This document shows, piece after piece, positions 1 through 42,176 of a DNA stretch of 42,176 bases (within the stretch, counting starts at the first letter, position 1; each line of letters begins with the position of its first letter). The notes beneath the pieces were generated by a model. The model was not told the DNA's origin, made no database searches, and saw only the letters and a program-made list of their open reading frames with translations. The stretch spans positions 140,883 to 183,058 of the forward strand of contig JAPLWK010000008.1 of NCBI GenBank assembly GCA_026396615.1, in the 5' to 3' direction. The DNA is from a candidate division WWE3 bacterium (GTDB lineage: Bacteria > Patescibacteriota > WWE3 > JAPLWK01). The position numbers and the translations under genes were made by a program.

Positions 1-1
1 G

Positions 2-895
2 AAGATGGGCACACCGGCCGTGAAGGCGGGCAATATTTGGTTTACTTACCACCGACTGCCTGGGCCGATCAACAAATTGCCGATAATGGTTGGCTATTGT
101 CCTAAAGTTTCTGAAATGTCCTCCGCAGATTGGAAAGAGCTGGCGACGGTGGGACGAGCTAAGAAATGTGCTTTTATTAAAATCGAAAGCAACGTGGTCA
201 TGTCAGATTCAACAGATAGGACTAACCCGAAAGTTTCGGGCTTAGAAATTAGAAATTCTTCCAGGGTCTTTGCCTCTCACACCTACCTCTTAGACTTGGC
301 TCAAACCGAAGAGCAACTCTTATCAAATCTTCATCAAAAGACCCGCTACAACATCGGTCTCGCGGCTCGTAAGGGTGTGGTCATCGAAGAACGCAATGAT
401 GACGAGGCTCTAAAGATATTTTTAAAACTCCAGAAAGAAACTACGGATAGGCAACATTTTTTCGTACATCCGAATAAATACTACGAAACTTTGTGGAATA
501 TTTTGGCCCCTAAAAAGATGGCTTACTTACTGCTAGCTAAGTTTAATGATGAATATTTGGGAGCCTTAATGCTTTTTAAATACGGCGATACTTTTTATTA
601 CCCCTATGGCGGGACTTCGGAGCATCATAAAGAATTAATGGCGCCGTCACTGCTGATGTGGGAAGCGGTTCGGCTCGGTCAAAAACTTGGTTGTAGCACT
701 TTTGATATGTGGGGAGCCGCCGGGTCACTTGATCCCAAAGATCCGTGGTCGGGCTTTACTAGATTCAAGCAAGGTTTTGGTGGTCAGCTGGTCGAGTTCA
801 AACCCACTTATGATCTCGTCCTCAACAAGCCTTTATATCACCTCTTAACTTTGGGAAATAAATTACGGTGGTTCTTTTTAAGAATTAGCCGCTAG
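2..895 (+). CDS. FemAB-like peptidoglycan bridge aminoacyltransferase, 5' end missing
   Basis: The reading frame is open to the window edge, so the first ATG (position 5) is probably internal. Visible sequence resembles the FemA/FemX family, which adds amino acids from aminoacyl-tRNA to the peptidoglycan stem peptide: a segment with TRYNIGLAARKGV, then a second GNAT-like fold with LGALMLFKYGDTFYYPYGGT, then FDMWGAAGSLDPKDPWSGFTRFKQGFGG, the typical family ending. Members normally begin with a region containing a W..F motif, and about 40-50 residues of that are absent here. The 3' end overlaps the convergent lepA gene by 18 nt. A second family member lies at 34417-35259. Exact substrate cannot be told from sequence. 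Confidence 0.85.
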   Translation, partial: KMGTPAVKAGNIWFTYHRLPGPINKLPIMVGYCPKVSEMSSADWKELATVGRAKKCAFIKIESNVVMSDSTDRTNPKVSGLEIRNSSRVFASHTYLLDLAQTEEQLLSNLHQKTRYNIGLAARKGVVIEERNDDEALKIFLKLQKETTDRQHFFVHPNKYYETLWNILAPKKMAYLLLAKFNDEYLGALMLFKYGDTFYYPYGGTSEHHKELMAPSLLMWEAVRLGQKLGCSTFDMWGAAGSLDPKDPWSGFTRFKQGFGGQLVEFKPTYDLVLNKPLYHLLTLGNKLRWFFLRISR

Positions 896-2659
896 GATTT
901 TGCGATAAGCGTCGGCCGGAATCGAGATTTTTCCAATTAACCTCATTTTCTTTTTACCCCTCTTTTGAAGATCCGTGAGTTTATCTTTGCGGCGCTGGTC
1001 GCCACCACTCATTTTAGCGAGGACGTCTTTACGGTAAGTTTGCAAATCTTCACGAGCAATAATATGGCCGCCAATGGCCGCTTGTAAAGACACCGCAAAT
1101 TGCTGCCGCGGTAAATTTTCTTTAAGTCTGCCTAGAATTTTGCGGCCTTCGGCTTCAGCCTGGTCTCGAATTATCAACTCGGAAAGTGCAGGAACGACTT
1201 CGTTATGAACTAAAATATTTAATTTGACGACGTCGGCCGCTCTATAGTCTCCCAGTTCGTAATCCAGACTGGCGAAGCCGGAAGAGACTGATTTAAGTTC
1301 ATCGAAAAAACCAATTATTAATTCTTTAAGCGGCATTTCGGCGGCGACTAGTACTTTAGAAGCCGAAAAATATTTTATCTCACCAATGATGCCGCGATGC
1401 TCTTTAACGAGGTCTAATGACGGTCCCAAGTATTGATTAGGGACAATGATCGAAAGCATGGTCCACGGTTCTCGCACTTCCGTTAGAATCGAGGGATCTG
1501 GAAAGTCGATTGGAGAATTAATAACTTCAGTTTCGCCATTAGTTTTCGTTACCTCGTAGGCAACCGACGGCAGCGAATAAATTAAGGCAATTCCAAAGTC
1601 CCGTTCTAATCTTTCGCCAATAATTTCCGAGTGTAGCAGTCCTAGGAAGCCAACGCGGTAACCAAAGCCTAAGGCGGATGATGATTCTGGGGTAAAAGAC
1701 AAGGCGGCATCGGTCAACCGTAACTTCTCTAAAGCCTTTTTAAGATTTAAGAAATCATCACCAGAATTAGGATAGACGCTCATAAAAACCACCGGTTTGG
1801 CTTCTTTGTAGCCGGGAAGAGCCTGGGTTGCCGGATTATCTCTCGTCGTCAACGTTTCGCCGGCCCGAACGGCCGAGAGATCCTTAAGGCCGGTCGCCAC
1901 AAAACCAACTTCACCAGTCGAAAGGTTTTCAACGGTCGTCGGCTTGGGAGAATTAACGCCGATTTGGATCGGGTCAAACGCTTCACCAGAATGTTTGGCT
2001 AGCATTTTAGTTTGACTAAGTTGCCCTGCAGTCACTTTAATGGCGGCAATGACGCCCTGGTGCTCATCATAATAAGAATCAAAGACCAAAGCTTGCAATG
2101 GTTCGTTGGCTAGACCCGTCGGGGCTGGAATTTTCTTAATTATCTCGGTCAGAAGTTCTTGCACTCCGGCGCCGGTCTTGGCGGAAATCGCCAGAATGTC
2201 GCTGTCCAAGAATCCAAAAGTACTAACTAGGTCGGCCTTGGTTTCTTCCGCGTAAGCCGTTGGCAAATCGATTTTATTAAGGACCGGAATAATGGTTAGA
2301 CCTAATTCTTGCGCTTTTTGAACGTGGGCTAAAGTTTGGGCTTGAATTCCCTGAGTCGCATCCACAACTAATATTGCCCCTTCGCAAGCCGCTAAACTCC
2401 GAGAGACTTCATAGGAAAAATCGACGTGGCCTGGGGTGTCGATCAGATTTAAAGTGTAACCTTGGTACGTCATTCTTACCGACTTAAGCTTTATAGTAAT
2501 GCCTCGTTCGCGCTCTAAGTCTAAACTATCCAAGAATTGCTCACGCATATCTCTGGAACTCACGGTTCCGGTCAAATTAAGTAAGCGGTCGGCGAGAGTC
2601 GATTTACCGTGATCAACATGGGCAATGATTGCGAAGTTACGGATTTGTTGTTGTTTCAT
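878..2659 (-). CDS. lepA: Elongation factor 4 (LepA), ribosome-associated GTPase
   Basis: 593 aa, close to the usual 600. The G domain shows AHVDHGKSTLADRLL (P loop), RERGITIK (switch I), DTPGHVDFSYEVSRSL (switch II), NKIDLP and SAKTG. The LepA-specific C-terminal domain is present, with the end GGDQRRKDKLTDLQKRGKKKMR. LepA acts on the ribosome in the cytoplasm (back-translocation or initiation quality control). Its start ATG lies inside the 3' end of murJ (23 nt overlap), so it is translated from the murJ message. It shares its last 18 nt with the convergent FemAB-like gene. Confidence 0.97.
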   Translation of the reverse strand: MKQQQIRNFAIIAHVDHGKSTLADRLLNLTGTVSSRDMREQFLDSLDLERERGITIKLKSVRMTYQGYTLNLIDTPGHVDFSYEVSRSLAACEGAILVVDATQGIQAQTLAHVQKAQELGLTIIPVLNKIDLPTAYAEETKADLVSTFGFLDSDILAISAKTGAGVQELLTEIIKKIPAPTGLANEPLQALVFDSYYDEHQGVIAAIKVTAGQLSQTKMLAKHSGEAFDPIQIGVNSPKPTTVENLSTGEVGFVATGLKDLSAVRAGETLTTRDNPATQALPGYKEAKPVVFMSVYPNSGDDFLNLKKALEKLRLTDAALSFTPESSSALGFGYRVGFLGLLHSEIIGERLERDFGIALIYSLPSVAYEVTKTNGETEVINSPIDFPDPSILTEVREPWTMLSIIVPNQYLGPSLDLVKEHRGIIGEIKYFSASKVLVAAEMPLKELIIGFFDELKSVSSGFASLDYELGDYRAADVVKLNILVHNEVVPALSELIIRDQAEAEGRKILGRLKENLPRQQFAVSLQAAIGGHIIAREDLQTYRKDVLAKMSGGDQRRKDKLTDLQKRGKKKMRLIGKISIPADAYRKILAANS

Positions 2660-4268
2660 AATTTGGGATTTCGGGGGCAGTCGCAGGCTTCTTAATAATT
2701 TTATTAACGAGACTGTACAGTAACCGAATTTCTTGAACTTTAAAGAGCCAGGTTAGAATTAAGTAAGATATAACGCCAGCAAGTCCTGCAATGGCGGTTA
2801 GAATTACTAAATTAATAGTTCGACTAGTGTCGAGGGCGTAGAGGTCGAGTTGCTTCAGAGGTAAGTAGAGGCAACCGGCCATAATAAAAGTGGCGGCGCA
2901 AATTTTAATGAACGGTTTGCCGAAATCAACTATCGAAAAACCGTTTAAGGTCTTGGCTAAATAAGTAAAAAGTAAAATGCACTCAATTGAGCTCGATATA
3001 AAGTAAGCTAGGGACAGTCCCCAAACTCCAAGATGAAAGACTCTTATAAACAAGATTGCCACTATAATATTTATTATCGTTCCGGCGCAGTTAATAATAA
3101 ACGGCGTCTTGGAATCTTTAAGGGCGTAAAAAGCTTTAGTAATGCTAAGAGCAGCAGCCTGCGGAAAAAGAGCCAGCGCTAAAAAGGCTAAAGTGTAAGC
3201 GGCGGTAAGGGTGGCTTCCCAGGAAAAACGACTGGCGCCAAAGACTAAACGAATCGCCGGGACCCTAAGAACCAGCAGGACGGCGGCAGCCGGTAAAATT
3301 AAAAACGATAATTGCAAAAAAGAAGTTAAAAAAGTTTTCTTAAACTCCGTTTTATCTTCTATAAGCGCTTTTTGAGATAAAGTTGGAAAAAGGGCGGCGC
3401 TAATTGAAACCCCAAAAATTCCCAAAGGGACGTTTTGCAAGTGGAGCGCAAAAGTATAAGGGACGATCGCGGCCACCGACACCCAAGCGGCCAGCCAGGA
3501 ATCAATCAAGATTGATAGTTGACTCACTATAATCGTTAAAGTTCTTGGTCCCAGTAAATGCATGGTTTCCAAAAATGCCGGTGCCCTTAAATTTATTTGT
3601 GGTTTAAATTTAAAATCAATTTGTTTTAGAGCCGGAATCTGGATAGCCAGGTGCATACAAGCCCCTAAAACCGCCCCCCAGGCGGCAGCGATAATCCCAA
3701 AACGAGAGGCGGCTACAATTCCCACAATTAAGCCAAGATTGTAAAAAATTGGAGAAAGGGCGGGAATTAAAAAGTGTTTATGAGACTGCAGTAAACAGGT
3801 CAAGAAATTACTGACAATTAGCAGCAGCTGCCCCAGTAGCAGTATCCGTAGTAAGGTGACGAGAGTTGCAAAATCGGAAGGCGACAGTTTACTGCTTGTT
3901 AAAAGGCTGGCAATTGGGGTCGCGAAAATAAACAGAATTACTCCAAGTCCCGCAAACCCGACAAGGACGACTGATAAAATTTGGGAAGACAGCTCCCAAG
4001 CGGTAGCCACGTCATTTTTTAAATATTTTGTGAATACCGGGATTACGGCGGTGGAAAAACCGCCAATGACTAAAACACTAAAAATAAAATTTGGCAGTTT
4101 GTCGGCTAAATAAAACAAACCAAGTGGCGTGCTATCACCGAAAAAGTTGGCTGCCAAGCGATCCCGAATAAAGCCCAGTAGACCGCTACCAAGTAACGTC
4201 AGGCCAATTAGGGCCGCGGCCGTTATAATAGACTCCTGGCGCTTGAGAAAGAGATTCTTAAAAGTCAT
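2637..4268 (-). CDS. murJ: Lipid II flippase MurJ (MviN family)
   Basis: About 543 aa, almost entirely hydrophobic with about 14 membrane segments. N-terminal landmarks are GSGLLGFIRDRLAANFFG and DKLPNFIFSVLVIGGFSTAVIPVF, characteristic of MviN/MurJ. It moves lipid II across the inner membrane for peptidoglycan synthesis. The frame can start at TTG 4271 or ATG 4268; ATG is preferred. A possible -10 (TATGGT on the minus strand, 4286-4281) lies 12 nt upstream, divergent from the rpsT promoter. It is followed directly by lepA with a 23-nt overlap. Confidence 0.95.
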   Translation of the reverse strand: MTFKNLFLKRQESIITAAALIGLTLLGSGLLGFIRDRLAANFFGDSTPLGLFYLADKLPNFIFSVLVIGGFSTAVIPVFTKYLKNDVATAWELSSQILSVVLVGFAGLGVILFIFATPIASLLTSSKLSPSDFATLVTLLRILLLGQLLLIVSNFLTCLLQSHKHFLIPALSPIFYNLGLIVGIVAASRFGIIAAAWGAVLGACMHLAIQIPALKQIDFKFKPQINLRAPAFLETMHLLGPRTLTIIVSQLSILIDSWLAAWVSVAAIVPYTFALHLQNVPLGIFGVSISAALFPTLSQKALIEDKTEFKKTFLTSFLQLSFLILPAAAVLLVLRVPAIRLVFGASRFSWEATLTAAYTLAFLALALFPQAAALSITKAFYALKDSKTPFIINCAGTIINIIVAILFIRVFHLGVWGLSLAYFISSSIECILLFTYLAKTLNGFSIVDFGKPFIKICAATFIMAGCLYLPLKQLDLYALDTSRTINLVILTAIAGLAGVISYLILTWLFKVQEIRLLYSLVNKIIKKPATAPEIPNYETTTNP

Positions 4269-4290
4269 CAAATGCAGGTTACCATAGCCC

Positions 4291-4319
4291 TTGATTTGGC
4301 GCCAGGGCTCTGGTATATT
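4291..4319 (+). promoter_or_regulatory. rpsT operon promoter
   Basis: TTGATT (4291-4296), 17-nt spacer, TATATT (4314-4319) with an extended -10 TGG just before it. Predicted start of transcription is near 4326, leaving a leader of only about 10 nt and no Shine-Dalgarno sequence before the rpsT ATG. This supports the start at 4336 over an upstream in-frame TTG. Confidence 0.75.
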
Positions 4320-4335
4320 GGTCTCCTGTAGTTTT

Positions 4336-4563
4336 ATGGCTAATTTAAAATCCGCTCAAAAGAAAACCCGAGTCGATATTAGGCGTACCAAATACGCTGT
4401 CTCTTGGAAAACCAAGCTACGGAAAGCGGTTAAATTAGGGGTTGTTTCCGATATCTACAAAGTGGCCGATAAGATGGCAAAAAACCATATTATTCACCCC
4501 AATAAAGCTGCTAGAATAAAGGGGCATGCCGCCTCTAAACAACTTAAGTCTAAATCTAATTAA
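4336..4563 (+). CDS. rpsT: 30S ribosomal protein S20
   Basis: 75 aa, starting MANLKSAQKKTRVDIRRTKY, the S20 signature (typical: MANIKSAKKR). It ends HPNKAARIKGHAASKQLK, also typical. S20 is an early-binding 16S rRNA protein of the 30S subunit. It is slightly shorter than the E. coli protein (87 aa). The start is fixed by similarity and by the promoter, since an upstream TTG would lie within the -35 element. It is first in an operon whose next gene overlaps it by 38 nt. Confidence 0.96.
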   Translation: MANLKSAQKKTRVDIRRTKYAVSWKTKLRKAVKLGVVSDIYKVADKMAKNHIIHPNKAARIKGHAASKQLKSKSN

Positions 4564-5068
4564 ACCCGTCTCTTTCGAGGAATCCGGAATCGGAAGTAAA
4601 ATCCTCTACTTCTTCCGTGTTCAAGGGCGGCTACTCATAATAATTTTTCAGTTTTTAGTGGTCCTTTCTTTCGTGGCTCGCTATCTTTTAGATCAGCAAT
4701 TGTTACCCGTTAATACTCGTTTAAGCAGTCAAATGCTTACTTTAGATAAGCTTAAAGTGGTTGAGGATCAATTAAATGTGAATAACCAGCGGTTACTGCA
4801 ACTTCGTAGTATTCAAGCTAAATCAAGTGATCTTCCCGGAATTTTAGTAGCGGTTCGTGGCTGCTTACCGGAAGGTTTAACTCTGTCTCAATTAAATATT
4901 ACTTCTAAATCAATAACCATAAACGGATCAACCATTGATGCGATTAATTTTGGGAAGTTATTGGTGGCTTTAAAACAAGTGGCCGCTTTTAAGCAAATCG
5001 CCCTAAACTCCGCCACTTATGATAAAACCCACAATAGTTTCTTGTTTAATTTAGAAGTAGCTTTATGA
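4526..5068 (+). CDS. PilN-like type IV pilus inner-membrane assembly protein
   Basis: 180 aa. A short cytoplasmic N-terminus with LSLNLIKP resembles the PilN motif (INLLP) that contacts PilM. One membrane segment follows (about residues 33-58), then a coiled stretch and a C-terminal region with LPEGLTLSQLNITSKSITINGST, typical of the PilN periplasmic fold. In type IV pili PilN pairs with PilO to align the motor with the pilus. It overlaps rpsT by 38 nt in another frame and the next gene by 4 nt (ATGA). Assignment rests on topology, motif and the PilO-like neighbour; sequence identity to characterised PilN is low. Confidence 0.75.
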   Translation: MPPLNNLSLNLIKPVSFEESGIGSKILYFFRVQGRLLIIIFQFLVVLSFVARYLLDQQLLPVNTRLSSQMLTLDKLKVVEDQLNVNNQRLLQLRSIQAKSSDLPGILVAVRGCLPEGLTLSQLNITSKSITINGSTIDAINFGKLLVALKQVAAFKQIALNSATYDKTHNSFLFNLEVAL

Positions 5069-5637
5069 CTTTAGGGATCCCTAAATATTTAAATAGAAAC
5101 CTTCGGGCCTATATTTCAGAAACCCCCCAGAAAGCCTACACTTTGCTAGGATTAAGTCTAATAACCATTATAATTTTTGGCACTTTTGGAATTTATCCGG
5201 CTATCGCTTCCGTATTCAAAATTAAGGCCAATATTGAGCAGGGCAAAAAATATGAAACGACCTTCGATCAGAAAATCACGGCCCTAAAAGCAGCGTCAGT
5301 AAGACTCCGTAACGAGGCGGCCGCGGTTACCAAGATCTCAGAGCTACTGCCAATTAGTGCGGATAACGGCCAATTTATTCAGGATTTATCGCTTCTGGCC
5401 AGTAATTCTTTAGTAAAATTAGATTTTATTCAAAAAGTATCGATAACCGAAGCGGCTAGCTCCGGAGAAAATAAATATTGGATCGGTTTAAGTGGCAGTT
5501 ACGGCAACATTGAGAAATTTTTAAAAGATCTAGGCAGTTTTAAACGTTTAGTTTCCATAGCTTCAATTGGCTTAAGTTCTTTAAACAGCCAGGCGCGAGC
5601 GACGGTATACTTAAGTACGTTTAATTATGTTAGGTAA
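5065..5637 (+). CDS. PilO-like type IV pilus inner-membrane assembly protein
   Basis: 190 aa with one membrane segment (about residues 28-50), a charged coiled region, then NGQFIQDLSLLASNSLVKLDFIQ and a C-terminal ferredoxin-like segment with GSYGNIEKFLKDLGSFKRLVSI. The GSY.N...FL..L....RLV pattern is the hallmark of PilO. It should pair with the PilN-like protein encoded just upstream (ATGA overlap). No PilM, PilB, PilC or pilin gene is in the window. Confidence 0.78.
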   Translation: MTLGIPKYLNRNLRAYISETPQKAYTLLGLSLITIIIFGTFGIYPAIASVFKIKANIEQGKKYETTFDQKITALKAASVRLRNEAAAVTKISELLPISADNGQFIQDLSLLASNSLVKLDFIQKVSITEAASSGENKYWIGLSGSYGNIEKFLKDLGSFKRLVSIASIGLSSLNSQARATVYLSTFNYVR

Positions 5638-5645
5638 GTTAATTT

Positions 5646-5828
5646 ATGTCTAAGGATTTAATTATAGCTTTAATTGCTGTTTTAATTGGTCTTACGGTCT
5701 GGGGCCTTTTTGGAGTTATTCACAGCCGGCAGACTGATAGTCTGCCTTTCGGTGTTGCTGATTATTTAAAACCATTACCACCAACATTAAACCTTGACCT
5801 ATCCGCTCAAAGCGCTAAAGTTAAGTAA
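5646..5828 (+). CDS. Small single-pass membrane protein in pilus operon
   Basis: 60 aa. One N-terminal membrane segment (about residues 4-26) followed by a short polar tail containing PLPPTLNLDL. No family recognised. Its position after PilN/PilO-like genes, 8 nt downstream and joined to the next gene by a TAATG overlap, suggests a small accessory part of the same envelope assembly. It could occupy the place of PilP, but no PilP motif is visible. Confidence 0.6.
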   Translation: MSKDLIIALIAVLIGLTVWGLFGVIHSRQTDSLPFGVADYLKPLPPTLNLDLSAQSAKVK

Positions 5829-6421
5829 TGGTTATTTTAAATAAAGAAATTAACCGGGTGTTTGTGCTACCGGTCGTTGGGGTAATATTAGTTATAATAC
5901 TGGCGGTTTCCGGTTGGTTTATTAGCAGGCGTCTCACGTCATCGAATCTTTCGGCGGTGACCACGCATGCTACTGAAAGTACCGATGCCGCTTCTCAAAG
6001 CGGCTCTCATAATGTTTGTGAGAATAATGCCTGCGTGGCCAAGCCTGGGATTGGGCCTTCCGACTGCACTTTAAATATCGATTGCGCGCCGGCCGAATGC
6101 GCTACTGTCGTTGCCAGTCCCGAAAAGCCGGCGATTGGCGATAGCAATGTTAAATTTATTTGTGCCGGTAGTGTGCCAAGTAGTTCCAATACGGTAGCCA
6201 CGGTCGACTTTTCGTTGACAGTACCGAGCACCGCCAACGCTGACGAATTTAGTTGTCCTTCCGATAATTGTACATTTACATCAACCGGAAGTAACTTTAC
6301 AGCCACTCTTACTTACCCCAAGGCGCTCGTCAAGGGCTCTTATTCTATTATGACCAGGGCTTGCTTTAAACTGGCTTCGGGAGCCGATATTTGTGGAAAA
6401 TACTTGCCACCAACGCCTTAA
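5828..6421 (+). CDS. Membrane-anchored exported protein with one four-cysteine repeat
   Basis: 197 aa. One N-terminal membrane segment (about residues 12-34) then an extracytoplasmic region. Residues about 59-86 hold one copy of the H..C....C......G...C.....C repeat (HNVCENNACVAKPG...) that recurs five times in the next protein. The rest (about 90-197) is Ser/Thr-rich with paired cysteines and looks like a beta-sandwich domain. No enzyme motif. Likely a surface component made with the PilN/PilO-like proteins; function unknown. Confidence 0.65.
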   Translation: MVILNKEINRVFVLPVVGVILVIILAVSGWFISRRLTSSNLSAVTTHATESTDAASQSGSHNVCENNACVAKPGIGPSDCTLNIDCAPAECATVVASPEKPAIGDSNVKFICAGSVPSSSNTVATVDFSLTVPSTANADEFSCPSDNCTFTSTGSNFTATLTYPKALVKGSYSIMTRACFKLASGADICGKYLPPTP

Positions 6422-6427
6422 AGCCCC

Positions 6428-8239
6428 ATGAAGAATAATTTGCTACGGCTTCTCATCATCGCTCCGTTCCTGGTTATTGGATTTTTAGTAGTTCAAGGAT
6501 CGCCGTCTTCTTCTGTGTCTCGCGAGCCCTCGGTTCTGGGGAGTTCTATAATTATTACCGTTGGAGACTCAGGAATTACCTGTACTTCCAAAGCCCAATT
6601 GACTTTACCAAAGAATTTTCCGCCGCTTAATTCCGATCTTAATAATTCCAAAACGGTCGATATCGACGGCGTTGCGGTCAAAGGGGCGCCCTTAGGCCTT
6701 GATGTCACCTATCAAATTGATTGCACCAATACCGGCATTACTCCGCTAACCGGTCTGGTTCTAACCAATCCGCTCACAGGAGCTAATCAGAATTACTTAA
6801 CTTATAAATCAACGAATAACTCCGATTGTAGTTTTAATAACCCTGATTTTATTTGTAACCCCGGAAACCTTGCGGTCGGGGCCAAACTCAGCCGCAGTTT
6901 TATAGTCACTGTGGCTTCAGATATCCTTGAAAACTCAGTTGCGGTAACAAACGTAGCGACGATTACCGCGGACGGCGGGATTGCCGCACCGGCGTCAACT
7001 TCTTTCTCAATTTATAAACGGCCGGCTTGCGGCAGCTTAACCCATTCTCCCAGTCCTGTGGTTGCCAGTTCTCCCGCTACTTTTACCGGGATCGGGACCA
7101 CTTATGATAATGCGCAAACTACCTATATCTTTTCAGTTGGCGCAGTAGCGGTCTCTGTCCAAAGCGGTACTACTTACAGCCAGTCATTTGTAAATCAAGC
7201 CGAGCCATATTACACCACTTTGGCGATTCGTGATTCTTTGGGTAATGCTTCCGGAGACCCCAGTAATTGCAGTGCGGCTTGCGCCAATACTTTTGAAGTG
7301 GCGGCCGCTCCCTCTCAATGTGTTTCCGGTCTCACTTTGACTCCCAGCTCTGGCCCCTCACCTCTTAGTGTCACCGCGATGGCTTCACTGACCGGAACTT
7401 TCACAATGCCGTTGACTTCGAAGGTTTACGACAGTTCAACTCTGATTAAACAAGTCTCCGGAAATAGTAACAATATCTCGGTGCTCTTAAGTTTTACAAA
7501 TGATACCCAAAGTCCAGTGCCACATTTACTAAGTCTGCTGGTTTACGACAGCGCCGGAAAGTTGGTATCAAATCTCTGCGAGGCCGCGATTTTAGTCCAG
7601 CCAGCCGTTGCCCCGCCCCCGCCACCAACACTTAATCAACATTACGCCTGTGTTAGTGCAACCTGCACTTTACTTAATTCGCCAGGAATAAATTCCTGCA
7701 CAGTTGGTGGCACTGAGTGCGTGGTAGCAACGCATTATGCTTGTGTTAATAATGCTTGTACTTTGGTCAATTCCGCGGGAGCGAACACTTGTATCGTTGG
7801 TGGTTCGGAATGCGCCGCGGTATCACCTCCGGTCGTTTCGCATTATGCTTGCGTGAATAGTGCCTGTACGCGGGTCAATTCCGCGGGCGTGAGTACTTGC
7901 ACTTTAGGAGGAACGGAGTGCGCCCCCTTGGTCACGCACTTAGAATGTAATGCTACAAGCTTAGTCTGCGAGGCGGTGGTGGGGGCTGGTGTGGATAGCT
8001 GCAGTACTAACGCCCAGTGTGCGGTCATATCTCCCAGCGGACCGCATCATTTTGTGTGTAATCAAGTGCGAAAGTCTTGTGACAGTTATTACGGAAACGG
8101 CGTGAATACCTGCAAAATTAGTAGTGACTGCACCCAGTTTAACGGCGGTACCCCTAGTTTGACAGGAGCGTTGCTCGTAATTGGTGGCTCTTTACTTCTC
8201 GGTGGTTTTGTTACCATAATGAAGTTGCTAAAAAAATGA
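6428..8239 (+). CDS. Large surface protein: Ig-like domains plus five four-cysteine repeats and C-terminal membrane anchor
   Basis: 603 aa. Signal segment at residues about 5-25; a DUF11-like beta-sandwich with VTYQIDCTNTGITPLTGLVLT (about 80-190); two further PKD/Ig-like regions (about 200-395); a proline linker APPPPP; five four-cysteine repeats (405-568); and a C-terminal hydrophobic helix ending MKLLKK. TPSLTG just before the helix resembles a degenerate sorting signal, and a sortase gene lies about 0.7 kb downstream on the other strand. Start ATG is 6 nt after the previous stop and the end overlaps the next gene by 4 nt (ATGA). Probably an adhesin or surface fibre; that is inference. Confidence 0.75.
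   Translation: MKNNLLRLLIIAPFLVIGFLVVQGSPSSSVSREPSVLGSSIIITVGDSGITCTSKAQLTLPKNFPPLNSDLNNSKTVDIDGVAVKGAPLGLDVTYQIDCTNTGITPLTGLVLTNPLTGANQNYLTYKSTNNSDCSFNNPDFICNPGNLAVGAKLSRSFIVTVASDILENSVAVTNVATITADGGIAAPASTSFSIYKRPACGSLTHSPSPVVASSPATFTGIGTTYDNAQTTYIFSVGAVAVSVQSGTTYSQSFVNQAEPYYTTLAIRDSLGNASGDPSNCSAACANTFEVAAAPSQCVSGLTLTPSSGPSPLSVTAMASLTGTFTMPLTSKVYDSSTLIKQVSGNSNNISVLLSFTNDTQSPVPHLLSLLVYDSAGKLVSNLCEAAILVQPAVAPPPPPTLNQHYACVSATCTLLNSPGINSCTVGGTECVVATHYACVNNACTLVNSAGANTCIVGGSECAAVSPPVVSHYACVNSACTRVNSAGVSTCTLGGTECAPLVTHLECNATSLVCEAVVGAGVDSCSTNAQCAVISPSGPHHFVCNQVRKSCDSYYGNGVNTCKISSDCTQFNGGTPSLTGALLVIGGSLLLGGFVTIMKLLKK
7640..8131 (+). repeat. Five-copy coding repeat with four cysteines per unit
   Basis: Encodes residues 405-568 of the large surface protein. 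Units begin HYAC (three), HLEC (one) and HHFVC (one) and follow H..C....C..V...G...C.....C, about 27-33 residues each. The first three are the most alike in DNA, pointing to recent duplication; the last two are diverged. A sixth copy is in the neighbouring 197-aa protein. Regular cysteine pairs suggest disulfide-linked modules outside the cell. Confidence 0.85.
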
Positions 8240-8919
8240 AAAAATCTGCCAGCCAAACAATTATAACCGTCGTAGTTTTATCTGTAGTTCTAATTTCCGG
8301 GGTATTTTTCCTCAAGGGTGGCTTCGGTCTTTTTAATGGCTCTACTGTGTCTGACGTTCCTCAAAACGTCTCCATTAGTGAAGTTCGCAGTACTCAAAGT
8401 TCTGTTTCTTGGATTACCGCTGACCGCACTCCCAGCACTGTTTACTACGGCACTACGTTGTCCTTGGGAGACGAGAAGACAATACCCGGTTTAACTACGG
8501 CTCACTTAGTGACTTTAGAAAATTTAAATCCCGATACCACTTACTATTTAATGATTGGCGGCAGTAGCCAAAAATATGCCTCCGATGGTCCCAGTGGCGC
8601 TATTCCTTACACGTTGCGCACTTTAGCCGCTCTTCCTGCTACTAATAATTCCGCGGTTAATCCGAATCCAATTCCGGTCAAACAACTCGCTTTAGCCCAA
8701 ACTCCGTCTCCGTTTGGAGAAGTACTAAAAAATGGTGGTAGTAATCGTCCGCAAGTTCTAGCGGAAGCCACTACCAGTGGCGGCACGTCTGGAGGGACGT
8801 CCGGCGGCACAAGCGGTGGAAATGGCACGCCGCAAACGGCTAGTCCTTTATATACCTTGTTAGTCGCGGTCGTTTCTTTATCACTCTTAGGGTTTGGGTA
8901 TAGGCTTCTGAGGCGTTAA
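8236..8919 (+). CDS. Surface protein with fibronectin-III-like domain, Gly/Ser/Thr stalk and C-terminal anchor
   Basis: 227 aa. N-terminal membrane/signal segment (about 8-28). Then a fibronectin type III or purple-acid-phosphatase-N-like domain (about 40-130: VSISEVRSTQSSVSWITADR, NPDTTYYLMIGGSS). A linker carries four tandem Gly-rich units (TSGG, TSGG, TSGG, TSGG). The C-terminus is NGTPQTASP, a hydrophobic helix and YRLLRR: the layout of a sortase substrate (motif, helix, basic tail), with TPQTA instead of LPxTG. ATGA overlap with the previous gene. The next gene, a sortase, is convergent and overlaps by 4 nt. Confidence 0.72.
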   Translation: MKKSASQTIITVVVLSVVLISGVFFLKGGFGLFNGSTVSDVPQNVSISEVRSTQSSVSWITADRTPSTVYYGTTLSLGDEKTIPGLTTAHLVTLENLNPDTTYYLMIGGSSQKYASDGPSGAIPYTLRTLAALPATNNSAVNPNPIPVKQLALAQTPSPFGEVLKNGGSNRPQVLAEATTSGGTSGGTSGGTSGGNGTPQTASPLYTLLVAVVSLSLLGFGYRLLRR

Positions 8920-9641
8920 TACACTAATTTCCCAATCACCAACAGCCGACTAGTCGTTAACCCCGGTGGATAACAGGTCATCAAAACCACGGATGATGAG
9001 CTGCCGGTTTCCAGGCCGTAATCTTTTAGTGGTGCCACTTCCGCGGGGTTTAAAATCTTGGTTTCCGTTACTTCGTAGCGGTAAGTCACGGCGTTGATGC
9101 CAATGCTAAACTCGTCGCCAACAGTTAGATTTGGTAAAGTCGAAAAGATAGTTTTGTAATTATTAGGGCTAAAAAACAAAGGAGCGGCCGAATGTCCGTA
9201 AATAAAAGTCGTGCCAATGTCGCCCGGAATCGCACTGCCTCGAAAATGCCCCAAACGCTCGTCAGGGCTTAAATTTACGGAGTTAGTTTCCACACTGGCT
9301 TCTTTAATATTTAGTTTGGGAATTGTTAACAAAAAAGTATCTGGCACTTCCTCATTTACCCCGGAAGTAATTGTTAAAGATTCGCTGCTACTTAGCTTGG
9401 CACTTTTTGGTAACGGTACTCCAACCATGGGGGAAGGGGTATCAACATTAAAAGCTCCTAAAACACTGTTTTGGGGGGATTCTAATTTACTATCCTGACC
9501 TGTAAATTGAGGTAAGATTACTTGGGAAAGTAGCAATATAAATCCGCCTAAAATAAAGCAAAAAGCGGTTCCAAATTTTAAAAACGGCTTAAAAATGAAG
9601 ACCCACCAGGCTTTAGCCGGCAATTTTGAGAGGTTTTTCAT
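8916..9641 (-). CDS. Sortase (cysteine transpeptidase)
   Basis: 241 aa. Membrane anchor at about residues 20-46, a spacer, then the sortase beta-barrel from about 100. Catalytic residues can be assigned: His150 in IYGHSA, Cys223 in VVLMTC (the TLxTC motif) and Arg232 in TTSRLLVIG. Sortases cut a C-terminal sorting signal on exported proteins and join them to the envelope or to pilins. The sequence resembles class D/E sortases more than SrtA; class is uncertain. The two proteins encoded just beyond, at 6428 and 8236, have possible sorting signals. Its start lies within the 3' end of holA (29 nt overlap). Confidence 0.92.
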   Translation of the reverse strand: MKNLSKLPAKAWWVFIFKPFLKFGTAFCFILGGFILLLSQVILPQFTGQDSKLESPQNSVLGAFNVDTPSPMVGVPLPKSAKLSSSESLTITSGVNEEVPDTFLLTIPKLNIKEASVETNSVNLSPDERLGHFRGSAIPGDIGTTFIYGHSAAPLFFSPNNYKTIFSTLPNLTVGDEFSIGINAVTYRYEVTETKILNPAEVAPLKDYGLETGSSSSVVLMTCYPPGLTTSRLLVIGKLVY

Positions 9642-10347
9642 TGGTGTAGGTAGTGTAGTGAATGATTAAATTGGTCAGTAGCAGATCATCAGAAAGAGAG
9701 CTGCCTTTAAGGGCCATATCAACCGTTAACAGTTGACTATAGATTTCCAACAATTCCATTTCCGTAAAATTCTTTGCTGCCGTCGTCAACTTTCTTTTTT
9801 GAAAAGGCGACAAGCTTTCGGCCAGTTTATTTTTATACTTGACGGAAAGTAAGTTTCTCGTTAAGTACGTTATCATTACTAAAATTCCAATCGCCGATTC
9901 GCCTTGAGCCAAGAGTGTTTGTAATTCCTCAAAAGCCCGGGGGCGGTTTTTGGCGCCCAAGGCATCCAGTAATCCCCAGATTTGAGCCGTCACTTCGTCG
10001 TCGAAAAACGTCACTTGGCCACCAAGGTCGGCGACAGATTTTAAAAGTTTGGAGTTCTTAGGGAGCGAGCCGTCGATCCAAAGGACTGCGTCTACGCCGT
10101 CGACGCCGGTCTTATTTAAAGTCTTAAGCAGCTCCTCCTCGTATTTTTTCCACTCTGTAGCCATCTCGGCAACGATCAAAGTCTTCTCGGAAAGTAAGGA
10201 CTGACTGTTAAAGAGGCTGGAAATCGGTCCCGCGAAGTTCTTGTCAATGACGATTGTTTGCACCGCCTCCGGTGGGAAGTTCTTTTTGACTTCAAGTAGG
10301 GCTTTTCGAGACGAAGTTTTATTTTTACCGCCAATTAAATAAATCAC
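9613..10347 (-). CDS. holA: DNA polymerase III delta subunit
   Basis: About 244 aa, short against 330-340 in E. coli. N-terminal IYLIGGKNKTSSRKALLEV resembles the HolA start (IYLLYGEE...). The core has FDDEVTAQIWGLLDALGAKNRPRAFEELQTLL and a C-terminal VDMALKGSS. Delta opens the sliding clamp within the clamp-loader complex. An ATG at 10350 is possible, but GTG 10347 is preferred because it places the start 6 nt after the -10 box, as in other transcription units of this window, and gives the usual MIYL start. It is co-transcribed with the sortase. Confidence 0.88.
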   Translation of the reverse strand: MIYLIGGKNKTSSRKALLEVKKNFPPEAVQTIVIDKNFAGPISSLFNSQSLLSEKTLIVAEMATEWKKYEEELLKTLNKTGVDGVDAVLWIDGSLPKNSKLLKSVADLGGQVTFFDDEVTAQIWGLLDALGAKNRPRAFEELQTLLAQGESAIGILVMITYLTRNLLSVKYKNKLAESLSPFQKRKLTTAAKNFTEMELLEIYSQLLTVDMALKGSSLSDDLLLTNLIIHYTTYTNEKPLKIAG

Positions 10348-10353
10348 CATTTC

Positions 10354-10359
10354 ATTTTA
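10354..10359 (-). promoter_or_regulatory. holA -10 element (leaderless type)
   Basis: TAAAAT on the minus strand with extended TGT before it, ending 6 nt before GTG 10347. No good -35 seen. It faces away from the recA promoter in a 67-nt intergenic region. Confidence 0.55.
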
Positions 10360-10400
10360 ACAGATTTAAAAGATTCCCCACTTCCAAACCTAGCTAGATT

Positions 10401-10409
10401 TGATAGTAT
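10401..10409 (+). promoter_or_regulatory. recA extended -10 element (leaderless type)
   Basis: TGA then TAGTAT (10404-10409), 8 nt before the ATG at 10418. The -35 is weak (TTCCAA, 10382-10387, 16-nt spacer). The box lies downstream of the alternative TTG start at 10400, ruling that start out. No LexA-type operator is evident. Confidence 0.55.
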
Positions 10410-10417
10410 GTCTTTAT

Positions 10418-11470
10418 ATGGCAGCTACAGATGCTAAGAAACTAGCTCTTACTCATGCGTTGGCCGACATCGAAAAAAGCTTTGGTAAGGGTTCCATTAT
10501 GCGACTGGGGGAGCGCCCGAAGGCCTCCGGAGTTAACATTATTAACACCGGATCTATTGCTTTAGACTTAGCTTTGGGAATTGGTGGGCTCCCTAAAGGC
10601 CGAATCATCGAAATTTTTGGTCCTGAAAGTAGTGGTAAAACTACCTTGTCGCTTCACATTGCCGCTGAGGCTCAACGAGCCGGAGGAACCGCCGCTTTTA
10701 TTGATGCTGAACACGCTTTAGACCCTATGTACGCCGCCAGGATTGGCGTTAACGTTGATGATTTGCTTATCTCCCAACCCGATACCGGCGAGCAGGCCCT
10801 AGAAATTGCCGAAACTTTAATTCGTAGTAGTGCTGTCGATCTAATTATCATTGATTCCGTCGCGGCTCTCACTCCCAAAGCCGAAATTGAAGGGGAAATG
10901 GGCGATTCTTTTATGGGGCTGCAGGCTCGCCTCATGAGTCAAGCCCTCCGTAAAATTACCGGAGCTACCAGTAATACCAACACCATGGTTATTTTCACTA
11001 ATCAGTTACGCGAAAAAATCGGAGTGATGTTTGGCAATCCCGAGGTGACGACCGGCGGCAGGGCTCTTAAATTCTACGCTTCGGTTCGTTTGGAAATTCG
11101 GCGGGTCGAGTCGATTAAGGATGGCGATCGAGTGACTGGTAACCATGTCCGAGTCAAAGTGGTTAAAAACAAAGTCGCTCCGCCTTTTCGGGTGGCCGAA
11201 TTTGACATTATGTTTGCCGAAGGCATTAGTAAAGTGGCCAGTCTTTTGGACGTCGGAACCGAGATGGAGATTATAAAAAAGAGTGGGGCTTGGTATGAAT
11301 ACAACGGTGAAAAATTGGGTCAGGGCCGCGAAGCCTCTAAAGAAAACTTAAAACAAAATCCGAAACTAGCCGCCGAAATCGAGAAGAAAATTCGCGATAG
11401 CCTCAAAGATCAAAACGCCCCGGCGGTGCCCCTCGAAGTTGGTGAATCTTCCGAAGAATCCGAAGAATAA
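10418..11470 (+). CDS. recA: Recombinase RecA
   Basis: 350 aa. Typical start [23 protein letters not shown], Walker [10 protein letters not shown] (about 68-76), Walker [23 protein letters not shown], and DNA-binding loop 2 region [30 protein letters not shown]. The acidic C-terminal tail ([10 protein letters not shown]) is present. RecA coats single-stranded DNA, drives strand exchange and stimulates LexA cleavage where an SOS system exists. An upstream TTG would add six residues but lies in the promoter. It is followed after 4 nt by the glycosylase gene, an apparent repair operon. Confidence 0.98.
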
Positions 11471-11474
11471 TTAG

Positions 11475-12029
11475 ATGATTTCCAAAGAAAAAGAGTTAAA
11501 AAAGATAGCGGTTAACATCGCTTCCTGCCGTCTTTGTCAGCAAGGCATGTCGGGTCTGCCAGTTCCCGGTGAGGGCGCGGTCAACGCAAAACTAATGTTT
11601 ATTGGTGAAGCGCCTGGGGTTGAGGAATCTAAGACCGGAAGACCTTTCATCGGTCGCTCTGGAAAATTGTTGACCCAGATTCTGGCTGAAATCGGTCTAA
11701 AACGCGAAGAGGTTTTTATCACTTCTCCGGTCAAATACTTTCCCGGCCGCCGCGCTCCCACTTCTCAAGAAATCGATCACGGCAGAACGCACTTACTAGC
11801 ACAAATAAAAGTTATTCAGCCAAAATTTATAGTTCTAATGGGAACCACGGCCGTTAAGGCTTTATTACCAGACGAAACTTTTCATGCGGTTAAAGATCAT
11901 GGTCGCGTCGTCACTCAGTCCGGTCAAACGTACTTTCTCACCTTCCACCCCGCCGCCGCCCTGCGCTCCCCTAAAATTTGGGGTGGGTTAATGCGGGCTG
12001 ATTTTAAGAAGCTATTAAAATTACTCTAG
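11475..12029 (+). CDS. Uracil-DNA glycosylase, family 4-like, with two iron-sulfur ligands missing
   Basis: 184 aa. Motif 1 is GEAPGVEE (44-51), followed by TGRPFIGRSGKLL, and the His158 motif TFHPAAALR: all typical of family 4 UDG. These enzymes remove uracil from DNA. Family members bind a 4Fe-4S cluster with four cysteines. Here C18 and C21 are present, but aligning VKYFPGRRAPTSQEI with the usual VKCRPP.NR.PTPEE puts Tyr88 and Gly103 where the other two cysteines belong. The residue after the usual ITN also differs (ITSPVK). So the fold is secure but the cluster is doubtful. Operon with recA; the 3' end overlaps the convergent ABC-F gene by 9 nt. Confidence 0.88.
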   Translation: MISKEKELKKIAVNIASCRLCQQGMSGLPVPGEGAVNAKLMFIGEAPGVEESKTGRPFIGRSGKLLTQILAEIGLKREEVFITSPVKYFPGRRAPTSQEIDHGRTHLLAQIKVIQPKFIVLMGTTAVKALLPDETFHAVKDHGRVVTQSGQTYFLTFHPAAALRSPKIWGGLMRADFKKLLKLL

Positions 12030-12734
12030 CGATTCATTTTCGAAATAAGATAACGCCCCTGCTTTAAGGTTAAGTACTTTATTAACCCCCACACTTTCCA
12101 CGAAATAACGATCGTGCGAAACGAGTAGCAACGTTCCTTGGTATTTTCGTAAACTATCTTCTATAACTTCCTTGGTTTCAATATCTAAGTGGTTATCCGG
12201 TTCATCTAGTATTAGCAAATCGTAATCTTTATGGGCAAAAATGGCGAAGGCAAAACGAGCTCGCTCCCCGGGGCTTAATTGCCAAATTCTTTTAGCAATA
12301 TCGTCTTTATTAAATAAAAATTTGCTTAAATACCCTTTAGCATCATAAAAAAAGCAATTAGTACTAGCCGTAAAAATCTCTTGTAAATTTCGATTATCTG
12401 TTCCTTCTTTATCCATATGTTGCACTTGAGCAAAGTAACCTAGTTTCACGTTGTCGCCAATCTTTACCTCTCCAGAACTTGTTAGCTCCTCGCCCATAAT
12501 CATTTTCACCAAAGTAGATTTACCAGCGCCGTTGGGGCCAAAGAGCCACAGTTTTTCCTGACCGCGGAGTTCAAAATCTAAATTAGTAAACACCCGATTT
12601 TTTCCGTAAGCCTTAGCCACGTTACTGCAACGGACCATAAGCTTCCCCGGCCGAATGTCGGTCGCGAAATTTAAGCCCTTTATCTTTTTAGAAACGTATT
12701 CTTCTTTCGGCTGGCTAGTTACTTCTCGCTCCAT
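12021..12734 (-). CDS. ABC-F ATPase, C-terminal half (second nucleotide-binding domain)
   Basis: 237 aa with Walker A GPNGAGKST (67-75), signature LSPGERARFAFA, Walker B LLILDEPDNHLD (usual EPTNHLD, here D for T) and switch LLLVSHDRYF. It begins MEREVTSQPKEEYVSKKIKG, which reads as the linker of an ABC-F protein and not a natural N-terminus. The ATG lies 20 nt inside the preceding half-gene in another frame. Removing one A from GAAAAGAATGG at the junction would fuse the halves as ...QEKMEREV.... ABC-F proteins bind the ribosome E site (translation or antibiotic protection). It may still be made by translational coupling. Confidence 0.85.
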   Translation of the reverse strand: MEREVTSQPKEEYVSKKIKGLNFATDIRPGKLMVRCSNVAKAYGKNRVFTNLDFELRGQEKLWLFGPNGAGKSTLVKMIMGEELTSSGEVKIGDNVKLGYFAQVQHMDKEGTDNRNLQEIFTASTNCFFYDAKGYLSKFLFNKDDIAKRIWQLSPGERARFAFAIFAHKDYDLLILDEPDNHLDIETKEVIEDSLRKYQGTLLLVSHDRYFVESVGVNKVLNLKAGALSYFENESLE

Positions 12735-13401
12735 TCTTTTCTTGGCAGAGCACGTATTCTTCGTTCCACTTGTCGATCAGCTTTAACTTTTGGGTACGAT
12801 AATTATCATAATCACCTACAAATTGGTACAGCTTTCCTGCTTCGATTTCCCAAATTTCATCTACTGTGTGATTTAGAAACGAGCGGTCGTGGGAAATCAT
12901 AATCACTGTGGCCGGCAGAGTTTTAACGTAATTCTCAAACCACATAATACCTTCGATATCTAAGTGATTGGTAGGCTCGTCTATAAATAATGTCGTTGGG
13001 TTCTTTAGTAAGACTTCAATTAACTTCACTCTCATCTTCTGCCCCTCGCTCATGGTTTTAACATTTTGCTGGGGATCATAATTAGTAAATTCCAGTTGCG
13101 TTACCAATTTATCAATCAGATAATATTCCCAAGAGCCATCAAGACTTGATTCTAAATACTCGGCCACCGTTATATTGGGGAAATCAAATTCTTGAGGAAT
13201 GTAGCCAATCACCTCGTTTTGAATATCGAGGCCTCCGGCGGTTGGCTCTTCAATGCGGTTAACGATTCTAAATAACGTTGACTTGCCACAGCCGTTGCGT
13301 CCTACCAGACCAATTTTCTTGCCGTTACCGAGTTTAAAATCCACTCCGTTTAAGACAAAAACATCGCCATATTTTTTAGTGAGATTTTTAGCCGTAATCA
13401 C
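12715..13401 (-). CDS. ABC-F ATPase, N-terminal half (first nucleotide-binding domain)
   Basis: 228 aa from a GTG start. Walker A is GRNGCGKST (34-42), followed by signature MSEGQKMRVKL, Walker B TTLFIDEPTNHLD and switch VIMISHDRSFL. The C-terminus YRTQKLKLIDKWNEEYVLCQEK matches the start of the ABC-F inter-domain linker, then runs into six residues (NGARSN) and a stop. With the second half it would form one ABC-F protein of about 460 aa with a short linker. GTG is preferred because a -10 box ends 6 nt upstream. Confidence 0.85.
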   Translation of the reverse strand: MITAKNLTKKYGDVFVLNGVDFKLGNGKKIGLVGRNGCGKSTLFRIVNRIEEPTAGGLDIQNEVIGYIPQEFDFPNITVAEYLESSLDGSWEYYLIDKLVTQLEFTNYDPQQNVKTMSEGQKMRVKLIEVLLKNPTTLFIDEPTNHLDIEGIMWFENYVKTLPATVIMISHDRSFLNHTVDEIWEIEAGKLYQFVGDYDNYRTQKLKLIDKWNEEYVLCQEKNGARSN

Positions 13402-13407
13402 GGCCTC

Positions 13408-13413
13408 ATTTTA
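13408..13413 (-). promoter_or_regulatory. ABC-F gene -10 element (leaderless type)
   Basis: TAAAAT with extended TGC on the minus strand, ending 6 nt before GTG 13401. The -35 region is poor. Confidence 0.55.
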
Positions 13414-13454
13414 GCATTTACCTTCCTTTTATTGGGGTTTTCCTCATCAATGGA

Positions 13455-13982
13455 TCAATCGTTGGGGTTTTGTTCAATGTAATATTGAAGAATCGCTAGT
13501 TCTTTTTCGTTGCGAATAATTCTTTCGAAGTAACTCCTTTGCCACAGATCAATCGATTTATCTTTTAAAAGTAGACGAACTTGTTTTGTCATCTCAGACT
13601 TGAAAGACCCAACAATGCTTCCAAGCGTAGGGGCGTGGCATGCCGCGCCCGCAATCTCGATTATAAAATGAAGGTGACTAGGCATAATCTGAAAGGTGTT
13701 TAATGAAACGGGATAATGATCTGGTATATTTTTCCAAACATTCTCAACGATTTTACCGAGGCGACTTGGGAGAAATATCTTTTCGGTTGCGGGCTGGGCA
13801 TGCCCAGCCCCTACGATCGATTTTTGTGGTCTCAAGTTGCCGTCAACTATATTTCCAAGAATACACCTTCTATTTTCCACGCAAATCGTCACGAAATAAT
13901 ACCACTCTGTTGAATAATCAACTCCAGGTAATCTTAAAAGCTTTCGCTTAGGTCGAATCACTCGATCATATTTATCCAGCAC
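13455..13982 (-). CDS. REP-associated tyrosine transposase (RAYT, IS200-like Y1 family)
   Basis: 175 aa. Recognisable landmarks: PGVDYSTEWYYFVTICVENRRCILG, MPSHLHFIIEI (HxH metal-binding pair), IVGSFKSEMTK, LWQRSYFERIIRNEKEL and ILQYYIEQNP, which carries the probable catalytic tyrosine. RAYTs are single-copy relatives of IS200/IS605 TnpA that process REP palindromes. It lacks the usual W after the final NP, so may be a few residues short. Two REP-like palindromes lie inside the coding sequence in opposite orientation and are translated in frame (IVGAGHAQPA and GAACHAPTLG). Confidence 0.9.
   Translation of the reverse strand: MLDKYDRVIRPKRKLLRLPGVDYSTEWYYFVTICVENRRCILGNIVDGNLRPQKSIVGAGHAQPATEKIFLPSRLGKIVENVWKNIPDHYPVSLNTFQIMPSHLHFIIEIAGAACHAPTLGSIVGSFKSEMTKQVRLLLKDKSIDLWQRSYFERIIRNEKELAILQYYIEQNPND
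13627..13650 (+). repeat. REP-like palindrome inside the RAYT gene (copy 1)
   Basis: GTAGGGG head (13627-13633) followed by the inverted repeat GGGCGTGGCA / TGCCGCGCCC (13631-13650), one mismatch. On the coding strand it encodes GAACHAPT. Same head as the repeats near 31314, 31991 and 13814. Confidence 0.75.
13791..13814 (-). repeat. REP-like palindrome inside the RAYT gene (copy 2)
   Basis: Perfect 20-bp palindrome GGGCTGGGCA / TGCCCAGCCC (13791-13810) followed by CCTAC, that is a GTAGGGG head on the minus strand. It is in the opposite orientation to copy 1 about 165 bp away, so the two form a REPIN-like inverted pair. It encodes VGAGHAQPA. Confidence 0.8.
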
Positions 13983-14012
13983 ATTAAAAGAGTAACACCT
14001 GAATAATTAGAG

Positions 14013-14018
14013 TAAAAT
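14013..14018 (+). promoter_or_regulatory. -10 element of the 14025 peptidase gene (leaderless type)
   Basis: TAAAAT ending 6 nt before ATG 14025; no clear -35 and no Shine-Dalgarno sequence. Confidence 0.5.
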
Positions 14019-14024
14019 AAATAC

Positions 14025-14795
14025 ATGACCGGCGAAAAATCTTCATTATCAACGGAAGAAGATAAAACTGCTGATGGTAGTCAAAATACTGTTGAGGCTG
14101 GTGAGGTTCCAAAATTGACTTTTCGGATTCCCACCGCCGACGAGGAATTTAATCGCTTGTGGTGGACAGCTAATCGAGTCGAACACTACAAAGAAACTCA
14201 TGCTAACTTAGTTTGGCCGAATAACGAGGAGTTGCGATCTTTAATGACGGGTTTTCCTAAGTTAAAAGCCGGTACTAAAGACAAAATGCGAGAAGTTTTT
14301 TCAAGTAAGGTTTATTCTGCGGAAACCTATCAACGTAGTGTAGCCGCTCTAGAGGAAGCCCGACCGACGATTGAGGCAGCTTTTCCAAGATTTATCGATT
14401 TAGCAAATCACTGGGGCGTTAACTTTCCAAATGAAATTGAAATTACTGTTACCGCTTACGGAACTGGCGGTAATTTTAACGCTAAAACAGGCCATATAAA
14501 GGCGCAAATAAACCCAGAAAACAACTTTAATAATCGGGGTAACCCTGCTCATACACCTCTTCATGAGATTGTCCATATTTTAACGGACGAAGATATTGCA
14601 GCAAGATATAATCTGTCTTTTGATGAACGTGAGCGATTAGTCGATGATGTTGTAGTAGCTTTGTGTAGTGATTTAGTTCCCGATTACTTTCGTAAACATC
14701 CAGATGGTTCACAAATTGACCCCTACGCCACTGCCGAAACTTTGGATTTTTTACCAGATTCAATCGCTAAATACGTGAAAGATTTTCCCCGTTAA
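14025..14795 (+). CDS. Predicted zinc metallopeptidase (HExxH), family not recognised
   Basis: 256 aa, no signal peptide or membrane segment, so probably cytoplasmic. PLHEIVHILTDEDIA contains His180-Glu181-x2-His184, the zincin motif, and FDERERLVDDVV about 20 residues later could give the third ligand (gluzincin-like). An acidic, low-complexity N-terminus (about 1-28) precedes the domain. Repeated residues such as ITVTAYGTGGNFNAKTGHI form a beta region before the helix, as in many zincins. Single gene with its own promoter, divergent from the RAYT gene. Substrate unknown. Confidence 0.7.
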   Translation: MTGEKSSLSTEEDKTADGSQNTVEAGEVPKLTFRIPTADEEFNRLWWTANRVEHYKETHANLVWPNNEELRSLMTGFPKLKAGTKDKMREVFSSKVYSAETYQRSVAALEEARPTIEAAFPRFIDLANHWGVNFPNEIEITVTAYGTGGNFNAKTGHIKAQINPENNFNNRGNPAHTPLHEIVHILTDEDIAARYNLSFDERERLVDDVVVALCSDLVPDYFRKHPDGSQIDPYATAETLDFLPDSIAKYVKDFPR

Positions 14796-14802
14796 TATAT
14801 TA

Positions 14803-14842
14803 GGAAGTATTTGGCAACATTGGGCAGTATTTGGTAAGATTA
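14803..14842 (+). promoter_or_regulatory. Two tandem 20-nt repeats forming the fic promoter
   Basis: Copy 1 (14803-14822) GGAAGTATTTGGCAACATTG and copy 2 (14823-14842) GGCAGTATTTGGTAAGATTA match at 16 of 20 positions. Copy 1 holds a -35 (TTGGCA, 14811-14816), copy 2 holds the -10 (TAAGAT, 14835-14840), with an 18-nt spacer. The -10 ends 6 nt before ATG 14847. The spacing puts both repeats on nearly the same DNA face, as expected of a repressor site. Confidence 0.65.
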
Positions 14843-14846
14843 GGTA

Positions 14847-15872
14847 ATGCGGATCCCACCGGCTTATGAAAAGACAATTGAGCTCACTCGAAATCTCGCT
14901 AGATTGCAAAGCGCGAGTACTGTTCTTGCAAAAATCCCATTAAGTCCAATTGCTAAAACCAATTATGAGCGGACCTCACTACTGCATAGCGCTCTCTTCT
15001 CTGCACGGATTGAAGGTAATGATTTAGATCTTACGGATCTAACCACTAGTTCTCAGGCTCAGAAGCAAGTGGAAGTTCAAAATTTACAACGGGCTCTGAA
15101 GTATTTACAAGTAAAATGGGCCGAAAACTCTAGAAAGTCCATTGATCTAGCCTTAATTCTGGCGCTTCATAAATTGGTAATGGCCGAAGTTTCGCAGTAT
15201 CCGATCGGAAAACTACGTAATAATGTCTCGGCGATTTTTAACGGGGCCGGGTTTGCTATTTATGTCCCTCCAGCGCCTAGTGTCGTACCGGGTCTACTAA
15301 ATGACCTTATTAGTTATATAAATTCGAAGGAAGACGCCATTATTCTGGCCTTTTTAGGGCATTTGGTTTTTGAAAAGATTCACCCTTTCTTTGACGGCAA
15401 TGGTCGGGTCGGGCGCTTACTGCTAAAGGCGGTTCTTCTAAAAGAGGGTTACGAAGCTTTGTCTTTCGTTTCACTAGAGGAGGCAATAGACGGTAAGCGC
15501 GATGAGTATTACTCTACTTTTACATCGTCGGCCACCAGATATTTAGAGTTTATGTCAGAAACACTGGCAACCGCCGCCGAAAAAGCTATCGATCAGCTAT
15601 TGCAATCAAAAGAAGAATCTCCCAAAGAGTTGGCGTTGTTACCAAGACGTCAAGAAATTTTAAATATTATTCGTGATCACGGAGCGGTTAATTTCGATAC
15701 TCTACACAGGCGCTTTCTCGCTATAAATCCCAGAACTTTACGCTACGACATAAAATATTTGATCGATCATGGATTCGTTCAAAAGCAGGGAACAACGCGA
15801 GGCGTGTTTTACAGTCTATTTTCCCATACCGGTACTAAACCTGGCGAATTCGATAAACATTCCGGTGAATAG
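14847..15872 (+). CDS. Fic-family AMP-transferase with C-terminal winged helix
   Basis: 341 aa. The active-site motif [12 protein letters not shown] (179-190) is intact. SARIEG (52-57) is the class II inhibitory motif (S/T)xxxE(G/N) in the N-terminal helix, so activity is probably self-restrained. Residues about 260-325 ([38 protein letters not shown]) form a winged helix-turn-helix likely to bind DNA. Fic proteins attach AMP or a related group to a target protein's hydroxyl side chain. The winged helix and the repeats in the promoter suggest self-regulation; that is inference. The 3' end overlaps convergent copA by 57 nt. Confidence 0.92.
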
Positions 15873-18167
15873 CTCGATCATGGCGAAGGGGGCGAGAATG
15901 GAGACCCAATTCTTTTTGCCTGGTTTATAGCCTTTAAGAAGCAGTGAATTAGTGACGACCGAAATAGAGCTTAAGGCCATGGCAAGGCCCGCTAGTTCCG
16001 GCTTTAAGATCAGTCCAAAACTCATAAATACCCTGGCGGCGATGGGAATCCCAATGACGTTATAAAAGAGCGCGAAGAACATATTTTGCTTAATTTTTTG
16101 CATGGTAGTTTTAGATAGATCAATGGCATTTACTACGTCCCGCAAATCATTTTTTATAATTACGATACCACCGGTTTCCATAGCGACGTCCGTTCCCGAG
16201 CCCATGGCAATCCCCAGGTCCGCAGCTGCTAGCGCTGGAGCGTCATTAATACCATCACCCACCATGGCTACTTTTAGGCCTAGCGCTTGAAGCTTAATTA
16301 CCTCTGCTGCTTTGTCGCCAGGTAGCACTTCGGAGAGGACATTTTTAATGCCCACTTGAGTGGCGATCGCTGCTGCAGTTTTAGCATTGTCACCGGTGAT
16401 CATATAAACTTTTATTCCTATTTTTTTAAGTCGCTCCACAGCTTCTTTAGAAGTCTCTTTAACTGTATCAGCGACAGCGACTGTCCCTAGAATTGCTTCT
16501 TTAGTGGCCAGTATCATGGCCGTTTTGCCTTGTTCTTCTAACGTGGTTAGTTGGTTGTCAACTTTTTCTAGAGCCAGACCGGCCACCTCAGCTATCATCT
16601 TTCTATTTCCTAGAAAGTAGGTCGTGCCTAAAATTTGTCCGCTGACGCCATACCCAGGCACCGCTTTAAAATTGATGACATCGTTTATAGAAATGTTTTT
16701 TTCCTTGGAATAATTGTAAATCGCTTCCGCTAAGGGATGTTCGGAGAGCTTTTCAAGGCTGGCAGCGAGTCGTATGGTGTCATCTTTGGTGGCGTCACCG
16801 AAACTTTCCACATCCGTCACCTCCGGCTTACCTTTAGTTAAAGTGCCAGTTTTATCAAAAACAATGGCTTGAATTTTACAAGCAATTTCTAATGGTTCTC
16901 CACCTTTAATTAAAATGCCATTTTCCGCTCCCTTACCCGTGCCCACCATAATCGCAGTGGGGGTGGCAAGACCAAGCGCGCAGGGGCAAGCAATTACAAT
17001 TACTGAAGTAAACGCCATTAAAGCAAACGATAAAGTAGTCCCTAGAAAAAAGAACCACATACTAAAAGTTATGACAGCTAGCGTCAGAACCATTGGTACA
17101 AAATAAGCCGCAATGCGGTCAGCTATATCTTGGATTGGGGCCTTACTGCCCTGTGCCTCTTCCACCAACTTAATAATTTGCGATAAAGTGGTGTCCGCGC
17201 CCACCCGGGTGGCGATAAATTCAAAGCTGCCAGTTTTGTTTATAGTCCCCCCAATGACGTTGTCATTAATTTGCTTTTCAATTGGCAAACTTTCTCCGGT
17301 GACCATTGATTCATCTATCGCTGATGATCCTTTAGAAATCTTACCGTCGACAGGAATTTTTTCTCCGGGCCTCACAAGAACATTGTCGCCCGCTACCACT
17401 TGGTCGCTTGCAATGTCCAGAGTCTGTCCACCACGAAGCACTCGGGCAGTTTTCGCTTGTAAACCCATCAGTTTTTTAATCGCTTCCGAGGTTTGGCCTT
17501 TAGCTTTGGCCTCTAGCCATTTGCCAAGTATTACGAAAGTAATTAGGAAAGCGGCAGTTTCAAAATAAAGCTCTGGAATTTTCGCGCCCCCCAAACCAAT
17601 AATCGAAGACGTTTTTAGAAAGTACGCGATAAAATTAATAAGGCTGTAGCCAAAGGCGACCGAAGTGCCAATGGCAATTAGCGAGTCCATGTTAAACGTC
17701 TTCATTTTAAGACTCGACCAGGCACCCTTATAAAATCCGGCTCCAATAATAAACTGCACTGGTGTCGCGAGAATTAGGGAAATAATGCCAATGTACGGTA
17801 GCAGATTGGTTCCTGGTAGCCACTTAAAAAAGTCTAGTAACATGAAGTACATTAATGGCAAACTGCAGAGTAAACTAAAAATGAATTTCTTTAAAAGAAC
17901 TTGAATTTCAGATTTTTTTTTAGATTCGTCCTTTTCAGGGTGTGCAGAATCGGTTAGTGCTGCTTTATAACCAGCGGCGGCTACCGCTTCTAGAAGTGGG
18001 GAGGTTTGCACGGTGTCATCGACGGTGACAATAGCTTTTTCAGATCCAAAGTTAACTCTGGCTTCAGTTACTCCGTGAACAGTTTTAAGTGATTTCTCAA
18101 CCAGCAAAGCGCAGGAAGCACAGTGCATGTTGCTAATAGTGAGCGTGACTTTGTTAGTTGACGACAT
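15816..18167 (-). CDS. copA: Copper-exporting P1B-type ATPase
   Basis: 783 aa. One N-terminal heavy-metal domain with MHCASC (about 14-19), then eight membrane segments. CPC motif (about 392-394), phosphorylation site DKTGTLTKG (about 437), SEHPLAEA (about 476) and [10 protein letters not shown] (about 636) are intact. The Cu(I) determinants YN in segment 7 (ALFYNVIG) and MxxSS in segment 8 ([11 protein letters not shown]) are present, so Cu(I)/Ag(I) is likely. It is last in the operon csoR, cupredoxin-fused membrane protein, copA (14-nt overlap with the previous gene). The C-terminal tail ([20 protein letters not shown]...) extends over the 3' end of fic. Confidence 0.95.
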
Positions 18168-19122
18168 TAATGACTCCTCGATACATGCCCATACTACAAG
18201 AGAATCTTATTTGACCGGCAGTGGTCGGGGTAAATTCAAAAACGTTTACGCCAGGTTGTAAGGATTTTCCGATGTTTAGACTGGGAGCGACTAAATAATT
18301 AGCGCAGGTATAACTGGTCGTTGAATTAACTTCCCAGCGCACTGGGACTCCAGCTTTTACTGTAAACGTATTGGGGCTATAACCGGCTCCAATTACGTCC
18401 ATTTTTATTAATTGAGAGTTGTTGGTGACAACACTGTTGCCTGCTGTTTGTTCTTTGTTATCTAATGTTATTTGTGGCAGTGGTACATTTAGAACTACTA
18501 GGGCTTGCCAGAGAGCTGAAAGGCTCATGAAAATAATTATAGCCCCGGCGATTTTAGAAATTAACGGCCGTTTTAAAATAGTGCTTCCGGCAATACCCAT
18601 GAGCATAAGTACCGGTAAAGTCCCAATCGTAAAGCTTATCATAGTGATTGCTCCGGATAATGGGTTTTTAGAAGCGATGGCTAGGGCCTCAGCTGCAAGA
18701 GTGAAGCCACAAGGCAGGAATATAGTCAAAAAACCGACGCTAAAAACCACCGGTAATTTATTTGTTGAAGATTTTTTATCAATGTAGTCAGTAACTTTCC
18801 GAAATATTGGCGGCTGAAATTTTCTTAAAGCTGAGACACCAAGCATTTGCAATCCTATTAAGATCATGAAGATCGAAATAAAGATTGTAAGAACTGAGCT
18901 AGTGGTTGGCGACAGGCTAATCGCGCTACCAAGGAGTCCTAGTAGAGCTCCGGCGAGGCTAAAAGAAACTAGACGTCCTGCATTAAAAACAGCACCACCA
19001 GTAACTTTTTTGTTACCAAACGAAGGCGAGAGGGTCAGAACTATGCTGCCAATTAGAGCGGCGCAGGTAGAAAGACTCGCTAAAAATCCGAGTCCCATCG
19101 ATGTTAAGGTAGGTAGGAACAT
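18154..19122 (-). CDS. DsbD/TauE-like membrane protein fused to a cupredoxin domain, copper handling
   Basis: 322 aa. Residues 1-210 form six membrane segments with STCAALIGS (Cys20) and FLPCGFT (Cys138), typical of the DsbD_2 / SafE-like family found beside copper ATPases. Residues about 240-322 form a cupredoxin-like domain: [25 protein letters not shown] (Cys273) and [10 protein letters not shown] (Cys309, Met311, Met313), possible copper ligands outside the membrane. It could deliver or reduce copper for CopA. The gene starts 1 nt after csoR and overlaps copA by 14 nt. Confidence 0.85.
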
Positions 19123-19123
19123 A

Positions 19124-19399
19124 TTAGCGATTAAAAAGCTTTGTTACTTGTAGAATCTCAGCGGTCATCTTTTTTTTCTTTTGACTGTTAGAGGTGGCCA
19201 TGGCGTTTTTAAAACAGGAGTTTAAATGCCCTTCCATTAAGCTTTGATGGGCACTGCGGAGGAGTCCAATGACCGCTAAGTTCTGTTGCATAATATCAAT
19301 GCAGTATTCACCATTTTCCCGCATCCTAATTATTTTTCCTAAAGAAGTGTGAGCTTTTTTTAATGAGGTAAGTATGGGGTCGGTGTTAGACTTAATCAT
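19124..19399 (-). CDS. csoR: CsoR-family copper-sensing repressor
   Basis: 91 aa, all-helical DUF156 family. The copper site C-H-C is complete: Cys33 (GEYCIDIMQQ), His58 and Cys62 (GHLNSC). In known CsoR, Cu(I) binding releases DNA. It heads a copper operon and a matching operator lies 8 nt upstream, so self-regulation is likely. The start ATG has no strong Shine-Dalgarno sequence. Other DUF156 members sense nickel or formaldehyde, but this ligand set and the neighbours point to copper. Confidence 0.92.
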   Translation of the reverse strand: MIKSNTDPILTSLKKAHTSLGKIIRMRENGEYCIDIMQQNLAVIGLLRSAHQSLMEGHLNSCFKNAMATSNSQKKKKMTAEILQVTKLFNR

Positions 19400-19406
19400 A
19401 GTACCT

Positions 19407-19425
19407 GTACCTAGGGTATAGGTAC
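19407..19425 (-). promoter_or_regulatory. CsoR-type operator
   Basis: GTACCTA-GGGTA-TAGGTAC: perfect 7-bp arms with a 5-nt spacer. A further GTACCT precedes it (19401-19406). It directly abuts the -10 box and covers the predicted transcription start, ideal for repression. Confidence 0.75.
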
Positions 19426-19455
19426 ATCTTAGTTCTACAAAGGTGCGTTTGTCAA
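19426..19455 (-). promoter_or_regulatory. Copper operon promoter
   Basis: Minus strand: TTGACA (19455-19450), 18-nt spacer, TAAGAT (19431-19426). The predicted start lies in the operator, giving a leader of about 20 nt; one of the few promoters here that is not leaderless. Confidence 0.75.
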
Positions 19456-19567
19456 GATGCTGGAATTCACCTGATTTAGTCAGAGATTCATTTTACAAAG
19501 CAGAGGCTTTGGCTAAAGGTGTAGAAGACTATCAAAGCGATAATTTTGGATGATGTAATAATGCTAG
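19456..19567. other. Intergenic stretch with a possible degraded coding tail
   Basis: On the plus strand an open frame from about 19461 to the TGA at 19551-19553 reads ...DSFYKAEALAKGVEDYQSDN.... It looks like natural protein but has no start codon or upstream domain, so it may be the relic of a small gene (antitoxin-like tails often look like this) or chance. Confidence 0.25.
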
Positions 19568-20191
19568 TTAAATTTTATAACCGACTACTTTTTTAATAAT
19601 AACCTTCTTTATTTCTTCCCAATCAGCCTCTTGATGCATGCGAGGCATCGGTTGGGCATCAGCATCATCGAAATAGGTTAGTGATTTTACAATATGGATA
19701 TGGTTATAATTTACGCCTTGGTATTTCTTATCTAAATTTTCAAATAATTTTACTAAAGTATAGGTTTGTAGCAAAAAATATAAATCTATAAAATCTTTCT
19801 TACTGCCTCTCGCCGAAATCGTAATTAGTTTAGTACAGGCAACGTCTATCACTGATGACAGATTAATATTTTCGTAGGGCACTAAATTCTCAAGCATTCG
19901 GTACGGGTAGTACAGAAATTGGATTTTTACCCCGTCTAGAAATAAGTTAAGAGTATTTTTTTCTAATGTCGCATCGCTAATGTCGCCAAGTGGTAAGAGT
20001 TTGGTCTGTAACATTTCAGGATTAAATTCTTTAGAAGTAAAAAAATCTAAATCTTCAGATTCGCGGTGCCCAAGTTGAAGCGATAGGGCGGTACCGCCAG
20101 AAAGGTAAAAATCAGTGAATTCTGGTTTACTCTTAATTTTATCAAGAGCAGTTTTTGTTTTTAGAGGTGGCGCTGATTCAAAAAACTTCAT
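19568..20191 (-). CDS. AbiEii/AbiGii-type nucleotidyltransferase toxin
   Basis: 207 aa. LSGGTALSLQLGHRESEDLDFF (31-51) is the AbiEii signature: GG(T) plus acidic residues Glu46, Asp47 and Asp49 of the nucleotidyltransferase fold. A second conserved stretch is IDVACTKLITISARGSKKDFIDLYFLL. In known type IV systems AbiEii blocks growth by nucleotide transfer to tRNA and is countered by a small partner, also aborting phage infection. The partner is encoded just upstream with a 4-nt overlap. Confidence 0.88.
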   Translation of the reverse strand: MKFFESAPPLKTKTALDKIKSKPEFTDFYLSGGTALSLQLGHRESEDLDFFTSKEFNPEMLQTKLLPLGDISDATLEKNTLNLFLDGVKIQFLYYPYRMLENLVPYENINLSSVIDVACTKLITISARGSKKDFIDLYFLLQTYTLVKLFENLDKKYQGVNYNHIHIVKSLTYFDDADAQPMPRMHQEADWEEIKKVIIKKVVGYKI

Positions 20192-20430
20192 GTTTTTGCC
20201 TCAAAAAATATCTTCCAAAAGTTAGCTGACTTTACACTTAATTTTAAATCAGGTAATAAAGCCTTAATTTGTGGCTCTCCGACTTCAGAGAACAACCATT
20301 TGATATCAGGCGTGTCGCCTTTTTCTAATAATGTTTGGACTATATACTTTTTATTGTCCAGGAGGCTTAGGTTTTGAGTATTATCGCCCCAAAAATACTT
20401 GAGCACGGTCGCTGGTATTGGGTTTTCCAT
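20188..20430 (-). CDS. Antitoxin-like partner of the AbiEii-type toxin (DUF6922-like)
   Basis: 80 aa from the ATG at 20430: MENPIPATVLKYFWGDN, then KYIVQTLLEKGDTPDIKWLF and SANFWKIFF. This pattern (L..FFWD, LL..GD...i.WL, LS.ks..FW) matches small proteins next to AbiEii genes. A longer frame from 20463 exists but the promoter -10 box at 20442-20437 lies inside it. Overlap with the toxin gene (ATGA) suggests coupled synthesis. Confidence 0.75.
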   Translation of the reverse strand: MENPIPATVLKYFWGDNTQNLSLLDNKKYIVQTLLEKGDTPDIKWLFSEVGEPQIKALLPDLKLSVKSANFWKIFFEAKT

Positions 20431-20436
20431 CTTTTT

Positions 20437-20442
20437 ATTATA
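20437..20442 (-). promoter_or_regulatory. -10 element of the AbiEii-type pair (leaderless type)
   Basis: Consensus TATAAT on the minus strand ending 6 nt before ATG 20430; no clear -35. Confidence 0.6.
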
Positions 20443-20487
20443 CAAGAAAATACGGAGATTCACCGAAAGATGGAGTTGATTTACTTG

Positions 20488-20622
20488 CTACTTCAAACCG
20501 CAAATATTTTGGCTAAAGTTGTAGCCGATGATAAAACCTAGGAAAGGTAGAGCGACGAATAAAATCAAGGCGACGATTTTAGAAAAGGTGGTGACGGTGG
20601 TGAACTTCTTAGAAAGTTTCAT
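20488..20622 (-). CDS. 44-residue single-pass membrane peptide
   Basis: MKLSKKFTTVTTFSKIVALI is followed by LFVALPFLGFIIGYN and SQNICGLK. A basic N-terminus and one strong hydrophobic segment (about 16-36) with LPF.GF..G, a pattern I recognise in small proteins of CPR genomes. It starts 1 nt after the stop of the upstream gene (20624), so is probably the last gene of the toxin-antitoxin-like operon 21396-20488. Confidence 0.6.
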   Translation of the reverse strand: MKLSKKFTTVTTFSKIVALILFVALPFLGFIIGYNFSQNICGLK

Positions 20623-20623
20623 A

Positions 20624-21052
20624 TTAAGCTGGAATTGTAATTTGGCATTCGGATGTGTTTCTAGTAATGATATTTGATAATAGCTCCGCCTTAATAGTCT
20701 CAGATAATTGGAGAGTCACGGCGCTCTTACCTACTGGAGCCGTCTTCCCATTATCAATTTTTTTAGTGAAAAGGTTAATGAATGGTCGAAACGCCTTTTC
20801 GTGTGCTCCCAAATTTGCTTTGTAATACTCTATAAATACCCCTCCAATATTTGACTGCCCATCGACGTAAATGGAAAATTCGTTGCTTAGGGACAGCAGG
20901 GAAAACTCAGGTTTTATTTTCTTTGGGGAATAGTAAAGACTGTCCAAATCGTTGTCGTAGAAAAATAGCCACTTCTTTGAGGAGGCGATCTTTTGAATCT
21001 CTGCGATTTGACCCCCAATTTTTTTGTAATCAATTTTTATGGTCTTTCCCAT
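20624..21052 (-). CDS. DUF2283-like protein, candidate antitoxin
   Basis: 142 aa. FFYDNDLDSLYYSPKKI..., then EFSIYVDGQSNIGGVFIEYYKANL, resembles the DUF2283 pattern (YD...D.LYI ... G.I.GI.I..A), a small beta fold often encoded beside RNase-like toxins. The C-terminal 50 residues (KAPVGKSAVTLQLSETIKAEL) are extra. It overlaps the upstream nuclease-like gene by 16 nt. The antitoxin role is inferred from fold resemblance and context. Confidence 0.5.
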   Translation of the reverse strand: MGKTIKIDYKKIGGQIAEIQKIASSKKWLFFYDNDLDSLYYSPKKIKPEFSLLSLSNEFSIYVDGQSNIGGVFIEYYKANLGAHEKAFRPFINLFTKKIDNGKTAPVGKSAVTLQLSETIKAELLSNIITRNTSECQITIPA

Positions 21053-21396
21053 AATGGCTCCTTAAAGTACTGAGTTTCCTTAATGTTTGTTGGTCTAAAT
21101 GCCGTAATGATAATGTAGCAATATTTGGTTTTTCGTACAACTACCTTCGTATATCTAGTGGTTCCTTCGAAAGTAAATTCTTCATAGTAATAGCAAAAAA
21201 GACCCTTAGATTTATACGCTGGGTAAATGCAGGTTGGTTCTATTATAGCCTTTTTAATTCTTTCCGTGAAATCCTCTCTTAAAAGTTCCGGATGTTTTAG
21301 TAAATGATTCGAAAAGTTTTCTTTATCAAAAATATAACGCCTGCCGTCTTTGTCTTTAAAATCGAATTGGACTTCTTTATAAGCCTTATCAGCCAC
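21037..21396 (-). CDS. PBECR-like RNase-fold protein, candidate toxin
   Basis: 119 aa from a GTG start. FSNHLLKHPELLREDFTERIKKAIIEPTCIYP, then YYYEEFTFEGTTRYTKVVVRK and YIIITAFRPTNIKE, matches the barnase/EndoU/colicin/RelE-like (PBECR) nuclease layout: H..rHPel, P..i, Y.kV.v, viTAf.t..i. Such domains act as RNases in toxins and phage proteins. It overlaps the DUF2283-like gene by 16 nt. Here the toxin-like gene comes first, the reverse of most type II pairs. Confidence 0.6.
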   Translation of the reverse strand: MADKAYKEVQFDFKDKDGRRYIFDKENFSNHLLKHPELLREDFTERIKKAIIEPTCIYPAYKSKGLFCYYYEEFTFEGTTRYTKVVVRKTKYCYIIITAFRPTNIKETQYFKEPLWERP

Positions 21397-21403
21397 AGGA
21401 TTT

Positions 21404-21432
21404 AAACTAAGTTACCAACATATACTTGTAAA
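21404..21432 (-). promoter_or_regulatory. Promoter of the 21396 operon (leaderless type)
   Basis: Minus strand TTTACA (21432-21427), 17-nt spacer, TAGTTT (21409-21404), ending 7 nt before GTG 21396. Confidence 0.5.
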
Positions 21433-21479
21433 TAATTAGTCAACTAAAAAGGTGCTCTTGTCCTAGTCATAATTGCGCA

Positions 21480-21503
21480 TGGCAATTTTTGGAGTGTTGT
21501 TCG
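21480..21503 (+). repeat. 24-nt dispersed motif, copy 1
   Basis: TGGCAATTTTTGGAGTGTTG plus 4 nt; 5 differences, all transitions, from the copy at 24562. Lies 8 nt outside the stop of the 21512 gene. Confidence 0.5.
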
Positions 21504-21511
21504 GTATTTAG

Positions 21512-22450
21512 TTATTTCTCAAGCCGATCGATTATTTTTAGAACCACTTCTCCCAAGGTACCACTAATTTTGTGCTCTTTGTAAGCATTTATCTCATCAC
21601 AAAAGTCCCTTATAAAAACCATGCCCTTTTGCTCTTCTTGTTCAATATAAAATTCTGGAGTCTCCCCAAAAATTGCTGGATCACTGTAACAAGATTTGAT
21701 CGCCCGAATAAAGTGTTCTTCAACGCAAGTCTCCCAGCTGTTGTATGCCTTGGAATAACTGGAATTAGCAAGTACTTGGTCTATAAGACCAGCGTGTTTC
21801 CAGATTTCACCAAGACATGGTTCCAAAACTTTTTTGGCTTTGGGATGAGAGGCTTCGTGAGCAATGGTGTGTAGCGAATAAAACGAAAAAGGCGTGCCTA
21901 TTACTTGAAATAAAGTCTCACCTATTTCAGGGCCAAAGCTGCCCTGAGTTAGAGGGTTTGGAATCACCATCTGCTTAAAGTCGGTCTCTAGTTCCCAAAC
22001 CTCGTTCAAAAGTTTATCAAGGTTAACCTTACTAATTTGATCACTGACGTAATCGGCAATTTCCTGATATTGCGGTTTTACAGAGTTATAGAAATCTTCA
22101 AAGTCAGTGTTGCTGTAAAAATGCTTTACCGCCGGTAAAACGGCACTGCCTCTATTTACCTCTGACCTGATCCACTCCGTAAGTAACAAATCTTTTCGGG
22201 GACTAAAATCGGGGGCCTCACCTAAAGTTAGAATAAAAGTAACGGCTTTGGACTCGTGGATGTAATCGCTGACTTTTAGACTTGGCCCCTTGTAACCCCG
22301 AAAATGCTCTGTTACTAACTTTCTAAGAGGGTGTGAGTTTAAATCGCCATAGGCTTGACCGAGGTTGTTTAGTAATGAATAGAGGAGGAAAATGTTTTTG
22401 TTGGTCTCTACGGAAATCTTTGAAGAAACGCTTGTAGCCTGTTCTTCCAC
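21512..22450 (-). CDS. DUF4932-like zinc metallopeptidase
   Basis: 312 aa from a GTG start; no signal peptide, so probably cytoplasmic. HTIAHEASHP gives His198-Glu199-x2-His202, and WETCVEEHFIRAIK (Glu244/Glu245) gives a likely third ligand, the arrangement of DUF4932-like gluzincins (HE.sHp ... E...Ra). The N-terminal half is helical with no known motif. It is divergent from the HelD-like gene with 74 nt between them. Biological target unknown. Confidence 0.7.
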   Translation of the reverse strand: MEEQATSVSSKISVETNKNIFLLYSLLNNLGQAYGDLNSHPLRKLVTEHFRGYKGPSLKVSDYIHESKAVTFILTLGEAPDFSPRKDLLLTEWIRSEVNRGSAVLPAVKHFYSNTDFEDFYNSVKPQYQEIADYVSDQISKVNLDKLLNEVWELETDFKQMVIPNPLTQGSFGPEIGETLFQVIGTPFSFYSLHTIAHEASHPKAKKVLEPCLGEIWKHAGLIDQVLANSSYSKAYNSWETCVEEHFIRAIKSCYSDPAIFGETPEFYIEQEEQKGMVFIRDFCDEINAYKEHKISGTLGEVVLKIIDRLEK

Positions 22451-22456
22451 TTTCTC

Positions 22457-22462
22457 ATTATA
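22457..22462 (-). promoter_or_regulatory. -10 element of the DUF4932-like gene (leaderless type)
   Basis: TATAAT with extended TGC on the minus strand, ending 6 nt before GTG 22450. This spacing supports the GTG start. Confidence 0.6.
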
Positions 22463-22510
22463 GCAACAATGGATTTAAAGAACCAGACTTTTCTTTTTGG
22501 TGGTGGGCTC

Positions 22511-22516
22511 TATACT
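22511..22516 (+). promoter_or_regulatory. -10 element of the HelD-like gene (leaderless type)
   Basis: TATACT ending 8 nt before ATG 22525; -35 poor. Confidence 0.5.
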
Positions 22517-22524
22517 TTAGCCGT

Positions 22525-24531
22525 ATGTTAAATCAGGATATTATAGCTGAGCAGCAACATCTTGATGTCGTTAAGACGGCCATTGATAACTACCGTCAAG
22601 TGCTATTTGGTCATGTTAACGATATCGAAGAGAACTATAAAAACATTTTTATAAAAATCAGAGACCCTCAACTGACAACCGACGAGCGGTTTTGGGCGGT
22701 GTTTAATGCCATCGAAAATTACAAACACAGCGGTATTAGTGGCTTTTCAAAGCACCTACTAGAATTAACGGAGATCCAGGATACTCCCTATTTCGCCAGA
22801 GTCGATTTTAATCAAGAGCCACTGTACATTGGAAAATTCGCGTTTTATGAAAATGCCAGTAAAACATTAGTGACTGACTGGCGAGCTCCGGCCGCCACCC
22901 TTTACTACAACTATTCAAAACCGACTAAAAACGCCACTTATTCGGTGGATCTGGGCGATGGGGCCGTCAGCCAGTTTACCGGAGAACTTAACCTAAAAAG
23001 AAACATTGAAATCCAAAGTGGCCAAGTAGTTAGTATTTTTGATAATGACTCAGATAAACTAAGTTATCTAAAAGAGAAACTCTCACACCAAAAAGGCGGA
23101 CTACTGAAAGATATCGTCACCACTATTCAAGAGGATCAAAATCAGATTATTCGTCTCCCTTTAAACGCTAGGGTCATTGTTCAGGGTTCAGTTGGTAGCG
23201 GTAAAACGACGATTGCTGTGCATCGACTTTCTTACCTCTTTTACAACTACCCCGGTAAAATGAGCAAAGACAGTACTTTGATCATTACCCCCTCGGCAGT
23301 CTTGCTAAATTACATTGCCCGAACTCTCCCAAGTATCGGAATTTACGAGACTACCTGTTTAACCTTTTACGAACTGCTAAAAAAGCTCTTTAGAGCCAAT
23401 GGACTTAAATATCGAATCGTTGCCAAAGGGAGTCAACCACCTAACTTAGGGGAACTGAACGACGAGATTATAAAGTTTAAGAGAGATACTTTAAGAAAAC
23501 TAGCCAAAAACCAGCTATGCTTTCGTTACGGCCTAATTAAAGAATACCGCCGACTTGAGGATTTGGGACTTCCGCCAGTTTACATTGTTCTATCCCTTAA
23601 AAAGCAGTTAAACAAAGATCTAGCCAAACTTAAACATCTCGCTCAAGTCGAGGTGGTAGAAGACAATATACGGGAGCTGAAGATAAGTTACGTGGCTATC
23701 AAAGACTTACAAGAGAAGCTCGAAATCTTAGTTCAGGAGATTCGCGGCGAACTACTAGGACAATTTTCGTCAAACCTTAATATTGACGAAGCTAGTCAAC
23801 TCTTGTATCTCTACGACCAAATCGTGGGACTTAAGAAACCTCAAAAATTCCAACAGATAATTATTGACGAAGCTCAGGACCTAAGTGAATCCAATTACTT
23901 GGTAATAAAGGCTATGGCTGGAAGATCTGGACTAACGATCCTCGGAGATCTTAATCAACAGACTAAACTGGGAGCCGTAAAAAGCTGGGAAGCTTTGAAA
24001 GAAGTGCTTGGCGATATAGATATTGTTAAGCTCAAAATAAGTTACCGTAGTACCAAAGAAATTACAGATTTTTCGGCGAAGATCCTCGCTCCGTATGTAC
24101 CAAAAGAGGCCCTACCTCAAAGTTTTGAGCGCCGCGGTCAACCAGTTGAAATTAAATCGACAGACACCTGGGAGGATTTGTTAACTTCGCTAGTTGGTAC
24201 AATTAAAGATGTCAAAAAGAACCGTCAATCATCGATCGGAGTCATAATCTCCTCACCAAAAGACAGATTAAAAATCCTGAATTTCTTGAAAGGCCGCCTC
24301 GATAACGTAATCGAGGTAACAAATGATTTCCGATTATTTTCTGATTCTGCAATATACGTTTGCCGCAAAGAATTGGTTAAGGGGCTGGAGTTTGAAACTG
24401 TGTTATTGATAAACCCTGACGAAGAATCGTTCCCGAAGACTCTAACCGGAGCCAAGGAACTATACGTTTGCACCAGTCGAGCTATTAACGAACTTCATAT
24501 TTATAATCTTAGAAACCAATCTAAATCGTAG
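22525..24531 (+). CDS. HelD-like superfamily 1 ATPase (RNA polymerase recycling factor family)
   Basis: 668 aa. A helical N-terminus is followed by the HelD hallmark YIGKFAFYE...TLVTDWRAPAATLYYNY (101-130), Walker A VQGSVGSGKTT (219-229), IIIDEAQDLSESNY (Walker B, about 446-460), ILGDLNQQTK and SYRSTKEI. HelD removes stalled RNA polymerase from DNA by inserting arms into its channels. The protein is a little shorter than B. subtilis HelD (774 aa). Own promoter, divergent from the peptidase gene. Closely related UvrD/Rep helicases lack the DWRAP block, so HelD is preferred. Confidence 0.85.
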   Translation: MLNQDIIAEQQHLDVVKTAIDNYRQVLFGHVNDIEENYKNIFIKIRDPQLTTDERFWAVFNAIENYKHSGISGFSKHLLELTEIQDTPYFARVDFNQEPLYIGKFAFYENASKTLVTDWRAPAATLYYNYSKPTKNATYSVDLGDGAVSQFTGELNLKRNIEIQSGQVVSIFDNDSDKLSYLKEKLSHQKGGLLKDIVTTIQEDQNQIIRLPLNARVIVQGSVGSGKTTIAVHRLSYLFYNYPGKMSKDSTLIITPSAVLLNYIARTLPSIGIYETTCLTFYELLKKLFRANGLKYRIVAKGSQPPNLGELNDEIIKFKRDTLRKLAKNQLCFRYGLIKEYRRLEDLGLPPVYIVLSLKKQLNKDLAKLKHLAQVEVVEDNIRELKISYVAIKDLQEKLEILVQEIRGELLGQFSSNLNIDEASQLLYLYDQIVGLKKPQKFQQIIIDEAQDLSESNYLVIKAMAGRSGLTILGDLNQQTKLGAVKSWEALKEVLGDIDIVKLKISYRSTKEITDFSAKILAPYVPKEALPQSFERRGQPVEIKSTDTWEDLLTSLVGTIKDVKKNRQSSIGVIISSPKDRLKILNFLKGRLDNVIEVTNDFRLFSDSAIYVCRKELVKGLEFETVLLINPDEESFPKTLTGAKELYVCTSRAINELHIYNLRNQSKS

Positions 24532-24561
24532 TTGTCAACATTCTGTAGTTATATTTTCCCG

Positions 24562-24585
24562 TGGCAATTTTTGAAGCGCTGTTTA
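24562..24585 (+). repeat. 24-nt dispersed motif, copy 2
   Basis: TGGCAATTTTTGAAGCGCTG plus TTTA. Begins 31 nt after the HelD-like stop. Confidence 0.55.
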
Positions 24586-24703
24586 AATGGACACTGCAGA
24601 GACTAAAGCCTTTTATATCTAGTTGATCTCCCCAAACCAATCCGCTGGATGCGTTTCAGTTGAAGAAGTTTAGTGAGCACTTGATTGACTGTCGGTCTCA
24701 CAG

Positions 24704-24740
24704 AATCTTATATATCTACAACATAAGATTATATAAGATT
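24704..24740. repeat. Inverted repeat with 11-bp arms
   Basis: AATCTTATATA (24704-24714) and TATATAAGATT (24730-24740) are perfectly complementary, 15-nt loop. An alternative inner pairing (ATCTTAT/ATAAGAT) uses the same left arm. Confidence 0.6.
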
Positions 24741-24897
24741 ATTTACTGGATGAAGGTAGTATAAAAGATCTCATAAAACCACTAATCCACAATATTTGAG
24801 ACCTCTTTTTGAAGTTACGCATTTAAGGGTTGTATGGTTAAATTAGTTTACTAAAATATTGCATTTATCAATAAATAACAAGAAATAAGCGGATTTA

Positions 24898-24929
24898 AAC
24901 TCCATAGATTTATCAAGTTTTATGGAGTT
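24898..24929. repeat. Inverted repeat with 9-bp arms and alternative partner
   Basis: AACTCCATA (24898-24906) pairs with TATGGAGTT (24921-24929). GGAGT can instead pair with ACTCC just downstream (24932-24937 region), an either/or arrangement like an attenuator. Confidence 0.5.
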
Positions 24930-24962
24930 GGACTCCTCAAATTTAGTACCCGTTACTTACAA

Positions 24963-25004
24963 AACTTTATAAAGTTACGCAATAAATAGAGGCTTTATAA
25001 AGTT
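24963..25004. repeat. Two palindromic CTTTATAAAG units
   Basis: Perfect 14-bp palindrome AACTTTATAAAGTT (24963-24976) and a second CTTTATAAAG (24993-25002), 28 nt apart, on nearly the same face after about 2.7 helix turns. Looks like tandem binding sites. Confidence 0.5.
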
Positions 25005-25029
25005 CTCGTAAACCGGTTGATACTAATCT

Positions 25030-25053
25030 TGGTAATTTCTGAAGTGCTGTTTA
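25030..25053 (+). repeat. 24-nt dispersed motif, copy 3
   Basis: TGGTAATTTCTGAAGTGCTG plus TTTA; 3 differences from copy 2, all transitions. Ends 14 nt outside the stop of the GrpB-like gene. Confidence 0.55.
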
Positions 25054-25067
25054 GCTAGAGTATCGTA

Positions 25068-25598
25068 TTAATATTTGTAGTCTTCTGGAATTTCGGAGAT
25101 TACACTACTTAAAAAATCATTCTTTCGTATATTATATTCCCGCTTTGAGAAACAGTACTTCTTTTTAACTTCTGCGTATTCTTTAAGTAATTTTGGATGA
25201 CCAACTAAATAAGAGTGAAGCTTTTTATCAACTTCAGCCTCGTGGCCTTTAAGAAGAATAATCTCGTTTTCTTTACCTTCGTAAACATCATTAAATTTAA
25301 CGTAGTTGCTTTCTATATTTTCTGGCTTTCCAAAATACTTTGAAATTTCTTTAATTGCCAGGTCCCAATTAGCCTCATCTAGATAAACTCCGACCTCTAC
25401 TTCTCCCTTGCCAGCGATTTTAAAAAGAGATGACCCTCTTAATTTTACTTCCGCATCGATACCTTTAAGGTAACCGCTAATTTTTGAAATGTAAAAACCA
25501 CCAAGTATAGTTTGCTGAGGGTCATATGGTTTTATCTTAACTGGTTTAGTGGAATATTTAAGAAAGTAATCTTCTGTAAATTTATCTAAGCCGATCAC
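25068..25598 (-). CDS. GrpB-like nucleotidyltransferase-fold protein
   Basis: 176 aa from GTG. LRGSSLFKIAGKGEVEVGVYL resembles the GS...aGK.diDi.v core of GrpB / UPF0157 proteins, with Glu in place of the usual Asp pair. HSYLVGHPKLLKEYAEVKKKY and EYNIRKNDFLSSVI match the family ending (R.yLr.hP....Y..lK....Y...K..fi). Biochemical role of the family is poorly known. GTG is supported by the -10 box 6 nt upstream. Confidence 0.65.
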   Translation of the reverse strand: MIGLDKFTEDYFLKYSTKPVKIKPYDPQQTILGGFYISKISGYLKGIDAEVKLRGSSLFKIAGKGEVEVGVYLDEANWDLAIKEISKYFGKPENIESNYVKFNDVYEGKENEIILLKGHEAEVDKKLHSYLVGHPKLLKEYAEVKKKYCFSKREYNIRKNDFLSSVISEIPEDYKY

Positions 25599-25604
25599 AA
25601 GTTA

Positions 25605-25610
25605 ATTATA
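25605..25610 (-). promoter_or_regulatory. -10 element of the GrpB-like gene (leaderless type)
   Basis: TATAAT with extended TGC, ending 6 nt before GTG 25598. Confidence 0.6.
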
Positions 25611-25624
25611 GCAAAGCAGCGACA

Positions 25625-25652
25625 CTCTACGTAGAGACGATTCATGAATCGT
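25625..25652. repeat. REP-like double palindrome after secA
   Basis: CTCTACGTAGAG (25625-25636) is joined to the perfect palindrome ACGATTCA / TGAATCGT (25637-25652). The GTAGAG head resembles the GTAGGGG head of the other REP-like elements. It lies 6 nt beyond the secA stop and could form a 3' hairpin for that message. Confidence 0.6.
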
Positions 25653-25658
25653 ACTCAA

Positions 25659-28112
25659 TTATTTACCATGACAGTTTTTATATTTCTTTCCTGAACCGCA
25701 AGGGCATAGATCGTTGCGACCGACTTTTGGTCCTGCCACAACCGGGGTTGACGAAGCAGCGGTTTCGTCGGCGACGCCTAGGTCGGATTCTTTGTGAATA
25801 TACTGCGCATGGGCCAGTTCCCGTGGTTTCTCTACTTGAACTTGCTGCTGCGTCACCGCGTCTTTTTCTAGCATTTCCATCCGCTCCTTAATCGTGGAAT
25901 AAATAGTTTGAACCAGACGCTCAAAAGCTAGTCGGCCCTCGCGTTTGTAGGCCACTAGCGGGTCTTGCTGCGCATAGCCTCGTAGACCAATGCCTTCATG
26001 AAGATCGTCCATGTAGGTTAAATGCTCAATCCAGAGAGTATCAATGACTTGCAAGGCAATTTGTTTAAGAACTTGCAACCAGTGTTCACCAAACTGCGGA
26101 CTTTTGTCTTCCATCCCGGCGTTTGATAACAACCAAGCACTATCACCAGCTAGTAATTTATTGCGGAGGTTATAAATAACCGTTCGTTGCTTATTCATGA
26201 CGTCATCGTATTCAACTAAATGCTTGCGAATATCAAAATTGTGGCCTTCCACTTTCTTCTGAGCACTTTCAATAGAACGGGAAACAAGCCCGGCTTCCAG
26301 AGGGGTATTTTCGTCCATGCCAAAACGATCCATCAGGTGAGAAACCGCCTCACCGCCAAAGATCCGCATTAGATCATCCTGCAAAGAGACGTAAAAGCGG
26401 CTATAGCCCATGTCACCCTGCCGTCCGGCTCGGCCCCGGAGCTGGTTATCAATCCGCCGGGACTCATGGCGTTCCGTTCCTAGTACTGCCAGGCCGCCTA
26501 ATGCGACGACTTCATCATGCTCTTTTTGCCAATTAGCCTGGTCACGGTTTGAGGTTTCTCCACCTAAAATAATGTCGACCCCCCGTCCCGCCATGTTAGT
26601 GGCCACTGTCACTGCCCCTTTGTGCCCGCTCTGAGCGATAATCAAGGCTTCTCTTTCGTGGTTTTTGGCATTAAGAACCTCATGATTAATGCCTCGTCTT
26701 TTAAGAAGATTCGATATCAGTTCGCTCTTGTCAACCGAAACAGTGCCGATTAGAATCGGTTGACCGTTTTTATGCCTGGCTTCGATTTCGTCAACAATAG
26801 CCTTAAATTTGCCAGCCACTGTCTTATAAACCACGTCAGAGGCATCCTTGCGCACCATCGGTCGATGAGTAGGAATCCCCAGAACTTCTAGTTTATAAAT
26901 TTTGTGGAATTCTTCGGCTTCAGTTAAAGCCGTGCCGGTCATGCCGGCCAACTTTTCGTAAAGCCGAAAATAATTTTGAAAAGAAATAGTGGCTAAAGTC
27001 TTGGATTCTTTTTGGACAGGGACGTTTTCCTTGGCTTCCAGGGCTTGGTGTAAGCCTTCACTAAAGCGTCGCCCCGGCATAAGACGCCCGGTAAATTCAT
27101 CAACTATGACCACTTCCCCATCTTTGACCACGTAATCCCTATCCCGTTCAAAAAGTGAACGGGCTTTAAGTGCATTCTCAATGTGATGAACCGCTTCAAA
27201 ATCTTTTTCATAAAGATTGTCGACCCCAAGTTTCCGCTCAATTTTAACGATCCCCAACTCTGTAAGAGTGGAACTGCGGGTTTTCTCGTCAACTTTATAG
27301 TCGGTATCGGGAATTAAAATCGTCGCCAGTTTGGCAAACTCTAAATAACGGCTGGTAGAATCAGCATCGGGAGCGGAAATAATTAAAGGAGTTCGGGCTT
27401 CATCTATTAAAATCGAGTCGACTTCATCGACAATCGCAAACGCATGTCCGCGCTGCACTTTTTGGCTTAAATCCCAAACCATGTTGTCGCGCAAGTAATC
27501 AAAACCAAACTCATTGTTAGTGCCGTAAGTAATATCGGCGGCGTAAGCGACCCGCCTGTCCACCGGTTTTAAATGACGAGAATATTCATCAAGGAAAGTA
27601 GTGTTTTCAAACGCAGCGTCAAATATAAAAGCTTGATCGTGAATAATGACCCCAACACTTACGCCCAGCAAATTATAGATTTGACCCATCCAACCGGCGC
27701 CATGACGACTTAAATAATCATTTGGGGTCACTAAATGGCAACCGCGGCCGGTCAAAGCGTTTAGATAAAGCGGTAAGGTTGCGACATTTGTCTTTCCCTC
27801 ACCAGTCCGCATTTCCGCGATTTTACCTTGATGCAAGGCAATGCCCCCCAGTAATTGCTCATCAAATAAATGCTTATTTTGGGACCTGGCTGTGGCGATT
27901 TTAACCAGGGCGAAAGCCTCTGGAAGAATTAAGTCTAAAACACTTTCGTTGGGGCTGGTAGCTCGCTGCCTTAGATCCTGACTCTGGGCCAAAAGCTCCG
28001 CGTCAGTAAGGCCCTCATATTTCTTTTCTAGTTCATTAATTTGAGATAAATAAGGCCGGATTTTATTAACTTGGCTGGAATTAGAGTCGAATAAACTTGA
28101 CAAGAGGGTCAT
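25659..28112 (-). CDS. secA: Preprotein translocase ATPase SecA
   Basis: 817 aa. Helicase motifs include AEMRTGEGKTNVATLPLYLN (Walker A), AIVDEVDSILIDEARTPLIIS and RGRAGRQGDMGYSRFYVS. The C-terminal SEC-C zinc motif GRNDLCPCGSGKKYKNCHGK is complete. SecA drives unfolded proteins through SecYEG. Size is close to the usual 800-900, with a compact wing and linker region. Single gene with its own promoter. The surface proteins and sortase in this window would be exported by this route. Confidence 0.98.
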   Translation of the reverse strand: MTLLSSLFDSNSSQVNKIRPYLSQINELEKKYEGLTDAELLAQSQDLRQRATSPNESVLDLILPEAFALVKIATARSQNKHLFDEQLLGGIALHQGKIAEMRTGEGKTNVATLPLYLNALTGRGCHLVTPNDYLSRHGAGWMGQIYNLLGVSVGVIIHDQAFIFDAAFENTTFLDEYSRHLKPVDRRVAYAADITYGTNNEFGFDYLRDNMVWDLSQKVQRGHAFAIVDEVDSILIDEARTPLIISAPDADSTSRYLEFAKLATILIPDTDYKVDEKTRSSTLTELGIVKIERKLGVDNLYEKDFEAVHHIENALKARSLFERDRDYVVKDGEVVIVDEFTGRLMPGRRFSEGLHQALEAKENVPVQKESKTLATISFQNYFRLYEKLAGMTGTALTEAEEFHKIYKLEVLGIPTHRPMVRKDASDVVYKTVAGKFKAIVDEIEARHKNGQPILIGTVSVDKSELISNLLKRRGINHEVLNAKNHEREALIIAQSGHKGAVTVATNMAGRGVDIILGGETSNRDQANWQKEHDEVVALGGLAVLGTERHESRRIDNQLRGRAGRQGDMGYSRFYVSLQDDLMRIFGGEAVSHLMDRFGMDENTPLEAGLVSRSIESAQKKVEGHNFDIRKHLVEYDDVMNKQRTVIYNLRNKLLAGDSAWLLSNAGMEDKSPQFGEHWLQVLKQIALQVIDTLWIEHLTYMDDLHEGIGLRGYAQQDPLVAYKREGRLAFERLVQTIYSTIKERMEMLEKDAVTQQQVQVEKPRELAHAQYIHKESDLGVADETAASSTPVVAGPKVGRNDLCPCGSGKKYKNCHGK

Positions 28113-28127
28113 AACGGGGCTATTTTA
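28097..28127. promoter_or_regulatory. Overlapping face-to-face promoters of secA and the zinc-ribbon gene
   Basis: Plus strand: TTGACA (28097-28102, inside secA codons), 18-nt spacer, TATTTT (28121-28126). Minus strand: extended -10 TGT-TAAAAT (28127-28122) ending 9 nt before the secA ATG. The two -10 boxes occupy almost the same bases, so both promoters could not be bound at once. Confidence 0.55.
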
Positions 28128-28157
28128 ACATTTAATAAGGCCTTTTTCATGAACAAA

Positions 28158-28165
28158 TAAGGAGG
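28158..28165 (+). promoter_or_regulatory. Strong Shine-Dalgarno site of the zinc-ribbon gene
   Basis: TAAGGAGG, a full match to the anti-Shine-Dalgarno core, 4 nt before ATG 28170. Unusual here, where most first genes have none. Confidence 0.8.
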
Positions 28166-28169
28166 AGAG

Positions 28170-28496
28170 ATGTCAGATCAAACCGGTTGTATGGAGTGCC
28201 CAAAGTGTGGAGAGGGTCATCTTTTTACAACAATTATTCAGGGGGCAAAATATTGGAAGTGTAACGATCCACGTTGTGACTACAGAGAGTCGGTAACTAG
28301 ATCTAAAAGTGACCTAACTCACGATCTTTCAGGTGGTCGTTTAACCACTCCGTCTGACTGTAATTGTGGAGAGTGTGGACGACCAATGATTTGGATGCCT
28401 ATTGTTTTGGTGGTTAGTAAGTATCGTAAAAGTAGCCATAACGGGGTAGGAAAGGGTCGCTATGTTTGTTTTAATCCGGGTTGTAGAGGTGGTTGA
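28170..28496 (+). CDS. Double zinc-ribbon protein, topoisomerase-I C-terminal type
   Basis: 108 aa. Two four-cysteine ribbons: CPKCGEGHLF...YWKCNDPRC (about 10-40) and CGECGRPMIW...YVCFNPGC (about 72-105). These resemble the C4 fingers at the end of bacterial topoisomerase I (CPKCG...L....ryw.CS....C). As a free-standing protein it may bind single-stranded nucleic acid; function unknown. It is monocistronic, with a promoter starting inside secA, a strong ribosome site and a hairpin terminator. Confidence 0.65.
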   Translation: MSDQTGCMECPKCGEGHLFTTIIQGAKYWKCNDPRCDYRESVTRSKSDLTHDLSGGRLTTPSDCNCGECGRPMIWMPIVLVVSKYRKSSHNGVGKGRYVCFNPGCRGG

Positions 28497-28516
28497 GATT
28501 AAAGACGATAGATGAT

Positions 28517-28552
28517 AAGGCTAGTTATTTCTTCGAAATAATTGGCCTTTTT
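28517..28552 (+). terminator. Rho-independent terminator of the zinc-ribbon gene
   Basis: 15-bp stem AAGGCTAGTTATTTC / GAAATAATTGGCCTT (two G-U-type mismatches), loop TTC, followed by TTTTTAGTTTTATTTTT. The left arm overlaps the last codons of the convergent PAP2 gene. Confidence 0.8.
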
Positions 28553-28992
28553 AGTTTTATTTTTGGGCTGTAGTTAATAAATAGTCCAACAATCACACCA
28601 ACTATTGCCCCGCCAAAAATGTCAATTGGGTAGTGCACTTGCAATATTACTCGAGAAGCACCAACAATCATGGCGATTACTAAAATTACTATTCCCCACA
28701 ATTTATTCTTCAAAAAAATCACTGTTCCCAAAGCTACTAGGGTCGCGGTGTGGGCGGAGGGGAAGGCGGGGTCAAAGATAATTAAAGGGGTTACTTCTTT
28801 TAAAGCAACGAATGGTCTGGGAGTGTTAAAAATATATTTAAGGGCTTCGGCGACTAAAAAAGAAATTAGCGTGGTTAAGCCGATTCGGGCGGCTGCTTTT
28901 TGGCCCCAGCGGAAATAAGCCACGGCTAAGGTAATCCCTATCACAACGTAAATTAACCAACGGGCAATAAATATTATGAGAGTTTCGATCAT
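28525..28992 (-). CDS. PAP2-family membrane phosphatase
   Basis: 155 aa with about five membrane segments. The three PAP2 signatures are complete: KYIFNTPRP (52-60, KX6RP), PSAH (78-81) and SRVILQVHYPID (113-124, SRX5HX3D). Likely substrates are undecaprenyl diphosphate or phosphatidic/phosphatidylglycerol phosphate at the membrane; sequence does not decide. ATGA overlap with serS, so co-transcribed. The 3' end coincides with the terminator of the convergent zinc-ribbon gene. Confidence 0.9.
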   Translation of the reverse strand: MIETLIIFIARWLIYVVIGITLAVAYFRWGQKAAARIGLTTLISFLVAEALKYIFNTPRPFVALKEVTPLIIFDPAFPSAHTATLVALGTVIFLKNKLWGIVILVIAMIVGASRVILQVHYPIDIFGGAIVGVIVGLFINYSPKIKLKRPIISKK

Positions 28993-30326
28993 TTGGAGGT
29001 TATAACGTCTTTACCTAAGTATGGCCGCAGGACTTCGGGAATTGTGACAGAACCATCTGCATTTTGGTAGTTATCTAAAATGGCAATCAAGGCTCTCGGG
29101 AAAGCAATTCCAGTGTCGTTAACGTTGTTAACGTAGTGACGCTCGCCAGTGGCGTCAACATAGCGAGTGTTAAAGCGCCTGGCTTGGAAGTCAGCGGCGT
29201 TGGTGTCGCTCCCGAGTTCCATAAACTCGCCTTGAGAAGGAATCCAAGCTTCAAAGTCATATTTTTTGTGGGTCGCAAAGTAACCGGCGTCACCGCTACA
29301 CATCAAGATAACGTGGTAAGGAATTTTTAATGATTGCAGTAACCATTCGTTAATAGCCAGCAGTTGCTCATGGATCTCTGTTGACTGGGCTGGCGTGCAG
29401 ACCACATCCATTTCTAACTTATCAAACTGATGCACCCGTTTAACGCCGCGAACATCTTTGCCCCAGCTGCCTACTTCGGAGCGAAAACAGGTAGTAGTAG
29501 CAAACATTTTTTGAGGTAACTCGGCTTCTTTTAATGTCTTATCCATAAAGTAAGAAAATAGTGACGGTTCTGAGGAACCAACCAGGTAAAGATCTCGGCC
29601 CTCTTCCACATATTTATTTTCGATTTTATAAACCTGATCGGCATCCCCTGGAAAATGCGAGGTGCCGTATAAACTACGCTCACCGACGAGAAGAGGTACC
29701 ACCATCGGCATAAACCCATCTTTAATTAATTTATTTTTTAGGAGATCAAACACCGCCATTTGCAAAAGAACCGCCTCATTCTTTAAATAATAAAAGCGGC
29801 TACCAGAAACCAAAGCGCTTTGTTTAGTGTCGATAAGGCCCAAAGATTCACCAATGTCGGCGTGGTGCTTGCCACCGAAAGCGTGACGGGGCATAAACTT
29901 TTCGGAGAAATTATATTTACCCAGCTGCTCTGGTTTTAAGTAACTATCTTTAGGCGTCCAGGCTTTGACCTCCACATTATCTTTCTCATCTTTGCCAATT
30001 GGGGTGTCACTGGAGAGAATATTGGGGATCCACGCCGCTTTTTCGTTTACCGCTTTTTCGGCTTCTTTAAGTTCTGTTTCTAGAACATCTAACTTCTCCC
30101 GCATTTGCCTACCACTGGCAATTTGCTCTGGTGTTGGCTTCCCGGCTTTTTTAATTTCCTCGTTGATCTGGTTGCGCTCCGTCCGCAAACTTTCGACCTG
30201 TTTTAGAATCTCTAGCCGACGGTCCTCGAGAGCGACTACTTCCGCAGGATCCACTTTAGAACTACGTAAATCGCAGTTCTTTTTAACTAATTCCAGATTT
30301 TCACGGATAAATTTAAGATCGAGCAT
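28989..30326 (-). CDS. serS: Seryl-tRNA synthetase
   Basis: 445 aa. Begins MLDLKFIRENLELVKKNCDLR with the long coiled tRNA-binding arm (about 28-110), then the class II core: motif 2 TTCFRSEVGSWGKDVRGVKRVHQFDKLEM and motif 3 GIAFPRALIAILDNYQNADGSV. It charges tRNA-Ser with serine. Leads the PAP2 gene in an operon. Confidence 0.97.
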   Translation of the reverse strand: MLDLKFIRENLELVKKNCDLRSSKVDPAEVVALEDRRLEILKQVESLRTERNQINEEIKKAGKPTPEQIASGRQMREKLDVLETELKEAEKAVNEKAAWIPNILSSDTPIGKDEKDNVEVKAWTPKDSYLKPEQLGKYNFSEKFMPRHAFGGKHHADIGESLGLIDTKQSALVSGSRFYYLKNEAVLLQMAVFDLLKNKLIKDGFMPMVVPLLVGERSLYGTSHFPGDADQVYKIENKYVEEGRDLYLVGSSEPSLFSYFMDKTLKEAELPQKMFATTTCFRSEVGSWGKDVRGVKRVHQFDKLEMDVVCTPAQSTEIHEQLLAINEWLLQSLKIPYHVILMCSGDAGYFATHKKYDFEAWIPSQGEFMELGSDTNAADFQARRFNTRYVDATGERHYVNNVNDTGIAFPRALIAILDNYQNADGSVTIPEVLRPYLGKDVITSK

Positions 30327-30334
30327 ATGAGTGT

Positions 30335-30356
30335 ATTATAGCCGCTTAGTAAAAAT
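30335..30356 (-). promoter_or_regulatory. serS promoter (leaderless type)
   Basis: Consensus TATAAT on the minus strand (30340-30335), ending 8 nt before ATG 30326. An ATGACA-like -35 lies 16 nt further upstream (about 30362-30357), overlapping the REP-like hairpin at the end of the ORF6N gene. Confidence 0.65.
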
Positions 30357-30358
30357 TG

Positions 30359-30913
30359 TCATTCCGGGCTTGACCCGGAATCCAGTAATCGATCTTTGGT
30401 CTTAAATCCAATTAGCTTCTTAGGTTTTGACTCAACGCTAATTAATCTTCTGATTGTCTCGAAGACATCTTGGAATTGTTGATCGTATTTGTTCTCCATT
30501 TCTTCAATTTTCTTTCGCAGATCTTCATGAGTTAATAATATTTCTCGTAATTTTGTAAAGGCTCGCATGATCTGAATATTAACGGTAATTGCCTTGTTAC
30601 TATTTAAAACGCTAGAAAGCATAGCAACCCCTTGTTCCGTAAACACCCGTGGTTGCTTCCTGCGACCGCCCCAGCCTAAACTTGAAGTCACAAATTGTGA
30701 CTTCAAGTTGTGAATTTCCTTTTGTGACAGCTTAAACATGAAGTCGACAGGGAACCTTTTTTGGTTTCTGTCGACCGCTTGATTCAATACTTTAGTTTCA
30801 ACGCCGTATAAAACAGCCAGATCTCGATCCAGAATTACCCTTTGGTTTCTTATAATAAGAATTTTCGAAATTACCTGTTCTTGTACGACTTTTAAAACTT
30901 TTCTCTTAGTCAT
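30359..30913 (-). CDS. ORF6N-domain DNA-binding regulator
   Basis: 184 aa. ILIIRNQRVILDRDLAVLYGVETKVLNQAVDRN, then KRFPVDFMFKLSQKE and RRKQPRVFTEQGVAMLSSVL are the ORF6N (KilA-N-like) domain. A helical C-terminus includes a coiled segment (about 130-155). Such genes are common in phages and accessory regions. Two palindromes sharing CACAAATTGTG occur, one 17 nt upstream of the start and one in the gene. The last residues LLDSGSSPE are encoded by a REP-like palindrome, so the original C-terminus was replaced or extended. Confidence 0.88.
   Translation of the reverse strand: MTKRKVLKVVQEQVISKILIIRNQRVILDRDLAVLYGVETKVLNQAVDRNQKRFPVDFMFKLSQKEIHNLKSQFVTSSLGWGGRRKQPRVFTEQGVAMLSSVLNSNKAITVNIQIMRAFTKLREILLTHEDLRKKIEEMENKYDQQFQDVFETIRRLISVESKPKKLIGFKTKDRLLDSGSSPE
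30361..30381. repeat. REP-like hairpin at the ORF6N stop codon
   Basis: ATTCCGGG-CTTGA-CCCGGAAT, 8-bp perfect arms, within a GTCATTCCGGGCTTGACC-type repeat known from many bacterial genomes. Encodes the DSGSSPE tail of ORF6N on the minus strand. Confidence 0.75.
30679..30709. promoter_or_regulatory. 31-bp perfect palindrome inside the ORF6N gene
   Basis: AACTTGAAGTCACAA, one central A, then TTGTGACTTCAAGTT: 15-bp perfect arms. Codes for the conserved NLKSQFVTSS stretch. Shares the core CACAAATTGTG with the upstream site. Confidence 0.6.
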
Positions 30914-30930
30914 AAATCCCTAATTTGGTG

Positions 30931-30943
30931 CCACAATTTGTGG
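30931..30943 (-). promoter_or_regulatory. Candidate ORF6N operator
   Basis: CCACAA-T-TTGTGG, 13-bp palindrome, 17 nt before the ORF6N ATG. On the minus strand it sits directly after TTGATA, a possible -35, and so fills the promoter spacer. The -10 is weak. Confidence 0.45.
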
Positions 30944-30954
30944 TATCAAACATT

Positions 30955-31264
30955 CTAAAGCCCCAGTTCAGCCGAAATCTCCTGCATTGCTGGCAGACAA
31001 ATCTTTACGAACTCTTCTAAAGATAAATTTAACTTTTGACACTCCGCAATATTTTCCCGCTTGGCCCCTTTAGCGAAACTTTTTTCTTTAAAACGGCGCA
31101 GGACCATTTCGGCAGTCACTTCCGGCAATTTCCCAGTCATTTTCTGGTTCGCCCAAATGCTCGGCCAAAGCCTTCATCACCACTCCCGAAGCTAGGCAGT
31201 GCTTAAGCATGTTCTGATTGGTGAGATTTTCTTTAAGAATAACGACGGCTTCAGGTTTAGTCAT
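30955..31264 (-). pseudogene. Broken HD-domain hydrolase gene (internal deletion and frameshift)
   Basis: The first part, MTKPEAVVILKENLTNQNML...LGEPENDWEIAG (31264 to about 31122), matches the start of small HD hydrolases, which continue LLHD.DYE. The second part (GKLPEVTAEMVLRRFKEKSFAKGAKREN...MQEISAELGL, about 31137-30955) matches their C-terminus but is in another frame. The middle, including the metal-binding HD, is gone. At the junction GGGAAATTGCCGGA serves both WEIAG and GKLPE, as expected from deletion between short direct repeats. Two stubs of about 60 aa could still be made, but no active enzyme. Confidence 0.75.
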
Positions 31265-31313
31265 AAAATCGATTGAAACGGTCACTTCGTTCGCTACCAA
31301 ATCTAGTCGATTT

Positions 31314-31383
31314 GTAGGGGCGGACCTGCGTGTCCGCCCTCAATCCGATTTGGGTGAGGGTCGACACATAGGTCGACCCCTAC
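31314..31383. repeat. REPIN-like element: two inverted REP hairpins
   Basis: 70 bp bounded by GTAGGGG (31314-31320) and CCCCTAC (31377-31383). Inside are the hairpins GGGCGGAC/GTCCGCCC (31318-31339) and GGGTCGAC/GTCGACCC (31358-31379). Layout and heads match RAYT-mobilised REP doublets. It lies between the small 68-aa gene and the broken HD gene. Confidence 0.8.
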
Positions 31384-31389
31384 ATTTTT

Positions 31390-31596
31390 TTAGAGCTTCT
31401 CGAATTCTACCTTCCTAGCTTTTTTTACGGCTTCTTTATCTTCTAATAGCTCTCCTTTGTATAGTTTGTACAACAACGGAAAACTGCCACAGGAGTCGCA
31501 CGTGCCCCAGTTACAGTGACCTTGTTTGGATGATAAATCACGACACATTTTTATCTCTGCTTCATAAGTGGCTTTTGATATTTTTGGTGCTTTCAT
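31390..31596 (-). CDS. Small cysteine-containing protein, family not recognised
   Basis: 68 aa with C..........HCNWGTCDSCGSFPLLYKL: Cys18, Cys28, Cys33 and Cys36 plus His27 could bind a metal. The C-terminus is lysine-rich. It follows the cupin gene with a TAATG overlap, so the two are translated together. No function can be given. Confidence 0.6.
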   Translation of the reverse strand: MKAPKISKATYEAEIKMCRDLSSKQGHCNWGTCDSCGSFPLLYKLYKGELLEDKEAVKKARKVEFEKL

Positions 31597-31949
31597 TACG
31601 ATGTCACCTCTTCTGATTGCTCAGGGTAAAATGCTGGAAGATCAACGGTAATATACTCAAAGTCACCTTCGACCGCGAATATACATTCTGTGGGAATAAA
31701 TATCACATCGTCAACAGTAACCTCAAAAACTTCCGCTTCCGTGAAGACCTTGCCAGAACCTCTCGTCACTAACATCACAAATTGACAAACATGTTCTAGT
31801 AAAAACTTACTGCTTTCCTCCGGACTGCGACCTTTGATAACCATCTTCGCAATATCAAAATCATTAGTCGGTGTCGGATATTTATAAATAACTTTAGTTC
31901 CTAAATCTATTTTATTTGTTTCGTTAAATGTGTATTTTGTTGGTTTCAT
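31596..31949 (-). CDS. Cupin-fold protein
   Basis: 117 aa. A short beta-barrel protein with FVMLVTRGSGKVFTEAEVFEVTVDDVIFIPTECIFAVEGDFEYITV, the cupin pattern G.g...v......v...D.v.iP....h...g. The usual metal histidines are not obvious (Glu, Cys instead), so it may bind a ligand without catalysing a reaction. It lies 38 nt after lysS, separated by a REP-like hairpin, and overlaps the next gene (TAATG). Confidence 0.65.
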   Translation of the reverse strand: MKPTKYTFNETNKIDLGTKVIYKYPTPTNDFDIAKMVIKGRSPEESSKFLLEHVCQFVMLVTRGSGKVFTEAEVFEVTVDDVIFIPTECIFAVEGDFEYITVDLPAFYPEQSEEVTS

Positions 31950-31968
31950 AACTTATTAACCAGGTGCT

Positions 31969-31991
31969 GGTTTTGCAGGCAAAACCCCTAC
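31969..31991. repeat. REP-like hairpin at the lysS stop
   Basis: GGTTTTGC-AG-GCAAAACC (31969-31986) followed by CCTAC; on the minus strand a GTAGGGG head. The lysS TAG stop is part of the head sequence. Confidence 0.75.
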
Positions 31992-33472
31992 GATTTATCG
32001 TCTTCTCTAGTTTCTTTTGGTTTTAAAGTTGGAAAGGCAATAACTTCCTTAATGGCCCATGTATCGGTAAGGAACATCGCGAGTCGATCAACCCCAAAGC
32101 CAATGCCACCAAGAGGCGGGCAGCCGTACTCTAATGCTTCGATAAAGTCTTCATCCAGTGGCATTGCCTCAGCATCGCCGGCTTTCATGTTTTTCTGCTC
32201 GTTCTCAAACCGAGAACGTTGCTCTATTCCCGATACAATTTCACTCCAACCATCAAATACTTCTACTCCACCCAGATAACCTTCAAATCGCTCCGCCCGA
32301 CCAGCTTTAGAGCGATGCTCGTGTGAAAGTGGCGAGACTGCGATGGGGTAATCAATCGCCCAAGTAGGCTCTACAAGTTTCCCAGTCACTTCATGATCGA
32401 AAATAGCGAACAGCGCCTTATCACGACTCCAAGTACCTCGGACCTCCACATTTAATTTTTCTTGGAGAGTTTTAACCTCTGCTTCAGTAATTGATACCCA
32501 ATCAATCCCCAAATGTTCTTTAACCAGCTCATCAACCGTTTTTCGAGCCCACTTGCCACCAATTTCTACTGCCGCACCTTTAATATTAATTTTGGTAGTG
32601 CCTAGAATCGTCTTTGCTAGGTGTTTAAGTAGCGCTTCTGCTAAATCCATCACTCGCTGGTAATCAGCGTAAGCCTCGTACCATTCCAGCATTGTAAACT
32701 CTGGCGAGTGACTGTGGTCTATTCCCTCGTTTCTAAAATTGCGGGCAATTTCAAAAACTCGTTCGTAGCCGCCAATTGATAGTCGCTTTAAATATAGTTC
32801 CGGAGCAACCCGGAGATAAAAATCTTTGCCCAGGGCGTTAAAGTGGGTCGTAAAAGGCTTGGCATTGGTTCCACCGTAAAGACTCTGAAGGACTGGTGTT
32901 TCCACCTCTGTAAATTTTTGGTCCCATAAGAACTTCCTAATTTCTTTTTCCATTTGCCAGCGGATATCTAAAATCTTTTTAGCGTCTTTGTTAATAATTA
33001 AATCCAAGTACCGCCGCCTGTAACGCTCTTCAGTGTCTTTAAGGCCGAAGTGCTCTGGAGGTAGTGGCCGGATTGATTTATTTAGGAGTTTAAGTTCGGT
33101 AACAAGTATCGACAGCTCCCCAGCAGTGGTAATAAATAAAGAACCATGGGCGTGAATAAAATCACCAACGTCTAAAAGTTTAACAAGCTCAAAAAGATCA
33201 GCCGGAATTTTGTCGGCTTTTAAACACAGCTGTATCTGCCCCGATTCATCCCGTAAATCTAGAAAAATTAACTTACCGTGTCCACGGTACCCCAGTACCC
33301 TTCCTGAGACGTCAAAGTCACCAGGTTTTGGCCGACCATTTTCCAGGTCGCGAATTGTAGCAATAGCCACTCCTTTAACTGGTTCTGAGGGATATGGGTT
33401 TATCCCCAAATCTTTAATTTTTTGGAGTTTGGCAAGACGTTCTGAGCGAAGGTTATCTATTGGCTGTTCCAT
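31988..33472 (-). CDS. lysS: Lysyl-tRNA synthetase, class II
   Basis: 494 aa. N-terminal OB-fold with VSGRVLGYRGHGKLIFLDLRDESGQIQL, then class II core: motif 2 FEIARNFRNEGIDHSHSPEFTMLEWYEAY and motif 3 GCPPLGGIGFGVDRLAMFLTD. It charges tRNA-Lys. Own leaderless-type promoter. The stop codon lies in a REP-like element. Confidence 0.97.
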   Translation of the reverse strand: MEQPIDNLRSERLAKLQKIKDLGINPYPSEPVKGVAIATIRDLENGRPKPGDFDVSGRVLGYRGHGKLIFLDLRDESGQIQLCLKADKIPADLFELVKLLDVGDFIHAHGSLFITTAGELSILVTELKLLNKSIRPLPPEHFGLKDTEERYRRRYLDLIINKDAKKILDIRWQMEKEIRKFLWDQKFTEVETPVLQSLYGGTNAKPFTTHFNALGKDFYLRVAPELYLKRLSIGGYERVFEIARNFRNEGIDHSHSPEFTMLEWYEAYADYQRVMDLAEALLKHLAKTILGTTKINIKGAAVEIGGKWARKTVDELVKEHLGIDWVSITEAEVKTLQEKLNVEVRGTWSRDKALFAIFDHEVTGKLVEPTWAIDYPIAVSPLSHEHRSKAGRAERFEGYLGGVEVFDGWSEIVSGIEQRSRFENEQKNMKAGDAEAMPLDEDFIEALEYGCPPLGGIGFGVDRLAMFLTDTWAIKEVIAFPTLKPKETREDDKS

Positions 33473-33478
33473 GAGAGC

Positions 33479-33508
33479 ATTGTAGCCTTGTTAGTGTAGT
33501 AGTGGCAA
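33479..33508 (-). promoter_or_regulatory. lysS promoter (leaderless type)
   Basis: Minus strand TTGCCA (33508-33503), 18-nt spacer, TACAAT (33484-33479), ending 6 nt before ATG 33472. Confidence 0.75.
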
Positions 33509-33526
33509 GGGGTGTCTAAACTAGAC

Positions 33527-33862
33527 CTACTTGAAGCTTTTTTTGTCTTGTAATCCAAATACGCAAATCGCTGTGAACAAAGCAAAGAATAGTAATGATA
33601 CTAAAAAAGAACCTCCCCGAGTTGAATTGAGAAAAAAAACTAAAACACCTATTAGGAAGAAAACTGCCAGAGCTGCTGAAGCGTACAGCCCGATTTTATT
33701 TGCTTTAGTCACTAAAAATGCCACAAAAATAGTTATTACAGGAAGTACAAACAGTGCTAAATCAACTTGACTTGTTGTGTAGAATCCGGAAGTAAGTATT
33801 GTAAAAACCTGTATAACAGCAATTAAAACGACTATCTGCGCGATCCCTTTGGCATGTTTCAT
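33527..33862 (-). CDS. Small four-pass membrane protein
   Basis: 111 aa with four hydrophobic segments (about 8-25, 33-50, 57-78, 84-104) and a basic end DKKSFK. No family recognised. Single gene with a near-consensus promoter. Confidence 0.65.
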   Translation of the reverse strand: MKHAKGIAQIVVLIAVIQVFTILTSGFYTTSQVDLALFVLPVITIFVAFLVTKANKIGLYASAALAVFFLIGVLVFFLNSTRGGSFLVSLLFFALFTAICVFGLQDKKSFK

Positions 33863-33868
33863 ACCTTA

Positions 33869-33896
33869 AATATAGATGTCTTGATTACTTTGTCAA
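33869..33896 (-). promoter_or_regulatory. Near-consensus promoter of the 33862 gene (leaderless type)
   Basis: Minus strand TTGACA (33896-33891), 16-nt spacer, TATATT (33874-33869), ending 6 nt before ATG 33862. Confidence 0.8.
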
Positions 33897-33919
33897 GGAT
33901 ATTTTAACAACAGCAAGGA

Positions 33920-34399
33920 TTACTTGATAGTAATAATGGTGTAAACCAGCTTCCCGGACGGGGTCTCAACGGCCACTTTTTCTCCTGGCTTTTTACCAAG
34001 AAGAGCTTGCCCAAGTGGGGATTCATGAGAAATCTTCTTTTCAGCCGGGTTAGCTTCGGGAGCCCCTACGATCTGAAATTCCTCTTCAGTACCATCAATA
34101 TGGACTTTGACTTTGCAGCCGAGTCCAACCTGATCACGACAGGTGTTACTATTAGTAGTTACAGAGACATTATTTAATATTTCTTCTAATTCAGAAATCC
34201 GGCCTTCCACAAAGGCTTGCTCTTCTCGAGCGGACTCGTACTCCGCGTTTTCGGAGATATCACCAAATTCCCGAGCCTGCTTAATCCGTTCCGAAACCTC
34301 TTTTCTTTTGGTGTTAACCAGGGTTTCGTATTCGGCTTTAAGATCGGTTAAACCCTCACGAGTGAGGATTATTTTGTTGTCGGTGATGGTCTTTTTCAT
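33920..34399 (-). CDS. greA: Transcription elongation factor GreA
   Basis: 159 aa, usual size. Coiled-coil N-terminus: LTREGLTDLKAEYETLVNTKR, then IKQAREFGDISENAEYESAREEQAFVEGRI with the acidic tip (D.sENAEY) that enters the RNA polymerase channel to trigger RNA cleavage. The FKBP-like C-terminus includes SPLGQALLGKKPGEKVAVETPSG. An earlier in-frame start (34432) is rejected because it lies in the preceding gene. It follows the FemAB-like gene by 17 nt, third in the operon headed by the helicase-nuclease. Confidence 0.97.
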   Translation of the reverse strand: MKKTITDNKIILTREGLTDLKAEYETLVNTKRKEVSERIKQAREFGDISENAEYESAREEQAFVEGRISELEEILNNVSVTTNSNTCRDQVGLGCKVKVHIDGTEEEFQIVGAPEANPAEKKISHESPLGQALLGKKPGEKVAVETPSGKLVYTIITIK

Positions 34400-34416
34400 A
34401 AACAAAAAACCGTGCT

Positions 34417-35259
34417 TTAGGGGCGCGGCCAAAACCGCTTAAAAACGGTGAATTTTTGCCATTTTTTGGTGAGGTTGGCGTAGCGTTCATCGTAAATGCC
34501 TTCAAGATCTAGGCTCACGAAGCCTTGGGCTTTGAGAGTCTCTAAAATTTTCCAAATGATCGCATACGGCAGTTCTAATTCTTGAGCTCTAGGAGTTGAT
34601 GCCGCATGCAGATAAAAGGCATGAGTGCCGGTTGAGAGAACCATCGCTCCGGCTAATGGCTCGTTATTTTCTGACGCTAAAAAGATCTGGCAGCTGTCAC
34701 CAAACGCCTGGGCCTTCGCGGTTATCTCTGAAAGACTCGGGACCCAAAAATGATTAGCTTTGGCAGTCAGAGTAAAGATTTTATAAAAGTCGGCAATATT
34801 ATTCGCGCTAGGATTTTTTAAAACGTCAATCCGAAGGCTGTCTTTTAACTGCTCCAGATTCTTTTGGGCTTGCCGCAAACAGTAACGCCCGTCTTTACTC
34901 ATTAATTTTAGGCGTTCCTCTGGGGAAATGGTTAAATCTAAAATAATTGTTTTGGGGGCGGAGAGGGGCCAGCTATCTAGTTTAAACTTAGCTGCAATAA
35001 TTTGATCGAGACTAGAGTTTTGGCGAGGCTCCAGTTTTGTTAAAAAAGCTCGGTTATCCCTTCCGATTCTTCTAATTTCCGCTATTAGCTTTGGTGTCAG
35101 CTCATTGGGGCGTTGGACTTTTATAATCGATGTCAGAGGCAACTTTTTAACTCTTACGGCCACCTCATTATCACCGTCTTTAAAATAAACTGATTCCCAG
35201 CCCAAAGCCTTTAAGAAATTACCCCACTCATGAGTCTGCCGAATATCAAGAATTTCCAT
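34417..35259 (-). CDS. FemAB-like aminoacyltransferase (second copy)
   Basis: 280 aa. N-terminal IRQTHEWGNFLKALGWESVYFK (family W..F start), a middle DGRYCLRQAQKN, and C-terminal PLAGAMVLSTGTHAFYLHAAST...LDLEGIYDERYANLTKKWQKFTVFK, typical of FemX/Y. Lacks the long helical arm of tRNA-binding FemA. It probably adds an amino acid to the peptidoglycan precursor. TAATG overlap with the helicase-nuclease gene. It differs clearly from the copy at the window start, so the two likely have different substrates. Confidence 0.85.
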   Translation of the reverse strand: MEILDIRQTHEWGNFLKALGWESVYFKDGDNEVAVRVKKLPLTSIIKVQRPNELTPKLIAEIRRIGRDNRAFLTKLEPRQNSSLDQIIAAKFKLDSWPLSAPKTIILDLTISPEERLKLMSKDGRYCLRQAQKNLEQLKDSLRIDVLKNPSANNIADFYKIFTLTAKANHFWVPSLSEITAKAQAFGDSCQIFLASENNEPLAGAMVLSTGTHAFYLHAASTPRAQELELPYAIIWKILETLKAQGFVSLDLEGIYDERYANLTKKWQKFTVFKRFWPRP

Positions 35260-38200
35260 TAAATATTAAGTTCGATCTGCTCATCTTTGGCTGTCGGTAG
35301 TCCATTGGGCCAGCAATGTTTTTGGTAATCACAAAATTTACAGGCGTTAAGGTTAGTCGTCCGCGCGAAGTCAAGACCGCGGAGGTTGACCATAGTCTTA
35401 CGAATGACGTCCTTCAAATTATCCGTTTCGGCTTTAGTAATTACAAAAACTTCTTTTTTCCCATCATTTCCCCGGTCCCCTACAAAATCAAGCTCTGTTT
35501 CGGCGACTTCGTAACCATTAAAAGTCCGGTCGAGTTCTGTCAAAAGTTTGTAGAAAACGAGCTGTTGCTTGTAAGCGCCGTCTGAATATTTCGTCGTTCC
35601 CTCAATGTCTCCCCTGGTCTTGGGCTTGCCGGTTTTATAATCAACCACCCGGACCAGTTTTTTAACCGGGTCAATAACGTCAACCCGGTCCACTTTACCA
35701 ACCAGCGGAATATCGTCCAGATAAATTTTACCGTAGCCATAACCAAATAATTTTTCGGTATAGAGCGGTTTTACTAAGTTGGCCCTATTACTTTCATAAT
35801 AACTATTTAGGATTTTCTGACCCTGCGTCAACACTGCCTTCAGATCTTTAGGTGACAACAGTTCTTTAGTAGCCGCGTCAATAAAGACTGTGGTTAAAAG
35901 ATCAACCTTCGGTAAAACTCCAGCCACTTTGTATTCCTGGAAGAATTTATCCAGAGCCATGTGAACAGCCGTTCCTAAGGATAAGCTACGACTCTTTGCT
36001 CGAGGGGTCCGAAGGAGATTGTTTAGTTTAAATTTATAGTGACACTCGGTATAAGTGTTTAGCGCGGTGACACTGAGTTTAAAGTCACGGAGGACCTCGG
36101 CTAAAAACTCTTTTTCTTCCGCCAAGGCCTTTTCGGTTGACGCAGGTACAGGCTGAAGAACTTCTTTAACAATTTCTATCGCGCGGTCTTCAAACTTTGA
36201 CGGATCAATTTTCTCCTTTTTATCTTCTGAAATTTCGGCGATAAACATTGATGGCACGGCACCCTTAGAATTCTCACCATTTCCGGATAACGCATAGGTT
36301 AAATAGACTTGCGACTTGGCTCGCGTCAAAGCGACATAAAAAAGCCGGCGTTCGTCTTCATTCTTTTCTTTTTTAGAGAGATCGGTGTTTTTGAGAATCC
36401 CTTCAGGTAACTTAATTAACTCACGGACGCTGTTGTTACCCCATTTTTTATCTAAGCAACCAATAATAAAAACCACTTTAAATTCCAGTCCTTTAGCCCG
36501 ATGGGCAGTGGTAAGTCGAACTGCGTTTTGACTAACATTTATTACGGTCTCAGCGATATTTAAATGATTATTCTGCATTATTTCCAAATTCTTAAGAAAT
36601 TCTGAAAGACCAAGAGTCCGAGTCGCCAGATTTAGTTTCTTGACTTCACTAAACAAGGAATTAATTTTATTAAGCTTTTCGTGAGCATCGGGAAGATTCA
36701 GAAGCCACTCTAAAAAGCCACTTTCATTTAAAACTTGTTCAAAAAATTCCACGAAAGTTTTTTGGCTGTCCGCCTTCTCCCAAGCCAGCAATTTAGTCAG
36801 GAAATCTTTAAAACTGGCGACGTTTTTAACTTTACTGTTCTTTTCAAAATCCTGATGGTTGATCGCTTCCACAAAATTTATTTTGCAGTTGCTGGCAAAA
36901 CGGGCCAGTTTAAGGACGTCGAGGGCGTCTATTTTAAGAAACTCGTAATTAAAAAGAGTAAACCAGTCGAGGTCGTCGGTTGACCTTCGGGCGTTGTCAA
37001 TTGCTTTTAAAAGCAGGAGGAACTTTTGAATATCATAATCTTCCAAAACATCGTTACCGCCTTCCAGGTCATACTCAATTCCCAAGCGATCCAAAGTATC
37101 AGCAATCTGATCGCTGTCTTTATTGTGACGGTAAATAACAGCAATTTCTTTGGAATCAAGTCCTCCGTCGATTAACTCTTTAACCTTATTTCCGACGAAG
37201 AAATTCTCGGTGGTAGCGCTGCCAAACTCACCGACCAAAATCTTTGGACCGTCTTTAACAGCCGCGGCTTCTAGACCCTCTGGGATATCTGAAAATATTT
37301 TTGAAAGTCGCAGTTCGTTTTTGGATATTAACTCAGTCGCCGCGTCTAAAATGATTTGGGAGCTTCGATAATTCTTAGTTAACGAAATCTTTTGGCAGTT
37401 TTTGTAGCGCTTCACAAAGCCGACCATGTTTTCTGTTGATGCGCCTTGAAAACGATAAATGGATTGATTGGCATCCCCTACCACGAAGATATTCGGTTCG
37501 TCCCAAAAACTGGCCAGGAGACGTAGGACTTCGTTTTGGGCATTATTCGTATCCTGAAATTCGTCGACTAAAATGTACTGGTAGCGTTCTTGATATTTTC
37601 GCAAAAATTCCTCGTCGGTTTTAAATTTTTCAACGACGAAATTGATCATGTCCTCAAAATCGAAGAGGCCCTTCGTCTTAAGAGTTTCCTCGTAGGTTTT
37701 ATAAATTGCGAAAAGTTCACGCTGTTTTTCTAAATTCTTCTCACGTTCAGCAATAGCACTTTTGCTAGTAACCTCGTCAACCGACGCTTCTTTAGTATTA
37801 TCTTTACTTAATTTTTCGAATTCGTCTGGTGTCACTCCTTCCCGCTTCAACTCTTGCAACGCTTTAATAATCGCTGGCACATAGAAATAATGATTAGTGA
37901 ATGGTTTTAAGGCATTAAATTCGCCTTTATCTAAAATTTCGCGAAAGATTTGCAGACGCTGTAAATCCGAAAGAGGCTCCAAATCCTCTACCATCGCAAA
38001 CTGATCGGGACTACCTTTTATAATGTCGCTGCAAAAAGAGTGGAAGGTGGCAATGTTAACGTAATAGGCCGTTGGTCCAATCGTCTTTAAGAGTCGTTCC
38101 CGCATCGCCCGCACGCCGGATTCGGTGAAGGTCAACGCGAGCACCGCATCTGGGGGCACGTCCGTCTTCGTAAGAATGTTGGCAATTCGGGCGGCTAGAA

Positions 38201-38309
38201 TCTGGGTCTTACCAGTCCCCGGCCCCGCCGCCACAAGGACAGGCCCTTCGATTGCTTCCACTGCCTTAAGTTGTTCCTGATTTAAGCCTGCTAAGAAATC
38301 TTTAATCAT
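35259..38309 (-). CDS. UvrD/PcrA-like helicase fused to Fe-S PD-(D/E)XK nuclease (AdnB/AddB-like)
   Basis: 1016 aa. Helicase part: LVAAGPGTGKTQI (25-37), ALTFTESGVRAM, ILVDEFQDTN, VVGDANQSIYRFQGA, LTTAHRAKGLEF and RRLFYVALTRAK. The nuclease part begins about residue 745: YTECHYKFKLNN, LGTAVHMALDKFF, VGKVDRVDVID and VVDYKTGKP (Asp and Glu/Lys active site). Cys about 756 with Cys990, Cys993 and Cys999 (ACKFCDYQKHC) forms the 4Fe-4S staple seen in AddB and Cas4. Likely processes DNA ends for RecA. Its promoter overlaps the end of rmuC. Confidence 0.9.
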   Translation of the reverse strand: MIKDFLAGLNQEQLKAVEAIEGPVLVAAGPGTGKTQILAARIANILTKTDVPPDAVLALTFTESGVRAMRERLLKTIGPTAYYVNIATFHSFCSDIIKGSPDQFAMVEDLEPLSDLQRLQIFREILDKGEFNALKPFTNHYFYVPAIIKALQELKREGVTPDEFEKLSKDNTKEASVDEVTSKSAIAEREKNLEKQRELFAIYKTYEETLKTKGLFDFEDMINFVVEKFKTDEEFLRKYQERYQYILVDEFQDTNNAQNEVLRLLASFWDEPNIFVVGDANQSIYRFQGASTENMVGFVKRYKNCQKISLTKNYRSSQIILDAATELISKNELRLSKIFSDIPEGLEAAAVKDGPKILVGEFGSATTENFFVGNKVKELIDGGLDSKEIAVIYRHNKDSDQIADTLDRLGIEYDLEGGNDVLEDYDIQKFLLLLKAIDNARRSTDDLDWFTLFNYEFLKIDALDVLKLARFASNCKINFVEAINHQDFEKNSKVKNVASFKDFLTKLLAWEKADSQKTFVEFFEQVLNESGFLEWLLNLPDAHEKLNKINSLFSEVKKLNLATRTLGLSEFLKNLEIMQNNHLNIAETVINVSQNAVRLTTAHRAKGLEFKVVFIIGCLDKKWGNNSVRELIKLPEGILKNTDLSKKEKNEDERRLFYVALTRAKSQVYLTYALSGNGENSKGAVPSMFIAEISEDKKEKIDPSKFEDRAIEIVKEVLQPVPASTEKALAEEKEFLAEVLRDFKLSVTALNTYTECHYKFKLNNLLRTPRAKSRSLSLGTAVHMALDKFFQEYKVAGVLPKVDLLTTVFIDAATKELLSPKDLKAVLTQGQKILNSYYESNRANLVKPLYTEKLFGYGYGKIYLDDIPLVGKVDRVDVIDPVKKLVRVVDYKTGKPKTRGDIEGTTKYSDGAYKQQLVFYKLLTELDRTFNGYEVAETELDFVGDRGNDGKKEVFVITKAETDNLKDVIRKTMVNLRGLDFARTTNLNACKFCDYQKHCWPNGLPTAKDEQIELNI

Positions 38310-38319
38310 GCTAGTCGTA

Positions 38320-38349
38320 AGTATAAGGTATTGCGCAAAGTTAATCTAA
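38320..38349 (-). promoter_or_regulatory. Promoter of the helicase-nuclease operon
   Basis: Minus strand TTAGAT (38349-38344, the last codons of rmuC), 18-nt spacer, TATACT (38325-38320), ending 10 nt before ATG 38309. Confidence 0.5.
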
Positions 38350-39411
38350 AAGCTGCTTTTGGAGCGGGTCTTCGGGAGAGTTTAGAGAATTTAAAGAAGT
38401 TAGGCGCTGATTAAGTTGGTTGAAACTAGAGGTGACTTCATCGGCGCTGTTTTTAGCATTAGTGACGTGCTTCGTCATCACTCTTAAATTTTCCCCAAAC
38501 TTTTCGGCATCATGATCAATGGATCGAATCGCCGCTAAAATCTGTTTAGCCCGCTCTTCGACTTGCTTTCCTTCAAGCCCTATTAATATCGCCTTTAAAT
38601 AAGAGTAAAAGACGTTTGGAGAGACTGGCAACACCCGCTTTTCCCAAGCGACCCGCGTCAAATCCTCGGAATTGACCACGATTTCGTAATAAATGGCTTC
38701 ACTGGGAATGTACATTAGGGCAAAATCAACAGTGCCCTCACTCGGTAAAATATATTTTTTGGCAATATCTGAAATGTGTTTTTTAACATCACTTTCAAAA
38801 TCTTTTTTAACCCGAGCCCGATCGGCATCGTTTTCGGTACGCACCATGGCCATAAAGTTTTCTAAAGGGAATTTAGCATCCACTGGAATTAAACCTTCGG
38901 AAACGCGGAGGACAGCGTCGCACTTTTGGCCATCTTTAAACTCGAATTGCAGTGCATAGGCTTCATTTGGTAGCATTTGGGCTAGAAGATCCGCCAGAAC
39001 TTGCTCGCCAATATTACCCCGAAGCTTAGGCGACTTTAAAAAGTCTTGTAGGCTTTTCATAGAATGCCCAATTTCGCTCATAATCCCAACTTCTTTTTGC
39101 ACTCCTTCCATACTTTTACTTACTTCCATAACGGCCCGAGCGGCATTATCCAAGCGCTTCCCGAGGACCTCGTTTTGCTGCAAAAGTTTTTGGTTAAGTT
39201 GTTCGGTGTTAGTGTTAAGTGACGACCGAACGTCTTTCAAGTTAGTGCCCACTTCCGTCTTCATCTGCTGCATCGTTTCCCACAGCATCCGCTGAGCCTC
39301 TTCGTTTTGTGGCTTCTGCAACTTCTTCATTTCGTTTAAAAGAATATAAACGGTCACCCCGAAACCAAGAACGATTAGGACAAGTACAATGACGATGGAA
39401 AAATTGGTCAT
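38341..39411 (-). CDS. rmuC: RmuC-family DNA recombination protein
   Basis: 356 aa from ATG 39411. One N-terminal membrane helix (5-25), a coiled coil (about 25-125), then the RmuC nuclease-like domain: SPKLRGNIGEQVLADLLAQML, QKCDAVLR, IPVDAKFPLENF, DFALMYIPSEAIYY. RmuC limits recombination of inverted repeats in E. coli. A longer open frame to 39750 exists but reads through the groES gene in reverse and is not credible; the -10 box 6 nt upstream of 39411 fixes the start. Confidence 0.93.
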   Translation of the reverse strand: MTNFSIVIVLVLIVLGFGVTVYILLNEMKKLQKPQNEEAQRMLWETMQQMKTEVGTNLKDVRSSLNTNTEQLNQKLLQQNEVLGKRLDNAARAVMEVSKSMEGVQKEVGIMSEIGHSMKSLQDFLKSPKLRGNIGEQVLADLLAQMLPNEAYALQFEFKDGQKCDAVLRVSEGLIPVDAKFPLENFMAMVRTENDADRARVKKDFESDVKKHISDIAKKYILPSEGTVDFALMYIPSEAIYYEIVVNSEDLTRVAWEKRVLPVSPNVFYSYLKAILIGLEGKQVEERAKQILAAIRSIDHDAEKFGENLRVMTKHVTNAKNSADEVTSSFNQLNQRLTSLNSLNSPEDPLQKQLLD

Positions 39412-39417
39412 GGGCTT

Positions 39418-39446
39418 AGTATATGGTGGACATTGATCGATGTCCA
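39418..39446 (-). promoter_or_regulatory. rmuC promoter (leaderless type)
   Basis: Minus strand TGGACA (39446-39441), 17-nt spacer, TATACT (39423-39418), ending 6 nt before ATG 39411. The -35 is half of an inverted repeat. Confidence 0.65.
39427..39446. promoter_or_regulatory. Inverted repeat over the rmuC promoter
   Basis: TGGACAT-TGATCG-ATGTCCA, perfect 7-bp arms. Covers the -35 and half the spacer of rmuC. Confidence 0.55.
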
Positions 39447-39453
39447 TCACGAT

Positions 39454-39483
39454 TGTAGTGGCGGCATGAATGTCACCACTACA
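39454..39483. promoter_or_regulatory. Inverted repeat upstream of groES
   Basis: TGTAGTGG, 14-nt spacer, CCACTACA: perfect 8-bp arms ending 8 nt before the groES -35. It is not the HrcA CIRCE element (TTAGCACTC-N9-GAGTGCTAA). Confidence 0.55.
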
Positions 39484-39491
39484 GTGTGTTC

Positions 39492-39521
39492 TTGACAGCA
39501 CCCCATAACGAATGCTATACA
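39492..39521 (+). promoter_or_regulatory. groES-groEL promoter (leaderless type)
   Basis: Consensus TTGACA (39492-39497), 18-nt spacer, TATACA (39516-39521) with extended TGC. It ends 8 nt before ATG 39530. Confidence 0.85.
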
Positions 39522-39529
39522 AACAACAT

Positions 39530-39811
39530 ATGTTCACACCTCTTTTCTCAAATGTTTTAATAGAACCCTTGGAAGGCGAGCAGAAGACCGCCTCCGGAAT
39601 TATTATCCCAGACTCGGCCCGCGAAAAACCCCAAAAAGGCAAAATTATTGCCGCCGGTCCTGGAAAAACTGAAGACGGTAAGCTAACTCCAGTCTCCGTA
39701 AAAATTGGCGACACGGTGATGTACAAAAAGTGGGGCGGCACCGACATCAAAGTTGACGGAAAAGATTACTTGATAGTTGAAGAAAAAGATATTTTAGGAG
39801 TTTTAAATTAA
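39530..39811 (+). CDS. groES: Co-chaperonin GroES
   Basis: 93 aa. MFTPLFSNVLIEPLEGEQKTASGIIIPDSAREKPQKG matches the GroES start and mobile loop (KTASGIIIPDSA). GPGK(T)EDGK and GDTVMYKKWGGTDIKVDGKDYLIVEEKDILG complete the family pattern. Caps the GroEL ring. An in-frame ATG at 39512 lies in the -10 box, so 39530 is the start. Confidence 0.97.
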   Translation: MFTPLFSNVLIEPLEGEQKTASGIIIPDSAREKPQKGKIIAAGPGKTEDGKLTPVSVKIGDTVMYKKWGGTDIKVDGKDYLIVEEKDILGVLN

Positions 39812-39816
39812 GGAGG
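39809..39816 (+). promoter_or_regulatory. Strong Shine-Dalgarno site of groEL
   Basis: TAAGGAGG overlapping the groES stop, 4 nt before ATG 39821. Identical sequence and spacing to the zinc-ribbon gene site. Confidence 0.85.
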
Positions 39817-39820
39817 TTTT

Positions 39821-41446
39821 ATGGCCAAACAAATCATTTACGGCGAGGAAGCTCGCAAAAAACTAAAAACCGGTATCGATACCTTGGCCGCAGCCGTGGC
39901 GACCACTTTGGGGCCTAAGGGACGTAATGTGGCCATTGATAAAAAGTATGGCGCTCCCTCAGTTGTTCACGATGGTGTTACGGTCGCCAAAGAAATTGAA
40001 CTCCCTGATCCTTTTGAAAATATGGGGGCCGCTATGGTTAAAGAAGCCGCCAGCAAAATTAATGACGTGGCCGGAGATGGCACCACTACCACCACTATTC
40101 TTGCTCAAGCCATTGTTAACGAGGGCTTTAAAAATATCGCCGCTGGCGCTAATCCGATGATCCTTAAGGCTGGTTTGGAAAAAGCATCGGAGCTAGTCGT
40201 GGCTGAAATTGCCAAGATAAAAAAGGAAGTTTCTAAGCCGGAAGAAAAAGTGCAGATTGCGACAATTTCTGCTGGTGACGCCGAAATTGGGAAGCTTATC
40301 GCTGAAGCTTTAGAGAAAGTTGGTAAAGAAGGCGTGGTCACGGTTGAAGAATCCAAAGGACTGCAACTGGAAATTGACTACCGCGAAGGGATGCAACTGG
40401 ATAAAGGCTACGTTTCAGCTTATTTCGTAACCAACACCGACCGGATGGAAGCCGAGATTAGCGACGCTTACATCCTCATCACCGATAAAAAGATTTCGGC
40501 GATGAACGATCTACTCCCGATTTTGGAAAAACTCCTAAAGGTCAGCCGTAATCTCGTAATTATCGCTGATGATATTGACGGTGAGGCCCTGGCGGCGTTG
40601 GTCCTTAATAAACTTAAGGGGACCCTAAACGTCCTAGCTATCAAAGCCCCAGGCTTTGGTGATCGGCGTAAAGAAATGCTTTCCGATATTGCGGTTCTCA
40701 CTGGTGGTAATGTCATCTCCGAGGAACTCGGGCGGAAACTCGAGAATGTAGAAGTTGATGACCTCGGTCGGGCGGACCGGGTAAAAGCGGCTAAGGACGA
40801 ATCGGTCATCGTTGGAGGCAAGGGCCAAAAGAGCGCTATAGAGGCTCAAGCGGCGACGATCCGAAAGCTAATTGCTGATACCACATCGGATTACGATAAA
40901 GAGAAACTTCAGGAACGTTTAGCGAAATTGACAGGCGGAGTGGCCGTCATTAGCGTGGGTGCGGCTACAGAGGTCGAGTTAAAAGAGAAGAAGTTACGGG
41001 TTGAAGACTCAGTAAACGCTACTAAGGCAGCCATCGAAGAAGGCGTCGTGGTTGGCGGCGGGGTGGCCTTCGTTCGCGCTCGGGAAGCTTTAAAGAACAA
41101 TAATCTTAGTGAATCCGAAAAAGTTGGCGCTGATATTTTGTACCGGGCTCTCGAGCAGCCAATTCGAATGCTGGCCAAGAACGCCGGAGCCGATGACGGT
41201 TGGGTAATTCGAGAAGTCGAGAAGCGTGGTGGTAACATTGGCTTTAACGTGATGACCATGGAATTCGGGGACCTAGTGTCTCAAGGCATTATTGACCCTG
41301 CCAAAGTTTCCCGCAGCGCCGTGCAAAACGCTGTTTCCGTGGCGATGATGGTTTTAACAACTGAAGCCTTGATCACCGATTTACCGGAAAAGAAAGAATC
41401 GACTTCTGGTTCAGGAATGGGTGGAATGGGCGGCATGGATATGTAA
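39821..41446 (+). CDS. groEL: Chaperonin GroEL
   Basis: 541 aa. [20 protein letters not shown], the ATP site [31 protein letters not shown] and [15 protein letters not shown] are typical. The C-terminal [12 protein letters not shown] is the usual flexible Gly-Met tail. Folds proteins in the cytoplasm with GroES, from which it is separated by 9 nt. The 3' end overlaps a convergent gene by 36 nt. Confidence 0.99.
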
Positions 41447-42176
41447 GTTTGTTTTATAGGTATCAAGAATTTTTTGACGGTTATCGTTTTTCTTAAAATG
41501 AGCTTTATTTAAAGTGACCTCTTCGGAGGTCATTTTAGTTTTCATAAACTTTAGTTGAAGATCATAGGCAAATTTGTCCAGTAATTTAATGAGTACGTTT
41601 GTCTGTTTTGTTGTGCTAGTCCAAACCGGTTCGGATAAACTTAATCCTTGGGGCAAAAATTCAGCCACCCATTTGTTACTCACCAAAAATTTCTCATAAA
41701 TATAATTACGGTTGAGAATTGGTGTCGTCATTACCAAATTAAATGCGGTGTAAATGTTTTGGTCCTCCCAGGCTAGATTTCCTGAAGTCACCCAGATGTT
41801 GGGGCAGATGGTTGAGCGGTATTTACGAACAAACAACAAATAACAAACAGCAATTAAACGAGTCAGCCATAAAGAACTAGGACTGGTCACAATCATGACA
41901 TCGGTGTCACTCTTCTCCGTGGCATTCTTGGCAGCTACTGATCCAGTCACGAAAATTCCTTGCATATACGGCCAGAAAAATAACGGTTTACAGATTCGAT
42001 AAGCTTCAGCTATTTTTTTCTCAGATATTTTCCGTCGCTCCTCCCGGTCAACTTGAACGGTAGAACTTGGCAAGGAATACCAGTTTATATTTTTTATGAC
42101 CTTATTAGTGTCAACTAAAATTTTTAAAGCTTCTGATAACTCGTCTTCTTTGTGAAGTTGATAGCCAATTAAATAT
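41411..42176 (-). CDS. Nucleotidyltransferase-domain protein, 5' end missing
   Basis: The frame is open to the window edge; the visible 255 codons include a helical N-terminal part (...[19 protein letters not shown]...), then [21 protein letters not shown], the GS-x10-DxD motif of the Pol-beta-like minimal nucleotidyltransferases (Gly-Ser followed by Asp-Thr-Asp). A later hydrophobic stretch ([14 protein letters not shown]) and helical C-terminus follow. A TTG at 42073 could start a shorter protein but coding sequence continues upstream of it. Target unknown. Overlaps the end of groEL by 36 nt. Confidence 0.75.

Follow-up and report, generated by a model that had tools for sequence, protein, structure and literature searches.

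What does a PilN/PilO pair do when it is encoded behind a ribosomal protein gene and beside surface proteins and a sortase? This question is raised by one gene cluster in the window, i.e., the whole stretch of 42,176 nucleotides analyzed here, from a candidate division WWE3 bacterium. Its open reading frames give the order rpsT, PilN, PilO, a 60-residue membrane protein (m60) and three exported proteins, which are met by a convergent sortase gene. FemAB is also encoded in the window, as is murJ. The features, in window coordinates, are listed below.

878–2659, minus strand: lepA (PF06421, 1.3e-34), a conserved boundary.
2637–4271, minus strand: murJ, lipid II flippase (TIGR01695, 8.5e-81), a conserved boundary of the cluster.
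4291–4319, plus strand: candidate sigma-70-like promoter of the operon, TTGATT-17-TATATT, its −10 box preceded by TG (consensus scan).
4336–4563, plus strand: rpsT, ribosomal protein S20, 75 residues (PF01649, 8e-8; TIGR00029, 2.1e-9).
4526–5068, plus strand: pilN2, second PilN paralogue (PF05137, 4.9e-5, over the cut-off).
5065–5637, plus strand: pilO2, second PilO paralogue (PF04350, 1.8e-8, over the cut-off).
5646–5828, plus strand: m60, 60-residue protein with an N-terminal membrane helix and an exoplasmic tail (alignment of 32 family members).
5828–6421, plus strand: 197-residue exported membrane protein (open reading frame) with an N-terminal helix, one Cys repeat unit and a Cys-bearing beta-type domain; lineage-specific.
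6428–8239, plus strand: 603-residue exported surface protein with a signal, DUF11 (6.6e-7), five Cys repeats, PSLTG, a C-terminal helix and a KLLKK tail.
8236–8919, plus strand: 227-residue Fn3 membrane protein (fn3, 5.2e-7) with an N-terminal helix, Fn3, a linker, TPQTA, a C-terminal helix and RLLRR.
8916–9641, minus strand: sortase with an N-terminal membrane anchor (PF04203, 9.7e-18; TIGR01076, over the cut-off) and H150, C223 and R232.
9613–10350, minus strand: holA (TIGR01128, 1.8e-22), a conserved boundary of the cluster.

The tight packing claimed in the initial annotation (overlaps of 38, 4, 1 and 4 nt and gaps of under 10 nt) agrees with the coordinates of the open reading frames. rpsT overlaps pilN2 by 38 nt and pilN2 overlaps pilO2 by 4 nt; after a gap of 8 nt, m60 overlaps the 197-residue gene by 1 nt, which is separated by 6 nt from the 603-residue gene, and the latter overlaps the 227-residue gene by 4 nt. 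The stop codon of the convergent sortase gene overlaps that of the 227-residue gene. This order is not a product of chance, since it recurs in about 40 genomes in which PilN and PilO are only about 11–27% identical to those of the window. At the head of the operon, TTG 4291 was rejected as the rpsT start, as it lies inside the −35-like TTGATT (4291–4296). The true start is ATG 4336 and the leader is very short: an extended −10 box, TATATT (4314–4319), lies 17 nt after TTGATT and 16 nt ahead of the ATG. In the consensus scan, promoter-like boxes occur in the region at a near-chance count, and their position is distinctive; in relatives, the sequence ahead of rpsT holds similar boxes, whose scores exceed those of shuffled sequence by a small margin. 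We infer that positions 4291–4319 may act as a functional promoter.

PilN2 consists of a short cytoplasmic tail carrying LNLIKP (INLLP-like), one membrane helix, a coiled coil and a small C-terminal domain. The PilN family profile matches PilN of structure 3jc8 (1.5e-4), and the profile built from PilO relatives matches the solved PilO structures 3jc8 (2.8e-14) and 2rjz (2.7e-9). Among relatives, PF05137 is matched by 11 of 36 PilN2 sequences at E ≤ 0.01 and PF04350 by 24 of 35 PilO2 sequences. Single-sequence structure models of PilN2 and PilO2 were poor (pLDDT 47 and 55). The pair forms a clade apart from the PilN/PilO pair found elsewhere in the genome (PilNO1), with a split support of 0.996. 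As judged from their sequences, the PilN and PilO of the window are a second, ancient paralogue pair, termed PilNO2 here.

The initial annotation had this pair standing in place of a normal pilus system and regarded a complete separate set as evidence to the contrary. A genome search for PilM, PilB, PilC, PilT and pilins found such a set. A separate PilM-PilN-PilO set, PilNO1, is located on contig C3 (G000:C3:21169-23281, with PilM at C3:21169-22173), PilB, PilT, PilC, PilD and a pilin are located on C2, and nine N_methyl pilin matches are present in the genome. Therefore, the window pair does not replace a pilus system, and the earlier claim was wrong; from its gene content, the separate type IV pilus is apparently complete. 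The genome has one PilB, one PilC and one clear PilM, yet two PilNO sets. Likewise, nearly all genomes of the class have one clear PilM match, located away from PilNO2, and no pilM was found beside PilNO2 in the window or in the loci of relatives. A suggested absence of PilM in family f4 (at E ≤ 1e-15) was dropped, because diverged PilM proteins are present there (G003, G009, G016 and G018).

A conserved motif in the N-terminus of PilN is bound by PilM (PMC5805733), and PilN of Thermus thermophilus starts with VIRLNLLPKN, as given by a primer (PMC6325625). The core of this motif occurs in 34 of 38 PilN2 N-termini, against 16 expected from shuffled sequences, and 12 have the full 5-mer, for which the expectation is 1.6. 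It is degenerate in the window and in the largest family, f10, and clear in many families and in sister lineages, where it reads INLLPK. An INLLP-type motif, a candidate PilM-binding site, is kept in the PilN2 tails of the family.

The tail of m60 follows a family pattern, P[IL]xxxIDxExLxxL, represented in the window by KPLPPTLNLDL. The m60 profile also matches proteins outside the class (L067, L122, L153, L163 and L179), and no match to m60 was found in Pfam or the PDB. In two genomes (G042 and G031), PilO2 carries an m60 tail fused to its C-terminus; the G042 match (6e-5) is the best among the real and 1,240 shuffled tails. Assignment of m60 to the Pfam PilP family was rejected for want of a match, and its likeness to PilP lies in its layout and in this fusion.

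Of the 40 same-class genomes whose locus could be read, 39 have PilNO2 next to murJ/rpsT, although the case of G037 is weak. In nearly all class genomes m60 follows, usually together with an anchored membrane protein, the sortase and holA, and neighboring genes overlap by 4–14 nt in many relatives. Four non-class families carry PilNO2 as well; the genomes outside the class in which it stands at the murJ/rpsT locus are G048, G071, G089, G103 and G140, and the order pilN2-pilO2-m60-Fn3 recurs at L067, L122, L163 and L179. The linkage of PilNO2 with rpsT/murJ, m60, the anchored membrane protein and the sortase is deep: it is strongly kept within the class and extends in part to genomes outside it. 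A lack of such linkage in relatives, the other outcome that the initial annotation named as contrary evidence, was thus not what the relatives show. The parts of the locus are nevertheless separable, because G043 has lost PilNO2 and m60 yet retains the GFTF protein (described below) and the sortase, along with PilM and T2SSE ATPases.

The 227-residue protein is the positional counterpart of this conserved "GFTF" protein, and relatives at the same position include those of L163, L179, L067 and L122, which lie outside the class. At least 19 of 29 GFTF-type neighbors combine an N-terminal helix with a VPxTG-type signal that precedes a C-terminal helix; in most relatives the sortase adjoins them. 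The sorting-type signals of the window, TPQTA and PSLTG, are atypical. The conserved partner resembles a protein that spans membrane and wall more than it does the subunit of a polymer. The 197-residue protein, which has no match in Pfam, and the 603-residue protein are both lineage-specific; their Cys repeats were detected by regular expression. Cohesin and dockerin gave one weak match each, below the cut-off, and a cohesin scaffoldin in the PDB reached only E 0.17. The enzyme itself is a member of the sortase fold family with His, Cys and Arg. Its score with the class C (pilin-class) model is 48.5 against a cut-off of 160, and no shaft-type pilin subunit was seen at the locus, where the conserved partner is short; a sortase-assembled pilus was rejected on these two grounds. 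Of the envelope appendage proposed initially, in which PilNO would serve sortase-anchored fibers, one part stands: conserved gene neighborhoods support a genomic link between a PilNO-type module and sortase-anchored proteins. The fibers are not supported, as local pilins are absent, the exported proteins are short or confined to the lineage, and the conserved partner does not look like a polymer subunit.

Our preferred reading, offered tentatively as possible, is that PilNO2 forms an additional alignment module, linked to PilM and coupled to proteins anchored in the wall, and perhaps attaches the pilus machine to a monoderm wall. In the cytoplasmic membrane, PilN2, PilO2 and m60 would assemble into this second alignment subcomplex, m60 serving as a PilP-like linker, and the cytoplasmic motif of PilN2 would dock on the same PilM as the canonical type IV pilus. 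Outside, the subcomplex would be tied to peptidoglycan and surface proteins through the membrane-anchored Fn3/GFTF protein, which the neighboring sortase would cleave and join to the wall. In this way, the module could anchor or align the pilus machine, or else a scaffold based on PilM, in a monoderm wall without an outer membrane or secretin, and PilNO2 might play a role in piliation. A bolder version, which we consider doubtful, makes the sortase-coupled PilM-N2-O2-m60 assembly the type IV pilus wall anchor of this ultra-small monoderm branch: after cleavage at VPxTG, the N-terminal-helix protein would be linked to peptidoglycan without leaving the membrane and would form a covalent membrane-wall staple beside the pilus base. 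In this version, other families would have a non-covalent equivalent made of a cohesin-like wall protein and a dockerin-like membrane protein.

It is also conceivable, if rather unlikely, that PilNO2 is an alternative assembly platform that swaps with PilNO1 on a shared PilM/PilC/PilB to build another type of pilus, with the adjoining sortase genes as no more than partners in surface display. The single PilB, PilC and clear PilM beside two PilNO sets and the retained PilM-type motif fit this proposal; moreover, monoderm pilus assembly itself needs PilMNO (PMC6916266), and the Saccharibacteria strain TM7x encodes two complete PilMNO sets and makes two pili that differ in their roles (PMC12206443). 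However, in the class loci that were read, PilNO2 had neither a pilin nor PilB or PilC in its vicinity; its conserved companions are m60 and the anchored membrane protein, and the f4 genomes with two PilB do not place the second motor beside it. Less probable still, PilMNO2 has been co-opted to cage or scaffold envelope proteins at the membrane, in a structure other than a pilus and comparable to FcpMNO of Campylobacter flagella. In that system, PflD combines a PilP-like loop with a membrane helix (PMC11870540), a layout like that of m60, and PilNO of Chloroflexota stand beside archaellum genes without PilM (PMC13319060). Yet genes for a flagellum or another machine are absent at the locus, and where the data of class genomes are usable, PilNO2 occurs together with pilus genes. 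The genes could, finally, be neighbors by history, PilNO2-m60 and the sortase/surface genes having been inserted in one rpsT-holA gap and sharing a message or region without a joint function. In families f2, f4, f5, f6 and f9, murJ-rpsT part pilNO2-m60 from the surface genes or the sortase is not nearby; G007 lacks the sortase and GFTF protein beside PilNO2, G043 has lost PilNO2, and two surface proteins of the window are lineage-specific. Against such an origin, which we hold improbable, stand the gene order that recurs outside the class and the short overlaps in many relatives.

The preferred reading, a wall-coupled second alignment module, can be set against known systems. With the type IVa PilMNOP alignment subcomplex, the locus shares PilN/PilO homology and order, overlapping genes, membrane topology and a PilM-binding-type motif in PilN, but the window operon lacks pilM, pilP, pilQ, pilB, pilC and a pilin, a 60-residue helix-plus-tail protein follows PilO, and wall-anchored proteins and a sortase adjoin. 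FcpMNO of the flagellar cage in Campylobacterota, a second PilMNO set with the housekeeping gene miaB conserved upstream (PMC11870540), is similar in standing outside the pilus operon behind a housekeeping gene and in its helix-and-loop partner PflD; here, however, a dedicated PilM and a flagellum are absent, the partner has no PilQ-N1 domain, and a sortase is linked. T4P-2 of TM7x (pilM2N2O2, PMC12206443) is comparable in being a second PilNO set of a small genome of the episymbiont type, and recA lies nearby in both; TM7x encodes PilM2 and a complete second motor, whereas here only PilNO2 is present, within a surface-protein operon. Pili are thought to be central to host attachment by such small cells (PMC6744442, PMC12206443), and the means by which the type IV pilus machines of monoderms are attached to the cell wall and cross it are a listed open question (PMC6916266). 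The conserved second PilNO with its tiny PilP-loop-like partner, the wall-anchored proteins and the sortase provide named genes with which to test it, and are likely a further case of PilNO reuse outside a pilus operon. PilN/PilO beside the archaella of Chloroflexota have been proposed as a peptidoglycan anchor without PilP/PilQ (PMC13319060); PilO carries LysM there, and here a separate sortase-linked protein might bind the wall instead.

The open reading frames of the window confirm a run of seven genes with a convergent sortase, at the coordinates and spacings first proposed. They encode RpsT, PilN, PilO, a 60-aa membrane protein (m60) and exported proteins of 197, 603 and 227 aa. The start of rpsT is ATG 4336, 16 nt downstream of an extended -10, and not TTG 4291 as in the initial annotation, since this TTG sits in a -35-like box. 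The PilN and PilO assignments also hold: each protein is above its Pfam cut-off, and profiles of their relatives match the PilO and PilN chains of the Myxococcus pilus machine (PDB 3jc8) and, for PilO, also Pseudomonas PilO (PDB 2rjz). Close to the murJ and sortase cluster lies one further gene:

5–895, + strand: FemAB-family protein (PF02388, 7.8e-32)

This protein likely performs peptidoglycan cross-bridge or related aminoacyl transfer. Elsewhere in the window, two ABC ATPase ORFs (12021–13401, - strand) overlap by 20 nt and jointly resemble a single ABC-F protein divided in two, whether by a frameshift or genuinely. An IS200-like (Y1_Tnp) transposase is encoded at 13455–13982 (- strand), and a similar-looking ORF occurs on contig C2 (L062, 1440–2165, + strand).

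The genome searched (826 kb, 12 contigs, 97% complete) contains separate type IV pilus genes. PilM, PilN and PilO are consecutive on contig C3 (C3:21169–23281), C2 carries PilB, PilT and PilC, plus a pilin with PilD (recognised by eye), and there are nine N_methyl pilin matches. Since PilB, PilC and a clear PilM occur once and PilN and PilO twice, the pair in the window represents a second set (PilNO2), the C3 pair being PilNO1. The window pair had been read as possibly part of a non-canonical appendage in which PilNO-type proteins serve sortase-anchored fibres, a proposal against which a separate pilNO set speaks; C3 holds such a set, and the model does not explain the PilNO2 locus.

The PilNO2 locus is nevertheless real and conserved. 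The class was surveyed through the neighbourhoods of PilO matches and, independently of PilO, those of MurJ matches. The linkage seen in the window recurs in relatives: PilN2 and PilO2 adjoin murJ/rpsT in 39 of the 40 class genomes with a readable locus (weakly in G037; contig ends truncate several of the loci) and are missing from the G043 locus. The commonest order is lepA< murJ< rpsT> pilN2> pilO2> m60> GFTF> sortase< holA<, GFTF being a conserved surface partner whose positional counterpart in the window is the 227-aa Fn3 protein. In families f2, f4 and f5, pilN2-pilO2-m60 lies between lepA and murJ, and likewise, reversed, in f11. Beyond the class, rpsT neighbourhoods were sampled in 60 genomes of the phylum, drawn from roughly as many other families; four of them (G071, G089, G103 and G140) have the module, and it also occurs in G048. 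An Fn3 membrane protein follows m60 in four of these five genomes, and no sortase lies in the stretch read around the module in any of them. In a joined PilN+PilO tree, 24 PilNO1 and 38 PilNO2 pairs split without exception (support 0.996), although the alignments are weak (about 20% identity) and deeper branching is not to be trusted. G003, rated 100% complete, gave no match to murJ, rpsT or PilO; perhaps the whole segment is absent from its assembly. Three genomes have a second MurJ copy: G004 (C39), G010 (C2) and G001 (C6).

In almost all loci, PilO2 is followed by m60, a family of about 55–130 aa with a single N-terminal helix and a tail P[IL]xxxIDxExLxxL. Likely copies in G007 and G037 were overlooked by the profile, and none was seen in G002. 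G042 (L108) and G031 (L106) lack a separate m60; its tail, without the membrane helix, is fused to the PilO2 C-terminus. The tail profile scores the G042 PilO2 at 6e-5, above all other PilO and 1,240 shuffled tails, and ranks that of G031 second at 0.28, not significant alone. As both genomes are close in the tree, the fusion is probably one event, and it argues that the tail works beside the PilO2 outer domain. No PilP sequence match to m60 was found.

The gene after m60 most often encodes a short protein. From a cytoplasmic start that is conserved (AKxGFxTF), this protein runs through its first helix and a variable stretch to a VPxTG-type motif, followed by another helix and a conserved PRKxALxxFE end. 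An Fn3 domain (purple-acid-phosphatase-N type) is kept in the window's own family, f2, f4, f7, f11 and non-class lineages. In f2, f4 and f11, the partners are a cohesin-like VPxTG protein and an Fn3 protein with a dockerin-like DxNxDG end, both on weak domain matches; such a pair could possibly bridge membrane and wall. Cohesin-like VPxTG-type proteins occur in L047, L052, L054, L064, L069 and L051, several adjoining Fn3 proteins with dockerin-like ends. The 197- and 603-aa Cys-repeat proteins are the window's own insertion at the partner position. Sorting-type ends with basic tails are present in the 603-aa (PSLTG) and 227-aa (TPQTA) proteins. If the first helix stays uncleaved, sortase would leave the partner held in both membrane and wall. 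Beyond the sortase in an f10 genome, a gene of the LytR-CpsA-Psr family (wall polymer ligase type; L105, 2690–3838) adjoins holA, and like-sized ORFs occupy this place in other genomes.

The PilN N-terminus holds a conserved motif bound by PilM (PMC5805733); Thermus PilN, read from a primer, begins VIRLNLLPKN (PMC6325625). The motif is INLLP or INLIP in class PilN1, INLLPK or INLVPK in non-class PilN2, and INLLP, INLVP, INLAP and similar in many class families of PilN2; f10 PilN2 has a longer tail in which the motif is often reduced to NLL, and the window PilN2 has LNLIKP. The core motif is found in 34 of 38 PilN2 (shuffled expectation 16) and the full 5-mer in 12 of 38 (1.6). The PilM gene is located away from PilNO2, including the diverged PilM of f4. 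Within that family, G003, G009 and G018 (L085–L092) have two PilB/PilC motors and a longer PilM of about 380–394 aa. Judged from sequence, one PilM would likely be shared by both PilNO sets.

The anchoring of monoderm pili is an acknowledged open question (PMC6916266). We favour PilNO2 as a second alignment module that would couple PilM to wall-anchored proteins, and would thereby tie the wall to the pilus machine. Its closest competitor is the reading in which PilNO2 serves a second pilus as an alternative platform, with a precedent in the two pili of TM7x (PMC12206443). It is also possible that PilNO2 and the surface genes are merely adjacent: G043 (L114) lost pilN2-pilO2-m60 yet keeps rpsT, the GFTF protein, sortase and holA, with pilus genes present, and G007 shows the reverse, keeping PilNO2 and losing the surface genes. 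By analogy with FcpMNO, a non-pilus scaffold may possibly have taken over PilNO2. No report of a PilNO set adjoining rpsT and sortase was found in the open-access literature searched. With its function inferred, the PilNO2 locus represents a fresh variation on the PilNO theme.

Follow-up and report, generated by a model that had tools for sequence, protein, structure and literature searches.

Are the two palindromes inside this RAYT gene there by chance, for the sake of the protein that they encode, or as REPs in their own right? The gene lies on the minus strand of the window, by which we mean the whole stretch of 42,176 nucleotides that was analysed. The reading that we favour, with a probability of roughly 0.6, is that two copies of the gene's own REP type lie within it, in frame and in surface loops, and act as a captive substrate linked to the enzyme. 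The features on which the argument turns are as follows.

13455..13982 (-): RAYT gene (TnpAREP-like Y1 transposase), 175 aa, running from a GTG start to a TGA stop; from ORF, Pfam and fold
13455..13457 (-): TGA stop, in the alignment column where relatives have the conserved W of their W-x-x-D-R-N-N tail
13479..13481 (-): Tyr168 codon, invariant in alignments A1 and A2
13626..13654 (+): embedded REP 2, with its head at 13627 (GTAGGGGCGTGGCATGCCGCGCCCGCA) and a single mismatch in the stem; codes for A111-T119, all of the loop from the HuH strand (103-110) to helix 120-139
13668..13676 (-): HuH motif H103-L104-H105; from alignments A1 and A2
13787..13815 (-): embedded REP 1, with its head at 13814 (GTAGGGGCTGGGCATGCCCAGCCCGCA) and a perfect stem of 9 bp; codes for V57-A65 in loop 1, which joins strand 43-46 to strand 69-72

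A RAYT gene with palindromes in two loops

An earlier note on this DNA had called the gene a RAYT, and profile and structure comparisons support the call. The ORF at 13455-13982 (-) matches Pfam PF01797 (Y1_Tnp) at 7e-8, and H103, H105 and Y168 are invariant in both alignments, Tyr168 being the presumed catalytic tyrosine. The best model for the ORF was NCBIfam NF047646 (REP_Tyr_transpos), whose score of 57.5 bits lies below the curated cut-off of 80 and above the IS200 score (28.2). AlphaFold2, given 30 aligned relatives, produced a model with a mean pLDDT of 83, which Foldseek matched to IS200-type TnpA structures and to 4er8, the structure of a RAYT in complex with a REP hairpin. The E. coli TnpAREP of that entry shares with the window protein the HuH-Y fold (E 2e-6, TM 0.55-0.58; profile match 1.7e-6) and GTAG-headed REPs. 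In E. coli, however, the REPs flank the gene, according to the available part of PMC6006769, whereas here they lie inside it.

Two GTAGGGG palindromes do lie within the coding sequence, in frame and inverted, as had been noted from the outset. On the coding strand REP 1 reads GTA GGG GCT GGG CAT GCC CAG CCC GCA, giving VGAGHAQPA, and REP 2, in the opposite orientation, encodes AGAACHAPT. The inverted arms (13626-13654 and 13787-13815) are 29 nt each and 86% complementary. They had been described as standing head to head, which is wrong: the pair stands tail to tail, with the GTAG heads outermost. The placement of both palindromes in variable loops held when they were mapped on the AlphaFold2 model. 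Loop 1 (47-68) is modelled with low confidence, residues 49-60 having a pLDDT below 50. Loop 2 (111-119), all of it REP-encoded, links the HuH strand to the following helix. The two REPs occupy separate loops, 132 nt apart with the HuH codons in between, which rules out a single inserted REP pair.

GTAGGGG occurs nine times in the window against 3.5 expected, and none of 100 shuffles reached nine. Two of these heads are isolated: one at 14720-14726 (-) without a palindrome, and one at 31985-31991 (-) where a hairpin is present but not the tail usual for REPs.

The window RAYT may be decaying, or its specificity may have altered, with H, H and Y still there. Possible decay is suggested by three features: S102 precedes HuH at a position where nearly all aligned relatives have N, the TGA comes early, and no REPs flank the gene within about 13 kb on either side. 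Relatives run about a dozen residues beyond the position of the TGA, and recognisable tail residues are found in the DNA past it (profile-match row G000:C8:154310-154840). Since TGA terminates 3 of the 25 long open frames of the window, it is probably a stop for the RAYT.

REPs of the source genome

In the 825,990-bp source genome the pattern GTAGGGRN{6,16}YCCKCR has 77 matches, and the reversed pattern has none. We could place and classify 76 of the 77. Twelve classified copies have CCCGCA, the tail type of the window REPs, and one of these, at C8:196759, has a near-identical stem. The suggestion that the embedded palindromes are REPs is supported: they belong to a REP family of this genome.

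All four RAYT genes of this genome carry embedded REPs. Eight of the 76 classified REPs fall within 2,766 bp of RAYT coding sequence, where 0.25 would be expected (P 2e-10). The three paralogues of the window gene, L002-L004, also have flanking REPs and so qualify as REPtrons. When the embedded REPs of a gene were compared with its flanking REPs, the type agreed 27 times out of 28 (P 3e-5 by permutation), on types A-D that were defined by REP head and tail after the sequences had been seen. The embedded pair of L003 has its heads inward and that of L004 outward; on an uncounted reading of the match list, each is the orientation usual for dispersed pairs of the respective type.

REPs also lie in other long ORFs of the genome (C6:9063/9101, C6:21730-22100, C6:24544, C4:11828 and C10:87146). 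Embedding is therefore not exclusive to RAYTs, which counts against the captive-substrate reading. A 14-kb stretch (G000:C6:12500-26900) is unusually rich in REPs, several of which fall in long ORFs (875 and 453 codons).

Embedding among related RAYTs

A profile of ten RAYTs gave matches in 45 of 379 genomes of the phylum, which we infer to be Patescibacteria from genome size and from one named relative (Buchananbacteria). Comparison of the window protein with named contig records returned only four relatives. In all, 84 distinct ORFs matched the profile, and 23 partial ones, including a split RAYT in genome G055, were left out. The remaining 61 full-length ORFs comprise 57 from whole genomes and 4 from named records (L055-L058). 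Poly-G hits (L055) and GTGG-only hits were excluded from the analyses of stem identity, core similarity, loop mapping and flank density.

At least one GT[AG]G hairpin was found in 50 of the 61 ORFs, against 4.5 of 61 expected from codon-order shuffles. Together with the reversed pattern in the source genome, the shuffles rule out chance palindromes. A credible REP lies in the conserved core of 46 ORFs, usually in the loop leading from the HuH strand to the helix after it, and is absent from 15; the 46 are the 47 with a hit anywhere in the core minus L081, whose A+T-rich hit is not credible. Nine of the 61 were seeds of the profile and all nine have core REPs; with the seeds removed, the count is 37 of 52. 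When cleaned hits were mapped to profile columns, a REP fell in the HuH-to-helix loop in 45 of the 61 ORFs and in loop 1 in five. Embedding is the rule among the surveyed relatives of the window RAYT and no oddity.

These counts bear on whether the palindromes could be a by-product of the protein, with Gly/Ala/Pro-rich loops having converged and their codons being palindromic by accident. The loops are indeed rich in G, A, P and H. Codon shuffles, however, fall far short of the observed number, and related RAYTs hold their palindromes in differing frames and with differing residues. We give such convergence virtually no credence and take protein-level conservation or convergence to be refuted. 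Relatives that conserve the same residues with non-palindromic codons, which the earlier note had named as the finding that would tell against it, were not found; the palindromes stay and the residues differ.

The surroundings of the genes bear on another explanation, in which REPs insert often near a RAYT gene and the survivors, in-frame copies in loops, are tolerated passengers under no selection. Loops without a REP are generally shorter (10-34 residues in 13 of 16, against mostly 20-107 with a REP), as passengers would lead one to expect. REPs are likewise found within other coding sequences, both in the source genome and, according to the available part of PMC3733652, in other bacteria, and PMC6006769, as far as it was available, suggests that such insertions may have little effect on protein activity. 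One RAYT of G055 consists of two 103-aa frames split around the loop 2 REP (L128, G055:C1:358000-361500). This is apparently a REP insertion that broke the gene, so insertions are not tolerated every time. The density of REPs does not fit mere tolerance: there are 71 in 38.3 kb within the ORFs and 55 in 164.4 kb of flanks, which makes embedded REPs about five times denser, and for 22 of the 47 ORFs that carry embedded REPs no further REP was found up to 1.4 kb outside the gene. Nor do the near-perfect stems (score of at least 8 in 88 of 96 scored hits, both palindrome strands counted), or the persistence of sole copies in two genomes, described below. We consider unselected passengers a rather unlikely explanation.

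Persistence of the palindromes as DNA

Two REPs of the same gene had a mean stem identity of 0.77 (36 pairs). The mean fell to 0.44 for REPs of different genes in one genome (85 pairs) and to 0.38 across genomes (2,654 pairs). Ten of the 36 within-gene pairs stem from a single ORF, L056, a 564-codon open frame in an Aquidulcis record, which includes a RAYT together with five REPs, all of one family. Embedded REPs of 25 genes resembled the REPs flanking the same gene (identity 0.72) more than those at random loci (0.39; maximum of 1,000 permutations, 0.48). In genome G076 four RAYTs have four different stems, each of which is present elsewhere in that genome.

L089 and L090, from the same genome, have cores that are 73% identical and REPs in the same place and frame, but their stems differ. 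Conversely, three pairs of RAYTs that are 53-55% identical have an exact 28-29 nt REP (double-foot) in common in unrelated loop contexts, and RAYTs of different genera share identical REPs. REP similarity correlates only weakly with core similarity (r 0.25; 0 of 5,000 permutations). Across relatives the palindromes persist while the encoded residues, reading frames and stems vary. This persistence, and the identical REPs in RAYTs of 53-55% identity, speak for the DNA rather than the protein being kept or renewed at embedded REPs, judging from sequence comparison.

Two genomes argue against renewal from copies elsewhere, barring a recent arrival of the gene. In G295 (99% complete) and G298 (98%) the embedded palindrome is the sole palindromic match to GTAGRGRYN{9,15}RYCYC, a result bound to that pattern, which could miss REPs of other make-up. 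The stem carried only by the RAYT in G295 has at least seven exact copies dispersed in G231 among the matches listed, and the two RAYTs detected in G231 carry other stems.

Persistence of this kind could also reflect autoregulation. Selection would then keep the REP hairpin as a binding site for the RAYT, within the RAYT's mRNA or transiently single-stranded gene, through which the RAYT limits its own expression or activity. Survival of the palindromes through stem changes is consistent with such a role, as is the persistence of perfect palindromes in G295 and G298, where no other palindromic copy was found from which they could be renewed. The RNA fold of the window segment spanning both REPs is strong as well (-71.2 kcal/mol, z -5.5), with the 29-nt arms paired. 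An inverted repeat, however, folds well whatever its role. Taken singly, the window REPs gave z-scores of -2.4 and -0.8, the latter no better than shuffles, and palindromes of the same type are scattered at non-RAYT sites. On balance we think autoregulation unlikely.

The earlier note had also proposed a compact mobile unit; on that reading the embedded REPs would let the RAYT gene, or the segment between them, move. One part of this stands: an embedded REP would travel with its gene, as the 22 of 47 ORFs without an outside REP and the sole copies in two genomes suggest. Joint transfer of gene and REP would also fit the sharing of identical REPs across genera. The pair itself does not fit the proposal, however, since the gene extends beyond both REPs instead of being bounded by them. 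From one head position to the other is 188 nt, which is no multiple of three, and excision of this span would shift the frame. Mobility by means of the pair therefore seems very improbable to us.

Comparison with published RAYTs

In-frame REPs in tnpAREP genes were already described in PMC6006769 (BMC Genomics 2018, 19:475), so we reject the idea that the phenomenon is new. The available part of that paper names, as the unique feature of TnpAREP subclass 2.4, REPs that have inserted into the tnpAREP gene, generally between HuH and Y; they lie in a peripheral region and leave the frame undisrupted. The RAYTs studied here agree with this subclass in having in-frame REPs mainly between HuH and Y, of canonical and double-foot types, a variable insertion between beta3 and alphaC, a WQ motif (present in the window protein) and no C-terminal extension. 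In the window, REP 2 (A111-T119) is such an insertion between HuH and Y. The window protein differs in its HuH motif (SHLH, against the consensus NH[IFV]H), in its Y motif (YIEQNP, against YIxNNP) and in its HuH-Y distance (about 65 aa from H103 to Y168, against a median of 88). It differs further in having a second embedded REP, in the loop before HuH, and no flanking REPs. On the strength of the insertion, and with a departing HuH consensus and HuH-Y distance, we think that the window RAYT likely belongs to subclass 2.4.

The available text of PMC6006769 does not mention Parcubacteria, Patescibacteria or Saccharibacteria, and that of PMC8266576 does not mention embedded REPs. PMC3733652, in the part available, reports short palindromes, REPs and Rickettsia palindromic elements alike, that have inserted into coding sequences in frame. 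Its hosts are unrelated genes (uvrA, uvrB, dnaE, recB), whereas here the host is the RAYT itself, at a recurrent site and with its own REP type. We recognised no further account of REPs embedded in RAYTs beyond PMC6006769 in a search of titles and abstracts. As far as these searches show, what is new here is the count in another genome set, the second site before HuH, the match to the gene's own REP type, and the embedded REPs that are sole copies. A published but little-followed observation is thus extended to another set of genomes, in two of which the embedded copies are the last of their kind found.

A proposed captive copy of the recognised REP

The captive-substrate reading would work as follows. 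The RAYT, or an ancestor, may have put REP copies into its own gene; REPs cluster around RAYT genes, which suggests that a RAYT acts near its own gene. In-frame copies in the two loops would have been tolerated by the protein. They would then outlast copies outside the gene, since imprecise loss would destroy the gene, and would constitute a captive substrate linked to the enzyme that recognises them. The density of REPs near RAYTs may, on the other hand, reflect local insertion alone.

More tentatively, the coding sequence could serve as the master copy of the recognised REP. Carrying it would be the normal strategy of this RAYT lineage and no accident, with specificity inherited and transferred jointly, and the palindrome would be a label of the enzyme's REP family. 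We find this extension possible but somewhat doubtful.

In practical terms, the embedded REP offers a candidate cognate palindrome that can be read from the gene alone in 46 of the 61 ORFs. Such a guess at the cognate makes the co-evolution of RAYTs and REPs testable, and pairs like L089 and L090 mark where stems have changed.

Other features of the window

A further REP pair, GTAGGGGCGGACCTGCGTGTCCGCCCTCA and GTAGGGGTCGACCTATGTGTCGACCCTCA, lies at 31314-31383. It is of a subtype with a longer loop, whose relatives lie at C8:197543 and C9:3050, and only short open frames run across it. Two ABC-ATPase ORFs, of 237 and 228 aa, lie at 12021-13401 (-) in different frames, with an overlap of 20 nt. 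Together they look like two ABC-F halves, and a frameshift or a split gene is possible.
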